Shown: one piece after another, positions 1 to 64,000 of the stretch | How the letters are laid out: every line of letters begins with the position of its first letter | Position numbering within the stretch: the first letter of the stretch is position 1 | NCBI GenBank assembly: GCA_956465555.1 | Contig: OY101128.1 | Coordinates: 1-64,000, forward strand | Direction of reading: 5' to 3' | Origin: Nitzschia sp. pyKryTriq1 | Lineage: Eukaryota > Bacillariophyta > Bacillariophyceae > Bacillariales > Bacillariaceae | Length of the DNA stretch: 64,000 bases | Program-made: the position numbers and the translations under genes | Notes under the pieces: generated by a model | Told to the model about the DNA's origin: nothing | Databases searched by the model: none | What the model saw: only the letters and a program-made list of their open reading frames with translations

Positions 1-324
1 CCCCAACCCCAACCCCAACCCCAACCCCAACCCCAACCCCAACCCCAACCCCAACCCCAACCCCAACCCCAACCCCAACCCCAACCCCAACCCCAACCCC
101 AACCCCAACCCCAACCCCAAGCCTTCAACCCCAACCCCAACCCCAACCCCAACCCCAACCCCAACCCCAACCCCAACCCCAACCCCAACCCCAACCCCAA
201 CCCCAACCCCAACCCCAACCCCAACCCCAACCCCAACCCCAACCCCAACCCCAACCCCAACCCCAACCCCAACCCCAACCCCAACCCCAACCCCAACCCC
301 AACCCCAACCCCAACCCCAACCCC
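1..324. repeat. Telomere, CCCCAA repeat
   Basis: More than 50 head-to-tail copies of the hexamer CCCCAA fill the window start, with one variant patch at about 121-126 (GCCTTC). The C-rich strand runs 5' to 3' into the chromosome, as expected for a left chromosome end. The repeat decays into CCCTAACC and TTAACC-like sequence from 325. Confidence 0.93.
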
Positions 325-600
325 TAACCTTAAGTTAACCGTAATTTAACCTTAATTTAACTTAATTTAACTTAATTTAACTTAACCCTAACCCAACTTA
401 ACCCTAACCCAACTTAACTTAACCCCAACATAACTTAACTTACCTAAGTACCTATTAACCTATTAAGTACTATTAACTATTAGTATTATTAATATTAGTA
501 TTAGTATTAACATAACTTAACTTACTTAAGTACCTATTAACCTATTAAGTACCTATTAACTATTAGTATTAGTAATATTAGTATTAGTATTAACATAAGT
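325..600. repeat. Subtelomeric degenerate repeat and 80-bp duplication
   Basis: 325-425 is a mixture of TTAATT, TTAACC and CCCTAACCC words that look like decayed telomere repeat. From about 426 a roughly 80-bp AT-rich unit (AACATAACTTAACTTAC, then CCTATTAA and TTAGTATTA words) occurs twice in tandem, and a third copy begins at about 591. No coding frame is convincing. Confidence 0.75.
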
Positions 601-624
601 TAACTTACCTACCTAGAAAAAAGT

Positions 625-770
625 ACACACACAGACACACACACAGACACACACACAGACACACACACAGACACACACACAGACACACACACAGACACAC
701 ACACAGACACACACACAGACACACACACAGACACACACACAGACACACACACAGACACACACACAGACAC
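625..770. repeat. 12-bp minisatellite (AGACACACACAC)n
   Basis: AG dinucleotides recur every 12 bp inside a CA tract, for about 12 units. The open frames across it on the minus strand (poly VCLC and poly CV) are artefacts of the repeat. Confidence 0.9.
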
Positions 771-818
771 ATGAAAAAAGCAAAATGCAAAATATATCGC
801 TTCTCGAACCTCTGGTGC

Positions 819-1196
819 ACACTACTACTCCTCTGCTACTACTACTATACCTTGTTGCTAACTCACTAATCCTACTTACCCTTGTTCCTAATCCCACTTG
901 CCCTTGTTCCTAATTCCACTTGCACATGTTCCTATTCCCATTTTTCCATGTTTCCTTTTTCCAATTTCCGACTTCTGACTTCCAATTACCCAACCCCAAC
1001 TATCCATATGAGACACACTACTACTCCTCTGCTACTACTACTATACCTTGTTGCTAACTCACTAATCCTACTTACCCTTGTTCCTAATCCCACTTGCCCT
1101 TGTTCCTAATTCCACTTGCCCATGTTCCTATTCCCATTTTTCCATGTTTCCTTTTTCCAATTTCCGACTTCCGACTTCCAATTACCCAACCCCAAC
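819..1196. repeat. 196-bp tandem duplication, two copies
   Basis: The segment 819-1014 is repeated at 1015-1196 with an offset of 196 bp. I see two mismatches over about 180 aligned bases. The unit is C/T-rich (CTTGTTCCTAATCC words) and has no convincing coding content. It looks like a young subtelomeric duplication. Confidence 0.85.
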
Positions 1197-1364
1197 CCTA
1201 AAGCAAGACAACATGTTGTAGTCTGCATGAAATATTTGGATTAACTCTACTCGTATACTGTAACAAAGCAGAGCGATTCTCCCAGAAATTTGCCAAAGCC
1301 GACTAACCATATTATATGTATTGCTATGTGCAAAATTAAAGAAGCTGCATCAGACCATATCCTC

Positions 1365-3322
1365 CTATACATGTACCGGGTCGAAGTCGTCTTCCCGGTA
1401 TCGCTTGCTGCTCGGGATTTTAATGTCGTCGTCATCTTCATCGTCATCTCCTTCGTCCTCCTCTGATTCAGAATGGTCCTCCAAAGCGCGCTTTGTGGAT
1501 TCAACCTCAGCCCGAAGCTGTTCTGTCGCTTCATGAATCAGATTGTTCAAAGCTACAATCTCACTCGAGAGACTCTCAAATCTATCCTGGTTCGGGGGAG
1601 CCAATTTACCAGTCGATGATTTCTTTTGATTCTGCATGCGCTCCAGCTGCAATGCAACAATCGAGCAAATGATGTTGGCAGTTGCTTTCTCGTCAGACAA
1701 CCGATTTTAAAAAGACAGCTGAGACTGGGATCTACCCTTAAAGCACTTACCTCCTCTTCGGCCTTGGTTTTAGCTTCCTCGGAACCTTCCATTTCTTTTG
1801 TTAGACGTTCGATCTGTGTCAACGGGGAACAAGTAGTGAAACAAATGTTAGGTGCATGTGTATTTCGAACAATGTCGGCGCTTGTTTCGTACTCCGGTAC
1901 GATACAGTGATGACCAGCGTACCTTTTCATTGGCAATCTTAATTAACGACTCGCGCCAAGTTTTAAATTCTTCAGATTCTTCCAATGCTTTCTTTAGACG
2001 TTCGATCTGTAGCAGCAAGGAAAAGATGATGTTAGGTATGTTTCAGTGCCAGTGTTTGTACCGAACGATCCAGCGATGACCAGCGTACCTTTGCATTCGC
2101 ATTATGATTCAAAGACTCGAGACTCAGTTTGGCTTTCTCAGATTCTTCCAGTTCTTTTGTTAAACGCTCGATCTGTGGCAGCGATGACCGGCGTACCTTT
2201 GCATTCTCAGACTCGAGACTCATTTTAGCTTTCTCAGATTCTTCCAGTTCTTTTGTTAGACGTTCGATCTGTGGCAGCGAGGAACAAACAATGAAACATT
2301 GTGAGGCGCACATGTGTCTCGATCATCGTCGGCGCCTGTACCGTACTGGTGGGATCCAGCGACGACCAGCATACCTTTTCATTTGTAATTTGAATCAAAG
2401 ACTCGCGATTCTGTGCTTCCGCCGTGGTAATTTGCATCGTATTGACAGCGCCACTTTCTGCCTGTTTCGCTTCTTTCAGGTCTTCAATGGCCTGCTGAAG
2501 CTTCTCTTCGGCTGTTTTCTTTCCCTCTTGTGCTTGCTTTAGATCCTCTTTGATCTTTTGCTGCATATCTAGTAAGCTCGTCAAACTCTTATGATGTCGC
2601 CCTTTGATAGTATCTAGTTCGTTCTGAACTTTAGCCAAGGTCTCTTCTGCCGTTCGTCGAGCCTTCTCGGACTGCTCCACTCGAGGTTGCAGCGCTGTTT
2701 GTGATGCTTGCTTCTCCTGCAGTTTGGCTTTCGTATCGGATAACTCTTTCTCCAAACGATTCACTCGCTGTCCTAGTTCCTGGACCTTTTGCTCAGCCGA
2801 CACGCATTGAGCCTCCAGTTCTTTGGATTTGCTCTCGAATTTTGTCTTTTCGCGTGATAGCCGATCCATTTCTGGTCTCCACTGCACTCGCTCCTTCGCC
2901 ATGGCCAACCGCTCCTCACCCAAAGTCTTTCGCATACTGTCGAGCTTTTCCTCGGCAGCTTCTCTCGATTTCGTCACAAGCTCGAGTTGTACTGAGAGTT
3001 CCTTTTTGTGCTTTGCCAGCGCATCGTAGGTGGTCTGCAAGGTTTTGCGTTTTCGCGTTTCCAGCGAGGCTTCGTTGGTGACTTCTTGAACTCGATGTTT
3101 GAGTTCCGAAGTGGTACTGCGTAGTTTCGCAATCTCCTCCCACTGCTCTTTTCGAGCATCGTAGCGAGACTGCTGGGCGGCGACTGAAGGAGCCTCATCG
3201 GATAAGAGTGATTTTGTGGGAGTGTCAATCATCAAAATGGATCGCAGAGCGGCAATGGATTCCTTGATACTCTTGTCTTTTTGACCGCCTGGAGTGGTGG
3301 GCGGAGGAGCAGTTGAACTCAT
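1365..3322 (-). CDS. Coiled-coil protein with duplicated heptad exons
   Basis: Proposed model: complement of join(1365..1688, 1751..1813, 1923..2006, 2089..2172, 2197..2268, 2375..3322), about 524 residues, all introns phase 0. Exon 1 (316 aa) starts MSSTAPPPTTPGG and is almost wholly heptad-rich coiled coil (runs of E, K, Q, L). The next four exons are 63-84 nt, and each begins IERLTKE or a close variant (the third begins IERLKKA), so they are tandem duplicates of one coiled-coil exon. The last exon ends in an acidic tract and a basic SSKRYRE patch that could be nuclear. Splice sites are GT-AG with related intron ends (CCACAG or CTACAG acceptors). The intron at 2173-2196 would be only 24 nt and is in frame, so it may simply be translated. 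The resemblance to SMC, myosin or kinesin tails is generic; no motor or ATPase motif is present and no function can be assigned. Confidence 0.75.
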
Positions 3323-3518
3323 CCTGTTGACCGAAGCAGAAAGATTCGATATAGAAAACGGTTTCGGGATGAAATGGGTGTTGTTGTTTTAGAGTTTGCG
3401 TGGATTGGGAATTGGGATGGAAATGAAGGCACACAACACACAACATCATGGAGCCGCAGTGGTCTTGCACCCGAAGGCCGAATGCCAAGTGCCGGAGTGC
3501 AAGCCCCAGGATTTCCTC
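3323..3518. other. Intergenic, upstream of coiled-coil gene
   Basis: This would be the promoter and 5' UTR of the minus-strand coiled-coil gene. The open frames here are short, and I recognise no coding or RNA feature. Confidence 0.5.
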
Positions 3519-4028
3519 ATGTACCATCGGATTGGTTTATTTTACATTGGATTATAACCTTCTAGAAATAAATTTTATGTTCGCGAGCACGAACTTGCTT
3601 TTTTGCGCGTCGGCCGTATTCATGTACGTATACAACATTCTTAATTGGCTAAGGCAGCGCCAGACTAAGCTTAAATAGGCTTAAATAATGACGTCATTGC
3701 ATCCATTGGCTAACGCAGTCGAAAGGGCTAACCCGGAGGTTACCCATATTGTGTGCCATCGGATTGGTTTATTTTAAATTGGATTATATACTTCTAGGTA
3801 TTAATTTTATGTTCGCGAGCGCGTACTTGCTTTTTTGCGCGCCGGTGACATTCATACTCGTGCACATCACTCCAGTTGTAAAGGGCTAACCCGGAGGTTA
3901 CCTTCGTTATGTGCCATCGGATTGGTTTATTTTACATTGGATTATATCATTCTAGGTTTAAATTTTATGTTCGCGAGCGGGTACTTGCTTTATGCGCGCC
4001 GGTCACATTCATGTACCGGTACGCACAC
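3519..4028. repeat. Dispersed ~160-bp repeat, three copies
   Basis: Three diverged copies start at about 3519, 3750 and 3907. Each carries CATCGGATTGGTTTATTTTA, then TTTTATGTTCGCGAGC, then a GTACTTGCTTT or similar word and a GCGCGCCGG word. Copies 2 and 3 are preceded by GGGCTAACCCGGAGGTTACC, giving a period of about 159 bp. CCAAT-like ATTGG words recur in each copy. The short ORFs across the copies end with the repeat and are not genes. Confidence 0.8.
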
Positions 4029-4590
4029 TACACTCGTAATCGGCCTCTGCTACTACTACTAGCTAGATAGCGACGTGACGGTCGCCAGATAGAGGAACAG
4101 AAGGAAGAGTCCGCTCCATTCGAGTTGGGCAATAAGGAATGAGTTGATTTCAATTCCCAGACGACTGGCGTATGACGTCATCAGTATGTCCTTCTGTCCT
4201 GATCATGAAAATCACGCGCAAGGACCACCCGCGCGTTCGAGCAATCCCAGCCACGAGCGCCCGAGCGAAATTACACGATCTAGCTCACTATTTTACTGAT
4301 GTGGCTAGATCAGACACTAGATCAAGTACTAGGACTTACATCCTTTTGGTTCCCAGTAGGAATGAAGAGATGCACATCCTGAGTCAGTGCCAATGATGTG
4401 GTAAGATAAAGGACAGTAGAATCCTGTGGATTTACTACTGGAAAATGCAATTACAAAAAAAACTACTGGAAGTTTTTCTGGAAAATCAAGAGTAGCAAAA
4501 TAGACAATAAAAAATAGGCTCACAATTATCACAACAAATTACTACTCTACTTCACGACGTCGGTCTCGACTCCGCTACTTCGATCCGTGC
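4029..4590. other. Intergenic, no gene seen
   Basis: Short ORFs exist on both strands, but none has a recognisable motif or a start and stop in good context. Confidence 0.4.
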
Positions 4591-4591
4591 T

Positions 4592-5209
4592 ATGGAATTC
4601 ATATCGGCGGTCGACTTCATCGATACGATCCCTATCGATATTGCATTCGACCATCGCCATGCACAAGCGCTCTCGTACATCTACGCGTATTTGCGTTTTT
4701 CGTTGTCACGCGCGCCGGGAACCGCGACACCATTTGCGGACTTCGTCGACGGCACTACACGGAACTACGCGACTGTTCTGAAAGCCCTTGTCCGTCGTAC
4801 CCAACAGACGCGTAGCGTACAAAGCCATCTTAGTGTACACAGTACCCATACCCCACCTCCGTACACTCCCGCGTCATACGTTCCGTACACTCCACTAGTC
4901 GCCAGCGCTCATCCTTCCACGTACCGTACCGTAGCTCCACAGCCCATCGACCCGTACACAGGACTTTTTGAGTCGGTTCCCCGGGAAGATCCCAGTATTC
5001 CTCATACCGTCACGACTCGGTCCAAGGTATTTACGCCCCGTTCGGTGAATCAGGGGGAATTACGACATAACGACGATGTGGTCAGCGCTACTACTACTAT
5101 AGCTTCTGTTAGGCCTTCCCCGAACGATGTGAAATCCCATGTTTCCAGGGATATTTCAGCTAGAAAACCAAATCTGTTTCAATTCTGTTACAATAAATTG
5201 CTCCATTAG
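4592..5209 (+). CDS. Orphan ORF, 205 aa, unknown
   Basis: An ATG-initiated frame begins MEFISAVDFIDTIP. Its first 70 residues are mixed hydrophobic and polar. A Pro/Tyr/Thr-rich middle follows (PPPYTPASYVPYTP), and the C-terminus is Ser/Thr-rich with no domain I recognise. It lies 160 bp from a Copia reverse-transcriptase relic on the other strand, so a gag-like or repeat-derived origin is possible, but no zinc knuckle is visible. It could also be a chance frame. I assign no function. Confidence 0.35.
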   Translation: MEFISAVDFIDTIPIDIAFDHRHAQALSYIYAYLRFSLSRAPGTATPFADFVDGTTRNYATVLKALVRRTQQTRSVQSHLSVHSTHTPPPYTPASYVPYTPLVASAHPSTYRTVAPQPIDPYTGLFESVPREDPSIPHTVTTRSKVFTPRSVNQGELRHNDDVVSATTTIASVRPSPNDVKSHVSRDISARKPNLFQFCYNKLLH

Positions 5210-5371
5210 CACAACCTCTCGTTTGAAAGAAACGAAAGAGTAAGCTGAGATCTCATTAAAGATAAGTTCTTTTATAGATTAAATGATGTTCATTTAATAT
5301 CGGGATTGGGGCTTGTTCGTGTCGTGTGTATGATTTTTATATATTTAGTAGTCTACAAGGCGGGTACGAGA

Positions 5372-5791
5372 TTAGAGTGTGGGAGGCGTGCGTGGCGAGA
5401 TCCTTCGTGGTTCCACGTGTACGTATGATGGTGAGAACGTGTTTGCTTTTGGTTCCTCGACCTTATTGTGACCATCGGCCACGAAGCGAGCCTTTCTGGT
5501 AAGAGTTATTTTGACATCAAAAACCATATGGCATCCTATCTTCTTGTGCCCGATGGGTATTTCGTCCCCGTCGTTGAACTCAAAAGCGACTCTCACTTTC
5601 TTCATCTCCTTCTCTATCGCCTTTTGCCAGAAGTCAGTCCCCGTTTGTCGATCAATCTCGAGAGCATCCTTCACGCTCTTGGGGAGTCGAATCCCGTATT
5701 TATGGGACCGCTTCCAATACTTAGTTTTGACTTTCGCCAGGATCCTATCCTTCCTGCGAATAGCATGAGCAACCCACCACGCAAAAGCTGG
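5372..5791 (-). pseudogene. Ty1/Copia reverse-transcriptase fragment
   Basis: The minus frame reads from PAFAWWV (5791) through SVKDALEIDR, DFWQKAIEKEM, IPIGHKKIGCHMVFDVK and RKARFVADGH. This is the hallmark N-terminal part of the Copia RVT_2 domain, including the W-x2-A-I-x-K-E-M and G-x-K-x-I-G-C-H motifs. An in-frame stop lies just upstream of PAFAWWV, and the frame decays after ADGH into an unrelated tail with a stop at 5372. Integrase, the YVDD catalytic motif and RNase H are absent. It is a dead element fragment whose 5' end abuts the divergent PHD gene. Confidence 0.85.
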
Positions 5792-5804
5792 CTAAATCAA
5801 GCCG

Positions 5805-6212
5805 ATGCCAATGATGCCAGATCCAAACGAGGCCAGAAATGGCAAGCTCATCGTCAGTCCGCAACTTGCTCTCGCTCCAGCAGCAGCAGCTACGGCTACG
5901 GCTACGGCTACGGCTACGGCTACAGCTACAGCTACAGCTGCAGCTGCAGCTACAGCTACAGCTACAACTACTTCCAAAGACCAACCCGACAGCGACAGTG
6001 GTATCTCTCTAGACGATCTCAACTGCTGCGTATGTTTTGTGGGCGACGCCACGGATGACAACGATGTGCTACTCTGCGATGGACAAGGCTGCTGCCGCGC
6101 GTTTCACATGGACTGTGTGGTCCCTCAAGTGCAGATGAAAGATATCGAGGATGAGAACGAGAATTGGTTCTGCCCTTTCTGCAGCGCAATTTACACCCGA
6201 GTCAAAGATTGA
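5805..6212 (+). CDS. PHD-finger protein (short)
   Basis: A 135-residue frame starts at ATG 5805. Residues 24-57 are an Ala/Thr low-complexity tract encoded by a GGCTAC/AGCTAC hexamer microsatellite (about 5875-5970). Residues 74-126 form a C4HC3 PHD finger: C-x2-C (74, 77), C91, C96, H101-x2-C104 and a WFCPFC ending (123, 126). PHD fingers usually read methylated or unmodified histone H3 tails in the nucleus. The frame ends at TGA 6210, directly followed by an in-frame ATG and 119 more open codons, so the protein may once have been longer. The promoter side carries a Copia relic only about 15 bp away, which suggests a rearranged 5' end. Confidence 0.7.
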   Translation: MPMMPDPNEARNGKLIVSPQLALAPAAAATATATATATATATATAAAAATATATTTSKDQPDSDSGISLDDLNCCVCFVGDATDDNDVLLCDGQGCCRAFHMDCVVPQVQMKDIEDENENWFCPFCSAIYTRVKD

Positions 6213-6893
6213 ATGGAGGGTGCTGAAGATCTACTCAGCAAGGACGCTAAACGGGTACCAAGAGAGATTTCCAAGGAGAGAAGCGACTACGCTTGGCCTA
6301 TCCAGAATGGTGCAATCGAAATGGTAAAAAGTTCGAAGAATCATTGCACGATTCAAAACATTCCCGTCAAGCCTTTGAATGAATACGCTGACTTGCTGAC
6401 GCCAACCGCTCAAGGCGACACCATCCCCTCGTTTGCATCATCCGAGACCAGCATGCCGCCAAATATGATGAACAATATGGAACCTGCACCGCCAAAACAT
6501 GAACAGCAACTGCAATATGGTCAGCCCGAGTATGGCCTGCCTCCATGTTTGGCTAATGTAGCTGCCTGATGGTTAGGCTATGCCTCCGCCCCAGTACAGT
6601 ACTCCTACAACGGACACGGACAAGGCCCACCCCCGCAATATTCGTACGGCGTCGACCAACAGCAAATGGGTTACATGCAGCAGCAGCAGAAGCCGCAGCA
6701 GAATCATTCGCAACAATATGGAGGGCAATATCCAGGGCATGTCGAAAAACATTTCGAACCTTCAAGAAACTCAAACGTGCCTATCGAAAGGAATCATCGA
6801 CGACGAGGTGAATTCTACAAAATGTCCGGAGTGGTGGATTCGGCACTCTATTATGCTACTAGAGTAGCGAACTCAATAATAACTCTATTTTAA
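6213..6893 (+). pseudogene. Decayed Q/Y/G/P-rich tail after PHD gene
   Basis: The PHD frame continues after the TGA from 6213 to 6569 (MEGAEDLLSKDAKR, then NMMNNMEPAPPKHEQQ and GQPEYGLPPC). After a frame change near 6570, a Q/Y/G-rich frame runs to a TAA at about 6893 (SAPVQYSYNGHGQGPPPQ, GVDQQQMGYMQQQQK). Composition is continuous across the breaks, as expected for a prion-like Q/Y/G tail of one protein broken by a stop and a frameshift. An unrecognised intron is the alternative, but no canonical GT-AG pair of sensible length joins the frames. Confidence 0.5.
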
Positions 6894-7026
6894 AACCAAT
6901 ACTATGTCATTATCAGAACGAGACATAAAATTGAACCTACTTCATTTTTGTGGTCATGAGAATAGAATCGAATATCCAGCAGGACAAGAATACATGGACG
7001 GACACGCGGAGAAACTGGAATAATTA

Positions 7027-8649
7027 TTACTTTCGAGCATTCGACCAGCCCCAGATGACCGTCTCCTTGGGATACACGGTGGCAGCAAAACTCGGCCGTG
7101 CCTTGCAACGATCCAAGTAGGCTTGAACGTGCGGGTACTCCTCCGCCAGATTGGGGACTCCCGACTTGAAACCTTCAATGCCCGTTTCCAAATGATACAG
7201 TTGAGGAACCAAACGACAATCCAATGTAGTAAACTTGTCACCGTCCAAAAAGATCCTGCTGTCGTCGGCCAAATGATCGTTGAGCGTTGCGAGTTTCGCC
7301 TTGAGATTATCCAATTGATCATTGGAATAATCATCTTGGCCGCCGCCGCCGCCGTCCTCTGGTGCCTTTAAATATTGCGCCATAGCAGGAAAGAACCCCT
7401 CCAATACAGCTTCTCCCGACGATTTTGATGATGATGATGATTTTGATTTGGTAGGAGTGAGCGATGGTTCGGTAAAGAAGAATTCCAAATAATCGACAAT
7501 GCCTCCACTTTCAGTATAGCATTCCTTTCGATGACGAAGGGCCGGCATGCTACCTTGATAGTGTTCGATCAACCAATTGGGTTTCGTTTCGGGAGTACAG
7601 GGCTGGAGATTATATTCCAATCCCTTTTCTTCCAAGACCATTCGAACAAAATGAGCAAAGGGACAGTCTCCGACACTCACCCCATCTTGGGCCGCTTTGA
7701 GATACAACGTCATGCCGCCCTCTATATTATATATCGATATACGTGTGTGTGTGTTTTGATATGATAAAATATATTATGAGATGAGACAGAGGAAATAGTG
7801 GAAGAACGAAAATGAGTATGAGTATGACGACTGATGAACAAGAGTCACATTCTCCTCTCGAGTTGGAAGGATGGTCGAGATCGCGACAAGCAAGCATAAC
7901 ACAAGATGTTTCGAATATTTCTAGTCCATCCCACAAACAAACAAACAAACAAACAAACAAACAAACAAACACCGTGGCAGCAGCACAGCAAGCATCCATT
8001 CCTTTCGGCTTGGGGCATCATCGCATACGAGTAGTCGATGATGATGATGGATAATATATATATCGAGAAACGCCAAAGTCATGAATAAGCAAGCATCCTG
8101 CTCTGCCGATATTGCCGTTCCATCATAACGTGCCAACCAACCAACCAACCAACCAACCAACCAACAAACACGAATCATAGCACACCGGAGAATGCATGAT
8201 ACACCATCATCATCACATATATCATAACATAACAGAACATAGTAGTATAAGACACACACACACACACACACACACACACAAGAAAACACACCCGTTGGAG
8301 TTGCTCCTTCCCGACGCTGTTCCAGACCCCTCGTTCGAACCATATGCAGCGATGACGACGTTCTTGATGACGTTGATGACGTTCTTGACGATGATGATGA
8401 TGATGATGTTGTTGACGACGACAATAAGACGGAGGATGTTCTTGTCCTTGTCGTCATCGGCGGTGCCCATGCGTTGGCCAGCATCATGCTTCCTCGTCCA
8501 CCACCACCAACAGCAGTACCCGAGCTACTGATGCTTCCGTGCTTGCAGACGGCCGAGGACATGATCGTTCCCAACGGAACCACCAGCAGCAGCAGCAGCA
8601 GCAGCCGACGCCACGAACAATGAAATCGAGAGGAGGCAGCAACCAACAT
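7027..8649 (-). CDS. Plastid-type DHAR/CLIC-like glutathione transferase
   Basis: Two-exon model: complement of join(7027..7721, 8292..8649), 349 residues. Exon 2 encodes a thioredoxin-fold GST of the DHAR/CLIC type: LYLKAAQDGVSVGDCPFAHF with the catalytic Cys in GDCPF, MPALRH with the cis-Pro, ESGGIVDYL, then an alpha-helical C domain ending ETVIWGWSNARK. DHARs reduce dehydroascorbate with glutathione. Exon 1 encodes a hydrophobic signal-like core (RRLLLLLLLVVPLG) and ANAWAP at residues 58-63, close to the ASAFAP plastid-import motif of diatoms. The splice (donor GTGTGT at 8291, acceptor TATATAG ending at 7722) is phase 1 and keeps the frame into the first GST methionine. The intron is 570 nt and contains CAAA, CCAA and CA microsatellites. 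The alternative is a cytosolic form starting at 7713. The Ala/Ser/Gly spacer makes exon 1 less certain than exon 2. Confidence 0.78.
7929..8280. repeat. Microsatellites inside the DHAR intron
   Basis: Three simple repeats sit in the proposed intron: (CAAA)n at about 7931-7972, (CCAA)n at about 8129-8163 and (CA)n at about 8251-8280. They create long low-complexity open frames on both strands that are not genes. Confidence 0.9.
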
Positions 8650-9850
8650 CCTTGTTATAATGATAGATGGATTGATACGTTCAGCAGGAGTAGGAGTAGT
8701 AGTAGTACGCTCTACCACTAGTCGAGGATGTGAAAAAATAAAATGTCGTCGTTTCATTAAGATGCGATGAAAGATAGAATATAGATGCGAAAAACGCGAC
8801 GAAAGGAGAGGTTGGTGGATGCGTGATGCGGTGATGCGGTGATGCGGGTGATCGATGCGATGCGATATGCCCGATGTTTGTTTTGAGTTTTGATGGCCAT
8901 CGCATCATCATGCATGCATGGGTCGGAAGGACGGAGCGACGGAGGAAAGTAGCGACGGACGCCGGGAGGACGATACGATGATTTTGGCGGGAAGTCAAGG
9001 GAGTTTGCCGCCGACCGATCTCGCGATTACACTCTTCTGTTCGATCCATAGAAACATCCATCCATCCATCCATCAACTTATCGTACCTGGCAAACCATGT
9101 TTTTCAAAGTCTGGAATTTCCTTTGTCATTGTTGTTATACTTGTTGTACCGGTATTTGATACTGGTGGTGGTGTTGTTGTGGGTCGACGATGGGAAAAAG
9201 AATGATGTACCGGTACTACTAACAACAAGAACAAGTCAAGCCGCGGCGGCATAATCGCCGCTTCTTCTTGCGTGCGTGTGTCCTGCCATGCATTCGGATC
9301 GTTCGATCATTTTAGTCGTGTGACTTGCGTAAGGCGCGCATGTAGGATCGTGCAACGCTTGCGTGACGACGCCATGATACGTACAGTACGTGCCGGTAGT
9401 ACAGTCCATAAATTTTTGTCTGTATGTGTCTGATCCCGCGCTGGCCGATGGTTTGAATACATTATTTTCTATGAATTCAATTTATGTAGATTCTAATGTA
9501 CGTATAAATGCATTCACCTAATTACACTCCCAATCCGTGCGAGACACTGAAAGGAGGCATATCTAATCGCGCCGGTCCGACCCGGAATGCCGACCGCTTG
9601 GCTTTTGGGCATGAACGAGGAAGGCCGGGATGTGACCTTTTTTTGGGCCGTCCAAAGACGCAATAATGATGATGGTGATGATGATGATATTAGACTAATG
9701 ATATGACATAAGGATCATATTATCATCGCCACTGGTGACATCCACAGCTTCCTTCATTATCATTATTGGAACACTACAAGAGTACAACCAGCTCTCACCA
9801 TACTACAGTACAACACAAGTACAGATCAGTACAGCACAGTACAGCACAGT
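8650..9850. other. Intergenic between divergent DHAR and five-span genes
   Basis: This 1.2-kb stretch lies between the 5' ends of two divergent genes and should hold both promoters. I see GATGCG and ATCC simple repeats (8820-8870, 9055-9072), a CAT/GAT tract near 9664-9690, and GTACAG-like words just before the downstream ATG. No coding frame is convincing. Confidence 0.5.
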
Positions 9851-12800
9851 ATGTCATGCCCCGTCCGATTGCCCTTTCGCGATGGCGCCCCCGAGTTCTT
9901 GTATGAGCCATCGGCGTTATTGTTGGGTCTTCAAGCGGCCTTGCCAAGATTTGGCTTTCCAGATAGTGTGACGGAAGATTGGATGGCAATGCCGCCAGCT
10001 GATGATAATGATAACAGTAGTAGTAGCAGCAGCAGCAGCAGTGGCGACAAGGCGGGGTATGCCATGGGTGTCATGGGGACAGGGATTATTGTCACGTGCC
10101 TCCTAGTGGTATGGGCGGTGTTGCTGGTGGGATGTGCTCGAGCGGGTGCCAAACGGGTGGGGTGGTGGTCGGGGAAACAGTGCTATCCGGATCCTCCGTC
10201 GGCGCCGCCGTCGTCGTCGCTCTATACTGGGAAAAATAATGATGATGATCATGATGATCATTATGATGATGACTACGACGACTTTAACGTTCATGTCAAC
10301 GACGATCCACCACAAGACGACTCTGCCGTTCGGACACTTCCATCATCATCCGCCGAAACCGAAAAGGTGGTGATGGATACATCGACTCAATCCTCACTAC
10401 TGACTGCCAAACGAGCGAACGTACATCATGTACCGGATCCCATGTCGGACGTTTCGGTTTCGGATTATCAAGGGGAAGATGATATCACCCAGAGTATCAT
10501 TGTTATGGACGAAACAAATGACCTTACCATCCTGGATCAGAGCTATGATGATGAGCACAACAGCAACGGCAGTGGTAGTGGGAACGACCGCAGTGGTGCA
10601 GTAAACTCGTCGTCCGACGATTCGCCATCCATGTTCTATGACGATGACGACAAGGATGATGATGAAGAAGAAGAAGAAGACGGTTCGGATGTCAAACTCG
10701 ACGACGATAGTACGATACTGCCTCCACCCCAAGACGCCAACAACACTACTACTACTACTACTTCCAAAGATGTTTCCTACTTGCCGGCTCAACCAGAAAC
10801 ACCGGCACCAGCTCAGCAGCTGGAGATATCAGCCTTGACGACCCCCGATACTCTCCTAGTATTATCCAGTACTCAATCCGTCGGCGGCAGCAGTACCACC
10901 AGTTCCCACAAGTATGCCGAGTACATGAAGTATTTGGACGAGGCGGGAAGCTCTCGGAAGCTCATTACGACAGGAAACAACAAGGATCAATATTCATCAG
11001 CAATGAATAATTTGTCCAGGAATACTAGTATGGACTCGGATGATTGCTTGTTGGACGAAATCCTCGCAGACGAAGAACCCGTGGCATGGACATCGTCACC
11101 CCCACCACGTACCAATAAGGTGGTCGTGGATAACCGATACATGGCCGCTGGAGCCAGTCCGACATTGCTACGCGCCATACCCGATACTTCTTCTTGTACC
11201 CATCCATTGGACGTTTCGTTTCCAGATCAAGGTCCGGAAGGATTTTTATTTGAAGACAGCGACAGTGCCAGTGCCAGTCAGAACTACTACCATCATCCCG
11301 ACAACAACAACGACCACAACAACGACCACAACGACAGAGAGGACAAACCAACTCCAATCACTACTTCGACTACTGCTACTGCTACTCGCAAGCATGATGA
11401 TTCAGAGCTTATTGATAGTCCAGCGTCTCTTCCCAAGTCCCAGTTCACGAGCAAAGCTGCGTCACGCAAACGCTTGTTGGAAACCTACGTCAGAGACTAC
11501 ATTCATGCGGGCTACGCAAGGAGGACTACGAATATTCATCATCTAGAAATAGACGATGACTTGCTTGTCACGGACGATTCCACTCTCTTGCTGGAAAATG
11601 AGTACGGGATTGTAATTCGACCAGAGCCAGTTGCCAAGGTCATTCCATTCCCGCCACCACCACCCAGTCCTAGTAGTACTTCGACCTTTAGCAGCAGCAG
11701 CAGCAGCAACAACTCGAGTTCCTCCATGCATCCTACTTCAAATAGGAGTACCACTCTGTCCGACACCGCTGCTTATAACGCCCAAGGTGATGATGCTCTG
11801 CCAAAGGTCAATGATCGTCAGCATCAGCAGCACGCTCTTCCCTCAGACAAGACGACCACGACCACGAAGAACGACAAAGAAGAAGACATGGATCTACTAG
11901 TAGTAGAGATTCGGCCGACGAGTACTCCACCGACCGATCATTCTACCAGCACACTCGACGCTCACGAACAAGACGAGGACGAATATCAGTACGAGTACCA
12001 GCACCACTCGAAAGACATCATCATGATGGATGACTACCAACGTGCCCACGCAGTGTGGCTTCAACAACGACGACAAGCAGGGCGCCGTCTGAATCGCCTC
12101 CGGGGAGCCATCGTCATTGCTTGTACGTTACTGGTAATTGGAACGCTATTGGGAGCGCTCAACGGGGCTTGGGCGTTGGATTGGCAACGGCAGAGCATCA
12201 CGAATGCTTGGACCGAACTGGAGTCGACGGCTCTTCAGCTGCAAGGCTTTCTTCAAGAATTACAGATAGCCCAGAGTTCGATTCGACAACAACTCTGGAA
12301 TCTCTGGCAGATGCTCGATCAACACTGTCCTCTGGTACGGGGAAGTGTCTGTCCACTGGCCTACCTACCCAGTAACTACTCGACCGATGATGTCTCGTGC
12401 AATCTAACTGGAATTCCATTGCAGTCGTCTTGGCAGAACTTGCTGGATGTCTTTGTCGATCCTCAAACCATCGATCAGACCCTGTTTGATCCCGAGGATT
12501 GGAACGCCGTCGCCATGGATGTTGACGCCTTTGCTGAGCAACCAGTCGAGATTGCATTGGATGGCTGGAACTGGGCGTTGTGGGCGGCAGTTGCTTGCAA
12601 CTCTTTGCTTTCGTTCTTTGCCCTTGCCATTCTCGCCGCGATTTCGTTCCCGGAAGCACGCCGTCTTCATTTTCAACTCTCGACTTGGTCGTTTGCTGCG
12701 GTCTATTGGGTGACCGTAGCACTGGCCTGGATCTTTGGACTTTGCTTTTTGATTGGAACTATATTGACAGTGGATACTTGTACTTCGACGGTAGAAGACG

Positions 12801-13410
12801 CCTTGAGTGCGCCTCCCGCGACTGTTGCCAAGACTTTATTGGATCGTATCAATACTCGCTCGTTCCTTCCCGCCTACTGGGACTACATCGTCGACGGCTG
12901 TCCCTCCGAGTCGTATCCCGAATATGTCAATGACCGCGTATGGGCGTGGGCGAACTTTCTACCCACGACTTTTGGAATCGCGAACGAGCTGGAAGCCTTG
13001 TCGGACAATGCGTTTTTGGAAACGTGTGGATCTCCGATCTCCGATCTACGCAACGCGGCTTCTACCTTGAGCCTACAAATGTGCATGGTAACGCAGTCAT
13101 TAGTAAATATTCGTAGGAACCTGGGATGCGATCAGTGGTATCCATGGTATGCATCCATGGCAAATGAATCGATTTGTCGTCAAGGAAGCACCGCCTTTGT
13201 CTGGTCAAGGTACGTACTCTATTTTATTTTATTTCTTTTTACTACACTTTGAACCCCAGATGATTCTCACTCTCCTCTATGCACTTGCCGTGCTGTTTCC
13301 ACATTCTGTATTTCAGTGCTTCTCAAATCCTGATTCTCGTCATGGCCTTTTTAATTTGGACGTTGCGTGTCTCCTTTCTATCCTTGGCGCCGACGACACG
13401 CCAGCACTAA
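9851..13410 (+). CDS. Five-span membrane protein with giant acidic loop
   Basis: Model: join(9851..13209, 13317..13410), 1150 residues. The intron (107 nt) is GTACGT...TTTCAG. Splicing adds a fifth membrane span (QILILVMAFLIWTLRVSF) that is conserved in the paralogue at 47.6-50.6 kb. Topology read from sequence: N-tail; TM1 (about 72-95); a roughly 650-residue acidic, Ser/Thr-rich disordered loop with D/E runs; TM2 (about 750-775); a roughly 130-residue segment with Cys and N-glycosylation sites (NYST, NLT); TM3 (about 905-933); TM4 (about 944-973); a roughly 145-residue Cys-bearing segment (DTCTS, DGCPS, ETCGS, LGCDQWYPWY); TM5; and a short tail. This 1+1+2+1 layout with two Cys-bearing outer loops resembles prominin/tweety proteins, but I see no decisive motif, so that is inference. 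Broken pieces of this gene lie at 27.3-28.0 and 30.36 kb. Confidence 0.85.
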
Positions 13411-13428
13411 ATGTACTGTCCATGGCTT

Positions 13429-13600
13429 GGATCAACCCGAAGTTGCTAGTAGTAGCTAGTAGAGCAGTCGGTAACGAATAATCCAGAGATCGCTCTTCTT
13501 CTTCCCGTTCCAAAGAAGCATGCTCTTCCATGGCATCCATGGTAAAGAGTCGTTGTTCAAAACTTGTATCATCACTGTCATCGCCGCCCATCGTGTTGAC
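13429..13600 (-). other. Possible minus-strand exon, partly conserved in a copy
   Basis: A minus frame downstream of the five-span gene contains QRLFTMDAMEEHASLERE. The inverted copy at 27.3 kb retains QRLFPMDAMEEHVSLERE in the corresponding frame. That could mean a convergent coding exon, or only that the copied segment included this 3' flank. No start, stop or splice pattern settles it. Confidence 0.25.
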
Positions 13601-13612
13601 ACCCAATTCACC

Positions 13613-13899
13613 CAGCCTACTTGCGACTGATTTGCAAGGGACGACTTTTGCTTCCGGACGATCATCCAATTTCCGATTTTAATGTTGAAAATGGCGATAT
13701 CGTCCATGCCGTATTGGCTCCTCTTCCTTCCTTAACTACTTCTAGGGTGGACTGCCCCAAGATGCAATGGGTGCCGGACGACGCTCTTTGCGATTCGGCA
13801 AAGAAAGATGCCGATTCTTTTACGAGAGCTCCTCCGACATTAGGCAAGAAAGCAAGAGAGAAGTCGTCCATGAACAAACAACGAGCAATGTTACTCTAG
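13613..13899 (+). pseudogene. Ubiquitin-like domain fragment
   Basis: The frame beginning LRLICKGRLLLPDDHPISDF and GDIVHAVLA matches the second half of a ubiquitin-like fold (I-x-K-G-R-L-L, then G-D-x-V-H-x-V-L). The first half is missing: an in-frame stop lies at 13597 and there is no ATG, so either an upstream exon joins at the CCCAG acceptor at 13612 or the copy is truncated. The C-terminal 50 residues have no recognisable match. It lies 200 bp downstream of the five-span gene on the same strand. Confidence 0.45.
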
Positions 13900-14412
13900 T
13901 AGTAGAGGTCATGTATCGAAAGTAGTCGCTGTGATCATAGTATCATTATATTGTCGATATCGTTGCTTGGCTCGGTAGGGATGTCAAGATTGCTCCACCG
14001 GCGGGGGCGTGGTGGTGTGGAATGATGAAGAGCATGGTGGTGGTGACAGAAGCAGCAGAAGCAGTCGCCATAGTACTATACTATCGGTGGTGATGATCAT
14101 GGTTCTTCTTCTTTAGGAATACTATCAGGAATGGAGGATACGAGCGACGCCTCCTTCTCGTATAAGTAGTAGCTAATCGTCATTCTTGTGCTGTTTAGTA
14201 CATAGTAGATATTTAGACCAACTAGTACGTGCTGTAGCAGTACTTCTCATGTACTTCTTCTTGTAGGTACCTTGATTATTGAAACTCGAAAGGCAACAAT
14301 GGGTCGTTGTGCAAACCGTTGATAGTTTCATTGGAGGAGACATAGTAGGAATAGAGAAGTTCGTAGAGCTAGAGCAGTAGAGCATTCAATGCCTCACTCG
14401 TCTTCCAATCAA
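13900..14412. other. Intergenic, no gene seen
   Basis: GT-rich words and TAGTAGTA/TACTACT tracts are present. The open frames are short and have no recognisable motifs. Confidence 0.4.
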
Positions 14413-14973
14413 TCAGTAATTTGGTTGTGGAGGAATCATGTCATCTGCGTCCAAATGTGTGTGCGTGGGTATCCGTACCCATCCATGCTTGGGAGGCAAG
14501 GGTTGCGAGGCCGAATTCGGTACATGCCAATACAAGTCGTCAGACATAATAGGATGATCATCACCCTCAACAACTTTTTCCGCACACAATGTCCAGCCAC
14601 AAATTCCCAACGTTGGCAAGTCGAAAACTGAGAGACTGAGATTCGTATGCGGTATGCCCCGAATGATTCGTGGCTCCACGTCGGGGTCCAAAATATACCC
14701 AAGCTTGTTGTGTTCGAGCTTGCCCCCCCTGCAAAAGTCTGCGGTGTAGACACCTGACCAGCTGGGAGGACCCTGGATTTGGATCGTCGGGACGATTTCA
14801 GCTAGCGTCTCTTGATATTTCTCAACCTGACACAAGAGCTTCAGATTTTCACCAGCAAGTGGATTCTCGAGATCAAAATCGTCAATCTCCCTTCCATCTA
14901 CTAGAATGGTGGATGGTTCGTCCACTACTTGTTTGACACTTGGTGTTGGAGCAGTTGCCGACACTATCGGCAC
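14413..14973 (-). CDS. Hypothetical protein exon, unknown
   Basis: A minus frame is open from an in-frame TGA at 15036 down to a stop at 14413, but it lacks an ATG near its 5' end, so the start must lie in an unseen exon or the gene is truncated. The encoded protein is compositionally normal: SWSGVYTADFCRGGK, LGYILDPDVEPRI, SLSVFDLPTLGICGW and DDLYWHVPNSASQPLPPKHGW. The balanced Trp, Cys and Pro content and the lack of low complexity argue for a genuine folded domain, but I do not recognise it. Confidence 0.5.
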   Translation of the reverse strand: MPIVSATAPTPSVKQVVDEPSTILVDGREIDDFDLENPLAGENLKLLCQVEKYQETLAEIVPTIQIQGPPSWSGVYTADFCRGGKLEHNKLGYILDPDVEPRIIRGIPHTNLSLSVFDLPTLGICGWTLCAEKVVEGDDHPIMSDDLYWHVPNSASQPLPPKHGWVRIPTHTHLDADDMIPPQPNY

Positions 14974-15033
14974 GGTAGGAGCGGTGATTTTTTCTTCTTC
15001 GTCTCCATTGTCGCCGTTCTTTCTTCCGTTCAG

Positions 15034-16082
15034 TCAGAGCTCAATCCAGGTTGAGGTCGTCCACTATACTTCCCAAACTACCACAGCTCATCATGCACAT
15101 ACTTTGCCCGCATATTTCTCCTATCTCCTGCCGTACGTAAAAATCATAGTAGGAATAGATCGTTTCTGTAGTGTGGTAGAAAATCAGGTTCTGCTTGGGT
15201 TGTCGCTCGAAGCAGCACCAAGACTACTTTTTGTGATCTCGTGCTCGATAGGCTTGACCCGACAAGAAGGATGACACGTGGTGCATATCATCATCATCAT
15301 CATTATCATGATGATTATCCGCATGCCAATAGCAAAATCCAATCGACGACATCATGCGTTGATCATAAAACTTATAGCGTCCTGCAGATATGATCGCAAG
15401 GCCGTAGCACTGTTTTGTTTCAAGTATTCTTCGTGGACGAGGAGGAATTCCATGCATTCTTGCAAGAACAGGCCTTTTTGTTCGAGATGTTAAGCGAGTT
15501 AGGCGAGGCCAACGGTCGTTTCGGTCGTCATTCGAAAGGTCGATAGATCCTAGTCATGATCCAAAAAGGGCGGCATCAACTTGCACGATGCGCTAATATT
15601 CCAAAGGGAGGATGAGCGTGATTTGCGTTTTCTGATGAGAGCGGCTATTTTTTGTGACTGATGTCTGTGTGCACTGACTGTGCGCAGCCGGCACAAAGTA
15701 CAATAGCAGCCAGCAGTTTTTACAGTATTTTTTGTCAATACTTTTCGTCGGTGCGGCCTGCGCGCTCCGTGTCGCAGGCTTATACTTAGGAAAACTCATT
15801 AAAATGGTTCTGGCGTGGTATGCGCGCATGTCAACGCATGTAAAATATACAATTACGGAGTTTTATCATTCACGCGTCGCCAACTCTCGAGCTTGGCGAG
15901 CCATCGTCGATCGCGTCGCCAGTCGCCAAACGTATTATTTTGTGCGGAGTTTGCTTCCGACGCAAGAACATCATCGCATCTCTCTTGCTTGCCTCCTCCC
16001 TCCGACATCATCGACGACGAAAACGACGACACTGACTGCATTATTCATTGAAAGAGACAAGACAATAAGAATCAATCCCAGC
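15034..16082. other. Intergenic and possible 5' UTR
   Basis: The frame of the CaMKII-association gene stays open back to about 15732 and includes an ATG at 15804. The stretch before 16083 reads like 5' UTR (CATCAT and GACGAC words, no domain). A CAT/CATCAT tract lies near 15285-15310. Confidence 0.4.
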
Positions 16083-19082
16083 ATGATATCTCTACATGAA
16101 CGAACAACAGCCATCGTAGCAGAAGCGGCGACGTCCTCGTCGATGCACTCTTCTTGTTCCAACAACCATAACAGTTCGGAACACAGCAGCAGCATGATCG
16201 AGACGAGTGCGCGGACCTTGAGATGCAGCAATACCCGACCAACAATGATACCTCTCGAAGAATGGAACAGTAGATCAAATCATAGTGATAGTCATCGCAT
16301 GATGATGCGTGATCTTTCCTTGATTGTCTCGGATCCAACCGTGAGTGATATGGACGTGGATGACGAAGACGATGAAGAAATTGAAAATGACGATGACAAT
16401 TCGACCATTATTTCGGCTATTCGAGAACACAGTCGACAAATGGATACTTGGTTCGAGGATGAGGCGGGAAATTTGGAAGTGAGACATCATTTACAAGGAG
16501 AAGATGAAGAAGATGGTTTACAGGAGGAAATGCTGACACTACAGTATTCGCAAGAGAAACTACGACAAGAGATGGAGGTGGTCGATCTGATATTATCACC
16601 AAGAATATCCGGCATTACCAGCTTCTTTTCACCGACCGAGGATGATCATCGCGATGGCGGGGGCGATACTTATTCGGACGTGGCGGGATTCTTAGAACAA
16701 TACGAACAACAGCGCTTACAAATAATGCATCATCGTGAACAAGAAAATAACAACAAAAGCAACGACGACGAAACCAGGGAACTCCCGCCAATTTACGCAT
16801 GCTCGCCAGCTTTGGACCATGAGCATTTACTTTCGCCATACTTCTTTTCCACATGCACGCCCCGAGATGTGACCCTCCTTAGTACACCCCAACATGCTGC
16901 CCTTTTGGATACGGAAAATAATCCTGAGGAGGAAAACAATAATGATACTGATTCCAAAGAGGTGGTGGTGGGCGAGCTTCCTTCTTCTTCTTTCGACTTG
17001 TGGACGCCATATTCTTTCCATCGACAAACAAGAGAGGCCGTAGAAGACGCCATTCAAGTAGACAAGGATGATACCCACGTATCGAATTCCAGAGACGAAG
17101 AAGATGAATCGTTTGACTTATTGTCGTCACCGTATTCACCGGTGAAGACTGCTGGAAATTTCGTGTCTTCTTCCTCCTCACGACTTCATGTCGCGTACGA
17201 AAAGCCAGGAAACGACGAGGATGGCAAGTCTAAACCTGATATTTCCATCGAAACAGCGCTATCGCCAGTACACCAGTCTACGACATCAACTTCCAATCCG
17301 TTTTTCACGAATTGGATCGCTACTAGTACACCAAGGACCGACCTATCCTCCGACTCTATACTATGGCGAACATCAGAGGAAGAATTCGAGGAATCCTTGC
17401 TCGCCGCCTCGTGGATGGCCACAGCATTGTTGGCGAGTGCATGGATAAAAAAGGGCGAAGATGCTGCTACTAATACCGGAAACACTACTACCGGTATCAC
17501 TGCCCTTGAGTCTCCACAAAGGGAGGGACCGCCGACCACCGAGGCGTCTACCTTGTCGCCACGATATCCCATAACGAATCCTTTTTTGGCGGCTGCCGTA
17601 TGGCTCTCTTCGCCAGGACACACAGAAGAAGCTTCGGCCGTCGTTGTAGAGTCATCGAAACCAAAACCCAAGGTAGTGGTGGTGGAGGAAGAGCCGCAGC
17701 AGGAGCAGCAGCAACAGCAGTGTCCAATTGAAACGCATGAAACAGAGGAAGAAGAAAATTGTGCCCCAAGAAACAGTAATCTTCAAATCTCGACGTTTGT
17801 GTCACAAAAAAGACCCTCCAGCACCAAGACAAGACGATCCTCAGCATTGAACATTGAGACGATTGAAGTTTATCCAATGACACCACTACTGTTCGATGGT
17901 GCCGTAATGACACCCGTTGAGGTGGAGGTAGACAGCCCGGTATTAGGCCAGAGTAGATTCTTCGGATGCTGTCAGCAACGCTCTGACCCTATCTGTGGAG
18001 AGACATCGGAAGGTGGAACAGGCACAGGACCCGCTACGAATCCGTTTTGTATGATGGGATCTCGAGCAGGTGGTGATGAAGAAATGGAACAGCAAGCTCA
18101 TGATCATCGGCGCAACGAAACGGCTATTGCCGATGACTTGACCGAAGCCCCCAGCAACGATTCGAATGAATGTGAGAGATTTGATATTTCGATTGCTAGC
18201 AAGGAAGAAGAGGAGCAGCTAGCCGGTTTTGAGCTAGTTCTTCACGATACAACAACAGCAGCCCTGTCGACCGAAGATGAAGGCGAAGAGAGCATTGATA
18301 CAGATATCGATGAGATTCAGGCCAGTCGAGACGACGAAGAGAGCACCGCTTCTCCAAGAAGAAACCTACTAATACAGCCGGACCCCATTTTTGAAATTCG
18401 TCAAGTCCTTTCGGACGGTGATGCAGCAAGGAGAGCGAGGATGATTCGAGAAAGCTGTTCTTCAAGTACTACTAGCAGCAGCAGTACCACTACTACTACT
18501 ACTACTACTAGTAACGTCGACGACTCGATTGAAGATTGTGGACGTCGGCGTATGAACCGAAGATTGGGCGGACCCGAAGAGATGGCACAGCTCAAGAAGA
18601 TCATGAGAAGTCCCAAGAAAGAACGAGACGACAATATTATCGTCCAGAAGAGTAATAGTGCCGACTCTTCCGAGTCGTCCGAGACCAAGGAGCTCTTGAA
18701 GTGCAACGAGCAACTACTGGCAGCTGTTGTAAACTTCGACTACGCTAGCTATCGAGCACTTGTGTCGGACGACTTGGTCGGTATTCAGGGCGGTGAGATG
18801 CTTGTGGGTGCTCGTCCAAATTTCCAACAACATCACAAACACAATCGTACGATGATTCCTACAAAGATATCTTTGGAGAATCCAGTTGTTCGATTCCTAT
18901 CTTCCACATCGGCATTGGTGACTTATACCCGAGTCGATGAGCTGGAAGATGGCTCCACCAGCGAGCGCTTGGAATGGAACGAAACTCGAGTGTGGGAGAA
19001 ACGAGAAGGAGAAGGAGCTGTGGACAAGGAATACTACCCTTGGGTGAATTGTCATTTTCATCAATCTAAAAGCAATCCATAG
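16083..19082 (+). CDS. CaMKII association-domain protein without a kinase
   Basis: About 999 residues from ATG 16083 (MISLHERTTAIVAEA); an in-frame ATG at 15804 would add 93 residues of unclear value. Residues 1-865 are acidic, Ser/Thr-rich and probably disordered, with repeated SPYFFST/SPYSPVK-like and TNPFLAA/TNPFFTN/TNPFCMM motifs. Residues about 868-998 are a CaMKII association (NTF2/SnoaL-like) domain: ELLKCNEQLLAAVVNFDYAS, LVSDDLVGIQGG, FLSSTSALVTYTRVDEL, ETRVWEKREGE and WVNCHFHQSKS. In animals this domain assembles CaMKII into dodecamers. Here there is no kinase or calmodulin-binding segment, so the domain probably serves oligomerisation or ligand binding in another context. Confidence 0.85.
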   Translation: MISLHERTTAIVAEAATSSSMHSSCSNNHNSSEHSSSMIETSARTLRCSNTRPTMIPLEEWNSRSNHSDSHRMMMRDLSLIVSDPTVSDMDVDDEDDEEIENDDDNSTIISAIREHSRQMDTWFEDEAGNLEVRHHLQGEDEEDGLQEEMLTLQYSQEKLRQEMEVVDLILSPRISGITSFFSPTEDDHRDGGGDTYSDVAGFLEQYEQQRLQIMHHREQENNNKSNDDETRELPPIYACSPALDHEHLLSPYFFSTCTPRDVTLLSTPQHAALLDTENNPEEENNNDTDSKEVVVGELPSSSFDLWTPYSFHRQTREAVEDAIQVDKDDTHVSNSRDEEDESFDLLSSPYSPVKTAGNFVSSSSSRLHVAYEKPGNDEDGKSKPDISIETALSPVHQSTTSTSNPFFTNWIATSTPRTDLSSDSILWRTSEEEFEESLLAASWMATALLASAWIKKGEDAATNTGNTTTGITALESPQREGPPTTEASTLSPRYPITNPFLAAAVWLSSPGHTEEASAVVVESSKPKPKVVVVEEEPQQEQQQQQCPIETHETEEEENCAPRNSNLQISTFVSQKRPSSTKTRRSSALNIETIEVYPMTPLLFDGAVMTPVEVEVDSPVLGQSRFFGCCQQRSDPICGETSEGGTGTGPATNPFCMMGSRAGGDEEMEQQAHDHRRNETAIADDLTEAPSNDSNECERFDISIASKEEEEQLAGFELVLHDTTTAALSTEDEGEESIDTDIDEIQASRDDEESTASPRRNLLIQPDPIFEIRQVLSDGDAARRARMIRESCSSSTTSSSSTTTTTTTTSNVDDSIEDCGRRRMNRRLGGPEEMAQLKKIMRSPKKERDDNIIVQKSNSADSSESSETKELLKCNEQLLAAVVNFDYASYRALVSDDLVGIQGGEMLVGARPNFQQHHKHNRTMIPTKISLENPVVRFLSSTSALVTYTRVDELEDGSTSERLEWNETRVWEKREGEGAVDKEYYPWVNCHFHQSKSNP

Positions 19083-19242
19083 AAAATAATATTCTATTAG
19101 GAAGTCTCGGCTGGTAGTAGTGCATCAACAGCCAATTACTCTACCAATATCGCGCGCATATATGATGCCGAGTAAATAGGATTGAGGATGGTGATGATGA
19201 TCTACTAGAGTAGATTCAAGACTGCCGAATTCTCTATTTAAT

Positions 19243-21920
19243 TCAATTCGACCTCTCTTTCTTTGCTCCCGGGCCCCTCGTAACCATGCGTTTGGCCTGG
19301 TAAACGCCTTGCTGGAACGAGGCAGGTGACGTTGTTCCAATGGTTGAGTACACCAGCCACAAGACGCAAAACATGGCGATCCACAAAAACATGCCAAACA
19401 CAAACGAGCCGTCGTCATCTTCATAATGGATTAGGCGTTCCGACTTGGGATCCAAATCAGAGTCGGGCCAGTAAGTAGACTCTAGATACTTGAAGACTTC
19501 CGCCTCGTCCCACGTTCCATCGTCATTGAAGCACAGAAAGCACGTCTCAATATTAGGCCAGACAACAGCGATTTCCTCGCTCAAAAGAATCCTGTCGACT
19601 GTGGTGCCGTCAGTGCCAAGTCGTTTCGCCCTTTGCTTTGCCTCCTTCAAGAGCCGGACCGAGACCTCGTTGTGTGTTTCCCACAGCCACACAGGAAGTT
19701 CCTTCCAGTCGGCGATGCTTGCTTCTTCGATTTCCTGCGTCAAGCGATCGCATCGACGGTTATTCTCGCAATTGTTGTAGTTCTCGACGAAATACTTCCT
19801 GCATGTTCCGCAATTGAAGAAATTCTCCATATAGTCTCGGATAGTATCGGCGGCGTCGATCGGTGAAAATAGTTTAGTCTGAGGACCTACCATGCCAGTT
19901 TCCACCAAGCTGAGTCCACCTCTTTGCTCGGCTACACCGACAGTCGTCACATGCAATAGTTTCCAAAATCCACAGGAAAAGCCCATGGTACCTTTCGTTC
20001 GGCTGACACACGACCGACTCCACGTTCGGCGCGGTAGGGGGTGCTCGCTCAATACTCGCGTCAGGTTGTCGGCACTCTGACTGACGTACCATAATCGCCG
20101 TCGGAGATTGTCGATCAATTTATGGATTCCCCATTCTGGTGGCAGAGAAACATTCAACAAGTCCAAATAGTTCCCCAATGCCGTCCTCTGCTTCTCATCC
20201 AAAGGGGCGCCGTTCGGGTATTTTACTCCAGTTTCGAGCCCCACCACGAACGATAGAGAAACATCCAGAATGAGTTCTTCTTCGGGTGTCATGCGGAATC
20301 TGCGACCGACAAGAGGAATATGAGAAGCAGCTTTCTTGACAATGCCTCTCTTTCTCACATCCTTTGTGTATGGAAGAGCCTCCTTCGTCAAAGGCGTCTT
20401 GGCTGTGACTTGGGCTGGAATCCTCATTTTCTTGTGCGCCTTTCTCATTCGCTTCTTCATGACGTCTTCTCGTTGCTGATGCTCCATTGTTCCCGGTGTA
20501 AAAGCCTTCATTCCCGGAGTCATGGCGGCAGAGTCATGCCGTTTCTTGAATTGTCCGTGCTTGTCCTTGCGATTGTCTGGACGAACAAACTTTCCGAGTC
20601 CTTCTCGCTTCCGTTGATATTCCTCTCGACGAGCTCTCATTTCTTGCTTGTAGCGATCGATATCCTTCTCCTTGTTCCTCGCCTTGTTGTGACCAGCATC
20701 GTGAGGCCGTTGGACCGCTGCGCCTCCGAGCTGAGGCAAGCCAGCAGGACCTGCTTTCCATCCGGGACCTGGCAAACCAGCACGGCCTTGCAACGGACCG
20801 CTGTCTGCTTTATCATCGTTATCGTTATCATCCTCGTTGCCACCGGCGTCCTCATCTTCATCTTCTTCTTCAGGGGTGTCGTTCTTACCATCGTCATCTT
20901 CGTCTTGATCTTCATCTTGATCTTGACCTCCTTCATTGTCTTTGTCGTCGTCGTCGGGGCTATTATCGACAAGTTCTCCCTCGTCATGACCACCACCACC
21001 ACCACCAGGAGCGGGAGCATCGCCACCACCATCGGTATCGGTATCAGTATCGGTGGAATCACCACTACCATCATCTTCCCCTTGTTCATCACCTTTGGTT
21101 TTGTCATCGTCCTCGGCTGCTTCGTCCTTTCCGTCTCCGTCTCCGTCTCCGTCTTCGTGGTCATCCTCCTCGTCCTCCTCCTGTTGTCCAATGCCAGGAG
21201 TATCATCCATACGTCGGGACGACATGACGACCGAGGAGGACGACGAGGACGAGGGCGTCAACTCCAACTCACGAGCAAACAATTCGGGAGTCCAATGCTT
21301 ATCACTTTCGTCATTATCATCCCTTTCAATCTTTCTGCCTTGTCCTTGTTGTTGCTGCTTCTTATACACGTACATGGAAGGTGTCGAGTCAATGCCGAGT
21401 TCGTTGCAAAGTTTAGGATGGGCATCGCAAGATACTGCGTAAAATTCGACAGTGGGAGAGTACTCGTTTTGAATGCGTCGAGCTAGATTCACATATTCCG
21501 GTTGGAATGCAATGCAAGCGGGCTATATAAGATAAAAATAAGATATAACGGTGAGTATATTAGTGCGGGGAGAAAATAATATAAGAAAATAGGCAACAAC
21601 AAGTGACCCTCGCCTCATCACGTAATAGTACAGGATAGGATAGGATAGGATATGGCGATAGTACTTTTTGGATTACTTACACAATGAGGGCTGTAGAATT
21701 CCACCACCCGGAGATTCGCAATATTAGATTTGGTAAAGTCATTATTTTTCTCATCCGTGCCTCCTGTGTATTCCTTGATCGGAGCAGCGTTCTTGTGCTG
21801 GTAGAGATACAACGAAGCATCAGCAGCATCAGCAGCAGAAGAGGAGCAGGTGACTAGCAGCAGCAGGCGCGCTGCTTGGAACACCGCCGCAATGACAGCC
21901 AGCAACGGATGGGGCTTCAT
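19243..21920 (-). CDS. QSOX-like: Quiescin-type sulfhydryl oxidase (Trx + Erv/ALR)
   Basis: Model: complement of join(19243..21522, 21681..21920), 839 residues, intron 158 nt, phase 0. Exon 1 carries a signal peptide (AARLLLLVTCSSSAADA) and the start of a thioredoxin domain (NLRVVEFYSPHC). The splice completes the CxxC motif as SPHC|PACIAFQPEY. The Trx fold continues VEFYAVSCDAHPKLCNELG and ends STPSMYVYKK. A roughly 200-residue acidic D/E/G insert and a basic region follow. The Erv/ALR domain has FSCGFWKLLHV, the FNCGTCRKYF CxxC, LPVWLWETHNEVSVRLL, WPNIETCFLC and a YLESTYW end. A C-terminal membrane anchor follows (SFVFGMFLWIAMFCVLWLVY). QSOX enzymes make disulfides in the secretory pathway and pass electrons to oxygen via FAD. 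The long acidic insert between the modules is unusual. Confidence 0.92.
20800..21260. repeat. Acidic low-complexity coding tract within QSOX gene
   Basis: Imperfect GAC/GAT/GAA triplet repeats encode the D/E/G-rich linker between the thioredoxin and Erv modules. The complementary strand is consequently open and reads as a hydrophobic protein across 20320-21486; that frame is a shadow. Confidence 0.8.
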
Positions 21921-22438
21921 GTTCGTTCGTTCGTTCGTTCGTTCTTATTATTTTTATTTATTCCTTATTATCTCTCTCTCTCTCTCTCTCTCTAATAATA
22001 GTATCTGCGAAGGACAGAGAAGTAGAAAGGAAAATACTGTAATGTCCGTCCTTACTGTTCCGGTATACTGCTGTAATACGATACTACAACAATGACTTGC
22101 TGCATATGCGAGAGCATCGTCCGCAGGCGGCTTTGGCGTACCTACCGGTACACGTACTACAGTAGTACTCGTATTATCGGTACTCGTAACGACGAATCAA
22201 TCATCATTATCATCATCATCATCAATGCGCCAACGAACGCACTATGCTAGTAGTAGTAGCTAGCAGTAGTAGATGCGGTGGGAAGTAGGAGTACATGCAC
22301 AATACGCGTACGATACTGTATGTATCCATACTTGTAGGGGGGGGGGGGGGAATGCTAAATAGGGGAAATCCAAATCAACCCGACAACAAGCAACAAGCAA
22401 CAACAACAACAACAACAACAACAATACCGAGGAGCTTT
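21921..22438. other. Intergenic with simple repeats
   Basis: Upstream of the QSOX gene lie (GTTC)n at about 21925-21944, a TC tract at about 21970-21992, a 12-G run near 22338-22349 and a CAA tract near 22390-22425. The QSOX promoter should be here. No coding frame is supported. Confidence 0.6.
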
Positions 22439-25148
22439 TCAAGATACCGGTACACAGTAATACAGCATTTGATCAATGCCCGCGCGATGCCTCGCGCGTC
22501 CTCTGAATGCCTCGAGGCATACAGTGATATCTTCAATGTTCAGTCTATTCGTTCGCCCGTAGAATCCCCATGCAGCTGTCGCTTTCTTGGCTTGTTCCAA
22601 ACTTCTACTAGTAGTCTCTTCTTTGCGTTCGTCGTGGAGAATAGAAAAGATCAAGTTCGACAAGCCTTCGCATTTTTCAGCCGCGTTGGCCGTCAAGAAT
22701 GTAATTTGAATTTGGGTTGCTCGAAGGTGCGATCTCGCTACAATATCCGACATTTGTTCTGTAAGCATTTCGAGTTCCGACTAAAAGAAGAGCGCGGTGA
22801 ATCGCAGTGAAGCGCAGTGAATCAGTGAATGAATGGGATGAATGAATGAATAAATGAATGGGAAGAATGCACTCCACAACGACACGCACAACCCGAATGA
22901 TACAAGATCATCAGTTCTTACCTGAAGCCTTTCGAAAGTCTGCTTTTCTCTACGTCGGCTATTGAACTGGCCGTAGTAGCGCCGGCTTGGATACCGAAAG
23001 AAAGAGAATGCGTAGCTGTGCTTGAGAAACGACCGGCATTCCAAACGTTCAGTGAAGGCCGCATGGACAAATGATAGTCCCTTTCCACCAAATTGAAGTC
23101 TGGCGATCCGTCGAAATCTGTTGCCGCCTCTACTACTTTTTCGAGACGACTACAAACGCTCTCGGCCATGTTTTGTTCCAAAGAAGACGACGCTCCATGA
23201 GCTTCCCACCGCGTGTAGTGATGAACGAATCGAGCCATTTCCTGACGGAGGCGGTACGCTTCCCTGGCGGAATGAATGGCCGTTCCATAACCTTCGTTAA
23301 AAGGATCATCCAGCTCGTCTCTTGGACTAGCTGATGGCTTTCCTCCTTCTATGTCTTGGTTGTCTTGCCAAATATTGCAGCGAAAGAAACCGCCAGTAGC
23401 GTTACCATGAAGCTTCCAGTCCTTTCGACAGATCCAAGTATTAGGGTGTGCACCAAACCAACAACGAAAATTGTACCAGTGTGCATCAGAACAACGTACC
23501 AGAACTCGTATCGGCAAGCTGGAGTTGTACAAGTCATGTGGTTGCATCCATCGTCCTTTTCAATCGGCACTTCGCGCTGCGAAATAGAGAGAGCAAGAGC
23601 AGTATTAGTAGCTGGAGTGCGTGTCTATTCGACAACCCATACATTCAACATCGTGCGGTACCATGAAGCTTCCAGTCCTTTCGACAAATCCAACTATATA
23701 GATCGAAGAAGGACACAAATATTTATAGGGCGTGCACCAAACCAACAACGCCAACCTCCGTCGTCATGATGGCAGCCGCGGATTGGTCGAAGAACTCTTG
23801 GAATTCTTCCGAGAGGGGGTTCCAAGATAAAAGTACTCGTTCCGAACGAATTCACACCCGTCCCAGACAAGACGAATCGCTCACCCAAAACTCCAAGGCA
23901 GGCCAGGATTGTCGACGCCGAACCTCCTCAAGGTCCCCTCGTCCTTCCCAATAATTGGCCCCTGGATCACTGTAGTATCGGATATTGGGGTCTGTCTCCC
24001 CGCCCATACGCTGCATCCAATCCAACAGAAGACACCGCAAGTGTTCTGCCTTTTCTCGCGTTGCCTTCGGGCATCCTTGCATCCCATTCCGACACCACAA
24101 CCATAGGCCGAAGACTGCTCCCATCGCTGCCATCATATTCCGACAAACCCACGTAGTCTAGGATCGTGGCTAAGACATCCAAGTGACTCACCGTGCAACC
24201 TACCTTGGGACAAGGTCGAGTGTTTGTCTTGATCCAGAGCTTTTGGGCGAGCTCTGAAACGTTGTTTGGATTGTCTCCATCGCTTTCCGCCTCTTCGGTG
24301 CCCAATTCATCTTTCATTTTTTGTCGCCATTCCTCGAGCCGCTGGCAAGTGACAGGCCAATGCCTATTCTCTCCACAAGCAAAACAGAATCGATGGGCTT
24401 TTCGGGGTTCATCTTTTATCCGACAATTTTGGTAAACTGGCGATTCTACGCCTTCATAGGTCAATGGTGACTTTGGTTCAAGAGACACTTCTCCAGTGGA
24501 GGGATCAGCGGTACATACAGCTCCCGTGTAGTTGATGAGCGCATCATCCATGTTGTGTTTGGTGAGGAACGACTGAGGCAAGCGATGTACCACCCCGGGG
24601 CATCCAGGATGAATACAGAATTTGAAATCGTGGGCCGAAATGACAAACTGTTCGTTGGTAGCCTCATGGATACGATTGGCTACGTCTGGTTCGTCTTTCA
24701 ATAGCGTGTTGATTTGTTTCGGAGCAAGGACGGTGTCGCACTCGTGGTGGGGGCAGACAATCGATGTAAGCGCCATCTTGGTGGACGCACAATCCTTGAG
24801 ATAGTTTGTGAGACAATCGGAACAAAATCCATGAACGCAACCGCTCAACGGTACCCAATCAACTTCTTCCACCTCATCATCGAAGCAAATAAGACAAGTC
24901 CTGCCTTGCTTATCCGGTGAAGCATCCACGGCTTGCTCCGATGGTAGCTCAATCCCTGCTCTGGAAAAGGCATCTGACGGATTCGATTTGAAACTCTTGA
25001 TAGCCTTGGAAGCGTCCCAGTGGTGGTGCGCCAAATAACGCTCGACATGATATTCTTGAAGATAGGAAAATGCGATTTGCAATTTCGAAGCACACAAGTG
25101 CCAGTTGTACCAAGGATGATAACGGTTGTACTTCCAAGAGGAACGCAA
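22439..25148 (-). pseudogene. Ariadne-type RBR E3 ubiquitin ligase, damaged
   Basis: Exons recognised on the minus strand: a (24192-about 25148), b (23500-23576), c (22922-23437) and d (22439-22780). Exon a has a UBA-like segment (YLAHHHWDASKAIKSF), RING1 (CLICFDD, GCVHGFCSDCL, CPHHECD) and IBR (FCIHPGC, FCFACGENRHWPVTC). RING2 is CPKVGC, then GCNHMTC with the expected catalytic Cys, then CRYEFC|WICRKDWKLHG. Exons c and d give the Ariadne domain (FVHAAFTERLECRSF, SYAFSFFRYP, FERLQ|SELEMLTEQMSD). RBRs transfer ubiquitin through a RING2 Cys thioester. Defects: no ATG or 5' exon is evident; the b-c intron ends in AC instead of AG; exon c has a one-base shortfall after SPDFN (about 23091-23095); and a partial copy of exon c with a good acceptor sits inside the a-b intron (23655-23760). 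It is either a pseudogene or an assembly-damaged gene. Confidence 0.75.
23655..23760 (-). repeat. Partial duplicate of RBR exon c and its acceptor
   Basis: The stretch repeats 23398-23465 with about 90 percent identity over the exon start (WICRKDWKLHG) and the preceding intron (TTGTTGGTTTGGTGCAC). This copy keeps an intact ATATAG acceptor and about 30 more intron bases, which the exon-c copy lacks. It loses similarity after LHG. Confidence 0.7.
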
Positions 25149-25294
25149 GACAATATTTCAACGTATTGTATATATGTTGTTTCCTAATTACCGAAATGTT
25201 TATAATATACAAGACTGTAGGTGAGGATAACATTACTATCAATTGCTTCCTAACTCACGACAACAAGCGCGCGCGCAAGACGACCAGATACACC

Positions 25295-25703
25295 GTACCT
25301 TTCGTGTCAAAAGAGAACGTAAGTACCAGGGGCCCTGTAGAAAATGCGTATGTTGGATACGTAGACCCTGCTACAACCGTGGCGAGGACAAACAGCCAGA
25401 CCATCGGCACTTTTGTACCAGATTTCTACGTAGCTCTACGACAACCCCATCAACCAAGGCGAACCCGCTGGATCCCCGCCGCATGAGTGTTCGACACAAT
25501 GAGTGATGGGCTCATGCGGCGGGGATCCAGCGGGTTCGCCTTGGTTGATGGGGTTGTCGTAGAGCTACGTAGAAATCTGGTACAAAAGTGCCGATGGTCT
25601 GGCTGTTTGTCCTCGCCACGGTTGTAGCAGGGTCTACGTATCCTACATACGCATTTTCTACAGGGCCCCTGGTACTTTCGTTCTCTTTTGACACGAAAGG
25701 TAC
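25295..25703. repeat. 193-bp inverted repeat (giant hairpin)
   Basis: The arms 25295-25487 and 25511-25703 are reverse complements with about two mismatches, separated by a 23-nt spacer (25488-25510). Reading inwards from either end gives the same open frame to the same stop: VPFVSKEN, STRGPVENAYVGYVDPATTV, GTFVPDFYVAL, RTRWIPAA. One of the two differences is synonymous and the other is Val/Glu. No flanking target-site duplication or transposase is evident. The left arm begins about 150 bp upstream of the RBR exon. It could be a foldback element, a gene-fragment palindrome or an inverted assembly join. Confidence 0.88.
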
Positions 25704-26098
25704 AGGTATTATACCTACGGTACCGGTAATGGTACCGCTACTGGTACCGGTAGTACGTGCCCCATGAAAAACCACACGAGGCAATATCACGCGTACGCTG
25801 AATAATAATGCGGGGTACCTACTGCGCCCCATGAGAAAAAGCACATACAGCAGCAAGAGTATGGTACATACCGCAATAGTGCTACGACTATAAAAAGCAA
25901 CGTCCTCTATTATTCCACCACAACGTAGTCGTACAACACAATCCTTTGGTTGCCATCGCAACTCCTGTAGTTATTTCCCTTCAGTGTTTTTCATAAAAGA
26001 GTCGGCACCGAAGAGAAAAGAAGCCGACTACTGTACGAGGACGTGACCAAAAAGCAGCACAAGTCGCTTCTTCTACCGGTATCACTTTTCCGTGCTCA
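25704..26098. other. Intergenic with KpnI-like GGTACC words
   Basis: Just outside the right arm is a cluster of TACCGGTA and GGTACC words (25706-25760). The rest carries a minus open frame entering the palindrome but no recognised product. Confidence 0.35.
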
Positions 26099-26132
26099 AG
26101 AGCGCCAGTACTCCCGATTCGGAGGCACCATG

Positions 26133-27313
26133 GACCTCTCCCCCATTACGGATGGTTCCGATTTGTCGGCCGCTGCGATTCTCCAGTGAGAGACCCGTAC
26201 GGCCAACTTTTATGATACGGCTTTGGAAGGTCGGACCGACTTGGATCCTCCCATTTCCGATCCGGAAGTATCGATCAGTCTCCTCTTTGCGGCGCGTCCC
26301 GGAGACGACTCGACCGGATCGGTGCTAGCGATGCAGTACCGAGCCACGGCTAGTTTTATCACCACCGCCACTGGCTACGATCCAGGCTTTCTCGCGCTTC
26401 CAGCCTTTCGAGAAGGAGCGGCCGTCTTGGCCTATGTGGTGGGATTGAGACAATCCGGAAATGCCATTTTTGAGAATCTCAGCTCTCTCAGTTTGACGGT
26501 CCAAGCGGCCACTCCGGTGGCGGCTCCAACTCCTGCCCCCGTTTCTCCCACTTCGGCTCCCGTTGCCACCCCAGCCCCCACCCCCCGTCCTACCACCGCC
26601 GACACCCTCTCCCACTCGGTTTCCAACGCTAGCTCCCGTGGTGGATGCTACGCCCGAGCCTACTCGGACTCCGTCTTCTCCCATTCCCACCATTCGGACG
26701 CCCACCTTTTCCCTCACGGCAGCACCCGCCAATACTTCAGGAGCGACTCCATCTCCTACTGCAGAGGATACGGCAGACGATACGGAGGTGACGACCTTGG
26801 CTCCAACCTCTAGCAAAGGAGACAATACTACGGAAGGTCCTGCTTCACCTCCGACTACTCCACCTCCGACTACTCCAACTACTCCTACGTACCTCGGGTC
26901 CTCCGACTGGAACTGGATTGCAAAACAAGTATGCTACGACCTCGTTGATTTTCAATACGGTACCCGGAATCATGCCACAAACTCCAATCTTGGAACGATG
27001 GAGGACTATCACTACCGCATACATTCGAGAATATATTCAAACCTTGGAATCGACCTTGATTATGCACGACACTGATTTGGCGATTGAAAAGGTCCTTCAA
27101 AATGAACTGGCACAGTTTATTACTACCATCGAGGATCCAGACGCGGCTGTTGCCGCTCCTACTTCTACTACGTCTGTGGAAACTACCAATGACAGCATAC
27201 GAAGAAGCAGAAGAGCGGCACTACGGGCATTGCAAGATGAACAAACCCCCAATGCCGCCGATACTACTGCCACTGCTAACATGATCAATATCACTACCGT
27301 ATCTCTGTCTTAA
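26133..27313 (+). pseudogene. Pro/Thr-rich extracellular-type protein, frameshifted
   Basis: Pieces of one protein are spread over all three frames. After a start-like MDLSPITDGSDLS (26130) comes NFYDTALEGRTDLDPP, then SISLLFAARPGDDS and REGAAVLAYVVGLRQ. An APTPAPVSPTSAPV stalk changes frame near the C-runs at 26560-26590 and continues TPSPTRFPTLAPV and TEVTTLAPTSSKGD. A further change near 26930 gives RWRTITTAYIREYIQ, LAIEKVLQNELAQF and a stop at 27311. A globular N-domain, a Pro/Thr stalk and a helical module recur in secreted or surface proteins of diatoms, but no named family is recognised. The frame changes make it a pseudogene or an assembly-damaged gene. Its 3' end abuts the inverted five-span copy. 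Confidence 0.5.
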
Positions 27314-28010
27314 CAACGACTCTTTCCCATGGATGCAATGGAAGAGCATGTTTCTTTGGAACGGGAAGAAGATCGATCGAAGGTGCCGACGCCAGTGCTT
27401 CTTCTTCTTCTTTCTCTACGGGTGATGCGTAAATCGGAGATCGGAGATCCACACGTTTCCAAAAACTAATTGTCCGACAAGGCTTCCAGCTTGTTCGCGA
27501 TTTCAAAAGTCGTGGGTAGAAAGTTCCCCCCCGCCAATACGCGGCCATTGACATATTCGGGATACGACTAGGAGGGACAGCCGTCGACTATGTAGTCCCA
27601 GTAGGCGGGAAGGAACGAGCGAGTATCGATACGATCCAATAAAGTCTTGGCAACAGTTGCGGGAGGCGCACTCAAGGCGTCTTGTTCTACCATCGAAGTA
27701 CATGTATCCACTGTCAATATAGTTCCAATCAAAAAGCAAAGCCCAACGATCCAGGCCAGTGCTACGGTCACCCAATAGACCGCAGCAAACAACCAAGTGG
27801 AGAGTTGAAAATGAACACGGCGTGCTTCGGGGAAAGAAATCGCGGCGAGAATGGCAAGAGCGAAGAACAAAAGAAAAGAGTGGCAAGCAACTGCCGCACA
27901 CAACGCCCAGTTCCAGCCATCCAATGCAATCTCGACTTGTTGCTCAGCAAAGGCGTCCACATCCATGGCGACGGCGTTCCAATCCTCGGGATCAAACAGG
28001 GTCTAGTCGA
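27305..28010 (-). pseudogene. Inverted truncated copy of the five-span gene
   Basis: On the minus strand 28006-27420 matches 12477-13062 of the five-span gene, keeping IALDGWNWALCAAVACHS, SFPEARRVHFQLSTW, TLLDRIDTRSFLPAYW and IVDGCPS, then a stop. The match then jumps to 13484-13556 of the parental 3' flank, so about 420 bp of parent is missing. It carries parts of TM3-TM4 only and has no start. The frame survives over 133 codons with scattered substitutions, so the duplication is not very old. Confidence 0.85.
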
Positions 28011-28011
28011 G

Positions 28012-28150
28012 GAGCTTGAAGCACAGCCGCGAAACAATAACATCACTGGAATTGGAGCTCGACCTAGAACTGTCAGACTTGATCGGTATGCAAGTGCGAC
28101 TGTCGCAGGGGCTGAAGCATAGCTGCGAAACAATAACATCACTAGAATTT
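28012..28150. repeat. 92-bp direct repeat
   Basis: A 35-bp word (GAAGCACAGC or GAAGCATAGC, followed by GCGAAACAATAACATCACT) occurs at about 28018 and 28110. It directly flanks the inverted five-span copy. Confidence 0.6.
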
Positions 28151-28261
28151 CAAGTCCTACTACTATGGTCAAGCAGCAAAAAAGTGCACTATCTAATTTA
28201 GTTACTACCTTGACGGTCCAGAGCCGGAACCATAGTAGAACAAATTGCCAGTCCCGAGGCT

Positions 28262-29353
28262 CTAGCGATAGAAGAGTTTTTCCTTCGAGCGAACACAGAG
28301 AAGGGAGTCTTGCTCCACAAAGATCACCTGCTCGTAGGTGGATCTTGGAAAACCCAGTTCCGGAATTGCGTCATAACGCAAAGTATGGATGGGCAGTTCC
28401 CATTCTTTGTCAATGGGGCCGTCTTGAGGAAAGGGTAGCACAGTTGCCTTCCACCAACGAAGGACTGTTCTACCCTGGGAACGAATTTCCCAGCACACTT
28501 CCACCGTCTCAACTCGACTATCGACCCTGAGGAGCGGGATATCGGGGCTATCAGGGCTATTGGGGATGTTGGGGCTATCGGGGATGTCGGGGCTATCGAT
28601 GTCGGGGCTATCGGGGCTATCAGGGCTATCGGGGCTATCGGGGATGTCGGGGGTAGCAAGGATGTCGGGGCTACTGGGAATGTCAGGGCTACTGGGAATG
28701 TCGAAGCTATCGGGGCTATCAGGGCTATTGAGGATGTTGGGGCTATCGGGGATGTCGGGGCTATCAGGGCTATCAGGGCTATCGTGGATTGGGCTATCGG
28801 GGCTATCAGGGCTATCGTGGATGGGGCTATCGGGGATGTCGGGGCTATCGGGGCTATCGCCGATGTCGGAGCTATCGGGGCTATCGGGGGTGTCGGGGAT
28901 GTCGGGGATGTCGGGGATGTCAGGGCTGTGGACGTTGATCAACAGGCCAGGAGGGTCTTGCTGATCTACCCGCACATCGTCGTCGTCGTCGTCGTCGTCG
29001 TCGGTGGCGGCGGCGGCGGCGGCGGCGATGGCGGCCCACTGTAGGAGCGGGCTATCCGGGCTGTCGGGGATGTTGGGGATGTCGGGGATGTCGGGGCTGT
29101 GGTTGTTGAGCAGCAGGCCAGGAGGGTCTTGCTGCTCTACCCGCACATCGTTGTCGTCGTCGTCGTCGTCGTCGGTGGTGGCGGCGGCGGCGACGACGAC
29201 GACGGCGACGGCGGCCCGCTGGACGGGCGTCTCCTCAAAAAGAACGTACCCATACCGAGGGTTGTCGTGGTCGTTGTCGTCAGCCAACAACGTTGGGGTC
29301 TTCAGAAGAGTATAGTAGTCTCCCTCACCAGTGGTAGGGGTTTCGGGCTTCAT
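28262..29353 (-). CDS. SPDIP-repeat protein with C-terminal WW-rich domain
   Basis: From ATG 29353 (MKPETPTTGEGDYYTLL), 363 residues. Two near-identical modules of D-run + DVRVxQQDPPGLL + SPDIPDIP come first. A long array of SPD/DIP tripeptides follows (9-bp unit repeats, about 28543-28930), interrupted by IHDSPDSPDSP. The C-terminus is non-repetitive: VCWEIRSQGRTVLRWWKATV, LRYDAIPELGFP and EQVIFVEQDSLL. That last part resembles a small beta-rich Tudor/chromo-like fold found in diatom orphan proteins, but I cannot name it. The antisense frames (GLSGLSGM, VVVVVV) are repeat shadows. Confidence 0.65.
   Translation of the reverse strand: MKPETPTTGEGDYYTLLKTPTLLADDNDHDNPRYGYVLFEETPVQRAAVAVVVVAAAATTDDDDDDDNDVRVEQQDPPGLLLNNHSPDIPDIPNIPDSPDSPLLQWAAIAAAAAAATDDDDDDDDDVRVDQQDPPGLLINVHSPDIPDIPDIPDTPDSPDSSDIGDSPDSPDIPDSPIHDSPDSPDSPIHDSPDSPDSPDIPDSPNILNSPDSPDSFDIPSSPDIPSSPDILATPDIPDSPDSPDSPDSPDIDSPDIPDSPNIPNSPDSPDIPLLRVDSRVETVEVCWEIRSQGRTVLRWWKATVLPFPQDGPIDKEWELPIHTLRYDAIPELGFPRSTYEQVIFVEQDSLLCVRSKEKLFYR
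28543..28930. repeat. 9-bp coding minisatellite (SPD/DIP)
   Basis: On the plus strand the array is built from GGGGCTATC and GGGGATGTC units, more than 40 nonamers with point variants. It encodes the Asp-Ser/Ile-Pro repeats of the minus-strand gene. The frame is maintained through every unit. Confidence 0.9.
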
Positions 29354-29646
29354 TTTCGTTGATCGGCAAGGGTGCGGCAAGAGAACAAAAGAAAAAAAAC
29401 AAAATGAGAGCAATGATGTCGGCTGAATTTTGCTTGTTTGCTCCAACAAGCGATGCGACGCGGCGGGCGCGCCGAAATCTCGCGGGAACTTCGTACTAAA
29501 TCACCGTAAAGAGGTACGCTACCTGGTACCGGCCAGATTCTTCAGCACGACTGATCGATGCCGGCGCGGGGATGACATGTGCAACCAGCGGCGAAAAGCT
29601 GGTAATCAGTAGTACTCGTGATTCCGAAGAATTTTCACATCCTTTT

Positions 29647-29785
29647 CGTTCATCGTCGCGCCATTTCACTTCGAAACGACGCCCTCTTCCGTAGTGACCA
29701 TTGTAGCTATAGCAATAATACTACTACATAAACCTACTGATATATATTCTCTACGAATTAGTGCTGTAAAGTATCCGGATTCGTG
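29647..29785. repeat. Dispersed ~137-bp repeat, copy 1
   Basis: The block beginning TTCATCGTCGCGCCATTTCA and running through CGACGCCCTCTTCCGTAGTG and CTACGAATTAGTGCT recurs at 43476-43612 in the same orientation with few changes. No coding potential. Confidence 0.85.
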
Positions 29786-29881
29786 GCGTCAAGAATAAAA
29801 TATTCGAGACGAAAAAGCGCAAAAATCACGCGATACTGCTAGTTGTGGCACGAATTTTTGCATTTTATATTTCGTAATTCC

Positions 29882-30310
29882 TAGGCTGCTACAGAGCTCC
29901 AAATAGAGTACCACCCCGGCAATCATTAGTTCTTATAGCACTAGCGACGGTCGAATTACGGCGGCGTCCAACTTAGCTTCTGGAACGAGCAGTACGGGAC
30001 GCCCCAAGAGGCAAGTTGATGTTGTGAAAAAGTGAGGCGCGCATCACAAAAAATATCTTGCGATTTTACTAGCGTTTTGAAAATTTGTCCAAATTTGACT
30101 GTTTATGTGTAGCAATACCGAGGCTGCTACAGAGCTCCAAATAAAAAACCACCCGGGCAATCTTTAGTTTGTATATCAATAGCGACGGTCGAATTACGGC
30201 GGCGTCCAACTCATCTTCTGAAACGAGCAGTACGGGACGCCCCAAGAGGCAAGTTGATGTTGTGAAAAAGTGACGCGCGCATCACCAAAAATTATCGCAC
30301 GATTTTACTA
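29882..30310. repeat. ~195-bp repeat, two direct copies
   Basis: Copies at about 29882-30075 and 30119-30312 share GGCTGCTACAGAGCTCCAAA, GCGACGGTCGAATTACGGCG, GCAGTACGGGACGCCCCAAG and AAGTTGATGTTGTGAAAAAG. They are separated by an AT-rich linker. No ORF persists across both. A non-autonomous element is likely. Confidence 0.8.
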
Positions 30311-30357
30311 CGAAAAAATAATGCCTTGCTCCTCGCGAGATGTGCAAATTTTAACTG

Positions 30358-30404
30358 GACGCTTCCCCGTACCACAGGACAGTGTTGATCGAGCATCTGC
30401 CAAT
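30358..30404 (-). pseudogene. 44-bp shard of the five-span gene
   Basis: The minus strand reads WQMLDQHCPVVRGSV, matching the parental WQMLDQHCPLVRGSV at 12307-12351. Similarity stops abruptly at both ends. Confidence 0.65.
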
Positions 30405-30410
30405 ATGCTC

Positions 30411-31471
30411 TGTCGTCTACGACATAGTAGTTCACTTCAAGCGTCACTCTACTACTACTAGTAGTATTTGTTGTTGTTTTCAACTACTAGTAGAGTAGTA
30501 CTTGTGCTAGTAGTATAGTAGATAATCAGGGCCGCCAACAAAGCCTCGCTCCTTCCTGCCTCTCTGCTACTCTAATAGAGTGGACGTGCTGGAGATTACT
30601 GCGGAAGTCGAACAAGTGCTACCAGTATTACCAGTACCAGTACCAGTACTGTAAACAATAAAATATCATTATTTCGCTTTTCATAGAATCCAAGAAGAAC
30701 CGGATGAACGAACATCGTTCTACTCCCAGATCAGTTAACATTCCAAGTAAGCGAGAACCCGAAGAAGCAGAGTATTTCGATTGATGATCTTAAGGAATGA
30801 ATACACTATAAAAATGTACTTAAGCCAGCCTTTGAGGAATTTCCAAAACAGGCGAAACAACATAGTTTTATATTCATTTCCTAATACAATTCAATATTAG
30901 ATACCTTTCTCCATCCTGGTTTTCAATCCAAAAAAACCCAAAAAACGCGAATACGCGATGTCTCGTGTTGTAGCCTCGCTCGAAGTGAGATTGCAACACG
31001 TGGTCGGATTCACAGGGAAATCAAAATTATTCATTTTCGGAATTGCAGCCCTCCTTAAATAACACTACTCGAACCAGAATATTGCTCGGAAAAAAATGGT
31101 TTCAAGTCTGGATAATTCTGGAGAGGTACCCATTTCTGGCTAAAAAAACACTAGATATCTCGTGTTAACATTTTGGCTCCCAGTGCCGTTGCGAGAAGAG
31201 GTGGCATTTGTGTCAAAATGAAAATTATTGAAATCCTGGACTTGTACCGTCCTCTAATGGCAGTGCTTTAAAAACCAGGAGGATCATGGTACTCATGCTT
31301 CAAGTCTGGAAAACTTTAGAGAGCGCCGACTTTTACTATCGAATCCGAGCAAATATTGTGATGTGTTGGTCGTTCGAGTCATTATCATTCCGACTCAAGC
31401 GATCCACCTGTTTGATCAATCGGACCCGATTACCAAGATCCAATATTCCACTACGAGTACCGGTACGCTAA
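30411..31471. other. Intergenic, decayed Helitron 5' region
   Basis: A TACTACTAGTAGTAGT cluster (30448-30520) is followed by AT-rich sequence with no long frame. The missing N-terminal half of the Helitron Rep would be expected here but I cannot find it; a stop (TAA 31469) immediately precedes the retained frame. Confidence 0.4.
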
Positions 31472-33973
31472 TTGTACGAATTCCCACACGATAGAGGTCT
31501 ACTGTATGTGTCTACTGGCACATTGACAACATGTATGGACTCTCATTTTCGTGGTGATAGAGCGGTAGAGTGGGTCTGGTTCCGCGTCGAATACCAGAAA
31601 AGAGGTGCGGCACATATCCACGGATGTTGTCGTCTCAAAGACGACCTGGGACTCTGCAAACTGGGCGACAAGGTGCTGCTTGGTCGAAAGGCACAAAAAG
31701 AATTAGAGGCAGCAGGTATCGAATTTGGTGATTCCCCTTCTTTTTCGCCCGAACAAAAGAAGGACGATGTTTGGGTGGCAGACTTCACTTGCTCCGATCC
31801 TCTTGATGACGAAGAAATACTTTTGCGGAAGCAAAAAGTTGCAGATGGTGTGGAAGCGGAAAAGACGATCGTTGATTATCATGATCGTTTATTGAGTACG
31901 ATGCATCCAAATCCACCTTCAGATGCAGCATCAGATGCGCGCTCGGAAGAAACGTTGTTTCAATACGGTCCTGACGTATGCCATCCATCAGCTGTTGAGA
32001 TGATGAACCCACCCCCAGATCATTTTCCAACTTTGATTAACACTGTGCAACGGCATAAGTGCTCCGCGTATTGCATGCGTCGCAATAAATGCCGCGGAGG
32101 CTTCGCCCATGATCTGCAGGCTGCCACTCATGTCGCAGTCAAGCAGAACCATCGGAAAGACAAGACGATCAACTCTACCCTTGAATTTTTAACGAAGAGA
32201 AACGACAGATGGATGAATAGTTGCAGTCATGAAGCGCTGTTCTGTTGGAAGGCCAACATGGACATGCGTCTTACTATTGATGTGGGAAAGATTATTGCAT
32301 ACATGACAAAGTATGTTACGAAGACAGAAACAAGCCATCCCTCGTCTCGGACTCGTCACTTGTTGTTTTCTACACTACGGCGCTACTCTGATGATGGCAG
32401 TGACACTGCTACTATTTTAAAACGACTAATGACGGCAGTTCACGGAGAACGAATCCGATCGAAGCAAGAGACAGCCCATCTGATCACCGGGCTGCCTCTT
32501 GTGCACTGTGATCACATCTTCAAAAAGATTGATCTACGTAATCGCCTACGAGCTGTGGATGTTCAGGAAGAAGAAGAAGAAGAAGAAGAGCAGGATGCGT
32601 CCGCCACTACCGGTACTGAACCAGCAACAGCACAAGCACCAGCACCAGCCACTACCGGAGAAGTTACTTTGAAGACGGTAATTGACGCGTACGGCTCACG
32701 CATGGATCCTTCCTTGTGGAACAGTGACGTCGACTACCGCTTTGCCGTCCATGACGGCTTGAAGGATTGGTCACTGGATCGTTTCGCGGTCAAGTTTTGC
32801 GTCGGACAGTCGAAAGGCGTACGGAATAAGATCAAGCTTCACGCCAAGGAAGACAAGACCATCATTGTGTTCCAACCGCGTCTTCCTTCCTTCAAGCATA
32901 GCGACTGTTACGCGGAATATTGTCGTTTGTCACTGACGAGATACCGACCATTTGAGGGAACAACACCGGAATTGACGGACGAGGAAGCTGTGGAAGAGTG
33001 GGAAGCATTCCTCCAAAATATTGAGGAACCACCCGATCATTTGAGGCGCCAGATCGATCGTTTACTGCAATACCGGGATAATGATAATGATGATGATGAC
33101 GGCGAAGGCGGTGGCGGTAGATTGGATTTTTTTGGCGCAGGGGAAGAGGGCGATGACGCCGAAATGTTGGAGCTCGAATATTCAGATATTGCCAATGCTG
33201 GGTTGGCAGCGCTCTTCGACGATGATGACGATGAAATCATTCAATGGGACGAGGACCATGATTTCACGCTTCCCTCGGTTGATTTGTCCTCCTGTTCTTT
33301 CGAGGATCCAGCGGCTCGTCTCCAAGAACTGGCCGAAAATGGAGGCCAAGGTCTTGAACGAGTCGCTGAAGAGGTTGACAGCGACGATTTAAACCTCAAA
33401 CAGACATTGTTCGTGGAGGCCATTGAAATTTTATTGGATTACGACGAGACATATTCATCGACAGATGGAGGTCCCGGGCTTTCCCGCTGCGGTATTTTGC
33501 GAGGCCGCGGCGGCACCGGCAAATCACACGCGATAAATTATTTGCGTGGCGTAATTGATGACATCATGGCCGTGCTCGCTACTACCGGTAAGGCGGCTTC
33601 GGTTGTGTTCGGTTCGACCGTGTTCAACCGACGATCCGGTCTCGCCTTGCCAGTGGGCCGAGAGCAATACCGCCCTCTGCAAGGTAAAAACTTGAAACTG
33701 GCCCAAGAGAGGTGGGCCGGTAAACGGGTTCTAATCGTCGATGAGTACTCGATGCTTCATCAGAAGCATCTTTCGTTTATGAACGAGCGATTGAAAGAAA
33801 TCATGGGAAACAACCGTCTTTTTGGTGGCCTCATTGTTGTTTTGGTGGGGGATACTGCTCAATTGCCCCCCGTGCAAGGTCCCCCTCTTTGGTGCAGGAA
33901 ACGCAGTGGTAAATCTACTGACAATCTGAAGGGCATGAAGCTCTACTTCGACGAATTTAAATTTCTTCGATGA
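31472..33973 (+). pseudogene. Helitron Rep-helicase, truncated at both ends
   Basis: An 833-codon open frame without a native ATG. The HUH nuclease motif is VEYQKRGAAHIHGC (H-I-H) at about residues 42-55. The Cys-rich HKCSAYCMRRNKCRGGFAH is next, and the two-tyrosine motif is AYMTKYVTK at about 275. A long linker with an E-run and acidic D-runs follows. The PIF1-type helicase begins with LRGRGGTGKSHAINYL (Walker A, about 670-685), VLIVDEYSM (Walker B) and VVLVGDTAQLPPVQG (motif III), and stops at 33971, before the remaining SF1 motifs. Family knowledge: Rep nicks and joins single strands during rolling-circle transposition, and the helicase unwinds. Missing the Rep N-terminus and the helicase C-terminus, it cannot be autonomous. 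The uninterrupted frame suggests recent decay. Confidence 0.88.
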
Positions 33974-34140
33974 AGAAACTAAAGTTACGTCTGGAGGAAG
34001 ATGATCGTTTGAGGCATCTGGCGTACGAGGTGCTACTCTATATAAAAGAGCTGGAGAGGCTAGATGATCTCGAGGAACAGAGGATCGCAGAGCTTGAGAG
34101 GGAGGAGGTAGACACGAGTACAAGTAGTAACGATCGATAA
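33970..34140 (+). CDS. 56-aa coiled-coil ORF overlapping the helicase stop
   Basis: An ATG overlaps the helicase TGA (ATGA). The encoded peptide is MKKLKLRLEEDDRLRHLAYE followed by VLLYIKELERLDDLEEQR and a Ser/Thr tail, almost entirely a charged amphipathic helix. It may be a chance frame, the out-of-frame end of the old helicase, or a separate small protein of the element. I do not recognise it. Confidence 0.35.
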   Translation: MKKLKLRLEEDDRLRHLAYEVLLYIKELERLDDLEEQRIAELEREEVDTSTSSNDR

Positions 34141-34215
34141 TTATTTATTACGACAGTCGTTTCTTCGTTTTGAAATATCTCCGTTTGTGTGTACTGACTG
34201 CCTCGGAGAATAAAT

Positions 34216-34862
34216 GTATGTCTATTACTAGCGCTATCGCGTGCTCGAATGTAAAATAATGTCTATTACTAGCGCTATCGCGTGCTCGAATGTACAACAA
34301 TGTCTATTACTAGCGCTATCGCGTGCTCGAATGTACAACAATGTTTATTACTCTAGCGCTATCGCGTGCTCGAATGTAAAATAATGTCTATTACTAGCGC
34401 TATCGCGCGAATGAATGTACAATCATGTCTATTACTAGCGCTATCGCGTGGATAAAAATAAAATAATGTCTATTGCTAGCGATATCGCGCGAATGAATGT
34501 ACAATCATGTCTATTACTAGCGCTATCGCGTGCTCGAATGTAAAATAATGTCTTTTACTAGCGCTATCGCGTGGATAGAAATAAAATAATGTCTATTGCT
34601 AGCGATATCGCGTGGATAGAAATAAAATAATGTCTATTGCTAGCGATATCGCGCGAATGAATGTACAACAATGTCTATTACTAGCGCTATCGCGTGCTCG
34701 AATGTAAAATAATGTCTATTGCTAGCGATATCGCGTGAATGAATGTACAATCATGTCTATTACCAGCGATATCGCGTGCTCGAATGTACAATCATGTCTA
34801 TTACTAGCGCTATCGCGTGGATAGAAATAAAATAATGTCTATTGCTAGCGATATCGCGTCAA
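34216..34862. repeat. 41-bp satellite array, 16 copies
   Basis: The unit is ATGTCTATTACTAGCGCTAT followed by CGCGTGCTCGAATGTAAAATA. Two core variants alternate (ACTAGCGCTATCGCG and GCTAGCGATATCGCG), and three tail variants occur (GCTCGAATGTA, GGATAGAAATA, CGAATGAATGTA). The core is a near-palindrome (TAGCGCTA). The array starts 75 bp after the small ORF that follows the Helitron gene. A diverged array of the same family is at 45120-45505. Confidence 0.93.
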
Positions 34863-34954
34863 CGAAAGCTCCAGCTATTCGGGGGATAACCTCTTTGGGC
34901 GGGCTAGGGTAGGGACACCTTTTGATCGAACCTTTAAACCCCCTCTCTACGTAA

Positions 34955-35240
34955 CCCCTCGATGTCCACACTCAATCTAGGTAACCCCCCCCCCATTCTA
35001 CGTACTAACTCCTCGATGTCCACACTCAATCTAGGTAACCCCCCCATTCTACGTAACCCCTCGATGTCCACACTCAATCTAGGTAACCCCCCCATTCTAC
35101 GTAACCCCTCGATGTCCACACTCAATCTAGGTAACCCCCCCATTCTACGTAACCCCTCGATGTCCACACTCAATCTAGGTAACCCCCCCATTCTACGTAA
35201 CCCCTCGATGTCCACACTCAATCTACTAGGTAACCCCTCT
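34955..35240. repeat. 48-bp minisatellite, about six copies
   Basis: The unit is CCCCTCGATGTCCACACTCA + ATCTAGGTAACCCCCCC + ATTCTACGTAA; the C-run length varies and one copy is extended. Because 48 is divisible by three, long frames exist on both strands (MSTLNLGNPPILRNP on +, RLSVDIEGLRRMGG on -). These are repeat artefacts. Confidence 0.9.
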
Positions 35241-35438
35241 AACCAACCCAAGCCTTACCGGCACGTTACGGCTGCGCGCAGACCATATCTTTCGATACCC
35301 CTGGTATTGCAGTAGATTGAGAAAACGAAAACTGATCGATCTTCTGATTCATTGCGCACTTGTGCATATTACATATTACCTTTTGGACAAAAAATCTTGA
35401 AATTGTCGTCTTTGAAAGGATCTTCAGACATGGAAGTA

Positions 35439-36309
35439 TTATTGTTCGTTCGCTGCCGCCATTCGTTGTTCAGCCACTTTTCGTACGTTCGTTGCGACCG
35501 TATCCGTGTCTTGAATTCGTAGCGAGTCCATGAAAATCATGCAGGGGAGAGGATCGTCCTTGGTTCGTTCGCGTTCTTCGCCACCACCATCTACAAGAAC
35601 AATTGCTCCAGGGTTGACAATCACGCAGAGAGACCAGTGCATGTGATCGTTGATAGGAATGAAGATAAGTCGTTTGTCAAAAATGTTGATCTTCTTTCTT
35701 TTCGTCCACGAGGCGACAGCCTCTGGTCCTTGATTTGCCAGAGTTGAAAAGAAATGGGACGTGAAGAAGTGAAACTTCGAACCGAGTGTTGTGTCGTCAC
35801 GAGAAATCCTAGACGAAAGAAGACAAGGTCGATGGTTATTATTAGACGAAGCCAAAATGCACAAGATAAACATTTAGCATGTGCAATTAACTAACTCACC
35901 ACTGCATCCAAAGGTCCACCAACGAATCGTTGAGCCACTCGCCGGGATCCAGGCGAATGTAATCTTCGACGGTGATGGTGACGAAATGCGCCCTTTGTCG
36001 TGCCTTGTTCCCCTCGGAAGATTCGGTTCCGCCAGGTTTCTCTTTGATTTCGACGACTGAACGGGATGCTGCTTCCGTGAGTCCCTTCGCTGCACCTTCA
36101 ATCTTCCGAGCATCAGCCTCAGCCTCAGCCTCAGCCTCAGCATCAGCATCAGCCTCAGCCTCAGCAAAGAACGGGTAAACCAACAATGTGTCGTCGAGGG
36201 CACGTCCATCAACAAACCTGTTCCTATGTTTCTTCAACCGTGGCTTTTTCGACGATGGTGCACCACACCCGGGGTGCGTTGTTTCAGTCGATTCGAACGC
36301 ATATTGCAT
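35439..36309 (-). pseudogene. Ulp1/SENP SUMO protease, frameshifted and truncated
   Basis: Model: complement of join(35439..35808, 35900..36309), 91-nt intron, phase 2, restoring DLWMQ|WISRDD. From ATG 36309 there is a basic KKPRLKKHR patch and an E/A/D repeat (GCTGAGGCT-type hexamers). The C48 peptidase domain then begins: VTITVEDYIRLDPGEWLND, FFTSHFFSTL, NIFDKRLIFIPINDHMHW with the catalytic His, SLCVIVNP and MIFMDSLRI with the catalytic Asp. After VATNVRK the frame is lost at an AAAA run (35478-35481). The +1 frame carries the expected KWLNNEWRQRT helix. The Cys-containing end (Q-x-N-x-x-D-C-G) is absent; the gene runs into the 48-bp minisatellite. Without the Cys it cannot be an active deSUMOylase. 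Confidence 0.85.
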
Positions 36310-36944
36310 CAAATGATAATGAAACAAAAAACAAAATGAATATTATGTTGACAATGCGAGGAGAGCACCCTACGATGCTTTACGAAATTCTGCTACTTGT
36401 ACTGCTATTGCTATGCCGGTACTTCTCGTACTACTACTCAAGTACGACGACTACTCGCATCACTCCTCTCACCATCTACCGGTATTACCGGTACAATGCT
36501 AGATGCCCCCTCAAATGACTCAGCTTCACTACTATTAGTACTACTGCACTACAGTACTACCACACGGAGAACAACAAGACCTTTGCATAATACTGCTTAT
36601 CTATTTCGACACGTCGTTTCGGAAGGTGTCACGGAACTGAGGAATATTATTTGGTCGGTCTCTTCAATTAATTATAAATTCAATACGTGTATTGATCTCA
36701 CGGTGACACGTCGTTTCGGAACGTGCGTATTCAATAAGTACCTTTTTTAAAACTCCTTCCTTATGACTTGTGACACGTCGTTTCGGAACGTGCGTGTCAC
36801 GGAACTGAGGATTTTGTAGACTACCCAACTGCTGCTGCATCTTGTGATACCACCACCAGAAGGCTACAGTAGTACTTGTACTACTACGAAGGCCGCCTAC
36901 CAGTACTGGTATTGTACTGGTACTCGTAAGCTGACCCGGAAAGT
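36310..36944. repeat. Imperfect CACGTCGTTTCGGAA repeats, three copies
   Basis: The word CACGTCGTTTCGGAACGTGC or a close variant occurs at about 36611, 36707 and 36775 with 70-95 bp spacing. Two copies are followed by TGTCACGGAACTGAGGA. The rest of the stretch has TACTACT/AGTACTAC tracts and CCGGTA words; no gene is seen. Confidence 0.6.
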
Positions 36945-37433
36945 ATGTACATGGGAAGTTCCGAACGTATCTTGACTTCGCCCGCCGTTCCTTTGTTTTA
37001 TTCTCGTCATTTGGCAAGGTTCTTGGCCACGTGGATATTCTTGCTCCCCCTCGGACTTTACGACGCCTTTGGCTCGTCATGGAACCACCTTGCCATGATC
37101 CCTGCCATGACCGTTGTATCCGTCATGCTGTTTGGTATTGAGGAAATTGGAACGCAGCTCGAAGAACCCTTTACCGTGTTGCCGATGCAATCCTTTTGTG
37201 ACAAGATTTACAATTGGTGTATGGAAATCATGTCGTGGGCACCGGGTGACAATGGACGTGCCCTCAAGCCCGTCAAGCCCGAATACGCCTTTTTTCCCGA
37301 CGCAGGATCGTCGTCGTCGCCTACTGGTCGCAGTGCTTCGTATGATCCGGCTTCTGCTGCTGCCAATGATGGTGCTGGAGAAAAGTCGTTCGAGTCCTTC
37401 CTCAAGAACCAAGGACAAGGATACTTATTGTAA
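36945..37433 (+). CDS. Bestrophin-like anion channel, C-terminal part only
   Basis: A 162-residue frame: MYMGSSERILTSPAVPLFYS, RHLARFLATWIFLLPLGL, then IPAMTVVSVMLFGIEEIGTQ, LEEPFTVLPMQSFCDKI and a Ser/Ala-rich tail ending SFLKNQGQGYLL. This corresponds to the last third of bestrophin/VCCN-type Cl- channels, including the conserved G-I-E-E-I-G-x-Q-L-E-x-P-F segment. In plants and algae these can act in thylakoids. The pore-lining N-terminal helices are missing, and no upstream exon is found in the 600 bp before it. It is therefore a 5'-truncated copy or has a distant first exon. The usual Cys before ERI is Ser. Confidence 0.72.
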   Translation: MYMGSSERILTSPAVPLFYSRHLARFLATWIFLLPLGLYDAFGSSWNHLAMIPAMTVVSVMLFGIEEIGTQLEEPFTVLPMQSFCDKIYNWCMEIMSWAPGDNGRALKPVKPEYAFFPDAGSSSSPTGRSASYDPASAAANDGAGEKSFESFLKNQGQGYLL

Positions 37434-38244
37434 GAATCTCGTCTCTTCGAACAAGAACTCCTCAAGAAGCGCGGCCGATCTTTTTACTTCTACTACTACT
37501 ACCACCAGTAGCAGTAGTTCTTCGTTGAAACGGAGTCACACCATTTGCACATGGGTTTTTTTGACACGGTCGTCAATACACAATATGACCAAGAACAATA
37601 GTGGAAGAGGTTCTATTATTTGTTACTTCTCTTTTGCACTTTTATTTCAATGTTTAAATAATGGAGGCACCCATGCTACCAAATGTTATCCGTAATTGAC
37701 TGCATTGATGTTATTGGTAGATCCGGATGCCAGGTGGAAGTAGAAATGGGGTTTGAAAATCAGACGTAGTACCACGGAATCAGCACATAACTGCCGAAAA
37801 ATGAAGTGCCGTGGTGGATCAAGATGGTCCGTCGTGGTGGTTGGGATGAACGCAATTTTGGTGCCCTGCCGAAAAAAACGGCCAAAGTTCATGGTGATGG
37901 TGCCTTTACAAATATAATGTCATAGAAAGTGATTTGTGTTCATACGATCATGTTGTTGGGTGTCAATTTGTTATTTCAAGATGTTTATGTGCTTTGGTAT
38001 CAAAATACGTTGGAACTATTAATTTACTCGCCAAATGAACCGAACGCCCATGATGGATTTTGATGCCTACTTTCAAGACGATGGATCCCGATCACTTCGT
38101 TTTGGTTCTGGAACTCTCTTTTGGCTCTACTCTAGCGTCAAGGTGGGCAACATCACCGTGTCATCCAAGACACGATAACTCGAACTCTGGGTAAAAACTG
38201 TGTCGGGTTATTACACATTCTCGAGAATATGTAGACAATCAATT
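37434..38244. other. Intergenic with one 47-aa ORF
   Basis: Nothing strong is seen. A small plus frame (38035-38178, MNRTPMMDFDAYFQDDG and GSGTLFWLYSSVKVGN) has ordinary composition but no recognised motif, and could be an exon remnant. Confidence 0.35.
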
Positions 38245-39912
38245 TTAATTCATCGTCATTTCAGCAATGATGGCAGCAGTCGAGTAAGCTTCGTTCTCTG
38301 AACCATCCACTTTCATTTGCATGTGAAACCTCTCGTATGCACCCAGCTCATCGCGATCTCCCTCGACGTAGTCCGTATACTCAATCCGGGCCTTTCTTAG
38401 CTCGGGCGCGATCAGCTCAAACAACGTCCCCTTCGATTCGGCCGCCACCGCCGCCCGAATCTCGCGGAGGCGCTGGCCCATTAGGCCGGGGAGGACGAGC
38501 TCTCCACCGAGCATCTTTTGGATCCCCTCATCCGCATATTCCCAGAGTTCCTCAAAGGCCTCCTCTGAGTCGGCGCCAGAGTCCTTGGGCCGAATTTCCT
38601 TCATGCCCGGCGCGTGCCGGTACTCACCCTTGACGAGGCTCGAGCGATCATCCCCCTTGACTAGTTTGGGCACCCACTTGTTGCAAAAAGTTTGAAGGAA
38701 GGAGAGGGCGGCGGCTCGTGCCGCTTTGCCTTTGGTGATGTCGTCCCCGGTGACGAAGCCTTGTTCAAACTTAGCACGTCGGGCCTTGCGCCGTTTCAGG
38801 ATGAGCTCGTTGACGGTGAATTCATCATGGCCCCAATTGTCAACAACCTCGGGACGGAGGTAATCGACTGTGAAGGCCGTCTCCGGCGTGAGCGCCGTCA
38901 CCTCATCCACCAGCAGCGAGAGAGCCCGGAGCATGTCGAACCGATCGCACGCACGGCAGTCGAAGCCGTACAAAGGCATGGCCTCATCCCCCGTTAGGCG
39001 CGAATACGCCGTCTCGCCGCCCTTTTCCAGCGCCGCATTTTCCCGCATCAATGAACTGGGCAGCCCCTTGAACTCAGCGCGATCGTTCGCCACTCGTAGC
39101 AGATCGTTACTCTCCGCTTCGTTAAAGTGGAAAGCCCAGGTTTCCACCAGGGCATCCGCTGTGTTGAGAAATAGTGTGAGTATCTTTGACATGATAATGG
39201 GCTGATCGTAAACCTCAATCACCGGCTGCTGGTTGTTCAGAAACGGATTGGCGCGTTCCCTCGCCGAAAGCCGCCTTTGGGGTTTCACGAAGTTGACCTC
39301 AATGCTCGAGTCAGGTTCCGTCCCCATTGCCTCCAGATACGCTGTGAAAGGCAGGGTATTCAGCTGGTCGAAGGCGGCGCTGTATGTGCCGGGAAAGCCG
39401 CAGCGTCCCTCGCTTCTTTGAGAGCTGTCGAGGTGCTCGTGGGAGCGGAAGCTTTTGAGCCAGTGGACCATTGGTTCGTTGCCCAGTTGGGCGTTGTAGA
39501 AGAGTTGCTGCTGGATGGCGCGTTGGACGAGGAAGTCGCCCAGTGCGGCGCTGGAGGGGGCCCTGTAGCCTGCAGACGAACTGCTGTGTGTGTGGGGGGT
39601 TGATGTTGGCGTTGCTGCTACTTGTTGTTGGGGAGTTGATGGTGGCGTTGCTGCTGCCGTGGGAGGAGCTACCCGTACCGAGGCGATTGGGGCCGTAGCC
39701 GTAGGAGGAGCTACCGAGGCGACTGGGGCATCTTGGGTGGGCGTTTGCAAAGACAAAGAGTCCAAATACGAATTGGCCAGAGAGGTCGGGTTTCGTGGGG
39801 ATGCTGCTGCCGAGGTTGCCACGTTGTTGCCGACAGCAAGGAAGGGTGCAATAAATGCGGAGATGGACGGGAGGAGGAGGAGGAGGAGCTTCATCATTGT
39901 GGAGGAAAACAT
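38245..39912 (-). CDS. Plastid-targeted conserved hypothetical protein
   Basis: 555 residues from ATG 39912 (a second ATG five codons on). A signal peptide (MMKLLLLLLP) is followed at residue 19 by SISAFIAPF, a clear ASAFAP-type plastid import motif. Residues 40-115 are a Pro/Thr/Ala linker, then a folded region: LGDFLVQRAIQQQLFYNAQL, NEPMVHWLKSF, GFPGTYSAAFDQLNTLPFTA, LNTADALVETWAFHFNEAE, DNWGHDEFTVNEL, FLQTFCNKWVP and ELWEYADEGIQKMLGGEL. The length, absence of repeats and single exon suggest a functional stromal or thylakoid protein. I do not recognise the family. Confidence 0.8.
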   Translation of the reverse strand: MFSSTMMKLLLLLLPSISAFIAPFLAVGNNVATSAAASPRNPTSLANSYLDSLSLQTPTQDAPVASVAPPTATAPIASVRVAPPTAAATPPSTPQQQVAATPTSTPHTHSSSSAGYRAPSSAALGDFLVQRAIQQQLFYNAQLGNEPMVHWLKSFRSHEHLDSSQRSEGRCGFPGTYSAAFDQLNTLPFTAYLEAMGTEPDSSIEVNFVKPQRRLSARERANPFLNNQQPVIEVYDQPIIMSKILTLFLNTADALVETWAFHFNEAESNDLLRVANDRAEFKGLPSSLMRENAALEKGGETAYSRLTGDEAMPLYGFDCRACDRFDMLRALSLLVDEVTALTPETAFTVDYLRPEVVDNWGHDEFTVNELILKRRKARRAKFEQGFVTGDDITKGKAARAAALSFLQTFCNKWVPKLVKGDDRSSLVKGEYRHAPGMKEIRPKDSGADSEEAFEELWEYADEGIQKMLGGELVLPGLMGQRLREIRAAVAAESKGTLFELIAPELRKARIEYTDYVEGDRDELGAYERFHMQMKVDGSENEAYSTAAIIAEMTMN

Positions 39913-40692
39913 ACAGTGGTAGTAGTACCGTATGATGTGTTATCGATATCGCACGTGGGCATTGACGTGTGGGTGTTGATTATTATGAGATGCTGTGATC
40001 ACCGACCACTGTGTCCCCAGATTTTGGTTTCTCTTTGTTCGGCGGAACGCACCGGCTGCTAAGAAGAGCTTGTTTGGATCGCCCCCGCCCGTGCGTCATT
40101 CTGCGCATTTTATGAGCTACACTACGTCAGCAAAGAACAAATTTGATGCTCAAAATGAGCTGTCATTTAAATGCGACATTGACCCGACAAAGCTCCTTAT
40201 GTAATTTTAATTATAATACATGAGCACTTCCTACTCCTCCATCTCTGACCAAGCTCTATCTGACCACCATCTTCCGAGGGGTTTTGATCATCGCACACAA
40301 GGCACCATTATCACTGTGCTGTTGCATCTCCATCCAACATGTTGATTAACCCCTCCAAAGGGTCCTGGGAAAGGTTCGCCGTGCGAAGATCAACAAATTG
40401 GGATTGCAGGAAGTCATACCGGTATGCTCGTATCGGTATGGGAAATCATGGATAGAACAATGTTGAGTTTATTACATTGTGCCTTCATGTGTTCATGTGG
40501 CCTTTGATGCGGGGGCCGAGTAACGAGTCCACTGTCAAAAAGTGGAGAAGGAAAAGAAAAACTACTTGGCACATATTTTTGCAGCACTGCGCAAACAGAA
40601 CCCAATCAACAACCGCAGCAACGACGCATCCAAGAGCAACAACAACAACAACAACGTACGTTCACTTGTCACTTGTATGTGAATAGACGCGG
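39913..40692. other. Intergenic, no gene seen
   Basis: This stretch lies between the 5' end of the plastid protein gene and the 3' end of the Dispatched-like gene. It has a CAA tract (40630-40656) and short frames without motifs. The missing C-terminal half of the Dispatched-like protein would be expected here but was not found. Confidence 0.45.
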
Positions 40693-42684
40693 TCACCCGC
40701 AATACTTCCACTTGTCCACGGCGACAAAGACGTCACCGGCACCCAAAGCAAAGACAACAAAGATCCCAATAAAATTTAGAAATGGGACTATCGAACGAGA
40801 GAATCAATCGGGTGTGAGTCGAAGCACGAGAGGTTGTCAACAACGTAGCTCAGAACGAATCACTCACAGAAATTTAATCCAATGACCAACTTGTAGACCA
40901 AAAAGCTCAACGGAAAGCTTAGAATGATTTGTACCAAGCCAATCATAGTGATGAAAGGACTTCGGGTATGCAAGACGAGAGCCAGTGCCACCACAACGGC
41001 ACTTCCCATTGCCAAAGCCATATCGTTCGGTAAGGAAGCGTCCAAATACAAGCCAACAAAATCCTCATATTGGGTATCGTAGGCCCCTTCCACAAGATTA
41101 CTAGACTCTGCCGTATCAAAGTGATCGACTTCGTCGTAGAGTGAAAACACATCCGACCAGTTGGTGGCAAAGATACTGCTCGAGTACCGAGACTTTCCGC
41201 CCCGGACATCAAAGCCTTCTTCCACAAAAGTAGTGTAGAAGAATATTGGGCAAGAAGACAAAGGAATATCATTGACATACGTGTTCTTGATTTCATGGAC
41301 ACACTCTGTCCATTTCGCCTCTTCCTCGGCTTGGAAGGGCTTCCAGGCATCGGCGAGCTCGGCACAAGTCAAATCCCAGCCGTTGTCTACCAAGAGACGG
41401 GCGTACATGACAATCGAGTAGGGTGGTAGACATCCCACTTCGCATCCAAAGCAAAGCCCGTTCGCCTCCAGGTGCTTTTGCGTCTTGGTCTCGGCTTCAC
41501 AAATATCGCGGAGTACTGGTGCACTCAAGACAGAGCTCGAGCTTGATTTCGTCTTCCACAAGGGCCAAAGATGCGCATCATGAGTAAGGCTGTCAACATT
41601 GTACCAGCTCATGTCACAACTTCGATCTTCGATAACATCTTGCAGCGAGCTCGGCACAAGTCAAATCCCAGCCGTTGTCGACCAAGAGACGGGCGTACAT
41701 GACAATCGAGTAGGGTGGTAGACATCCCACTTCGCATCCAAAGCAAAGCCCGTTCGCCTCCAGGTGCTTTTGCGTCTTGGTCTCGGCTTCACAAATATCG
41801 CGGAGTACTGGTGCACTCAAGACAGAGCTCGAGCTTGATTTCGTCTTCCACAAGGGCCAAAGATGCGCATCATGAGTAAGGCTGTCAACATTGTACCAGC
41901 TCATGTCACAACTTCGATCTTCGATAACATCTTGCAGTTTGCGGCGTAGGTCTTGAGTGAGAGAAAATGGAAGTTCTCTTGGCGAATCATGGAAGTCTAG
42001 GCGATCGGCCTTTGGGCGAAAAATGTCAACCCAAGTCTCTGCAATGAAGCCTTCTTCAAAGTATTGAGCGTCAGTGTCAGATGATAGACGGCGTCGCTCC
42101 GAATCGTCGTCACCATCTTCCCAGCCAGAAAGGACGCTGTTCATAAGGTTCTTCCAAACGGCATCGTGTCCGTAGAAAAGCTCTTCTTGGTGGAATTGTG
42201 TGATCATCAGTTGCGTTTGACGGTCCGCGACTAGCGTACCGCGAGATTGCCAGCCGCCCGTGTTGGCACTGACAGAGAAATCTCCGACAATCATCGCCAT
42301 GACACTTAATCCAATAGCGATAAACAAACTTGCTAAAAGGTAAGTGCATGGATTTCGGGCGACACGTCGGGCTTGCTTGGCCAAGATTCCCTCATTTGGT
42401 ACTTTTAGAGGCTCGGGTGCTTCGGTCATGACACTATCGTCGGCCTCCTTCTTTGTCACATCAGCCACAACACTTGAAACTTCATGATCCTTGGATGATT
42501 TTGAACTCTTCTTGTGCTTCTTCGTCTTCGTCTTGTCTTTCTTGACACTCTGGCTGCGCCTGTGCTGCTTTGAGTCGATGGCTGCTGCTTCTGGAGGTAC
42601 GACAACCGCAATTCTTTCAACCTTGATCGAGGCGGAGGAGGAGTCGTTGTCAAGATCGATATCGTCGTAAAGATCAGAATTCAT
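40693..42684 (-). pseudogene. Dispatched/RND-like protein, N-terminal half, disrupted
   Basis: From ATG 42684 (MNSDLYDDIDLD): a Lys-rich basic cytosolic tail; TM1 (NPCTYLLASLFIAIGLSVMA); an ectodomain (RGTLVADRQTQLM, DMSWYNVDSLTHDAHLWPLW, LCFGCEVGCLPPYSIVMYAR, VFSLYDEVDHFDTAE); then the start of a sterol-sensing-type bundle (LPNDMALAMGSAVVVALALV, TMIGLVQIILSFPLSFLVYK). An 80-nt intron (40788-40867, GTGAGT...TAG) joins GLNF|FPFLNFIGIFVVFALGAGD and DVFVAVDKWK, the Dispatched/Patched TM4 motif. The frame stops at 40693 with the second half missing. A 292-bp tandem duplication (41353-41644 and 41645-41936) shifts the frame in the middle. Relatives export lipidated or hydrophobic cargo using proton or sodium gradients. 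Confidence 0.82.
41353..41936. repeat. 292-bp tandem duplication inside the Dispatched-like gene
   Basis: 41353-41644 is repeated at 41645-41936 with a single difference near 41389 (TCTACC against TCGACC). Since 292 = 3 x 97 + 1, the second copy throws the reading frame out (CAEL|AARCYRRSKL then stop). Each copy alone reads through in frame. No AGGT word that could form a new intron is visible within the unit. Confidence 0.92.
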
Positions 42685-43266
42685 ATTGATGATGCAAATG
42701 ATGAATCTTTTTGTGATTGTTGTTTCTGTTTGAGAAATTTTGTGAGCCTTGTTGTTGTTGTTGTATCGATGATGATGATGATGATTCGACCGCAGAGCGG
42801 GAGAGGGTATCTTTCGCAATGGCGCTTTCGGATTACAGTAGAGAGACACGAATTATTGTCAGTCGCGTCGGGTCATTCACGTTGTTCTTCAAGCTTCCAC
42901 AGATTTTCGGATATGTGCCCGATGAGTCTGTCTGCTGTACGGAGGCAATAATGTTTGTGGTGGGATGACGTCACGGGCGCAGCTCGTGTTTCTGTGCTTC
43001 GAACGACGACGATGATCTACTAATCTTGATCTCTGCCTCATCCTCAAGATGTAGTGAAGCGCAAGACACAGTCTTGAAATGCAGATAGTCTCGACGACTA
43101 GCTAGTAGAGTCTGGAATAGGAAAGAGCTACCCATCATGAATGACTCACTCACTCACTCAGTACTGGTGCTTGTAGCTTGTTCTCGGACGTTCCAGGTAC
43201 ACCAGACTATGTATGGTGTACCGACAGGGGGCCTACGGTCTGTACGGCGAACAGCGACCTAATGCA
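42685..43266. other. Intergenic, promoter side of Dispatched-like gene
   Basis: A GAT run (42768-42786) reads antisense as poly-His. No supported coding feature. Confidence 0.4.
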
Positions 43267-43480
43267 TAATAATAACAAAATATCGCGTGCTTTTCCCGTG
43301 CTTCATCATGTGATAATAATCACGTAATACCTGTATCGCGTGCTTTTCCAGTGCTTCATAATGCGATAATAGTAATCACATAATATCGCGTGCTTTTCTC
43401 GTGCTTCATCATGCGATATAATAATAACAAAATAACACGTACTTTTCTCGTCCTCCGCATGATAACGCGTGATTTTCTTT
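43267..43480. repeat. ~58-bp tandem repeat, about four copies
   Basis: Units contain ATCGCGTGCTTTTC, CGTGCTTCATCATG and CGATAATAATCAC, with increasing divergence to the right. The ATCGCGTGCT word is shared with the 41-bp satellite tail. The array ends where the 137-bp dispersed repeat (copy 2) begins. Confidence 0.75.
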
Positions 43481-43612
43481 CATCGTCGCGCCATTTCACT
43501 TGGAAACGACGCCCTCTTCCGTAGTGACCATTGTAGCTATAGCAATATTACTACTACATAATACTACTGTTTCATATCCTCTACGAATTAGTGCTATAAA
43601 GTATCCTGATTC
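43476..43612. repeat. Dispersed ~137-bp repeat, copy 2
   Basis: Same orientation and nearly the same sequence as 29647-29785, including CGACGCCCTCTTCCGTAGTG and CTACGAATTAGTGCT. The short frame across it is not a gene. Confidence 0.85.
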
Positions 43613-43689
43613 GATTTCGATTTGGATCGAGGACAAAAGACTCCCAGCTCTGCCGACATTCAGACTTGCGTTACCAATCTACAACGGTG

Positions 43690-43875
43690 TACGCTCGTCT
43701 AGTCTAGTCTAGTCTAGAAGAGTACTAGAGCCTAGTAGAAGACTAGAAGAGTATACTAGTAGAGTCTACTAGTCTAGTAGAGTCTAGTCTAGTAGCAGTA
43801 ATAGAGTCTAGTCTAGTCTAGTCTAGTCTAGTATATTCTATTCTATAGAGTCTAGTAGTACTAGTCGTCTAGAGT
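43690..43875. repeat. AGTCT/CTAGT microsatellite
   Basis: Dense TCTAG, AGTCTAGTCT and TAGTAG words with some interruptions. No coding content. Confidence 0.85.
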
Positions 43876-44019
43876 ATGGTACAGTTATTATGGTGGTAGC
43901 AGTGTAGTAGTACTAGTATTCTTGTAGCGAATCATCATGTACGTCGTCCTACTACTACAAGCTGCTTGTTGGATTCCGCCCGGTTGATTCTTACAATCTC
44001 CTCGAAAGAATTTCACATG

Positions 44020-44650
44020 TACAACTACTTTTGGTGGAGATATGGCAACTTTTGACATTTGCCCAGCATCGAAAACATGAAAAAGTCTATTCGGTTCATG
44101 ATAACCCATACTTTTCAATATGATTTTGATGTCAATAGATGAGTCTTGATATGCCAATAAGATGGTACTGAAGAAATTCTACCCCCACACTACTTTTGGT
44201 GGAGATATGGCAACTTTCATCATTTGCGGAGCCCCGAAAACATGAAAAAGTCTATTCGGATCATGATAACCAATACTTTTCAAAATGATTTTGATATCAA
44301 CAGATGGAGTCTGGATATGCCAATAAAATGACAATCAAGAAATTCTGCCCGCACACTACTTGGTGGAGATATGGCAACTTTCATCATTTGCGGAGCCTCG
44401 AAAACATGAAAAAGTCTATTCGGATGACAATAACCAATACTTTTCAATATGATTTTGATGCCAATAGATGAGTCTTGATATACCAATAAGATGTTACTGA
44501 AGAAATTCTACCCCCACACTACTTTTGGTGGAGATATGGCAACTTTCATCATTTGCGGAGCCCCGAAAACATGAAAAAGTCTATTCGGATCATGATAACC
44601 CATACTTTTCAATATGATTTTGATATCAACAGATGGAGTCTTGAAGAGAT
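44020..44650. repeat. ~163-bp tandem repeat, four copies
   Basis: Copies start at about 44028, 44191, 44356 and 44521. Each has TTGGTGGAGATATGGCAACT, ATGAAAAAGTCTATTCGG, TCATGATAACCAATACTTTT and ATATGATTTTGAT. The short frames on the minus strand repeat with the unit (SSIDIKIILKSMGY), so the ORFs are repeat shadows. Confidence 0.88.
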
Positions 44651-45119
44651 TGAACTAAGCATTGAGTTCTAGATATCGAACCAAGCATTTAACCAAGCAT
44701 TTAACTATAGAGATCGAACCACATCGGGTGTTACAGCGCAGAGCAATTGGGTGTTAATGCCTTGGGGGGGGGCTAGAGTTGGGGGTATCCCCTTTTAGCA
44801 TCACGCTCTTATTCGAGTCAGTCGCCATTCTTCTTGCGGAAAAGAGAAAGTAGTATTACAGTAGAAGACTCTCGAGTATTGATACTAGTAGATGATGATG
44901 ATGCTGTTGATGTTGATAATGCACTTGTTGCACTCCCACTTGTGGTTGTAGTAGTAGTAGTAGTAGTAGAGGTCGTTGAAGAATTGTCGCTGGTAGCGGT
45001 AGTAGTAGTGGTAGTAGTCGTAATATCGCTGACCATACTCCACCAAGGTCGGCCTCACAGCTCTGACCGGTACACGTAATACTATCATGCTCGATCCCTC
45101 ATCGTCGCACTCATAGTGT

Positions 45120-45505
45120 TATCGCGTGAAAGATTTGCTATTACTAGCTCTACTCTAGCGCTATCGCTTGAATGAATGTACAATAATGATAATGTCTATT
45201 ACTAGCGCTATCGCGTGAATGAATGTACAATAATGTCTATTACTAGCGCTATCGCGTGAATGAATGAAAAATAAAATACTGTCTATTACTAGCGCTATCG
45301 TGTCCTCGAATGTAAAATAAAATAATGTCTATTACTACTAGCGCTATCGCGTGAATGAGAATAGATTCATGTCTATTACTAGACTAGCGCTATCGCGTCA
45401 ATGAAGATGTACAATAATGTCTATTACTAGCGCCATGGCGTGCTCGAATGTAAATTAATGTCTATTGCTATTAGTACTAGCGCTATCGCGTGAATGAGAC
45501 TATAG
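45120..45505. repeat. 41-bp satellite family, second array (~8 copies)
   Basis: The ATGTCTATTACTAGCGCTAT + CGCGTGAATGAATGTAC unit is the same family as 34216-34862, but more diverged and with small insertions (ACTACTAG, ACTAGACTAG). No helicase gene lies next to it. It could mark a non-autonomous or deleted Helitron. Confidence 0.88.
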
Positions 45506-45815
45506 ATTCATATCTACTAACCAAGTGAAAGTTTAGGTACAAGTATGTAGCTACTACTAGAGTAGACAGAGTACGAGCCAGAAGCTTACTGGACTGCTGT
45601 CTACATGTACCGGTACGTGGCCGGAGGATGGATGGAAATTCCCATCTACTAGTCGTAGTACAGTAGTGGTAGTGCCAGACCAAAGTAGTCGTCAGTATTC
45701 TCGGCTTACGAGAACGTTCTGGTGCTTGGGCTTGTACTTGTGCTTGTACACGATCACCACCGCCAGCAGCAGCAGCACAGCAGCAGCAGCATGACGATGA
45801 TTCTTCTTTGTTCTT

Positions 45816-46328
45816 TTAGTTCTTCTTGGCCTCGCTGACAAGCTTTGTGGGAGGAGCAAAGTCCTTGAAATAAGACTGCATCGAATCTCGACAGATGACG
45901 GGCTGGTCGCCCACTTTCGGAAAGACGACTTGGGCGGCCTCAGCAGCAGCAGCATCGTTGTTCTTGTCATTCTTGCTCGACGATCCAATGAAGCTAGCGA
46001 GAGCATCCATGAACCAAGAATACCTCGACCTCGACTTGGTGGTGGTCTCCTCCGTAGTCGTCGTAGTCGTCGTACTGAGAGGAACAACAACCTCGGCAAC
46101 GACTTCTTCGGTCGAAGCCTTGTTTGATCCAGCACCCTTGAAGGCAAGTTCCGTCGCAGTATAATACTCAGAGTACGAGTTTCCATGGAAGCGGGGAGGA
46201 GCTGTCGTCCTCGTTGTTGCGGGAGTAAACGCTTGGGTGGGCGATGCGAGGACCGCCAAGAAGACGGCCAGAACGACAACAACGCCGACGGAAGAGCGGG
46301 AGGAGGAGGATGCAGCAGTGAACTTCAT
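45816..46328 (-). CDS. Small plastid-targeted protein, unknown
   Basis: 170 residues from ATG 46328. A signal peptide (SSVGVVVVLAVFLAVLAS) is followed by PTQAFTPATTR, an ASAFAP-type motif with Phe at residue 34. The mature part is short: YSEYYTATELAFKG, a T/E-rich linker, RYSWFMDALASFIG, an Ala-rich stretch and a conserved-looking C-terminus VVFPKVGDQPVICRDSMQS and YFKDFAPP. There is no recognised domain. The import signal suggests a nuclear-encoded plastid protein. Confidence 0.7.
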   Translation of the reverse strand: MKFTAASSSSRSSVGVVVVLAVFLAVLASPTQAFTPATTRTTAPPRFHGNSYSEYYTATELAFKGAGSNKASTEEVVAEVVVPLSTTTTTTTEETTTKSRSRYSWFMDALASFIGSSSKNDKNNDAAAAEAAQVVFPKVGDQPVICRDSMQSYFKDFAPPTKLVSEAKKN

Positions 46329-46502
46329 TCTTGAATAATTTAATTTAATATAATATAATGGAGTGGATGGATCGATGGATGGATGGATGAATTATTGATT
46401 TGTGAGCTCAATTGTAGAGGGCGGAAGCGATGACGACAACAACGCGAAAAAACCGCAACAACAACCTCATCGGCCACCACGTCGTCGTCGAGACAATAAA
46501 TA

Positions 46503-46766
46503 ATGAGATTATTGGCAAGCTCGCTTATTATTTTACTAATTCTGTCATCAAAAAGTGCCACATCAGCGCTTCGCAATGTGGTGATTGGCGGAGAGAGTGT
46601 CCTACCGGTAGATTTCTCGGAAAGGATGACGTCGTTCGAAGAATCGGAGTTTCCTAACCCACGTCATCATGTCCTTCCTCTGCCTGCCTTCTCTTCGGGG
46701 AACGGTTCGCAAACTCATAAAAACGGAATCTGTTACGTCTGTCCGTCACGCACGTTTCTTCCTTAA
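46503..46766 (+). CDS. Small secreted peptide ORF
   Basis: 87 residues starting MRLLASSLIILLILSSKSAT, a good signal peptide with a likely cleavage site after SATSA. The mature part is LRNVVIGGESVLPVD, FSERMTSFEESEFPNPR and a C-terminus with NGICYVCPSRTF. It lies divergently 175 bp from the plastid protein gene. No family recognised. It may be the first exon of a longer gene, because the chain is short. Confidence 0.4.
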   Translation: MRLLASSLIILLILSSKSATSALRNVVIGGESVLPVDFSERMTSFEESEFPNPRHHVLPLPAFSSGNGSQTHKNGICYVCPSRTFLP

Positions 46767-47571
46767 AGGCTTAAATATATTTTAATACGACATCATCAGG
46801 ACACACGACGGATTGCAAGCAATGCGAGGTCTGTCATCCATCACGAGGTTTGTGACGCGACTGTCAGATATTATTATAGTCTACAGGATCGATCAAATAC
46901 TCAATCGGTCATTAAGTATTTTATATATTGAAGCATTGTCAAAAGGGTCATTACTCCTGGGATTCGCTGACCGGCGAATAATTTAATAATTGGAGCGTCT
47001 GTCGTTCGTGTCAAACTCCTACGTACATGTACCGTACGGTACGGCACACGTGTACCGCTAGCAAGATCATAACAGAAGAAAGAAATAATAATATGTACTG
47101 TAAGAGAAGAATTTCCCGCCATCATTGGAGTCATAATGATAATGACCACAACACGAAATAGTGATCTTATTGCAGGTATGTACGGTAGCAGCGCAGGATA
47201 CTAACTACTCGGAACGGAAACAGAACATAAACATCAATCACATCCATTATCTTTTATTTTGCACCTCGCTCGGACGACGCGGCGGCTTCCTTCACTTCGA
47301 GACATTTATTGTGATCAGTTTGGTACAACCACTCTACGTTACTCTACTCTATTCTACTAGTAGAGTAGTCTACAAGAGTCGAATCTACTGTACTGTTCAA
47401 AAAGTAGAGGGAGAGAGAGAGAGAAAGGGGAATAGGAGGCCGCGGCGTTGTTGTTGTGTTATCGTCTACTCGTATCCATAGACTAATACAGCCAGCAAGT
47501 CAGTCGTCGGTCAGTCAGTCGGTAGAACAAAATACGAACGACATCAGTATTTTCCGTCTCGAGAAAAAAGA
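46767..47571. other. Intergenic, no gene seen
   Basis: Contains a GTACGGTACGG cluster near 47030, a GAGAGA tract (47408-47427) and TAGTAGAG words. This should hold the promoter of the second five-span gene. Confidence 0.4.
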
Positions 47572-50500
47572 ATGGCCACTACTAACACCAATTCTACTGG
47601 TGATAGTACCAATGGTACTACTACTAATGTCCAAGAAGAAGAAGACGACGACGGTAACGACTTTCGGTTCTGCCGTGCCCAGTCTGAATTTTCGTTGGAA
47701 TTTGAGCCTCCGCCCTTTCGAGTGAATTTTGCCGTCGAAAATGTCCACACGCTGGCACCTCGTTTCGGACATGCCCGCGATATCAATCTACTCATCATTC
47801 AAGAAGGAGGAGGAGGAGGAGGAGGAAATAATATGAGTCCATCAAGCAGCAGCAGCAGTACTAAAGCCGACCAACAACAAGATTATTTGACGGGATTACT
47901 GGCTTCCAGTTTTGCCATCTTTTGTTTGTTTGTCGTATGGACGACGATGCTATGGACGTTCAAATGGTTCGGACCCACCAAGGTGGGATTCTTGAGCGCA
48001 CGACGAACCCTTCCGGTCAAACCCGACAAGCCCGAAGCCGTCTCTCGACACGAACGTATACGAAAAAAACATCCGTTTCAACATAATGGCGAGGCAAGTG
48101 GATATTATGGGAATGGTGGCAGTACTTCCCCTAAAAAAGGCGGCACGCCTGGAGCCGGCACCATCACCACCAAGAACATATTAAAGCCAGTCGTCGGTGT
48201 CGCCAAGGCTCCCATTACAGTCGTTTCCAAGGCCCGACAGAAAAAACGAGAAATCGAACGGCGGAATCAGTTCTCGAGAATGAATTCGGGTATTGGAGAC
48301 GATGATATTATGGACGAAGACATTGCAGGAGAAGAACAAGAACAAGAACAAGAACAAACAGTGATTGAAGAGGAAGTTGAGAATGATGATTCTAAAGAAC
48401 AAGCCCGCCCTCGCGCTTCTTCGGAAGTCCTGTCCGACACGGATAGAAAGATCATTCGACAGTACGAAGAAGATTGGAAAGCCTACGAACAGCAAATATA
48501 TAGAGGCCAGGACCGCATTCGTCGGATACGATTGGGTGCTGGATTTTGTGCCATTTGCATTCTAATCTCGGCCTTGATGTTTACGATCATGACCCAGGAT
48601 TCCTTCACGACCTCTCTCGAAATGTTTGATTCGGGCCTACAACAAGTCAATACAAATATTGACCAGGCCTTGACGATTTCCGCCAACTATGCCGAACGAC
48701 AAGCCAATGCGCGAGATTCGACTCGGAAATTTCTTCTTCAAATCAATGGTACGTGTATGTTCCAAGTATTTTTTGCTACTGTGGTGCAACCCTAATTGCA
48801 CTGCACTGCACTGCACTGCACTGCACTTTCGGATGCTTTTCGCGTCCGCGTCGACGACGAAACGTTCTCACACCACCATGCATGCATCACTATTATACTT
48901 TGTAGAAATTTGTCCCAATTCGGCAGAACAGCTATGTACCAATATCGAGAATGAGACGGCTACCACCTTGGACGAACGTGGATGCGACTTTTCAACAGTC
49001 CCATATGGTAACGAACTAGCGACGCTATTCAACGTCTTTGATACGACCTTGAGGACGGTACTAGATGGCGTCGCAAATATCGAAGAAGACTTGGTGACCC
49101 TTCAAGAAATACTGGAAAAGGCCAATTTGTATTATCCAAAGCACGGTGTTTGGGCCTTTTGGACGGCGGTAGGCTGTTCATTGGCGTTGGGAGTCGTTGC
49201 TTTAGTATTGAGCGGGGGTATGGTCTACATCGAGATGGGACAAGGTCAACAAGCCAACGGAAGAGAACGAAAACTCCCTCCAAAATTCGCTTGGTGTCGA
49301 TCTTGGCTGCTGGTTCCGTTGCTCTTGCTCTTGGTTTGTCTTAGTTGGATCTTTTCGATGACGTTCATTATGATGGGAATTGGATCGTCTGACCTTTGCT
49401 ACAACAGTCCCGATGTTCCGGTACTCAATCTGCTAGAGACGATTGAAGATGAGTTCGGATCATCATCATTGATTTATTTCTTTTTGAGATACTACGTATC
49501 GGGTTGTCCAGCAGTCGAGGCTCCGAGAGAATTGGAACTCGCCATTGTTGGAATCAAAGACGCAGTGTTGCCCGTCATGGGAACTCTGGTCGATGCGATT
49601 CAGGCGCAAGGGGAGGGAAATCTTGCGGAAATATGTGGCACGGGAGTCGCGCCAGTATTGGCAATCGTAGAAGCGTTGGGGGAGCAACTTTGTGTCTTGG
49701 GACTCACAATGGTACGTGTGAAAGAAAGAATGAATGACAGAATGATAGTTGGTCTCGTTGCAGGAAAGTCATCGCATTGAATCTCATTCTTCTCTTCTCT
49801 TCTCTACTATCTCGGCAACGGATGACTACGTTTCTATTCCTACTCTACCACAACTAGGCGGACTTGCGGACTCTGTTACAGTGCGAGAACTGGTATCCTC
49901 TCTATCGGTATACCATGCACGAGGCAATTTGTCTCCATGCCACCCAAGGATTTACGTGGGCTGCGTGAGTAGAGACTTTCGATCGGATCCGGTTGGCATA
50001 AGTCTCGTAAAGTTTCAAATCAGCATCTCACCGTATCTTTTCCTTTCCTTGCTTTACCTCTTCTTCAATGATAGATCCACCCAATTGGTGATTGTGATAC
50101 TTTCTTTGGTATTGTTAACCCTTCGAGTGTCGTTTTATGAATTGGAAGAAACCATGCTGGAATCCGACGACGACCACGCCGATGACGACGCCAACGAAGC
50201 GACGCCACGGGGATGCTTCGCTTGCTTGTGTCCTGCCAAAGCACCGACAAAGGACGAGCATATTGGGGAAATCACAGTCACGCAACCAAAAGAAGGAGTA
50301 TCTAGTCGTAGTGGCGGACAATCATGGTTTAGCTGCTTTGGTTCGAACAAGCGGGCGCCCAAGGATGCCCATATTGGGGAGATCAAAGTCAATCGACAGG
50401 CCGCGGCCGCTGCGACCGCTACACCGACTCCTCCTCCACCACCACCCGGCTCGATGCGAAAGACGTCCATGAAGACTCAAACTACTAGCACAGCAACACC

Positions 50501-50582
50501 AAGCAAGGTGAATTCGACCATGGCGAACTCCAGCGGATCGTTCTCAAGCGGCGACATCGAGGAGGAATCCCTGAAGGGATGA
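47572..50582 (+). CDS. Five-span membrane protein, second family member
   Basis: Model: join(47572..48748, 48906..49711, 49858..49964, 50075..50582), 865 residues; introns 157, 146 and 110 nt, phases 1, 0 and 2, all GT-AG. Homology with the 9.85-kb gene is seen at the N-terminus (the FRVNFAVE region ending LAPRFG, against LPRFG), at TM1 (AIFCLFVVWTTMLWTFKW), in the Cys-bearing segment after TM2, at TM3-TM4 (SWLLVPLLLLLVCLSWIFSM), in the CENWYPLY segment (CDQWYPWY there) and at TM5 (STQLVIVILSLVLLTLRVSF). The acidic loop is far shorter (about 190 residues). The C-terminal tail is longer and has two copies of APTKDEHIGEITV/APKDAHIGEIKV after Cys clusters (CFACLC, WFSCFG). Those Cys could be lipidated (inference). 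The layout is prominin/tweety-like; function unknown. Confidence 0.88.
48790..48822. repeat. TGCAC pentamer repeat in intron 1
   Basis: Five or six tandem TGCAC units lie in the first intron of the second five-span gene, far enough from both splice sites not to disturb them. Confidence 0.8.
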
Positions 50583-51129
50583 TGAGTGGTCGACTGTTCC
50601 ATCGGGCTATTCACTATTCACAGCTGTATTACATAACGACGGACTCCACCTCTATATTAAAACGTACTCTACGACGACTACTACTACTACTACTACTATT
50701 AGTATTACATCACGTATTAGGTCTGTAATGAATATAGTATCTATTTATACTGTTCTATTCGACTTTGTAGTAATATACGAGTACTAGATAATCGGCGGGT
50801 TGCTAGTAAATGCAGATGCACAACTCATCTGCGCAGTGGCCGACGCAGAGCTTGCCACCATGGCAGAGTTCACATACGCGAGGCGATGCACAATCCATGC
50901 AGACGCTGATGGCAAATGAAACCCTTTTCGTCACAATCAAGACACTCAAGCGTGTCTTTGATTCGATCACATAAGGTTTCCCCCCCAACTATCGCTGCAC
51001 TGTGCAGTTGCGCTTTGCTTACGTTGACGGGTCAAGTGAAAAGTACAAGGCCGCACTCAAAGCAAGATTGGCGCGTCTTGATTTTGCTTAGGAATCCGCA
51101 TACTCGCGGATCTACAATCACTACATGCC
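50583..51129. other. Intergenic, no gene seen
   Basis: Contains TACTACTACT tracts. A minus frame has clustered Cys (CMDCASPRVCELCHGGKLC, 50809-50890) that could be a zinc-finger remnant, but no start or splice supports it. Confidence 0.35.
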
Positions 51130-51242
51130 AAGCTAACTACGATTGTTCAGCGGAACTTGGCCATCAGCAATCGTCGGCGACTTCGACACGACTATCAGCC
51201 CGGACAACGCGTGGCTATCAAGGATATCACTACTAGCCTACT
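51130..51242 (+). pseudogene. Retroelement integrase C-terminal relic (Ty3-like)
   Basis: The plus frame reads KLTTIVQRNLAISNRRRLRH followed by DYQPGQRVAIKD. The pattern Q-x-N...N-R-R-R...H-x-Y-x-x-G-x-x-V is what I expect just after the integrase core of Ty3/gypsy polyproteins. It covers only about 35 residues, so the call is tentative. Confidence 0.35.
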
Positions 51243-51490
51243 ACTACGAGCTACTACTGTAGTAGTAGTACCTCAATAATAATTATCAAGAAAACGGACT
51301 ACTACTACTAGTACTACGTCAGCACTATTTTATTCTTTTGGATCAGCCAACTCTATCATTATTAATATTTTATTCTATTTTTAAATGTCTATGATTCTAC
51401 TACTAGTCTAGTAGTAGTATATGGTATCTGTGTTGAGATGGTCGTGGGGTGTGGTTCTTGTTCTTGTACCTTCTAGTACTACTACTACTA

Positions 51491-53113
51491 CTATACATCA
51501 TCATCATTCTCGGGCAATGATGGTGATAATGGTCGTAGCTTGTAGACGAGAAGACCATAACCACCGTATCCCATATCAATCAAAGAGGACTCGGCATATT
51601 CATTGGATTCCACCACCAATACTCGTCGTCGATGGTGCGAATGCTGCTGCTGATCAATAGTAGTACTAGTACTACCAGCAGCAATAGTAGTAGTAGTAGT
51701 AGAAGAAAGAAGGGTCCCTCCATTCTTCGTGACGGCCTTGTACGCTGCCATGACTTCCTCGGGAATAGTAGTAGTACTACTACTCGTGCGACGATGATCA
51801 TGATTCTTCTTGTTGGTACTACTCGTGGTGGTGGTGGTGGTGGTGGTGGAAGCAGCAGCAGACTGTCTCAACATGCGACGATCTTCATTATCCTCATCAT
51901 CCTCATTTTCATTGTTGTTGTTGTTGTTGTCGGCATTGTTGTTACCATTGCCCCATCCAAAAGGTGGATCCGTAGCAGTAGTAGTGACGGAACTGTCGAC
52001 AGTAGTACTAGTAGTAGCAGCAGTAGTAGTAGCAGTCGTACTGTTGCCAACTTCACCATACAATTGTTTCAAGAATTCAAAGTTGGATGCCGATGGCTGT
52101 TGATTGCTTCGAGGACGACTCGTATAGTCCATACAATTGCCCATGTTGCGATTGTAAAAGTCTTCATCCCAATGAGGTCTAGAGGAAGATAGATGGATAG
52201 ATAGATAGATATTGGAAACAAGTAAGAGGGGAATGTGAGATATGCTGGAGGCGCCAGGGTCGTTTCTGAAAATACATAGTAGTAGTTGGTGGGGACTGGA
52301 GACCAACCTCGTGGTCATTCGAACTTACAATCCAAACCCATGACCAATTTCATGACACATGGTATACTGTCGTTGTGCGGATGAGGCTTGCGACAAGAAG
52401 AATTCATTCATCTTGGCCGTACTGGAATATATCCATTTCCGTTCCATATCGAGTAGCACGACATTCAATCCACGCCAATCCGTTTCTCCGTAATTGCCAT
52501 TGCAGACTTTGAGCAATCCATCCAACGGTTCACAGTCCACATCGACATCGACTCGCCGAGATGTCAATGTCAAAGTGTCCGGTTGACCGACATCCCAATC
52601 GGTCATGGCGATTTCAAACTCGGTTTGCCAATCGTCCGTCAACGCATTGAGTACCGTCAGTTCCAATCCAGCTTGATCGGGAGCATACCACCGATACGCA
52701 TCTTGAGGATTTTCCGGACTGACGGCTCCACCGTAGGGATCGGAATCGAAAAAGCCTTCAAAGTCGATATCGCCCAACACTGGTATTCCCGTCAAATCAT
52801 CATTTTTCAATACGCCCGTGGCGAAAAGAATGCCAAACATGCCACCGCCAAACAAAAGCAACAAGATGGATCCCACAATACACCGATTTTCAAGAAAGAA
52901 CGAAGAACACGGCGGTGACGACGATGACGACGACGATGATTCAGTATTGCTGTGGACCTTCTTGTCGTAATATTCATCGTCGCGGCTCTTTGTTGAATTC
53001 TTCTTGTTCTTGCTGCTGCTGCCGCCGCCGTTGCTGGAACAACGCGAATGTTGCGCTTCAATCGCTTGGAGCATGAGATCATCAATCTCTTTTTGAGAGT
53101 TTCGAACCTTCAT
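51491..53113 (-). CDS. Membrane-anchored metzincin (matrixin-like) protease
   Basis: Model: complement of join(51491..52178, 52329..53113), 490 residues, 150-nt GTAAGT...TCTAG intron, phase 2. A short Ser/Lys-rich N-tail precedes one membrane span (VGSILLLLFGGGMFGILFAT), giving a type II orientation. The catalytic domain contains RWYAPDQAGLELTVLNAL, DWDVGQPDTLTLTSRRVDVD, CNGNYGETDWRGLNVVLLD and QYTMCHEIGHGFGL|PHWDED. The splice exactly completes HExxHxxGxxH, the metzincin zinc motif, and NCMDYT is the Met-turn. The C-terminal part is a Ser/Thr/Asn low-complexity tract ending YGGYGLLVYKLRP. No Cys-switch propeptide (PRCGxPD) is visible, so latency control, if any, differs from animal MMPs. Confidence 0.88.
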
Positions 53114-55254
53114 GTTTATTGCTTATTTGTTGACTTCTGCTTTTGGGTGTGAGAGAAAGAAAGAAAGCTTGAGTTGTTGTTGTTGTTGTTGTAAAATACG
53201 ATCGTACTCGTAGTAGTATGCGTTGTGCTTTTATTTTGCGATTTGTGAGACGACGACCGATCGATCAGCTGCTATTTTTATTTTTTATGTTGTTTTGTGT
53301 GTGTACCGGTATGATTTCTGACGGAGGCTTGTACTGTAGTTTCCGTTGATCGGAATGTGGATGACGTCACATACGCTTGGCCAGCACGTGTTACCGTCTC
53401 TTTCTACGGGACTTGATCTTGACTTTACGGCTTGCCATTGGTTCCGACCAATTAGTCTCTATGTGTATGATAAGAAAGTGTGACATGTCAAACATATATT
53501 ATTATGCCTACTGGGGAGAAAGGAGCGACACCCGCCCGTTGGAGAAGCACCTGCTTGCCGGCTGGATTGGTCTTTCGTCTATCGTGCGAAAACTGAAAAT
53601 GATCATGAATGAATGAATGAATGAATGAATGTGAAGGAATCTCAATCGAATCATCATCATCATCATCATCATGATGTCTGTCTTCACGAGATCAATCGGA
53701 AAGTCTTCTTGGGCGGAGATCCAAGAATTAATCTTGGTGCGACGAATCTTGATCGAGGCATCATCATCATCATATTCTCGTCGAAGGAAGAAGTCATTAG
53801 TACTACTACTTGGCGGTGTCGATCTTTCTTTTTCTCGATCGTGTGGTGGTGGTCGTCTCGCTACTAGGTAGGGCTGCTGCTGCTGCTGCTGCCGCCTCCA
53901 ATGTATCATACAGCCCGAGACAAGAAGCAGGCCACGATATGATGCCCACTGTAGGATGAACAATAATAGTAGTACCTACTACTTATATTCTATCCATGAA
54001 TGAATGAATCCGACGAGGACAGGAGGACACTCCTGATCGAGGTGGTCGTGGGCCTAGCTACTAGTAGTAGTACAATGCATGACGATGCATCAATTCGGAT
54101 CACAGCCGCCGCGATGATGTAGTAGGAGTACTCTACTAGTAGATTCTGAACAAGATTCCCGCCAGCCAGCACCAGTCTATAGTACGAAGTACTTTTCGTA
54201 CTGTACTACTACGTACAGTAGTACTACTATCTGGATGATTATCATGATGCTTCGCTTGCGTCTGCTGGTGGTGGTGCGAGGACTACCATCTAGTAGTACT
54301 CTAGTACTAGTACTAGTACGAACATACATCCTCGGCACAAATAGTAGTCATAATTCAGTATAACAAGAATACCGCTTGTACTATACTACTGTAGTACTAC
54401 TAGGAGTAGTAAGGGAGAATAATAATAATAAGAGTACCGGTAGCGTCAATTCTTATTGTTGTATCGATCGATGACAGTACAGTCCAGCAGTATCTACTAG
54501 TAGTACTCGTACTAACGAAGATCACCATGACGATGGGCACTAACTACCAGTAGTACTAGAATAGAGACTACTCACGCTCTCTCTACTCTCGAGTCTACTC
54601 TACTACTGAAAGCTCTGCTGAAAGTATTCGTATGTACGGGTACATAGTAGTGTAGTACGAATTAGTCTACATACGACCCTGCTGGTATTCTTTGTTGTAC
54701 TGTAGTATTGCTTGCTGGCTTGCGACGAACAGTAGTAACACCGATGATTCAGGAAGCTCGTCTGGCGCGCAGAGTTTGGTAATTAAGAATACACACGAAA
54801 ATGCACCTAATAACGGTGAGTCCGGCGCGATATCCACATATCTCGATACCAGCAATATTTATCCGTTGTGGTATCGACGTAGAACATTGACATCTACAAC
54901 ACTGTAGAAATAATAATACTACCAATACCCACGAAAGAAAACACTCACGCAGTATTGCATACCGTACATACTAAAGTATGTACTCGCTTCTTTTCCTTCC
55001 TTTTTATCCCGCGCTTTGCTGCGATAACAAATAATGACCGCCCACATCATCACCTATCATCGATCATCAGGCAGCTAGCGTGACACTTTTATTCTTTCGT
55101 TCCGCTTGAGCAATAGTATTAGTGTGTGTGTGGTTTTTTGGTTCGACTATTGTTGCATCGTCCTGCCAACAATACAATACAATACAATACAATATACACC
55201 ATAACAACAACAACAACAACAACAACAAAAGAATATTTTAAAAAAGAGATCATC
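53114..55254. other. Intergenic, microsatellite-rich
   Basis: A 2.1-kb gap between divergent genes. Visible features are AATG/AATGA repeats (53605-53632, 53995-54008), CAT repeats (53650-53672), a GCT run (53877-53890) and very many TAGTAGTACTACT palindromic words between 53960 and 54620. Short ORFs at 53508-53963 and 54667-54907 have no recognised motif. It should contain the promoters of both flanking genes. Confidence 0.5.
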
Positions 55255-58200
55255 ATGGCAAAGTTATTACTAAAGGAGGCCAAAGAGGAGGTCGCTCGCT
55301 TGCGAGCTTTGGAGTCGACCTATACTCATGATTTTCCAGCCTATGATGGTTGTGATGGTGATGATGATATTGGTGATTCGATGATTCGAGCCCGAGAACT
55401 TTCCGAATGGCGATTTGCCTTTTCGAAAAAGTGGAACAACAAGAACTATGAAAAGGTAACGTCGGTCAAGATTATGGAGCAATATCCCGAAGTCAAAGAA
55501 TGGCACACACTTTTGGTCGTGCAAAAGAAATGTGTGAGCAATAAAGACTTTTGGCAACGGTATGATTATTGGTGTGGTGATGAAAAACGATGGATTCAAG
55601 AATTGCAACGACGAAAAGAAGCACAAGTCAAGAATCGACTCACCCTACTCAGCGTCAACAGCAACAAGAACAGCAACAACAAGACGGTCAAGCGATGGAG
55701 TGTTCCAGCAGCAGCAGCAGCAACATCATCGTCGTCGTCGTCGTCATCATCATCATCGGCCCCTGGTGGTAATACTTTTACGTCTACCACCACCACCACT
55801 TCTGCTGCTGCTCCTGTGGCTGCTGCTGCTGCTAATACTGCTGCTGTCACATCAACCAGCAAGGCGGCGGCGTCGGCGGCGTCACCCGTCGGATTGGGAT
55901 TGAAGGATCGATTGAAGCAATGGAATTCGGCAACAACAACAACGACGACGTTGTCGTCGTCGTCTTTTCGAAATCTCGAACCTACTACTACTACTACTAC
56001 TTCGAATGTTGATGTAGAGTCATTGTCTGTCAAAAAGGAGAAGAACCAGGAGAAGGCGTCAGTATTAGTAGTAGCACCATTATCGAGATTCAAGAAGAAA
56101 CCTACAGTCCATGTACCATCCGATGAAGAAAATGAGGACAAAGAAGACGAAGAAGCATCCATGATGATGACGAAGCCTCCTTCTTCTGGTTCGAATGTCA
56201 CACCCGTGTCAGTGGGACTGCCCGATCGTCTCGAACAATATCAGAATGCCATCATGATGACGACTCATCCTGCGTTATTGTCTCCATCGGCGGCGACTCC
56301 ACCATCCGTCGGAGTACCCGTCCGTTTGCAACGTTGGAGTCAAGCAGTAGCAGTGACGACTCCGCAACAACAACTGCCATTATCAGTGGTCGATCAACAA
56401 GAAGAAGAACCGTCAGTGTCTCCTCCCGCCAAACTTGTCACTACCGAATCGGGAAGTCCTTTGGGTATCGGATTGAAGGATCGTTTGAAACAATGGGACA
56501 AAGCGACCAGTGGCGCTACTGCTACTACTACCACTACTACTGCTCCCCATCCTCCTCTTCCAACTACAAGAAGTACAGGTACAGGGACAGGTACTACATC
56601 ATCACCGACACCGACTCGATCCATCCGATCGAGTACTGTTGTTGTTCGTGTTCCTGCTGCTCCTGCTATCGCTAGTAACAGTGCCTTGCAAGACGAGAGC
56701 ATGTCCAGCAGTCTGCATGCCAACAAGAAACCAGAAGATCTTCATGCCTCGTCGCAAACAACAAGTCTCAAGGATCGTATGAAGGCATGGGGCAATGCAT
56801 CGAGTCAGTCCTTTTGCAAGAAGAAGATCAATACGCCAATTATTAATCTCAACAACAAGGCTAGTCATGATGTGCCGCCAGCCTCTCCTGCTCCTATTAT
56901 GGATCGCAAGTCTGCTCGAGCCGAATCGGATCGACGACGCAAAGCCAAAGAGACGTACTTGGAGCCTCTTTCAAATACTACTACTAGTAGTAGTAGTGAC
57001 GCTCATGACTTTTGTTTGGAGTTTCGAAGAAACTTTAACCATCGAGCCCAGGCGCGTGCGGCCCAGCTACAAATGTTTCCGGATACAGTGGCTGTCCACT
57101 ATCGTTCCATGGTACCCAAAAAGGTTTCGGAAAAGGAATTCTGGGAACGATATTACTTTCGATGCGATGTGGATCGTATCATGGCGGAAGGACAAGGAGG
57201 AGTCTTTCACAAGAATCAAGATCACCACCACCACCACCAGAATGGCAATAATAATGATACTCAGAGTATGGTCTCTTCCATTACTCATGAATTCGAACCT
57301 ACCTCTTTCGAATCATCATCATTCCACTACCACAAGAAGCCACCTACTTCTATTGCTGTTCCTACAAACGTACCGCAACGACGTACCAGCGCTCCAGTGG
57401 GGCTCTATGGGGCGGCATCATCCACCCAGCTCAAGACGAGGACGATCCCCAAAGTGGAATTGCATTCTGCAGCAGTAGCCAAGGAGTCGTCGTCGTCGTC
57501 GTCGTCGTCGCACAAGAAACCGACTGCTGCTGCTCCCGAGGTAGTACCTTCGTCTCCTGCGAAAATATTTCAGTCGAGTCATACGAATGTCGCATCTACC
57601 AGCAAGAGAGCGTCCCTCAAAAAGACAATTGCCAATATCCACGATCTCGACAAGAAGAAGCCCAAGGAACATCATCGTCAATCAGTCCTGCCCAAGACAG
57701 AGCTTCAGGCACATATTACCGAAGAAGAGCAGCCCGAGATTGTCATTCCCGCAAGCGCCATTGAGCAAAAGGCATATTTGGTGTCCATGTACAAGTCCTT
57801 GGAAACTGTCACGGGAACGCCAACTCGACTTTCCATTGCTTCGCCGCCGCCACCACCATCATCAACATCATCGGCGGCGATGGAGCAAGTCCCTGACCAA
57901 GTCCGAAAACAATTGCTGTTTGATGAAGAAGGAGAAGTTCCGCAAGAAGTCTCGGAGGATCAGCCACTTGCCGAGTCTCTCGCCCAAGTAGAGGAAGTCA
58001 TCTCTAGTACTACTACACCGGAAGACTGTCAGCTAATCGAGCAACTTGCTGCTGATATGGATGATATTGTCGACAATACCGAGGGAGATATCAAATTGAT
58101 TGAAGGCAGCTCGGAAGACGCCCTTTCCTCTGATTCCTCCATTGTGCCAAAAGAGACTATGGTGGAGATGGCTTCCGAAGTCGAAGCGGTTGCTCAGGAG

Positions 58201-61200
58201 GAAATCACGACAACGGTTGCGCAAGAAGTCGCGGAGGATCGGCCACTTGCCGAGTCTCTTGCCGAAGTAGAGGAAGTCATCTCTAGTACTACTACACCGG
58301 AAGCCTGTCAGCTAATCGAGCAAATGGCTGCCGAAAAGGACGACAGTGTCAACGATACCGAGGGGGAAATCACAATGAATGATAACAGCTTGGAAGATAA
58401 CGCTCAACGTGGAGCGTCGGCATTCCAAGAGCATTTCGAAAACACCATCCCCTCTGATTCGCCAATTGCGCAAAGAGAGACTATGGTGGAGATGGCTTCA
58501 CCAGTCGAAGCAGTTTCTCTGGAGGAAATCACGACAACGAAGACTATTACTGACGATGTCGCCCCTGCGAAAGAATCCGATGTAACTGGGACCGAATCAG
58601 TTGTGGGCAAACCCGAGATGCAGTCTGACGACGACATTCCGGAAGATGAGAAAAGGCAGGACTTACATGAAAGCGAATGCCCTATCCTCGAAGAAGGTGA
58701 ACTCATGCAGTCAGTTATTGAAGCGGTCGTTATCAGCGAGCCTGGCATGCACGTAACAATGAGCGACTCCTCTGGACCTCCCGATGTTCAACTAGAAATC
58801 GGAGAAGCGCTGTCAATCCAAGATAACCAACAGCTCATGGACGAAGGATTGATTGAAAACGCAAAAGAGACAACTATATCTGTCGATGTAGCGATTCCGA
58901 CAGTTCAAGCGCTGTCATCTGATGTATCAGGAAACCCTCATGTAGAGGAACGCGTCATTACAGCAGCAACAGTTGAGACCACCGAGACCATCGATCTTGA
59001 AACTTCGGAAGATATTACCACCTTGATAGAAGTGGCACCTGCGCCAGCTCAAGTTCAACTTACGCTTTTGGACGACACAGAAGTAGACAGGGAAGATGAA
59101 GCCACCAATGATGAAGAACGTACGGACGGTACCGCTCCATTTGCCGCCGAAGATGCCCTTGAGCCGGCCCAACATCCGCCTGTTGTATCGGAAGTTTCTC
59201 AAGTAGACGAACGAGTCGTAATTGAAGAGGCTTCGATCGAGATCAACGAGCCCACCGATGTCGAACAAAATGCCGACGATACTAATCCCTTGGTAGAAGG
59301 GCAAGCAGAGCCAGCGCAAGTTGCACCTACTGTATCAGAAGATTCTCAAGTAGACGGACGACTCACTGAAGATGCGACACTCGAAATCGCCGAGCCCGCC
59401 GACGCTGAACGAGGAACGGAGGATACTACTCCCCTGGAAGAAGGGCAAGCAGAGCCAGCGCAAGCACAACTTACGCTTTTCGAAGGCACTCAAGTAGACA
59501 AACAAGACGAAGCCACCGATGATGAAGAAGATACAGAAGGTATCGTTCCATCTGTCAAAGTCTCATATGACTGTAAAGTCGGAGATCCAGTCAGTGAAGA
59601 GGGGAAACTCGAACTCGCCCAGCCCACCGATGTTGAACAAGATGTGGACGATACTGCAGGAGAAGCACCCGAGCAAGCCCACATTTTATCTACTGTATCG
59701 GAAGACACTCAAGCAGATGAACGTATCATCAAAGGCGAGCCCTTTAAAATCAAAAATGCCGATGCGACTCCTCCTCCTGTCCGAAGCCAAGAAAAGGAAG
59801 TAGCCAGTGGCATTTTGTCTTTGCAGTGCCAGTCAGTTCAAATTTCTGAGAAAAGAGAAGGATCTGTACATGACGAGCCGAACGGCTCTGTCCACTCTCA
59901 ACACGAGACAATTACTGAAACAAATGCTACGAGCGACCGAGCCAAGTATTCTCACGATGCCCATCTGGAAGAAACTTTGTGCGAAAAGGCAACGCTAATT
60001 CAAACTCAAGATTCAATCAAAGAACAGGCAAATGGGCAAGAAGGCTTGGATGAAGATATTGAGCATGCTGAGTCCGATCTCGTGGAAAACGTCGCGGATT
60101 TGGTCGAGGATCCTATAGTTCTTGAAGCTCAGTCCGAAAGTGCCCCGCAAGTGGAACCGCCAGCAACTGACCCTGCAAAAGAATCTGCCATCGACATGAT
60201 TCTGAATGAGACTCTTAGCCGAGACGAATCATATTATGTTCTAGCACCACAGCTGTCATCTTTACACGGGTCGGCTCTCGAGGAAATTCTAAACGAACAG
60301 CCAACTTTTGAAACGACTGATGAAGGTCTCAGCCTCCCAGTCCAGGAAACAACAGAAAGCCTATCGAATCAGGCCACCACGTGCGACGCAATCATTGCGC
60401 CGACTGCCGAGGCGGAATCACTTTGTAGCAATGTTCAATTGAGACAAGTCGGAGTCGAACTGGAGCAGGATCCAACGATCGAATTCCTTGATAGCGATGG
60501 TGAGGATGAGGATGAGGATTCTTCCAAAGAGGTCCTAATATTCGAAAACGATGTTGCAAGTTCGACTGATGAAGGTCTCAGCCTCCCAGTCCAGGAAACA
60601 ACAGAAAGCCTATCGAATCAGGCCACCACGGGCGACGCAATCATTGCGCCGACTGCCGAGGCGGAATCACTTTCTAGCAATGTTCAATTGAGACAAGTCG
60701 GAGTCGAACCTACTCTGGAGCAGGATCCAACGATCGAATTCCTTGATAGCGATGGTAAGGATGAGGATGAGGATTCTTCCAAAGAGGTCCTAATATCCGA
60801 AAACGATGTTGCAAGTTCGACTGATGAAGGTCTCAGCCTCCCAGTCCAGGAAACAACAGAAAGCCTATCGAATCAGGCCACCACGGGCGACGCAATCATT
60901 GCGCCGACTGCCGAGGCGGAATCACTTTCTAGCAATGTTCAATTGAGACAAGTCGGAGTCGAACTGGAGCAGGATCCAACGATCGAATTCCTTGATAGCG
61001 ATGGTGAGGATGAGGATGAGGATTCTTCCAAAGAGGTCCTAATATTCGAAAACGATGTTGCAAGTTCGACTGATGAAGGTCTCAGCCTCCCAGTCCAGGA
61101 AACAACAGAAAGCCTATCGAATCAGGCCACCACGGGCGACGCAATCATTGCGCCGACTGCCGAGGCGGAATCACTTTCTAGCAATGTTCAATTGAGACAA

Positions 61201-63048
61201 GTCGGAGTCGAACCTACTCTGGAGCAGGATCCAACGATCGAATTCCTTGATAGCGATGGTAAGGATGAGGATGAGGATTCTTCCAAAGAGGTCCTAATAT
61301 CCGAAAACGATGTTGCAAGTTCGACTGATGAAGGTCTCAGCCTCCCAGTCCAGGAAACAACAGAAAGCCTATCGAATCAGGCCACCACGGGCGACGCAAT
61401 CATTGCGCCGACTGCCGAGGCGGAATCACTTTCTAGCAATGTTCAATTGAGACAAGTCGGAGTCGAACTGGAGCAGGATCCAACGATCGAATTCCTTGAT
61501 AGCGATGGTGAGGATGAGGATGAGGACTCTTCCAAAGAGGTCCTAATATCCGAAAACGATGTTGCAAGTTCGACTGATGAAGGTCTCAGCCTCCCAGTCC
61601 AGGAAACAACAGAAAGCCTATCGAATCAGGCCACCACGGGCGACGCAATCATTGCGCCGACTGCCGAGGCGGAATCATTTTCTAGCAATGTTCAATTGAG
61701 ACAAGTCGGAGTCGAACCTACTCTGGAGCAGGATCCAACGATCGAATTCCTTGATAGCGATGGTAAGGATGAGGATGAGGATTCTTCCAAAGAGGTCCTA
61801 ATATCCGAAAACGATGCTGCACCTTCGTCCCCGAGAAACGATTCATTCCAAGAAACAGAACGCCTTACGAAAGAATCAGCTGCAGATGTTGAAGTCAGTG
61901 CGCCGGCTGCCGAGTTTGAATCCCCATCGAATGCTCATCTACCCATGAGAGAATTCGACGAGCCTACTCTTGGGATTTCTACCGCTTCTCTTGAACGGGA
62001 CCCAACCATCGAATTTATTGATACCGATGTTGAGGAAGATGCTAACGAATTTCCAAGAACCTGCAATCACGATGTTGCTCCTTCTTCTCCAAGTGACGAG
62101 CAACATCACTGGGAAGCCGATGTCGTGAAAGAGGTTGACAACTCACCCCCTATCGCCACCACGGATACACCCATCGGCGACAACAATTCCAAGTCAAAAG
62201 AGCCAGATGCCCCTCTCCCTCCTTCTTCTACTTTGGCCGTAGAAGCCATTAAGAAGGACAGTTCCCAATCGCAACTTCCGACGTTGGATGATATTCAGAA
62301 TGTGATGGTGGTGTCACAACACAAGAAAGAAATAGAAGCGTGTGGGCTAGGTTTGCTCGATCGAATGGTCACATCGATTTTCTCGAGTTGTGCGGGTGAT
62401 CTAACGGCTGTTGGTAGTAACGATGCAGGAGAGATCGCCGCTCCCAGCGATATAGATCAATCCATGGAGCAGCAGCAACAACAGGAGGATCAACAGGAGG
62501 ATCAACAGGATGAGGCTCAAGAGCCCGCGATGTCGCCCATGTCTGCAATGTCGTCCCAGCCAGACGATTCCATGACTCTCGAACGAGGACGAGGCGACCA
62601 AAGCTTTGAGGATCGTGCCGATGTCTCATTTGATTCGACGTTCTCGGGAGATAGTACCAGTGTGGATGGTGGTGGCTATTCTACTATGGAACAATCGACG
62701 TTTTCGAAATCTGCTGCGGATGATGGATACTCCATAGAACGGTCGACGTTTTCGAAATCCGCTGCGGATGATGGATACTCGATGGAACAATCGACTTTTT
62801 CGAAATCCGCTGCAACCTCGGACGATGAAGAGGATTGGTCTACCATGTCCAAGAGCAAAGCCAGACGGCTTCGACGGAAGCGAACCCAACAGGCCACGTC
62901 TCAAAGACTGCTTAGTGCATCGAGTTCAAAAGATGAAGAAGTCGAGCAAATCAAAGAAAGACGATATCATCGGAAAATGTCCCAATCGAGCATATCTCAA
63001 CGCTTGCTGAGCGAATCAATGACACAAGACGACGAAACAGTGGAGTAG
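55255..63048 (+). CDS. Giant BSD-domain protein with tandem acidic repeats
   Basis: 2597 residues in one exon from ATG 55255 (MAKLLLKEAKEEVARLRALE), preceded by a CAACAA leader. Residues 54-115 and about 585-646 are two BSD-like domains (KKCVSNKDFWQRYDYWCGD; VPKKVSEKEFWERYYFRCD) with the F-W...Y pattern of BTF2-like, synapse-associated and DOS2-like proteins. Between them five copies of a GLKDRLKQWN-type amphipathic motif occur, and LGLLDRMVTSIF near the C-terminus may be a sixth. Residues 900-1690 are acidic with diverged repeats (AESLAEVEEVISSTTTPE; EPAQ...VSEDSQVDERV). Residues 1688-2191 are six near-identical units. The C-terminus has three STFSKSAADDGYS repeats and a basic SKARRLRRKRTQQ with two SQRLLS motifs. 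BSD domains occur in TFIIH p62 and in trafficking proteins; the role here is unknown, probably a scaffold. Confidence 0.85.
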   Translation: MAKLLLKEAKEEVARLRALESTYTHDFPAYDGCDGDDDIGDSMIRARELSEWRFAFSKKWNNKNYEKVTSVKIMEQYPEVKEWHTLLVVQKKCVSNKDFWQRYDYWCGDEKRWIQELQRRKEAQVKNRLTLLSVNSNKNSNNKTVKRWSVPAAAAATSSSSSSSSSSSAPGGNTFTSTTTTTSAAAPVAAAAANTAAVTSTSKAAASAASPVGLGLKDRLKQWNSATTTTTTLSSSSFRNLEPTTTTTTSNVDVESLSVKKEKNQEKASVLVVAPLSRFKKKPTVHVPSDEENEDKEDEEASMMMTKPPSSGSNVTPVSVGLPDRLEQYQNAIMMTTHPALLSPSAATPPSVGVPVRLQRWSQAVAVTTPQQQLPLSVVDQQEEEPSVSPPAKLVTTESGSPLGIGLKDRLKQWDKATSGATATTTTTTAPHPPLPTTRSTGTGTGTTSSPTPTRSIRSSTVVVRVPAAPAIASNSALQDESMSSSLHANKKPEDLHASSQTTSLKDRMKAWGNASSQSFCKKKINTPIINLNNKASHDVPPASPAPIMDRKSARAESDRRRKAKETYLEPLSNTTTSSSSDAHDFCLEFRRNFNHRAQARAAQLQMFPDTVAVHYRSMVPKKVSEKEFWERYYFRCDVDRIMAEGQGGVFHKNQDHHHHHQNGNNNDTQSMVSSITHEFEPTSFESSSFHYHKKPPTSIAVPTNVPQRRTSAPVGLYGAASSTQLKTRTIPKVELHSAAVAKESSSSSSSSHKKPTAAAPEVVPSSPAKIFQSSHTNVASTSKRASLKKTIANIHDLDKKKPKEHHRQSVLPKTELQAHITEEEQPEIVIPASAIEQKAYLVSMYKSLETVTGTPTRLSIASPPPPPSSTSSAAMEQVPDQVRKQLLFDEEGEVPQEVSEDQPLAESLAQVEEVISSTTTPEDCQLIEQLAADMDDIVDNTEGDIKLIEGSSEDALSSDSSIVPKETMVEMASEVEAVAQEEITTTVAQEVAEDRPLAESLAEVEEVISSTTTPEACQLIEQMAAEKDDSVNDTEGEITMNDNSLEDNAQRGASAFQEHFENTIPSDSPIAQRETMVEMASPVEAVSLEEITTTKTITDDVAPAKESDVTGTESVVGKPEMQSDDDIPEDEKRQDLHESECPILEEGELMQSVIEAVVISEPGMHVTMSDSSGPPDVQLEIGEALSIQDNQQLMDEGLIENAKETTISVDVAIPTVQALSSDVSGNPHVEERVITAATVETTETIDLETSEDITTLIEVAPAPAQVQLTLLDDTEVDREDEATNDEERTDGTAPFAAEDALEPAQHPPVVSEVSQVDERVVIEEASIEINEPTDVEQNADDTNPLVEGQAEPAQVAPTVSEDSQVDGRLTEDATLEIAEPADAERGTEDTTPLEEGQAEPAQAQLTLFEGTQVDKQDEATDDEEDTEGIVPSVKVSYDCKVGDPVSEEGKLELAQPTDVEQDVDDTAGEAPEQAHILSTVSEDTQADERIIKGEPFKIKNADATPPPVRSQEKEVASGILSLQCQSVQISEKREGSVHDEPNGSVHSQHETITETNATSDRAKYSHDAHLEETLCEKATLIQTQDSIKEQANGQEGLDEDIEHAESDLVENVADLVEDPIVLEAQSESAPQVEPPATDPAKESAIDMILNETLSRDESYYVLAPQLSSLHGSALEEILNEQPTFETTDEGLSLPVQETTESLSNQATTCDAIIAPTAEAESLCSNVQLRQVGVELEQDPTIEFLDSDGEDEDEDSSKEVLIFENDVASSTDEGLSLPVQETTESLSNQATTGDAIIAPTAEAESLSSNVQLRQVGVEPTLEQDPTIEFLDSDGKDEDEDSSKEVLISENDVASSTDEGLSLPVQETTESLSNQATTGDAIIAPTAEAESLSSNVQLRQVGVELEQDPTIEFLDSDGEDEDEDSSKEVLIFENDVASSTDEGLSLPVQETTESLSNQATTGDAIIAPTAEAESLSSNVQLRQVGVEPTLEQDPTIEFLDSDGKDEDEDSSKEVLISENDVASSTDEGLSLPVQETTESLSNQATTGDAIIAPTAEAESLSSNVQLRQVGVELEQDPTIEFLDSDGEDEDEDSSKEVLISENDVASSTDEGLSLPVQETTESLSNQATTGDAIIAPTAEAESFSSNVQLRQVGVEPTLEQDPTIEFLDSDGKDEDEDSSKEVLISENDAAPSSPRNDSFQETERLTKESAADVEVSAPAAEFESPSNAHLPMREFDEPTLGISTASLERDPTIEFIDTDVEEDANEFPRTCNHDVAPSSPSDEQHHWEADVVKEVDNSPPIATTDTPIGDNNSKSKEPDAPLPPSSTLAVEAIKKDSSQSQLPTLDDIQNVMVVSQHKKEIEACGLGLLDRMVTSIFSSCAGDLTAVGSNDAGEIAAPSDIDQSMEQQQQQEDQQEDQQDEAQEPAMSPMSAMSSQPDDSMTLERGRGDQSFEDRADVSFDSTFSGDSTSVDGGGYSTMEQSTFSKSAADDGYSIERSTFSKSAADDGYSMEQSTFSKSAATSDDEEDWSTMSKSKARRLRRKRTQQATSQRLLSASSSKDEEVEQIKERRYHRKMSQSSISQRLLSESMTQDDETVE
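60316..61827 (+). repeat. Coding higher-order repeat, 3 x 504 bp
   Basis: Six tandem units start at 60316, 60565, 60820, 61069, 61324 and 61573. Lengths alternate 249 and 255 bp; the longer form has PT inserted (VEPTLEQ against VELEQ) and usually K for E in SDGKDEDED. So the period is a dimer of 504 bp, repeated three times. Nearly every base is conserved. Each unit carries TDEGLSLPVQETTESLSNQ and EQDPTIEFLDSDG. Confidence 0.95.
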
Positions 63049-63137
63049 ATGTCTAGCTAGTGTTCGCATTGTTCTATGTTCTAACAACTCTACTTTATTC
63101 TATGTTTATATTTGATTTGTCGCTCTACTAGAGTAGT

Positions 63138-63560
63138 TTAGCGTAGTGTATAGTACTGCAAGGTACACGTAAATGTATGTTTCGGTACTACAGTACGTAA
63201 AATGTATGTGACGGATGATGTAGAAGGATAAATGGGGAAAGAGGGGGAGAGAGAGAGGGCATCATCAGGCAATATTCCTCCGGACCGAAAAGAAGGCTCT
63301 ACGGAAGAACCAATATCCAAACTTTGATCCGATTGAAGGATATGGGCATGCCATCTCTCCCCCAGATCATTGGATATCAAAGGACAACCGAACCTCCTCC
63401 ACAAATTGGACCTTTCATGGGGAAAGAAGTCGTATGCTGGTGCTTGTTCTTGCTTGACCTTGTCAACATCATCGGCAGGTTCAAGTCTTTGAAGCATGAT
63501 CTGCGACGCCAAACGAGCCGATCGTCGGAGCGGAGGCGGAGGCGATACGACTTTTCGTTG
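63138..63560 (-). CDS. Possible exon, RRSARL-motif protein
   Basis: The minus frame 63560-63138 reads SPPPPLRRSARLASQIMLQR, PADDVDKVKQEQAPAYDFFP, HERSNLWRRFGCPLISNDLG and GGILPDDALSLSPSFP, ending at a stop at 63138. PPPLRRSARL is a basic-Pro motif common in nuclear algal proteins. No ATG precedes it in good context; upstream exons may lie to the right. I do not recognise the family, and the frame could be coincidental. Confidence 0.3.
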   Translation of the reverse strand, partial: QRKVVSPPPPLRRSARLASQIMLQRLEPADDVDKVKQEQAPAYDFFPHERSNLWRRFGCPLISNDLGERWHAHILQSDQSLDIGSSVEPSFRSGGILPDDALSLSPSFPIYPSTSSVTYILRTVVPKHTFTCTLQYYTLR

Positions 63561-63765
63561 GATCGTGTGTAAAGGGTGACGGCAAGTTTTTCAGCGGCAA
63601 CCTCGTACGTGCAGGAATGGTGGCCACTATAATGACGACCGAAAGAAATAATAAAAGACGAGCGATGCGTTAGAACAGGATTCGATGTCATGGTCCATAG
63701 TGTATTCCCATCACCAAGGCCACAGAACAATCAAAACTAGTAGCTACAAGGACTCTGGATAATTT

Positions 63766-63987
63766 CTACGCTCTTTGCATGGAGAAATTTCGCATTGCGA
63801 GCATGCTCGAATATGTTTCCATCCTACAAGAGCCGTTGGAAGTATATTCAAGAAAAGCAGTCTCGGAATCGGAACCAATACGAAGTACTGTACTGGTAGT
63901 ACTACTACTAGTTGTAGAGCGAATGCTGATCAGGGAATTCAGTGGTACTAGTAGTAGGATGAAAAATGGCAGCAAAGTCATCAACAT
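63766..63987 (-). CDS. Possible first exon of a secreted protein
   Basis: ATG 63987 opens MLMTLLPFFILLLVPLNSL, a strong signal-peptide-like sequence. It is followed by a Ser/Thr linker, RIGSDSETAFLEYTSNGSC and RMETYSSMLAMRNF, stopping at 63766. A GT after AAAGAGC could be a donor that continues the gene towards 63.5 kb, but I cannot confirm a matching acceptor. It sits at the window edge. Confidence 0.35.
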   Translation of the reverse strand: MLMTLLPFFILLLVPLNSLISIRSTTSSSTTSTVLRIGSDSETAFLEYTSNGSCRMETYSSMLAMRNFSMQRA

Positions 63988-64000
63988 AATTCAAACTCCT

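Follow-up and report, generated by a model that had tools for sequence, protein, structure and literature searches.

A near-perfect 193-bp palindrome in a rearranged subtelomere of the diatom Nitzschia sp. pyKryTriq1: a putative snap-back copy of a repeat end

The palindrome and its subtelomeric surroundings

The window (the whole stretch of 64,000 nucleotides that was analysed) represents the left end of the 1.33-Mb contig C14 of Nitzschia sp. pyKryTriq1, the genome of which comprises 40.65 Mb in 20 contigs. The window begins with a telomere-like CCCCAA array (positions 1-329), and therefore the palindrome described here is located about 25 kb from the telomere. According to PMC8329260, the telomere repeat of T. 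pseudonana and P. tricornutum is TTAGGG, unlike the CCCCAA of the window, and TTAGGGTTGGGG, given there for Nitzschia inconspicua, also differs from this array.

The features of the locus, by position in the window, are as follows:

24938..25091, minus strand: 5' edge of an RBR gene duplicate; 152/154 bases are identical to G000:C14:90120-90273, and the identity ends at 25091
25092..25294: left junction DNA; no other copy found in the genome (E up to 1, best candidates only)
25295..25487, plus strand: left arm, beginning at the repeat boundary GTACCTTTCGTGTC
25320, plus strand (partner 25678): first difference between the arms; the left arm has the state of the dispersed relatives L007 and L012, the right arm is derived
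25354, plus strand (partner 25644): second difference; the right arm has the state of L007, L015 and L012 (reverse strand), the left arm is derived
25488..25510, no strand: loop of 23 nt
25511..25703, minus strand: right arm, matching the left arm in reverse complement except at 2 positions
25704..25842: right junction DNA with abundant GGTACC; no other copy found in the genome (E up to 1, best candidates only)
25843..26130, plus strand: edge of an inversely duplicated block, with a copy at G000:C14:75776-76468 in two pieces (88% and 97%)

The initial annotation described a near-perfect 193-bp palindrome with about two differences and a 23-nt loop, and all these properties were confirmed: the arms, which are long terminal inverted repeats of 193 nt each, are complementary at 191/193 positions, and both mismatches are T versus A if the two arms are compared in one orientation. 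No other inverted repeat in the window has arms reaching 18 nt, complementarity of at least 90% and seeds within about 400 nt, as judged by a script that omits low-complexity seeds, and none was obtained at the same thresholds in five order-2 Markov versions of the 64-kb window. The palindrome is not a product of chance. Its RNA folding energy (-411 kcal/mol, z of -44 versus 100 shuffles) adds nothing beyond the palindromic structure itself. Long perfect palindromes are generally regarded as unstable.

A genome search with positions 24950-26130 as the query revealed that the blocks around the palindrome are duplicated elsewhere on the chromosome, at two places. The left block (24950-25091) is found at C14:90132-90273 with 99% identity; the fetched copy (L081) follows the window over the 154 bases listed above and diverges from it abruptly at 25091/25092; this break lies within the RBR reading frame, and in L081 the frame goes on past it. 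The RBR gene is thus indeed broken at its 5' end, as had been proposed. Among eight RBR relatives obtained by protein search, five align from 25061-25082 onward and three begin further in, and the N-terminal parts of P0002, P0004 and P0005 gave no match in the window at E below 0.01. The copies of the right block are in the inverse orientation, 25843-26065 at C14:76253-76468 (88%) and 26064-26130 at C14:75776-75842 (97%). The palindrome therefore lies, flanked by duplicated blocks, within 751 bp of DNA (25092-25842) of which the search revealed no other copy. Further inward, 29.7-31.5 kb of the window is an inverted duplicate of C14:71.7-73.2 kb (L066). The RBR duplicate (2/154 differences) and the arms (2/193) could be of similar age, as judged by these few sites.

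Some other observations concern the same region. The RBR-type gene (22600-25091, minus strand), cut at the 5' side relative to the copy near G000:C14:90 kb (compared over the 154-bp edge), looks irregular in its RING2 region, where the short stretch WICRKDWKLHG occurs at 23698-23654 and again at 23436. Inverted duplicates with 94-95% identity are present within the window (12471-13557, 25843-26130, 27312-28010 and 29676-31520), and parts of them are inversely duplicated at C14:71.7-73.2 and 75.8-76.5 kb, as in a repeatedly rearranged subtelomere. GGTACC-like repeats are frequent in the intergenic DNA inspected; among palindromic 4-mers, GTAC ranks first in 50 kb of samples (311 occurrences) and second, after TCGA, in the window (328 vs 446).

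Dispersed relatives of the arm and the age of the copy

It had been suggested to search for the arm elsewhere as a part of some gene. No second copy of the whole arm was found in the genome at E up to 0.001, and the arm with the loop returned only its own place at E up to 10, in both cases with the best candidates scored; instead of a gene, the outer end resembles dispersed noncoding repeats. This resemblance extends over the outer 80-110 bp or so of the arm, and the repeats have a common boundary, GTACCTTTCG. The weak relatives are absent from the whole-arm searches and came from a pattern of the outer 21 bases with up to 3 mismatches, which detected five places besides the two arms (seven in all) versus one for the control pattern. 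A looser pattern with 3 mismatches gave 49 places, including the two arms, versus 32 for its control, and so weak pattern matches carry little meaning.

Both outer ends of the palindrome stop at GTACC, and the similarity in L007, L012 (= L008), L013 (= L011) and L014 (= L009) starts there, at GTACCTTTCG, the sequence outside being unlike. Further stretches similar to the outer arm occur in L015 and, on the reverse strand, in L012. Local alignments were made between each relative and the first 110 bases of the right arm, with 300 base shuffles for each:

L007: score 77, shuffle maximum 36
L015: score 63, shuffle maximum 41
L012, reverse strand: score 44, shuffle maximum 31
L012: score 45, shuffle maximum 36
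L013: score 44, shuffle maximum 44, i.e., equal to the best shuffle
L014: score 49, shuffle maximum 35

These relatives are not fully independent witnesses of the boundary, because the search pattern starts at the palindrome end and L012 and L014 have a part of the outer flank in common. For the inner 85-110 bp or so of the arm and for the loop, no relatives were found in these searches.

Several candidates were set aside. L010, the fifth place given by the 21-base pattern, was left out as a relative since it is alike over 21 bases only (86%), and the upstream flank of L008 belongs to another dispersed repeat of about 60 bp ending at the same junction, not to the element. L007 was rejected as the intact parent element: there, the arm-like stretch is fused to a shortened copy of a 477-bp TG...CA repeat, which makes up the right part, and this locus therefore shows just the outer 90-110 bp or so of the element. 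The 477-bp repeat itself (L034:1470-1946 and many other loci) has copies that are mostly 97-100% identical, several of them shortened at one end and several preceded by a purine-rich stretch; judging by these features, it is probably the LTR of a recently active retrotransposon.

The relatives permit polarising the two differences between the arms. At 25320 (T)/25678, L007 and L012 (reverse strand) read GTAAGT like the left arm, and L015 has an extra A, yet keeps the T; at 25354/25644, L007, L015 and L012 read GTATGTAG like the right arm. Since the relatives keep opposite states at the two sites, each arm took one private substitution after the palindrome had formed. One arm was copied from the other, as follows from the 99% identity of the arms and the far greater divergence of the nearest relatives, and this copying appears to be fairly recent, which agrees with a recent origin, one of the alternatives raised earlier, there being one private change per arm. 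Provided that the arms have escaped conversion and that the Phaeodactylum mutation rate (4.77e-10 per site per generation, PMC6604790) holds here, 2 changes per 386 sites would put the age near 1e7 generations, with Poisson limits of roughly 1e6 and 4e7.

A second palindrome in the sampled genome

Nine 10-kb stretches of the genome (L066-L073 and L080, with L066 adjoining the window) were scanned with the same script, and arms of at least 40 bp at 85% or more were detected in one of them:

L067 5581-5659/5669-5747 (C3:805581-805747): second palindrome, with perfect arms of 79 bp and a 9-nt loop

Its sequence is unrelated to the palindrome of the window and belongs to another repeat family. Four shorter inverted repeats (arms of 19-24 bp) are present in L066, L067 and L068. 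The 65 earlier loci (202,635 bases, overlapping) contained one more, in L043, with the six loci containing the window palindrome set aside; this third inverted repeat (L043:1186-1314, 48-bp arms, 98%, 33-nt loop) lies directly before an LTR-like repeat. One palindrome per 90 kb would correspond to about ten to a few thousand genome-wide (Poisson).

The repeat of L067 occurs at six other places, all of which were fetched (L074-L079). One end of these copies is fixed, AGACC with a T before it in six of six, and the other end lies at widely varying distances. Both outer ends of the L067 palindrome represent this fixed end, with T as the preceding base at one of them and C at the other. Both arms carry an A in GAATATGG that is found in none of the six copies (five have T and the diverged L079 has C); sharing this private A, one arm must have been copied from the other.

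The centre of the L067 palindrome matches the repeat, in the form seen in L076, as far as ...GAAGCCGCCCGC before it turns back; read inward from the right end, it runs through CACCGCGGTGAAGCCGCCCGC like L076 and then back into GGTGATTTCC. By comparison with L076, the turn-back corresponds to pairing of a CCGC end with GCGG. L074 shares this turning point, but its turn covers 22 bp only and has one mismatch. The full turn in L067 and the partial turn in L074 are as self-primed copying would predict, and the turn in both may also have come by common descent.

Origin of the palindrome

We consider it moderately probable that the palindrome of the window is a snap-back copy of a repeat end, made during insertion or break repair, and it is probably a scar and not a gene. 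The starting point would be a strand with the end of a dispersed repeat (boundary GTACCTTTCG...); it would fold on itself at a short inverted match and prime its own copying back to the same repeat end, which would thereby face outward on both sides. The product would be fixed in the junction of about 750 bp formed by the subtelomeric rearrangement that also cut the RBR duplicate, and would then age like ordinary sequence, with one substitution per arm. The anatomy, the repeat-like outer ends and the rearranged surroundings are observed in the window itself, and L067 presents the same plan together with a visible fold-back point. In the window this point is not visible because no relatives of the inner arm and the loop were found, and we infer by analogy that its palindrome was formed in the same way as that of L067, since both have a repeat boundary at each end, an arbitrary centre and one copy found. 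It is presumably devoid of function.

Snap-back copying could have proceeded in either of two settings: (a) target-primed insertion of a truncated repeat, in which the 3' end of the cDNA would snap back and be extended by reverse transcriptase, or (b) a DNA polymerase carrying out fold-back synthesis on a broken end, as part of the rearrangement by which the RBR duplicate was cut. Setting (a) would explain why the copying stopped at the fixed end. No target-site duplication of 3 nt or more was found outside either palindrome, a palindromic TA or GTAC being indistinguishable from the arm end; the missing target duplications lean to (b), whereas the fixed-end pattern leans to (a).

Each setting has a described counterpart. 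The 3' ends of R2-type cDNA are reported to prime snap-back synthesis on the cDNA (PMC11371274), its self-copying giving antisense sequence at the 5' junction, and L074 resembles such a partial event. However, the R2 system as presented there involves engineered templates at rDNA, whereas here we deal with natural repeats of a putative class and found no target duplication. In yeast, breaks are reported to give foldback templated inverted duplications (PMC11724301), which are alike in being self-primed inverted copies of adjacent DNA at a rearrangement junction; in the account of that source they are mostly 5-34 bp, versus 193 and 79 bp here, where the copies end at repeat boundaries.

Some observations count against snap-back copying. 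A single second palindrome was obtained in the 90 kb of samples; L075, L076 and L077 pass the turning point unturned, and L078 and L079 end before it. The homology of the outer end to L007 is short (94% over 34 bp, then gapped), and L012, with two diverged arm-like stretches in opposite orientation, would also fit an element with terminal inverted repeats.

As a tentative generalisation, which we regard as possible though not likely, the genome may hold recurrent near-perfect palindromes in which the cDNA of a retroposed short repeat snapped back and was copied as far as the fixed 3' end, leaving a 3' end on each outer side. If this were true, such palindromes would represent natural fossils of snap-back cDNA insertion, and each of them would be a ready source of double-stranded RNA. 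Among the literature matches listed, we found no description of such palindromes in a diatom. Palindromes of this kind are datable by outgroup repeats, which allows one to ask about their origin and lifespan, and the full (L067) and partial (L074) fold-back, readable at one turning point, raise the same questions of origin and persistence; each new palindrome is also a possible hairpin-RNA source.

The main rival to snap-back copying is a DNA transposon of the foldback or MITE type, non-autonomous and with very long terminal inverted repeats, which a transposase recognising the GTACC tips would move whole. The near-perfect repeats do extend to both tips, which are common to other loci, the GTAC at both ends could represent a palindromic 4-bp or TA target duplication, and the diverged arm-like stretches of L012 face each other. 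However, searches of the genome with the arm, the peptide and a 1.2-kb query revealed no second copy of the palindrome among the best candidates, no non-palindromic target duplication was found, and in none of six relatives (about 3 kb each, up to 3 mismatches in 14) does the tip occur in both orientations. Moreover, one fixed and one variable end do not form the pattern of terminal inverted repeats; this is clear in the repeat of L067 and less clear in that of the window. The Tetris foldback transposon (PMC4079207) likewise has long inverted repeats around a middle without coding capacity, but according to this source it possesses several copies and target-site duplications, whereas for the window palindrome one copy and no target duplication were found. 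We rate a transposon of this type as rather unlikely.

An assembly or library artefact (a fold-back read or a chimaeric join) might be suspected from the position of the palindrome at the junction of duplicated blocks. A fold-back read would give symmetric flanks, but here the flanks differ and no other copy of them was found; the own derived base in each arm, the second palindrome of unrelated sequence elsewhere and the length of only 409 bp also speak against an artefact. From the sequence, a fold-back sequencing artefact is unlikely, and we give artefacts of any kind a low probability.

The initial annotation also raised the possibility of a small-RNA precursor. The corresponding alternative to snap-back copying is a selected hairpin-RNA locus, the transcript of which would start from a nearby promoter, be cleaved by RNase III and pass to Argonaute, as with Mu killer of maize (PMC3440606). 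A transcript would form a long near-perfect hairpin, and it could be processed since the genome encodes Piwi (2 places) and RNase III (3 places) domains, one of each lying about 5 kb apart on C12; besides, antisense or inverted-repeat transgenes are reported to silence genes in Phaeodactylum (PMC4247016). Mu killer offers a precedent as an inverted duplication that likewise includes the end of a mobile element. However, Mu killer is described as silencing MuDR, whereas the window palindrome has no known intact target or transcript: exact matches outside it reach at most 16 nt across the fetched loci and 12 nt elsewhere in the window, and when the arm and loop were searched against the genome (E up to 10, best candidates), the palindrome itself was the only place returned. 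PMC4247016 reports no pre-miRNA hairpins of canonical type in its diatom, and the five Rfam matches all score far below the respective gathering thresholds, the best being mir-3150 (55.6 bits vs a gathering score of 100, E of 3.5e-9). These microRNA matches were dropped as sub-threshold and expected of any near-perfect hairpin. The role of a putative small-RNA precursor is thus possible in principle, and for the palindrome as a selected locus we hold it to be distinctly unlikely.

The claim that both arms encode the same peptide stands as an observation, but a meaningful shared peptide was not supported. Read in frame 0 from either outer end, the palindrome gives the same 63 codons followed by TGA, because the arms are the same sequence in inverted orientation. 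The difference at 25354/25644 is synonymous (GTT/GTA, Val), as stated earlier, but that at 25320/25678 changes Val to Glu. There is no ATG among the 63 codons; the frame extends stop-free into both outer flanks, where in-frame ATGs are present, forming stop-to-stop frames of 160 codons (overlapping the RBR gene in antisense) and 152 codons with flanks unlike each other. The 63 residues gave no candidates among 5.8 billion proteins and matched only the two arms in their own genome; neither long frame had a Pfam match at E up to 0.1, and the 25 word-sharing candidates for the 152-codon frame included no homologue at E up to 1. Random 193-mers (4000) matched in composition to window stretches taken as noncoding had an open stretch of at least 62 codons in one of six frames with a frequency of 0.17 (0.09 for three frames). 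A functional coding duplication for a 63-residue peptide, suggested by the open frame in both arms, the synonymous difference and the ATGs in the flanks, is thus hardly credible, and the coding reading was dropped, since the frame is automatic and lacks a methionine, the searches gave no homologue or Pfam family, and such a frame has a chance probability of 0.17 of being open.

Other open frames are present elsewhere in the window. An 833-aa ORF at 31472-33973 contains a PIF1-type helicase domain with sub-threshold Rep-like matches and is possibly a Helitron fragment, and at 60314-61821 a 249-bp tandem repeat occurs six times inside an open frame of 2641 codons.
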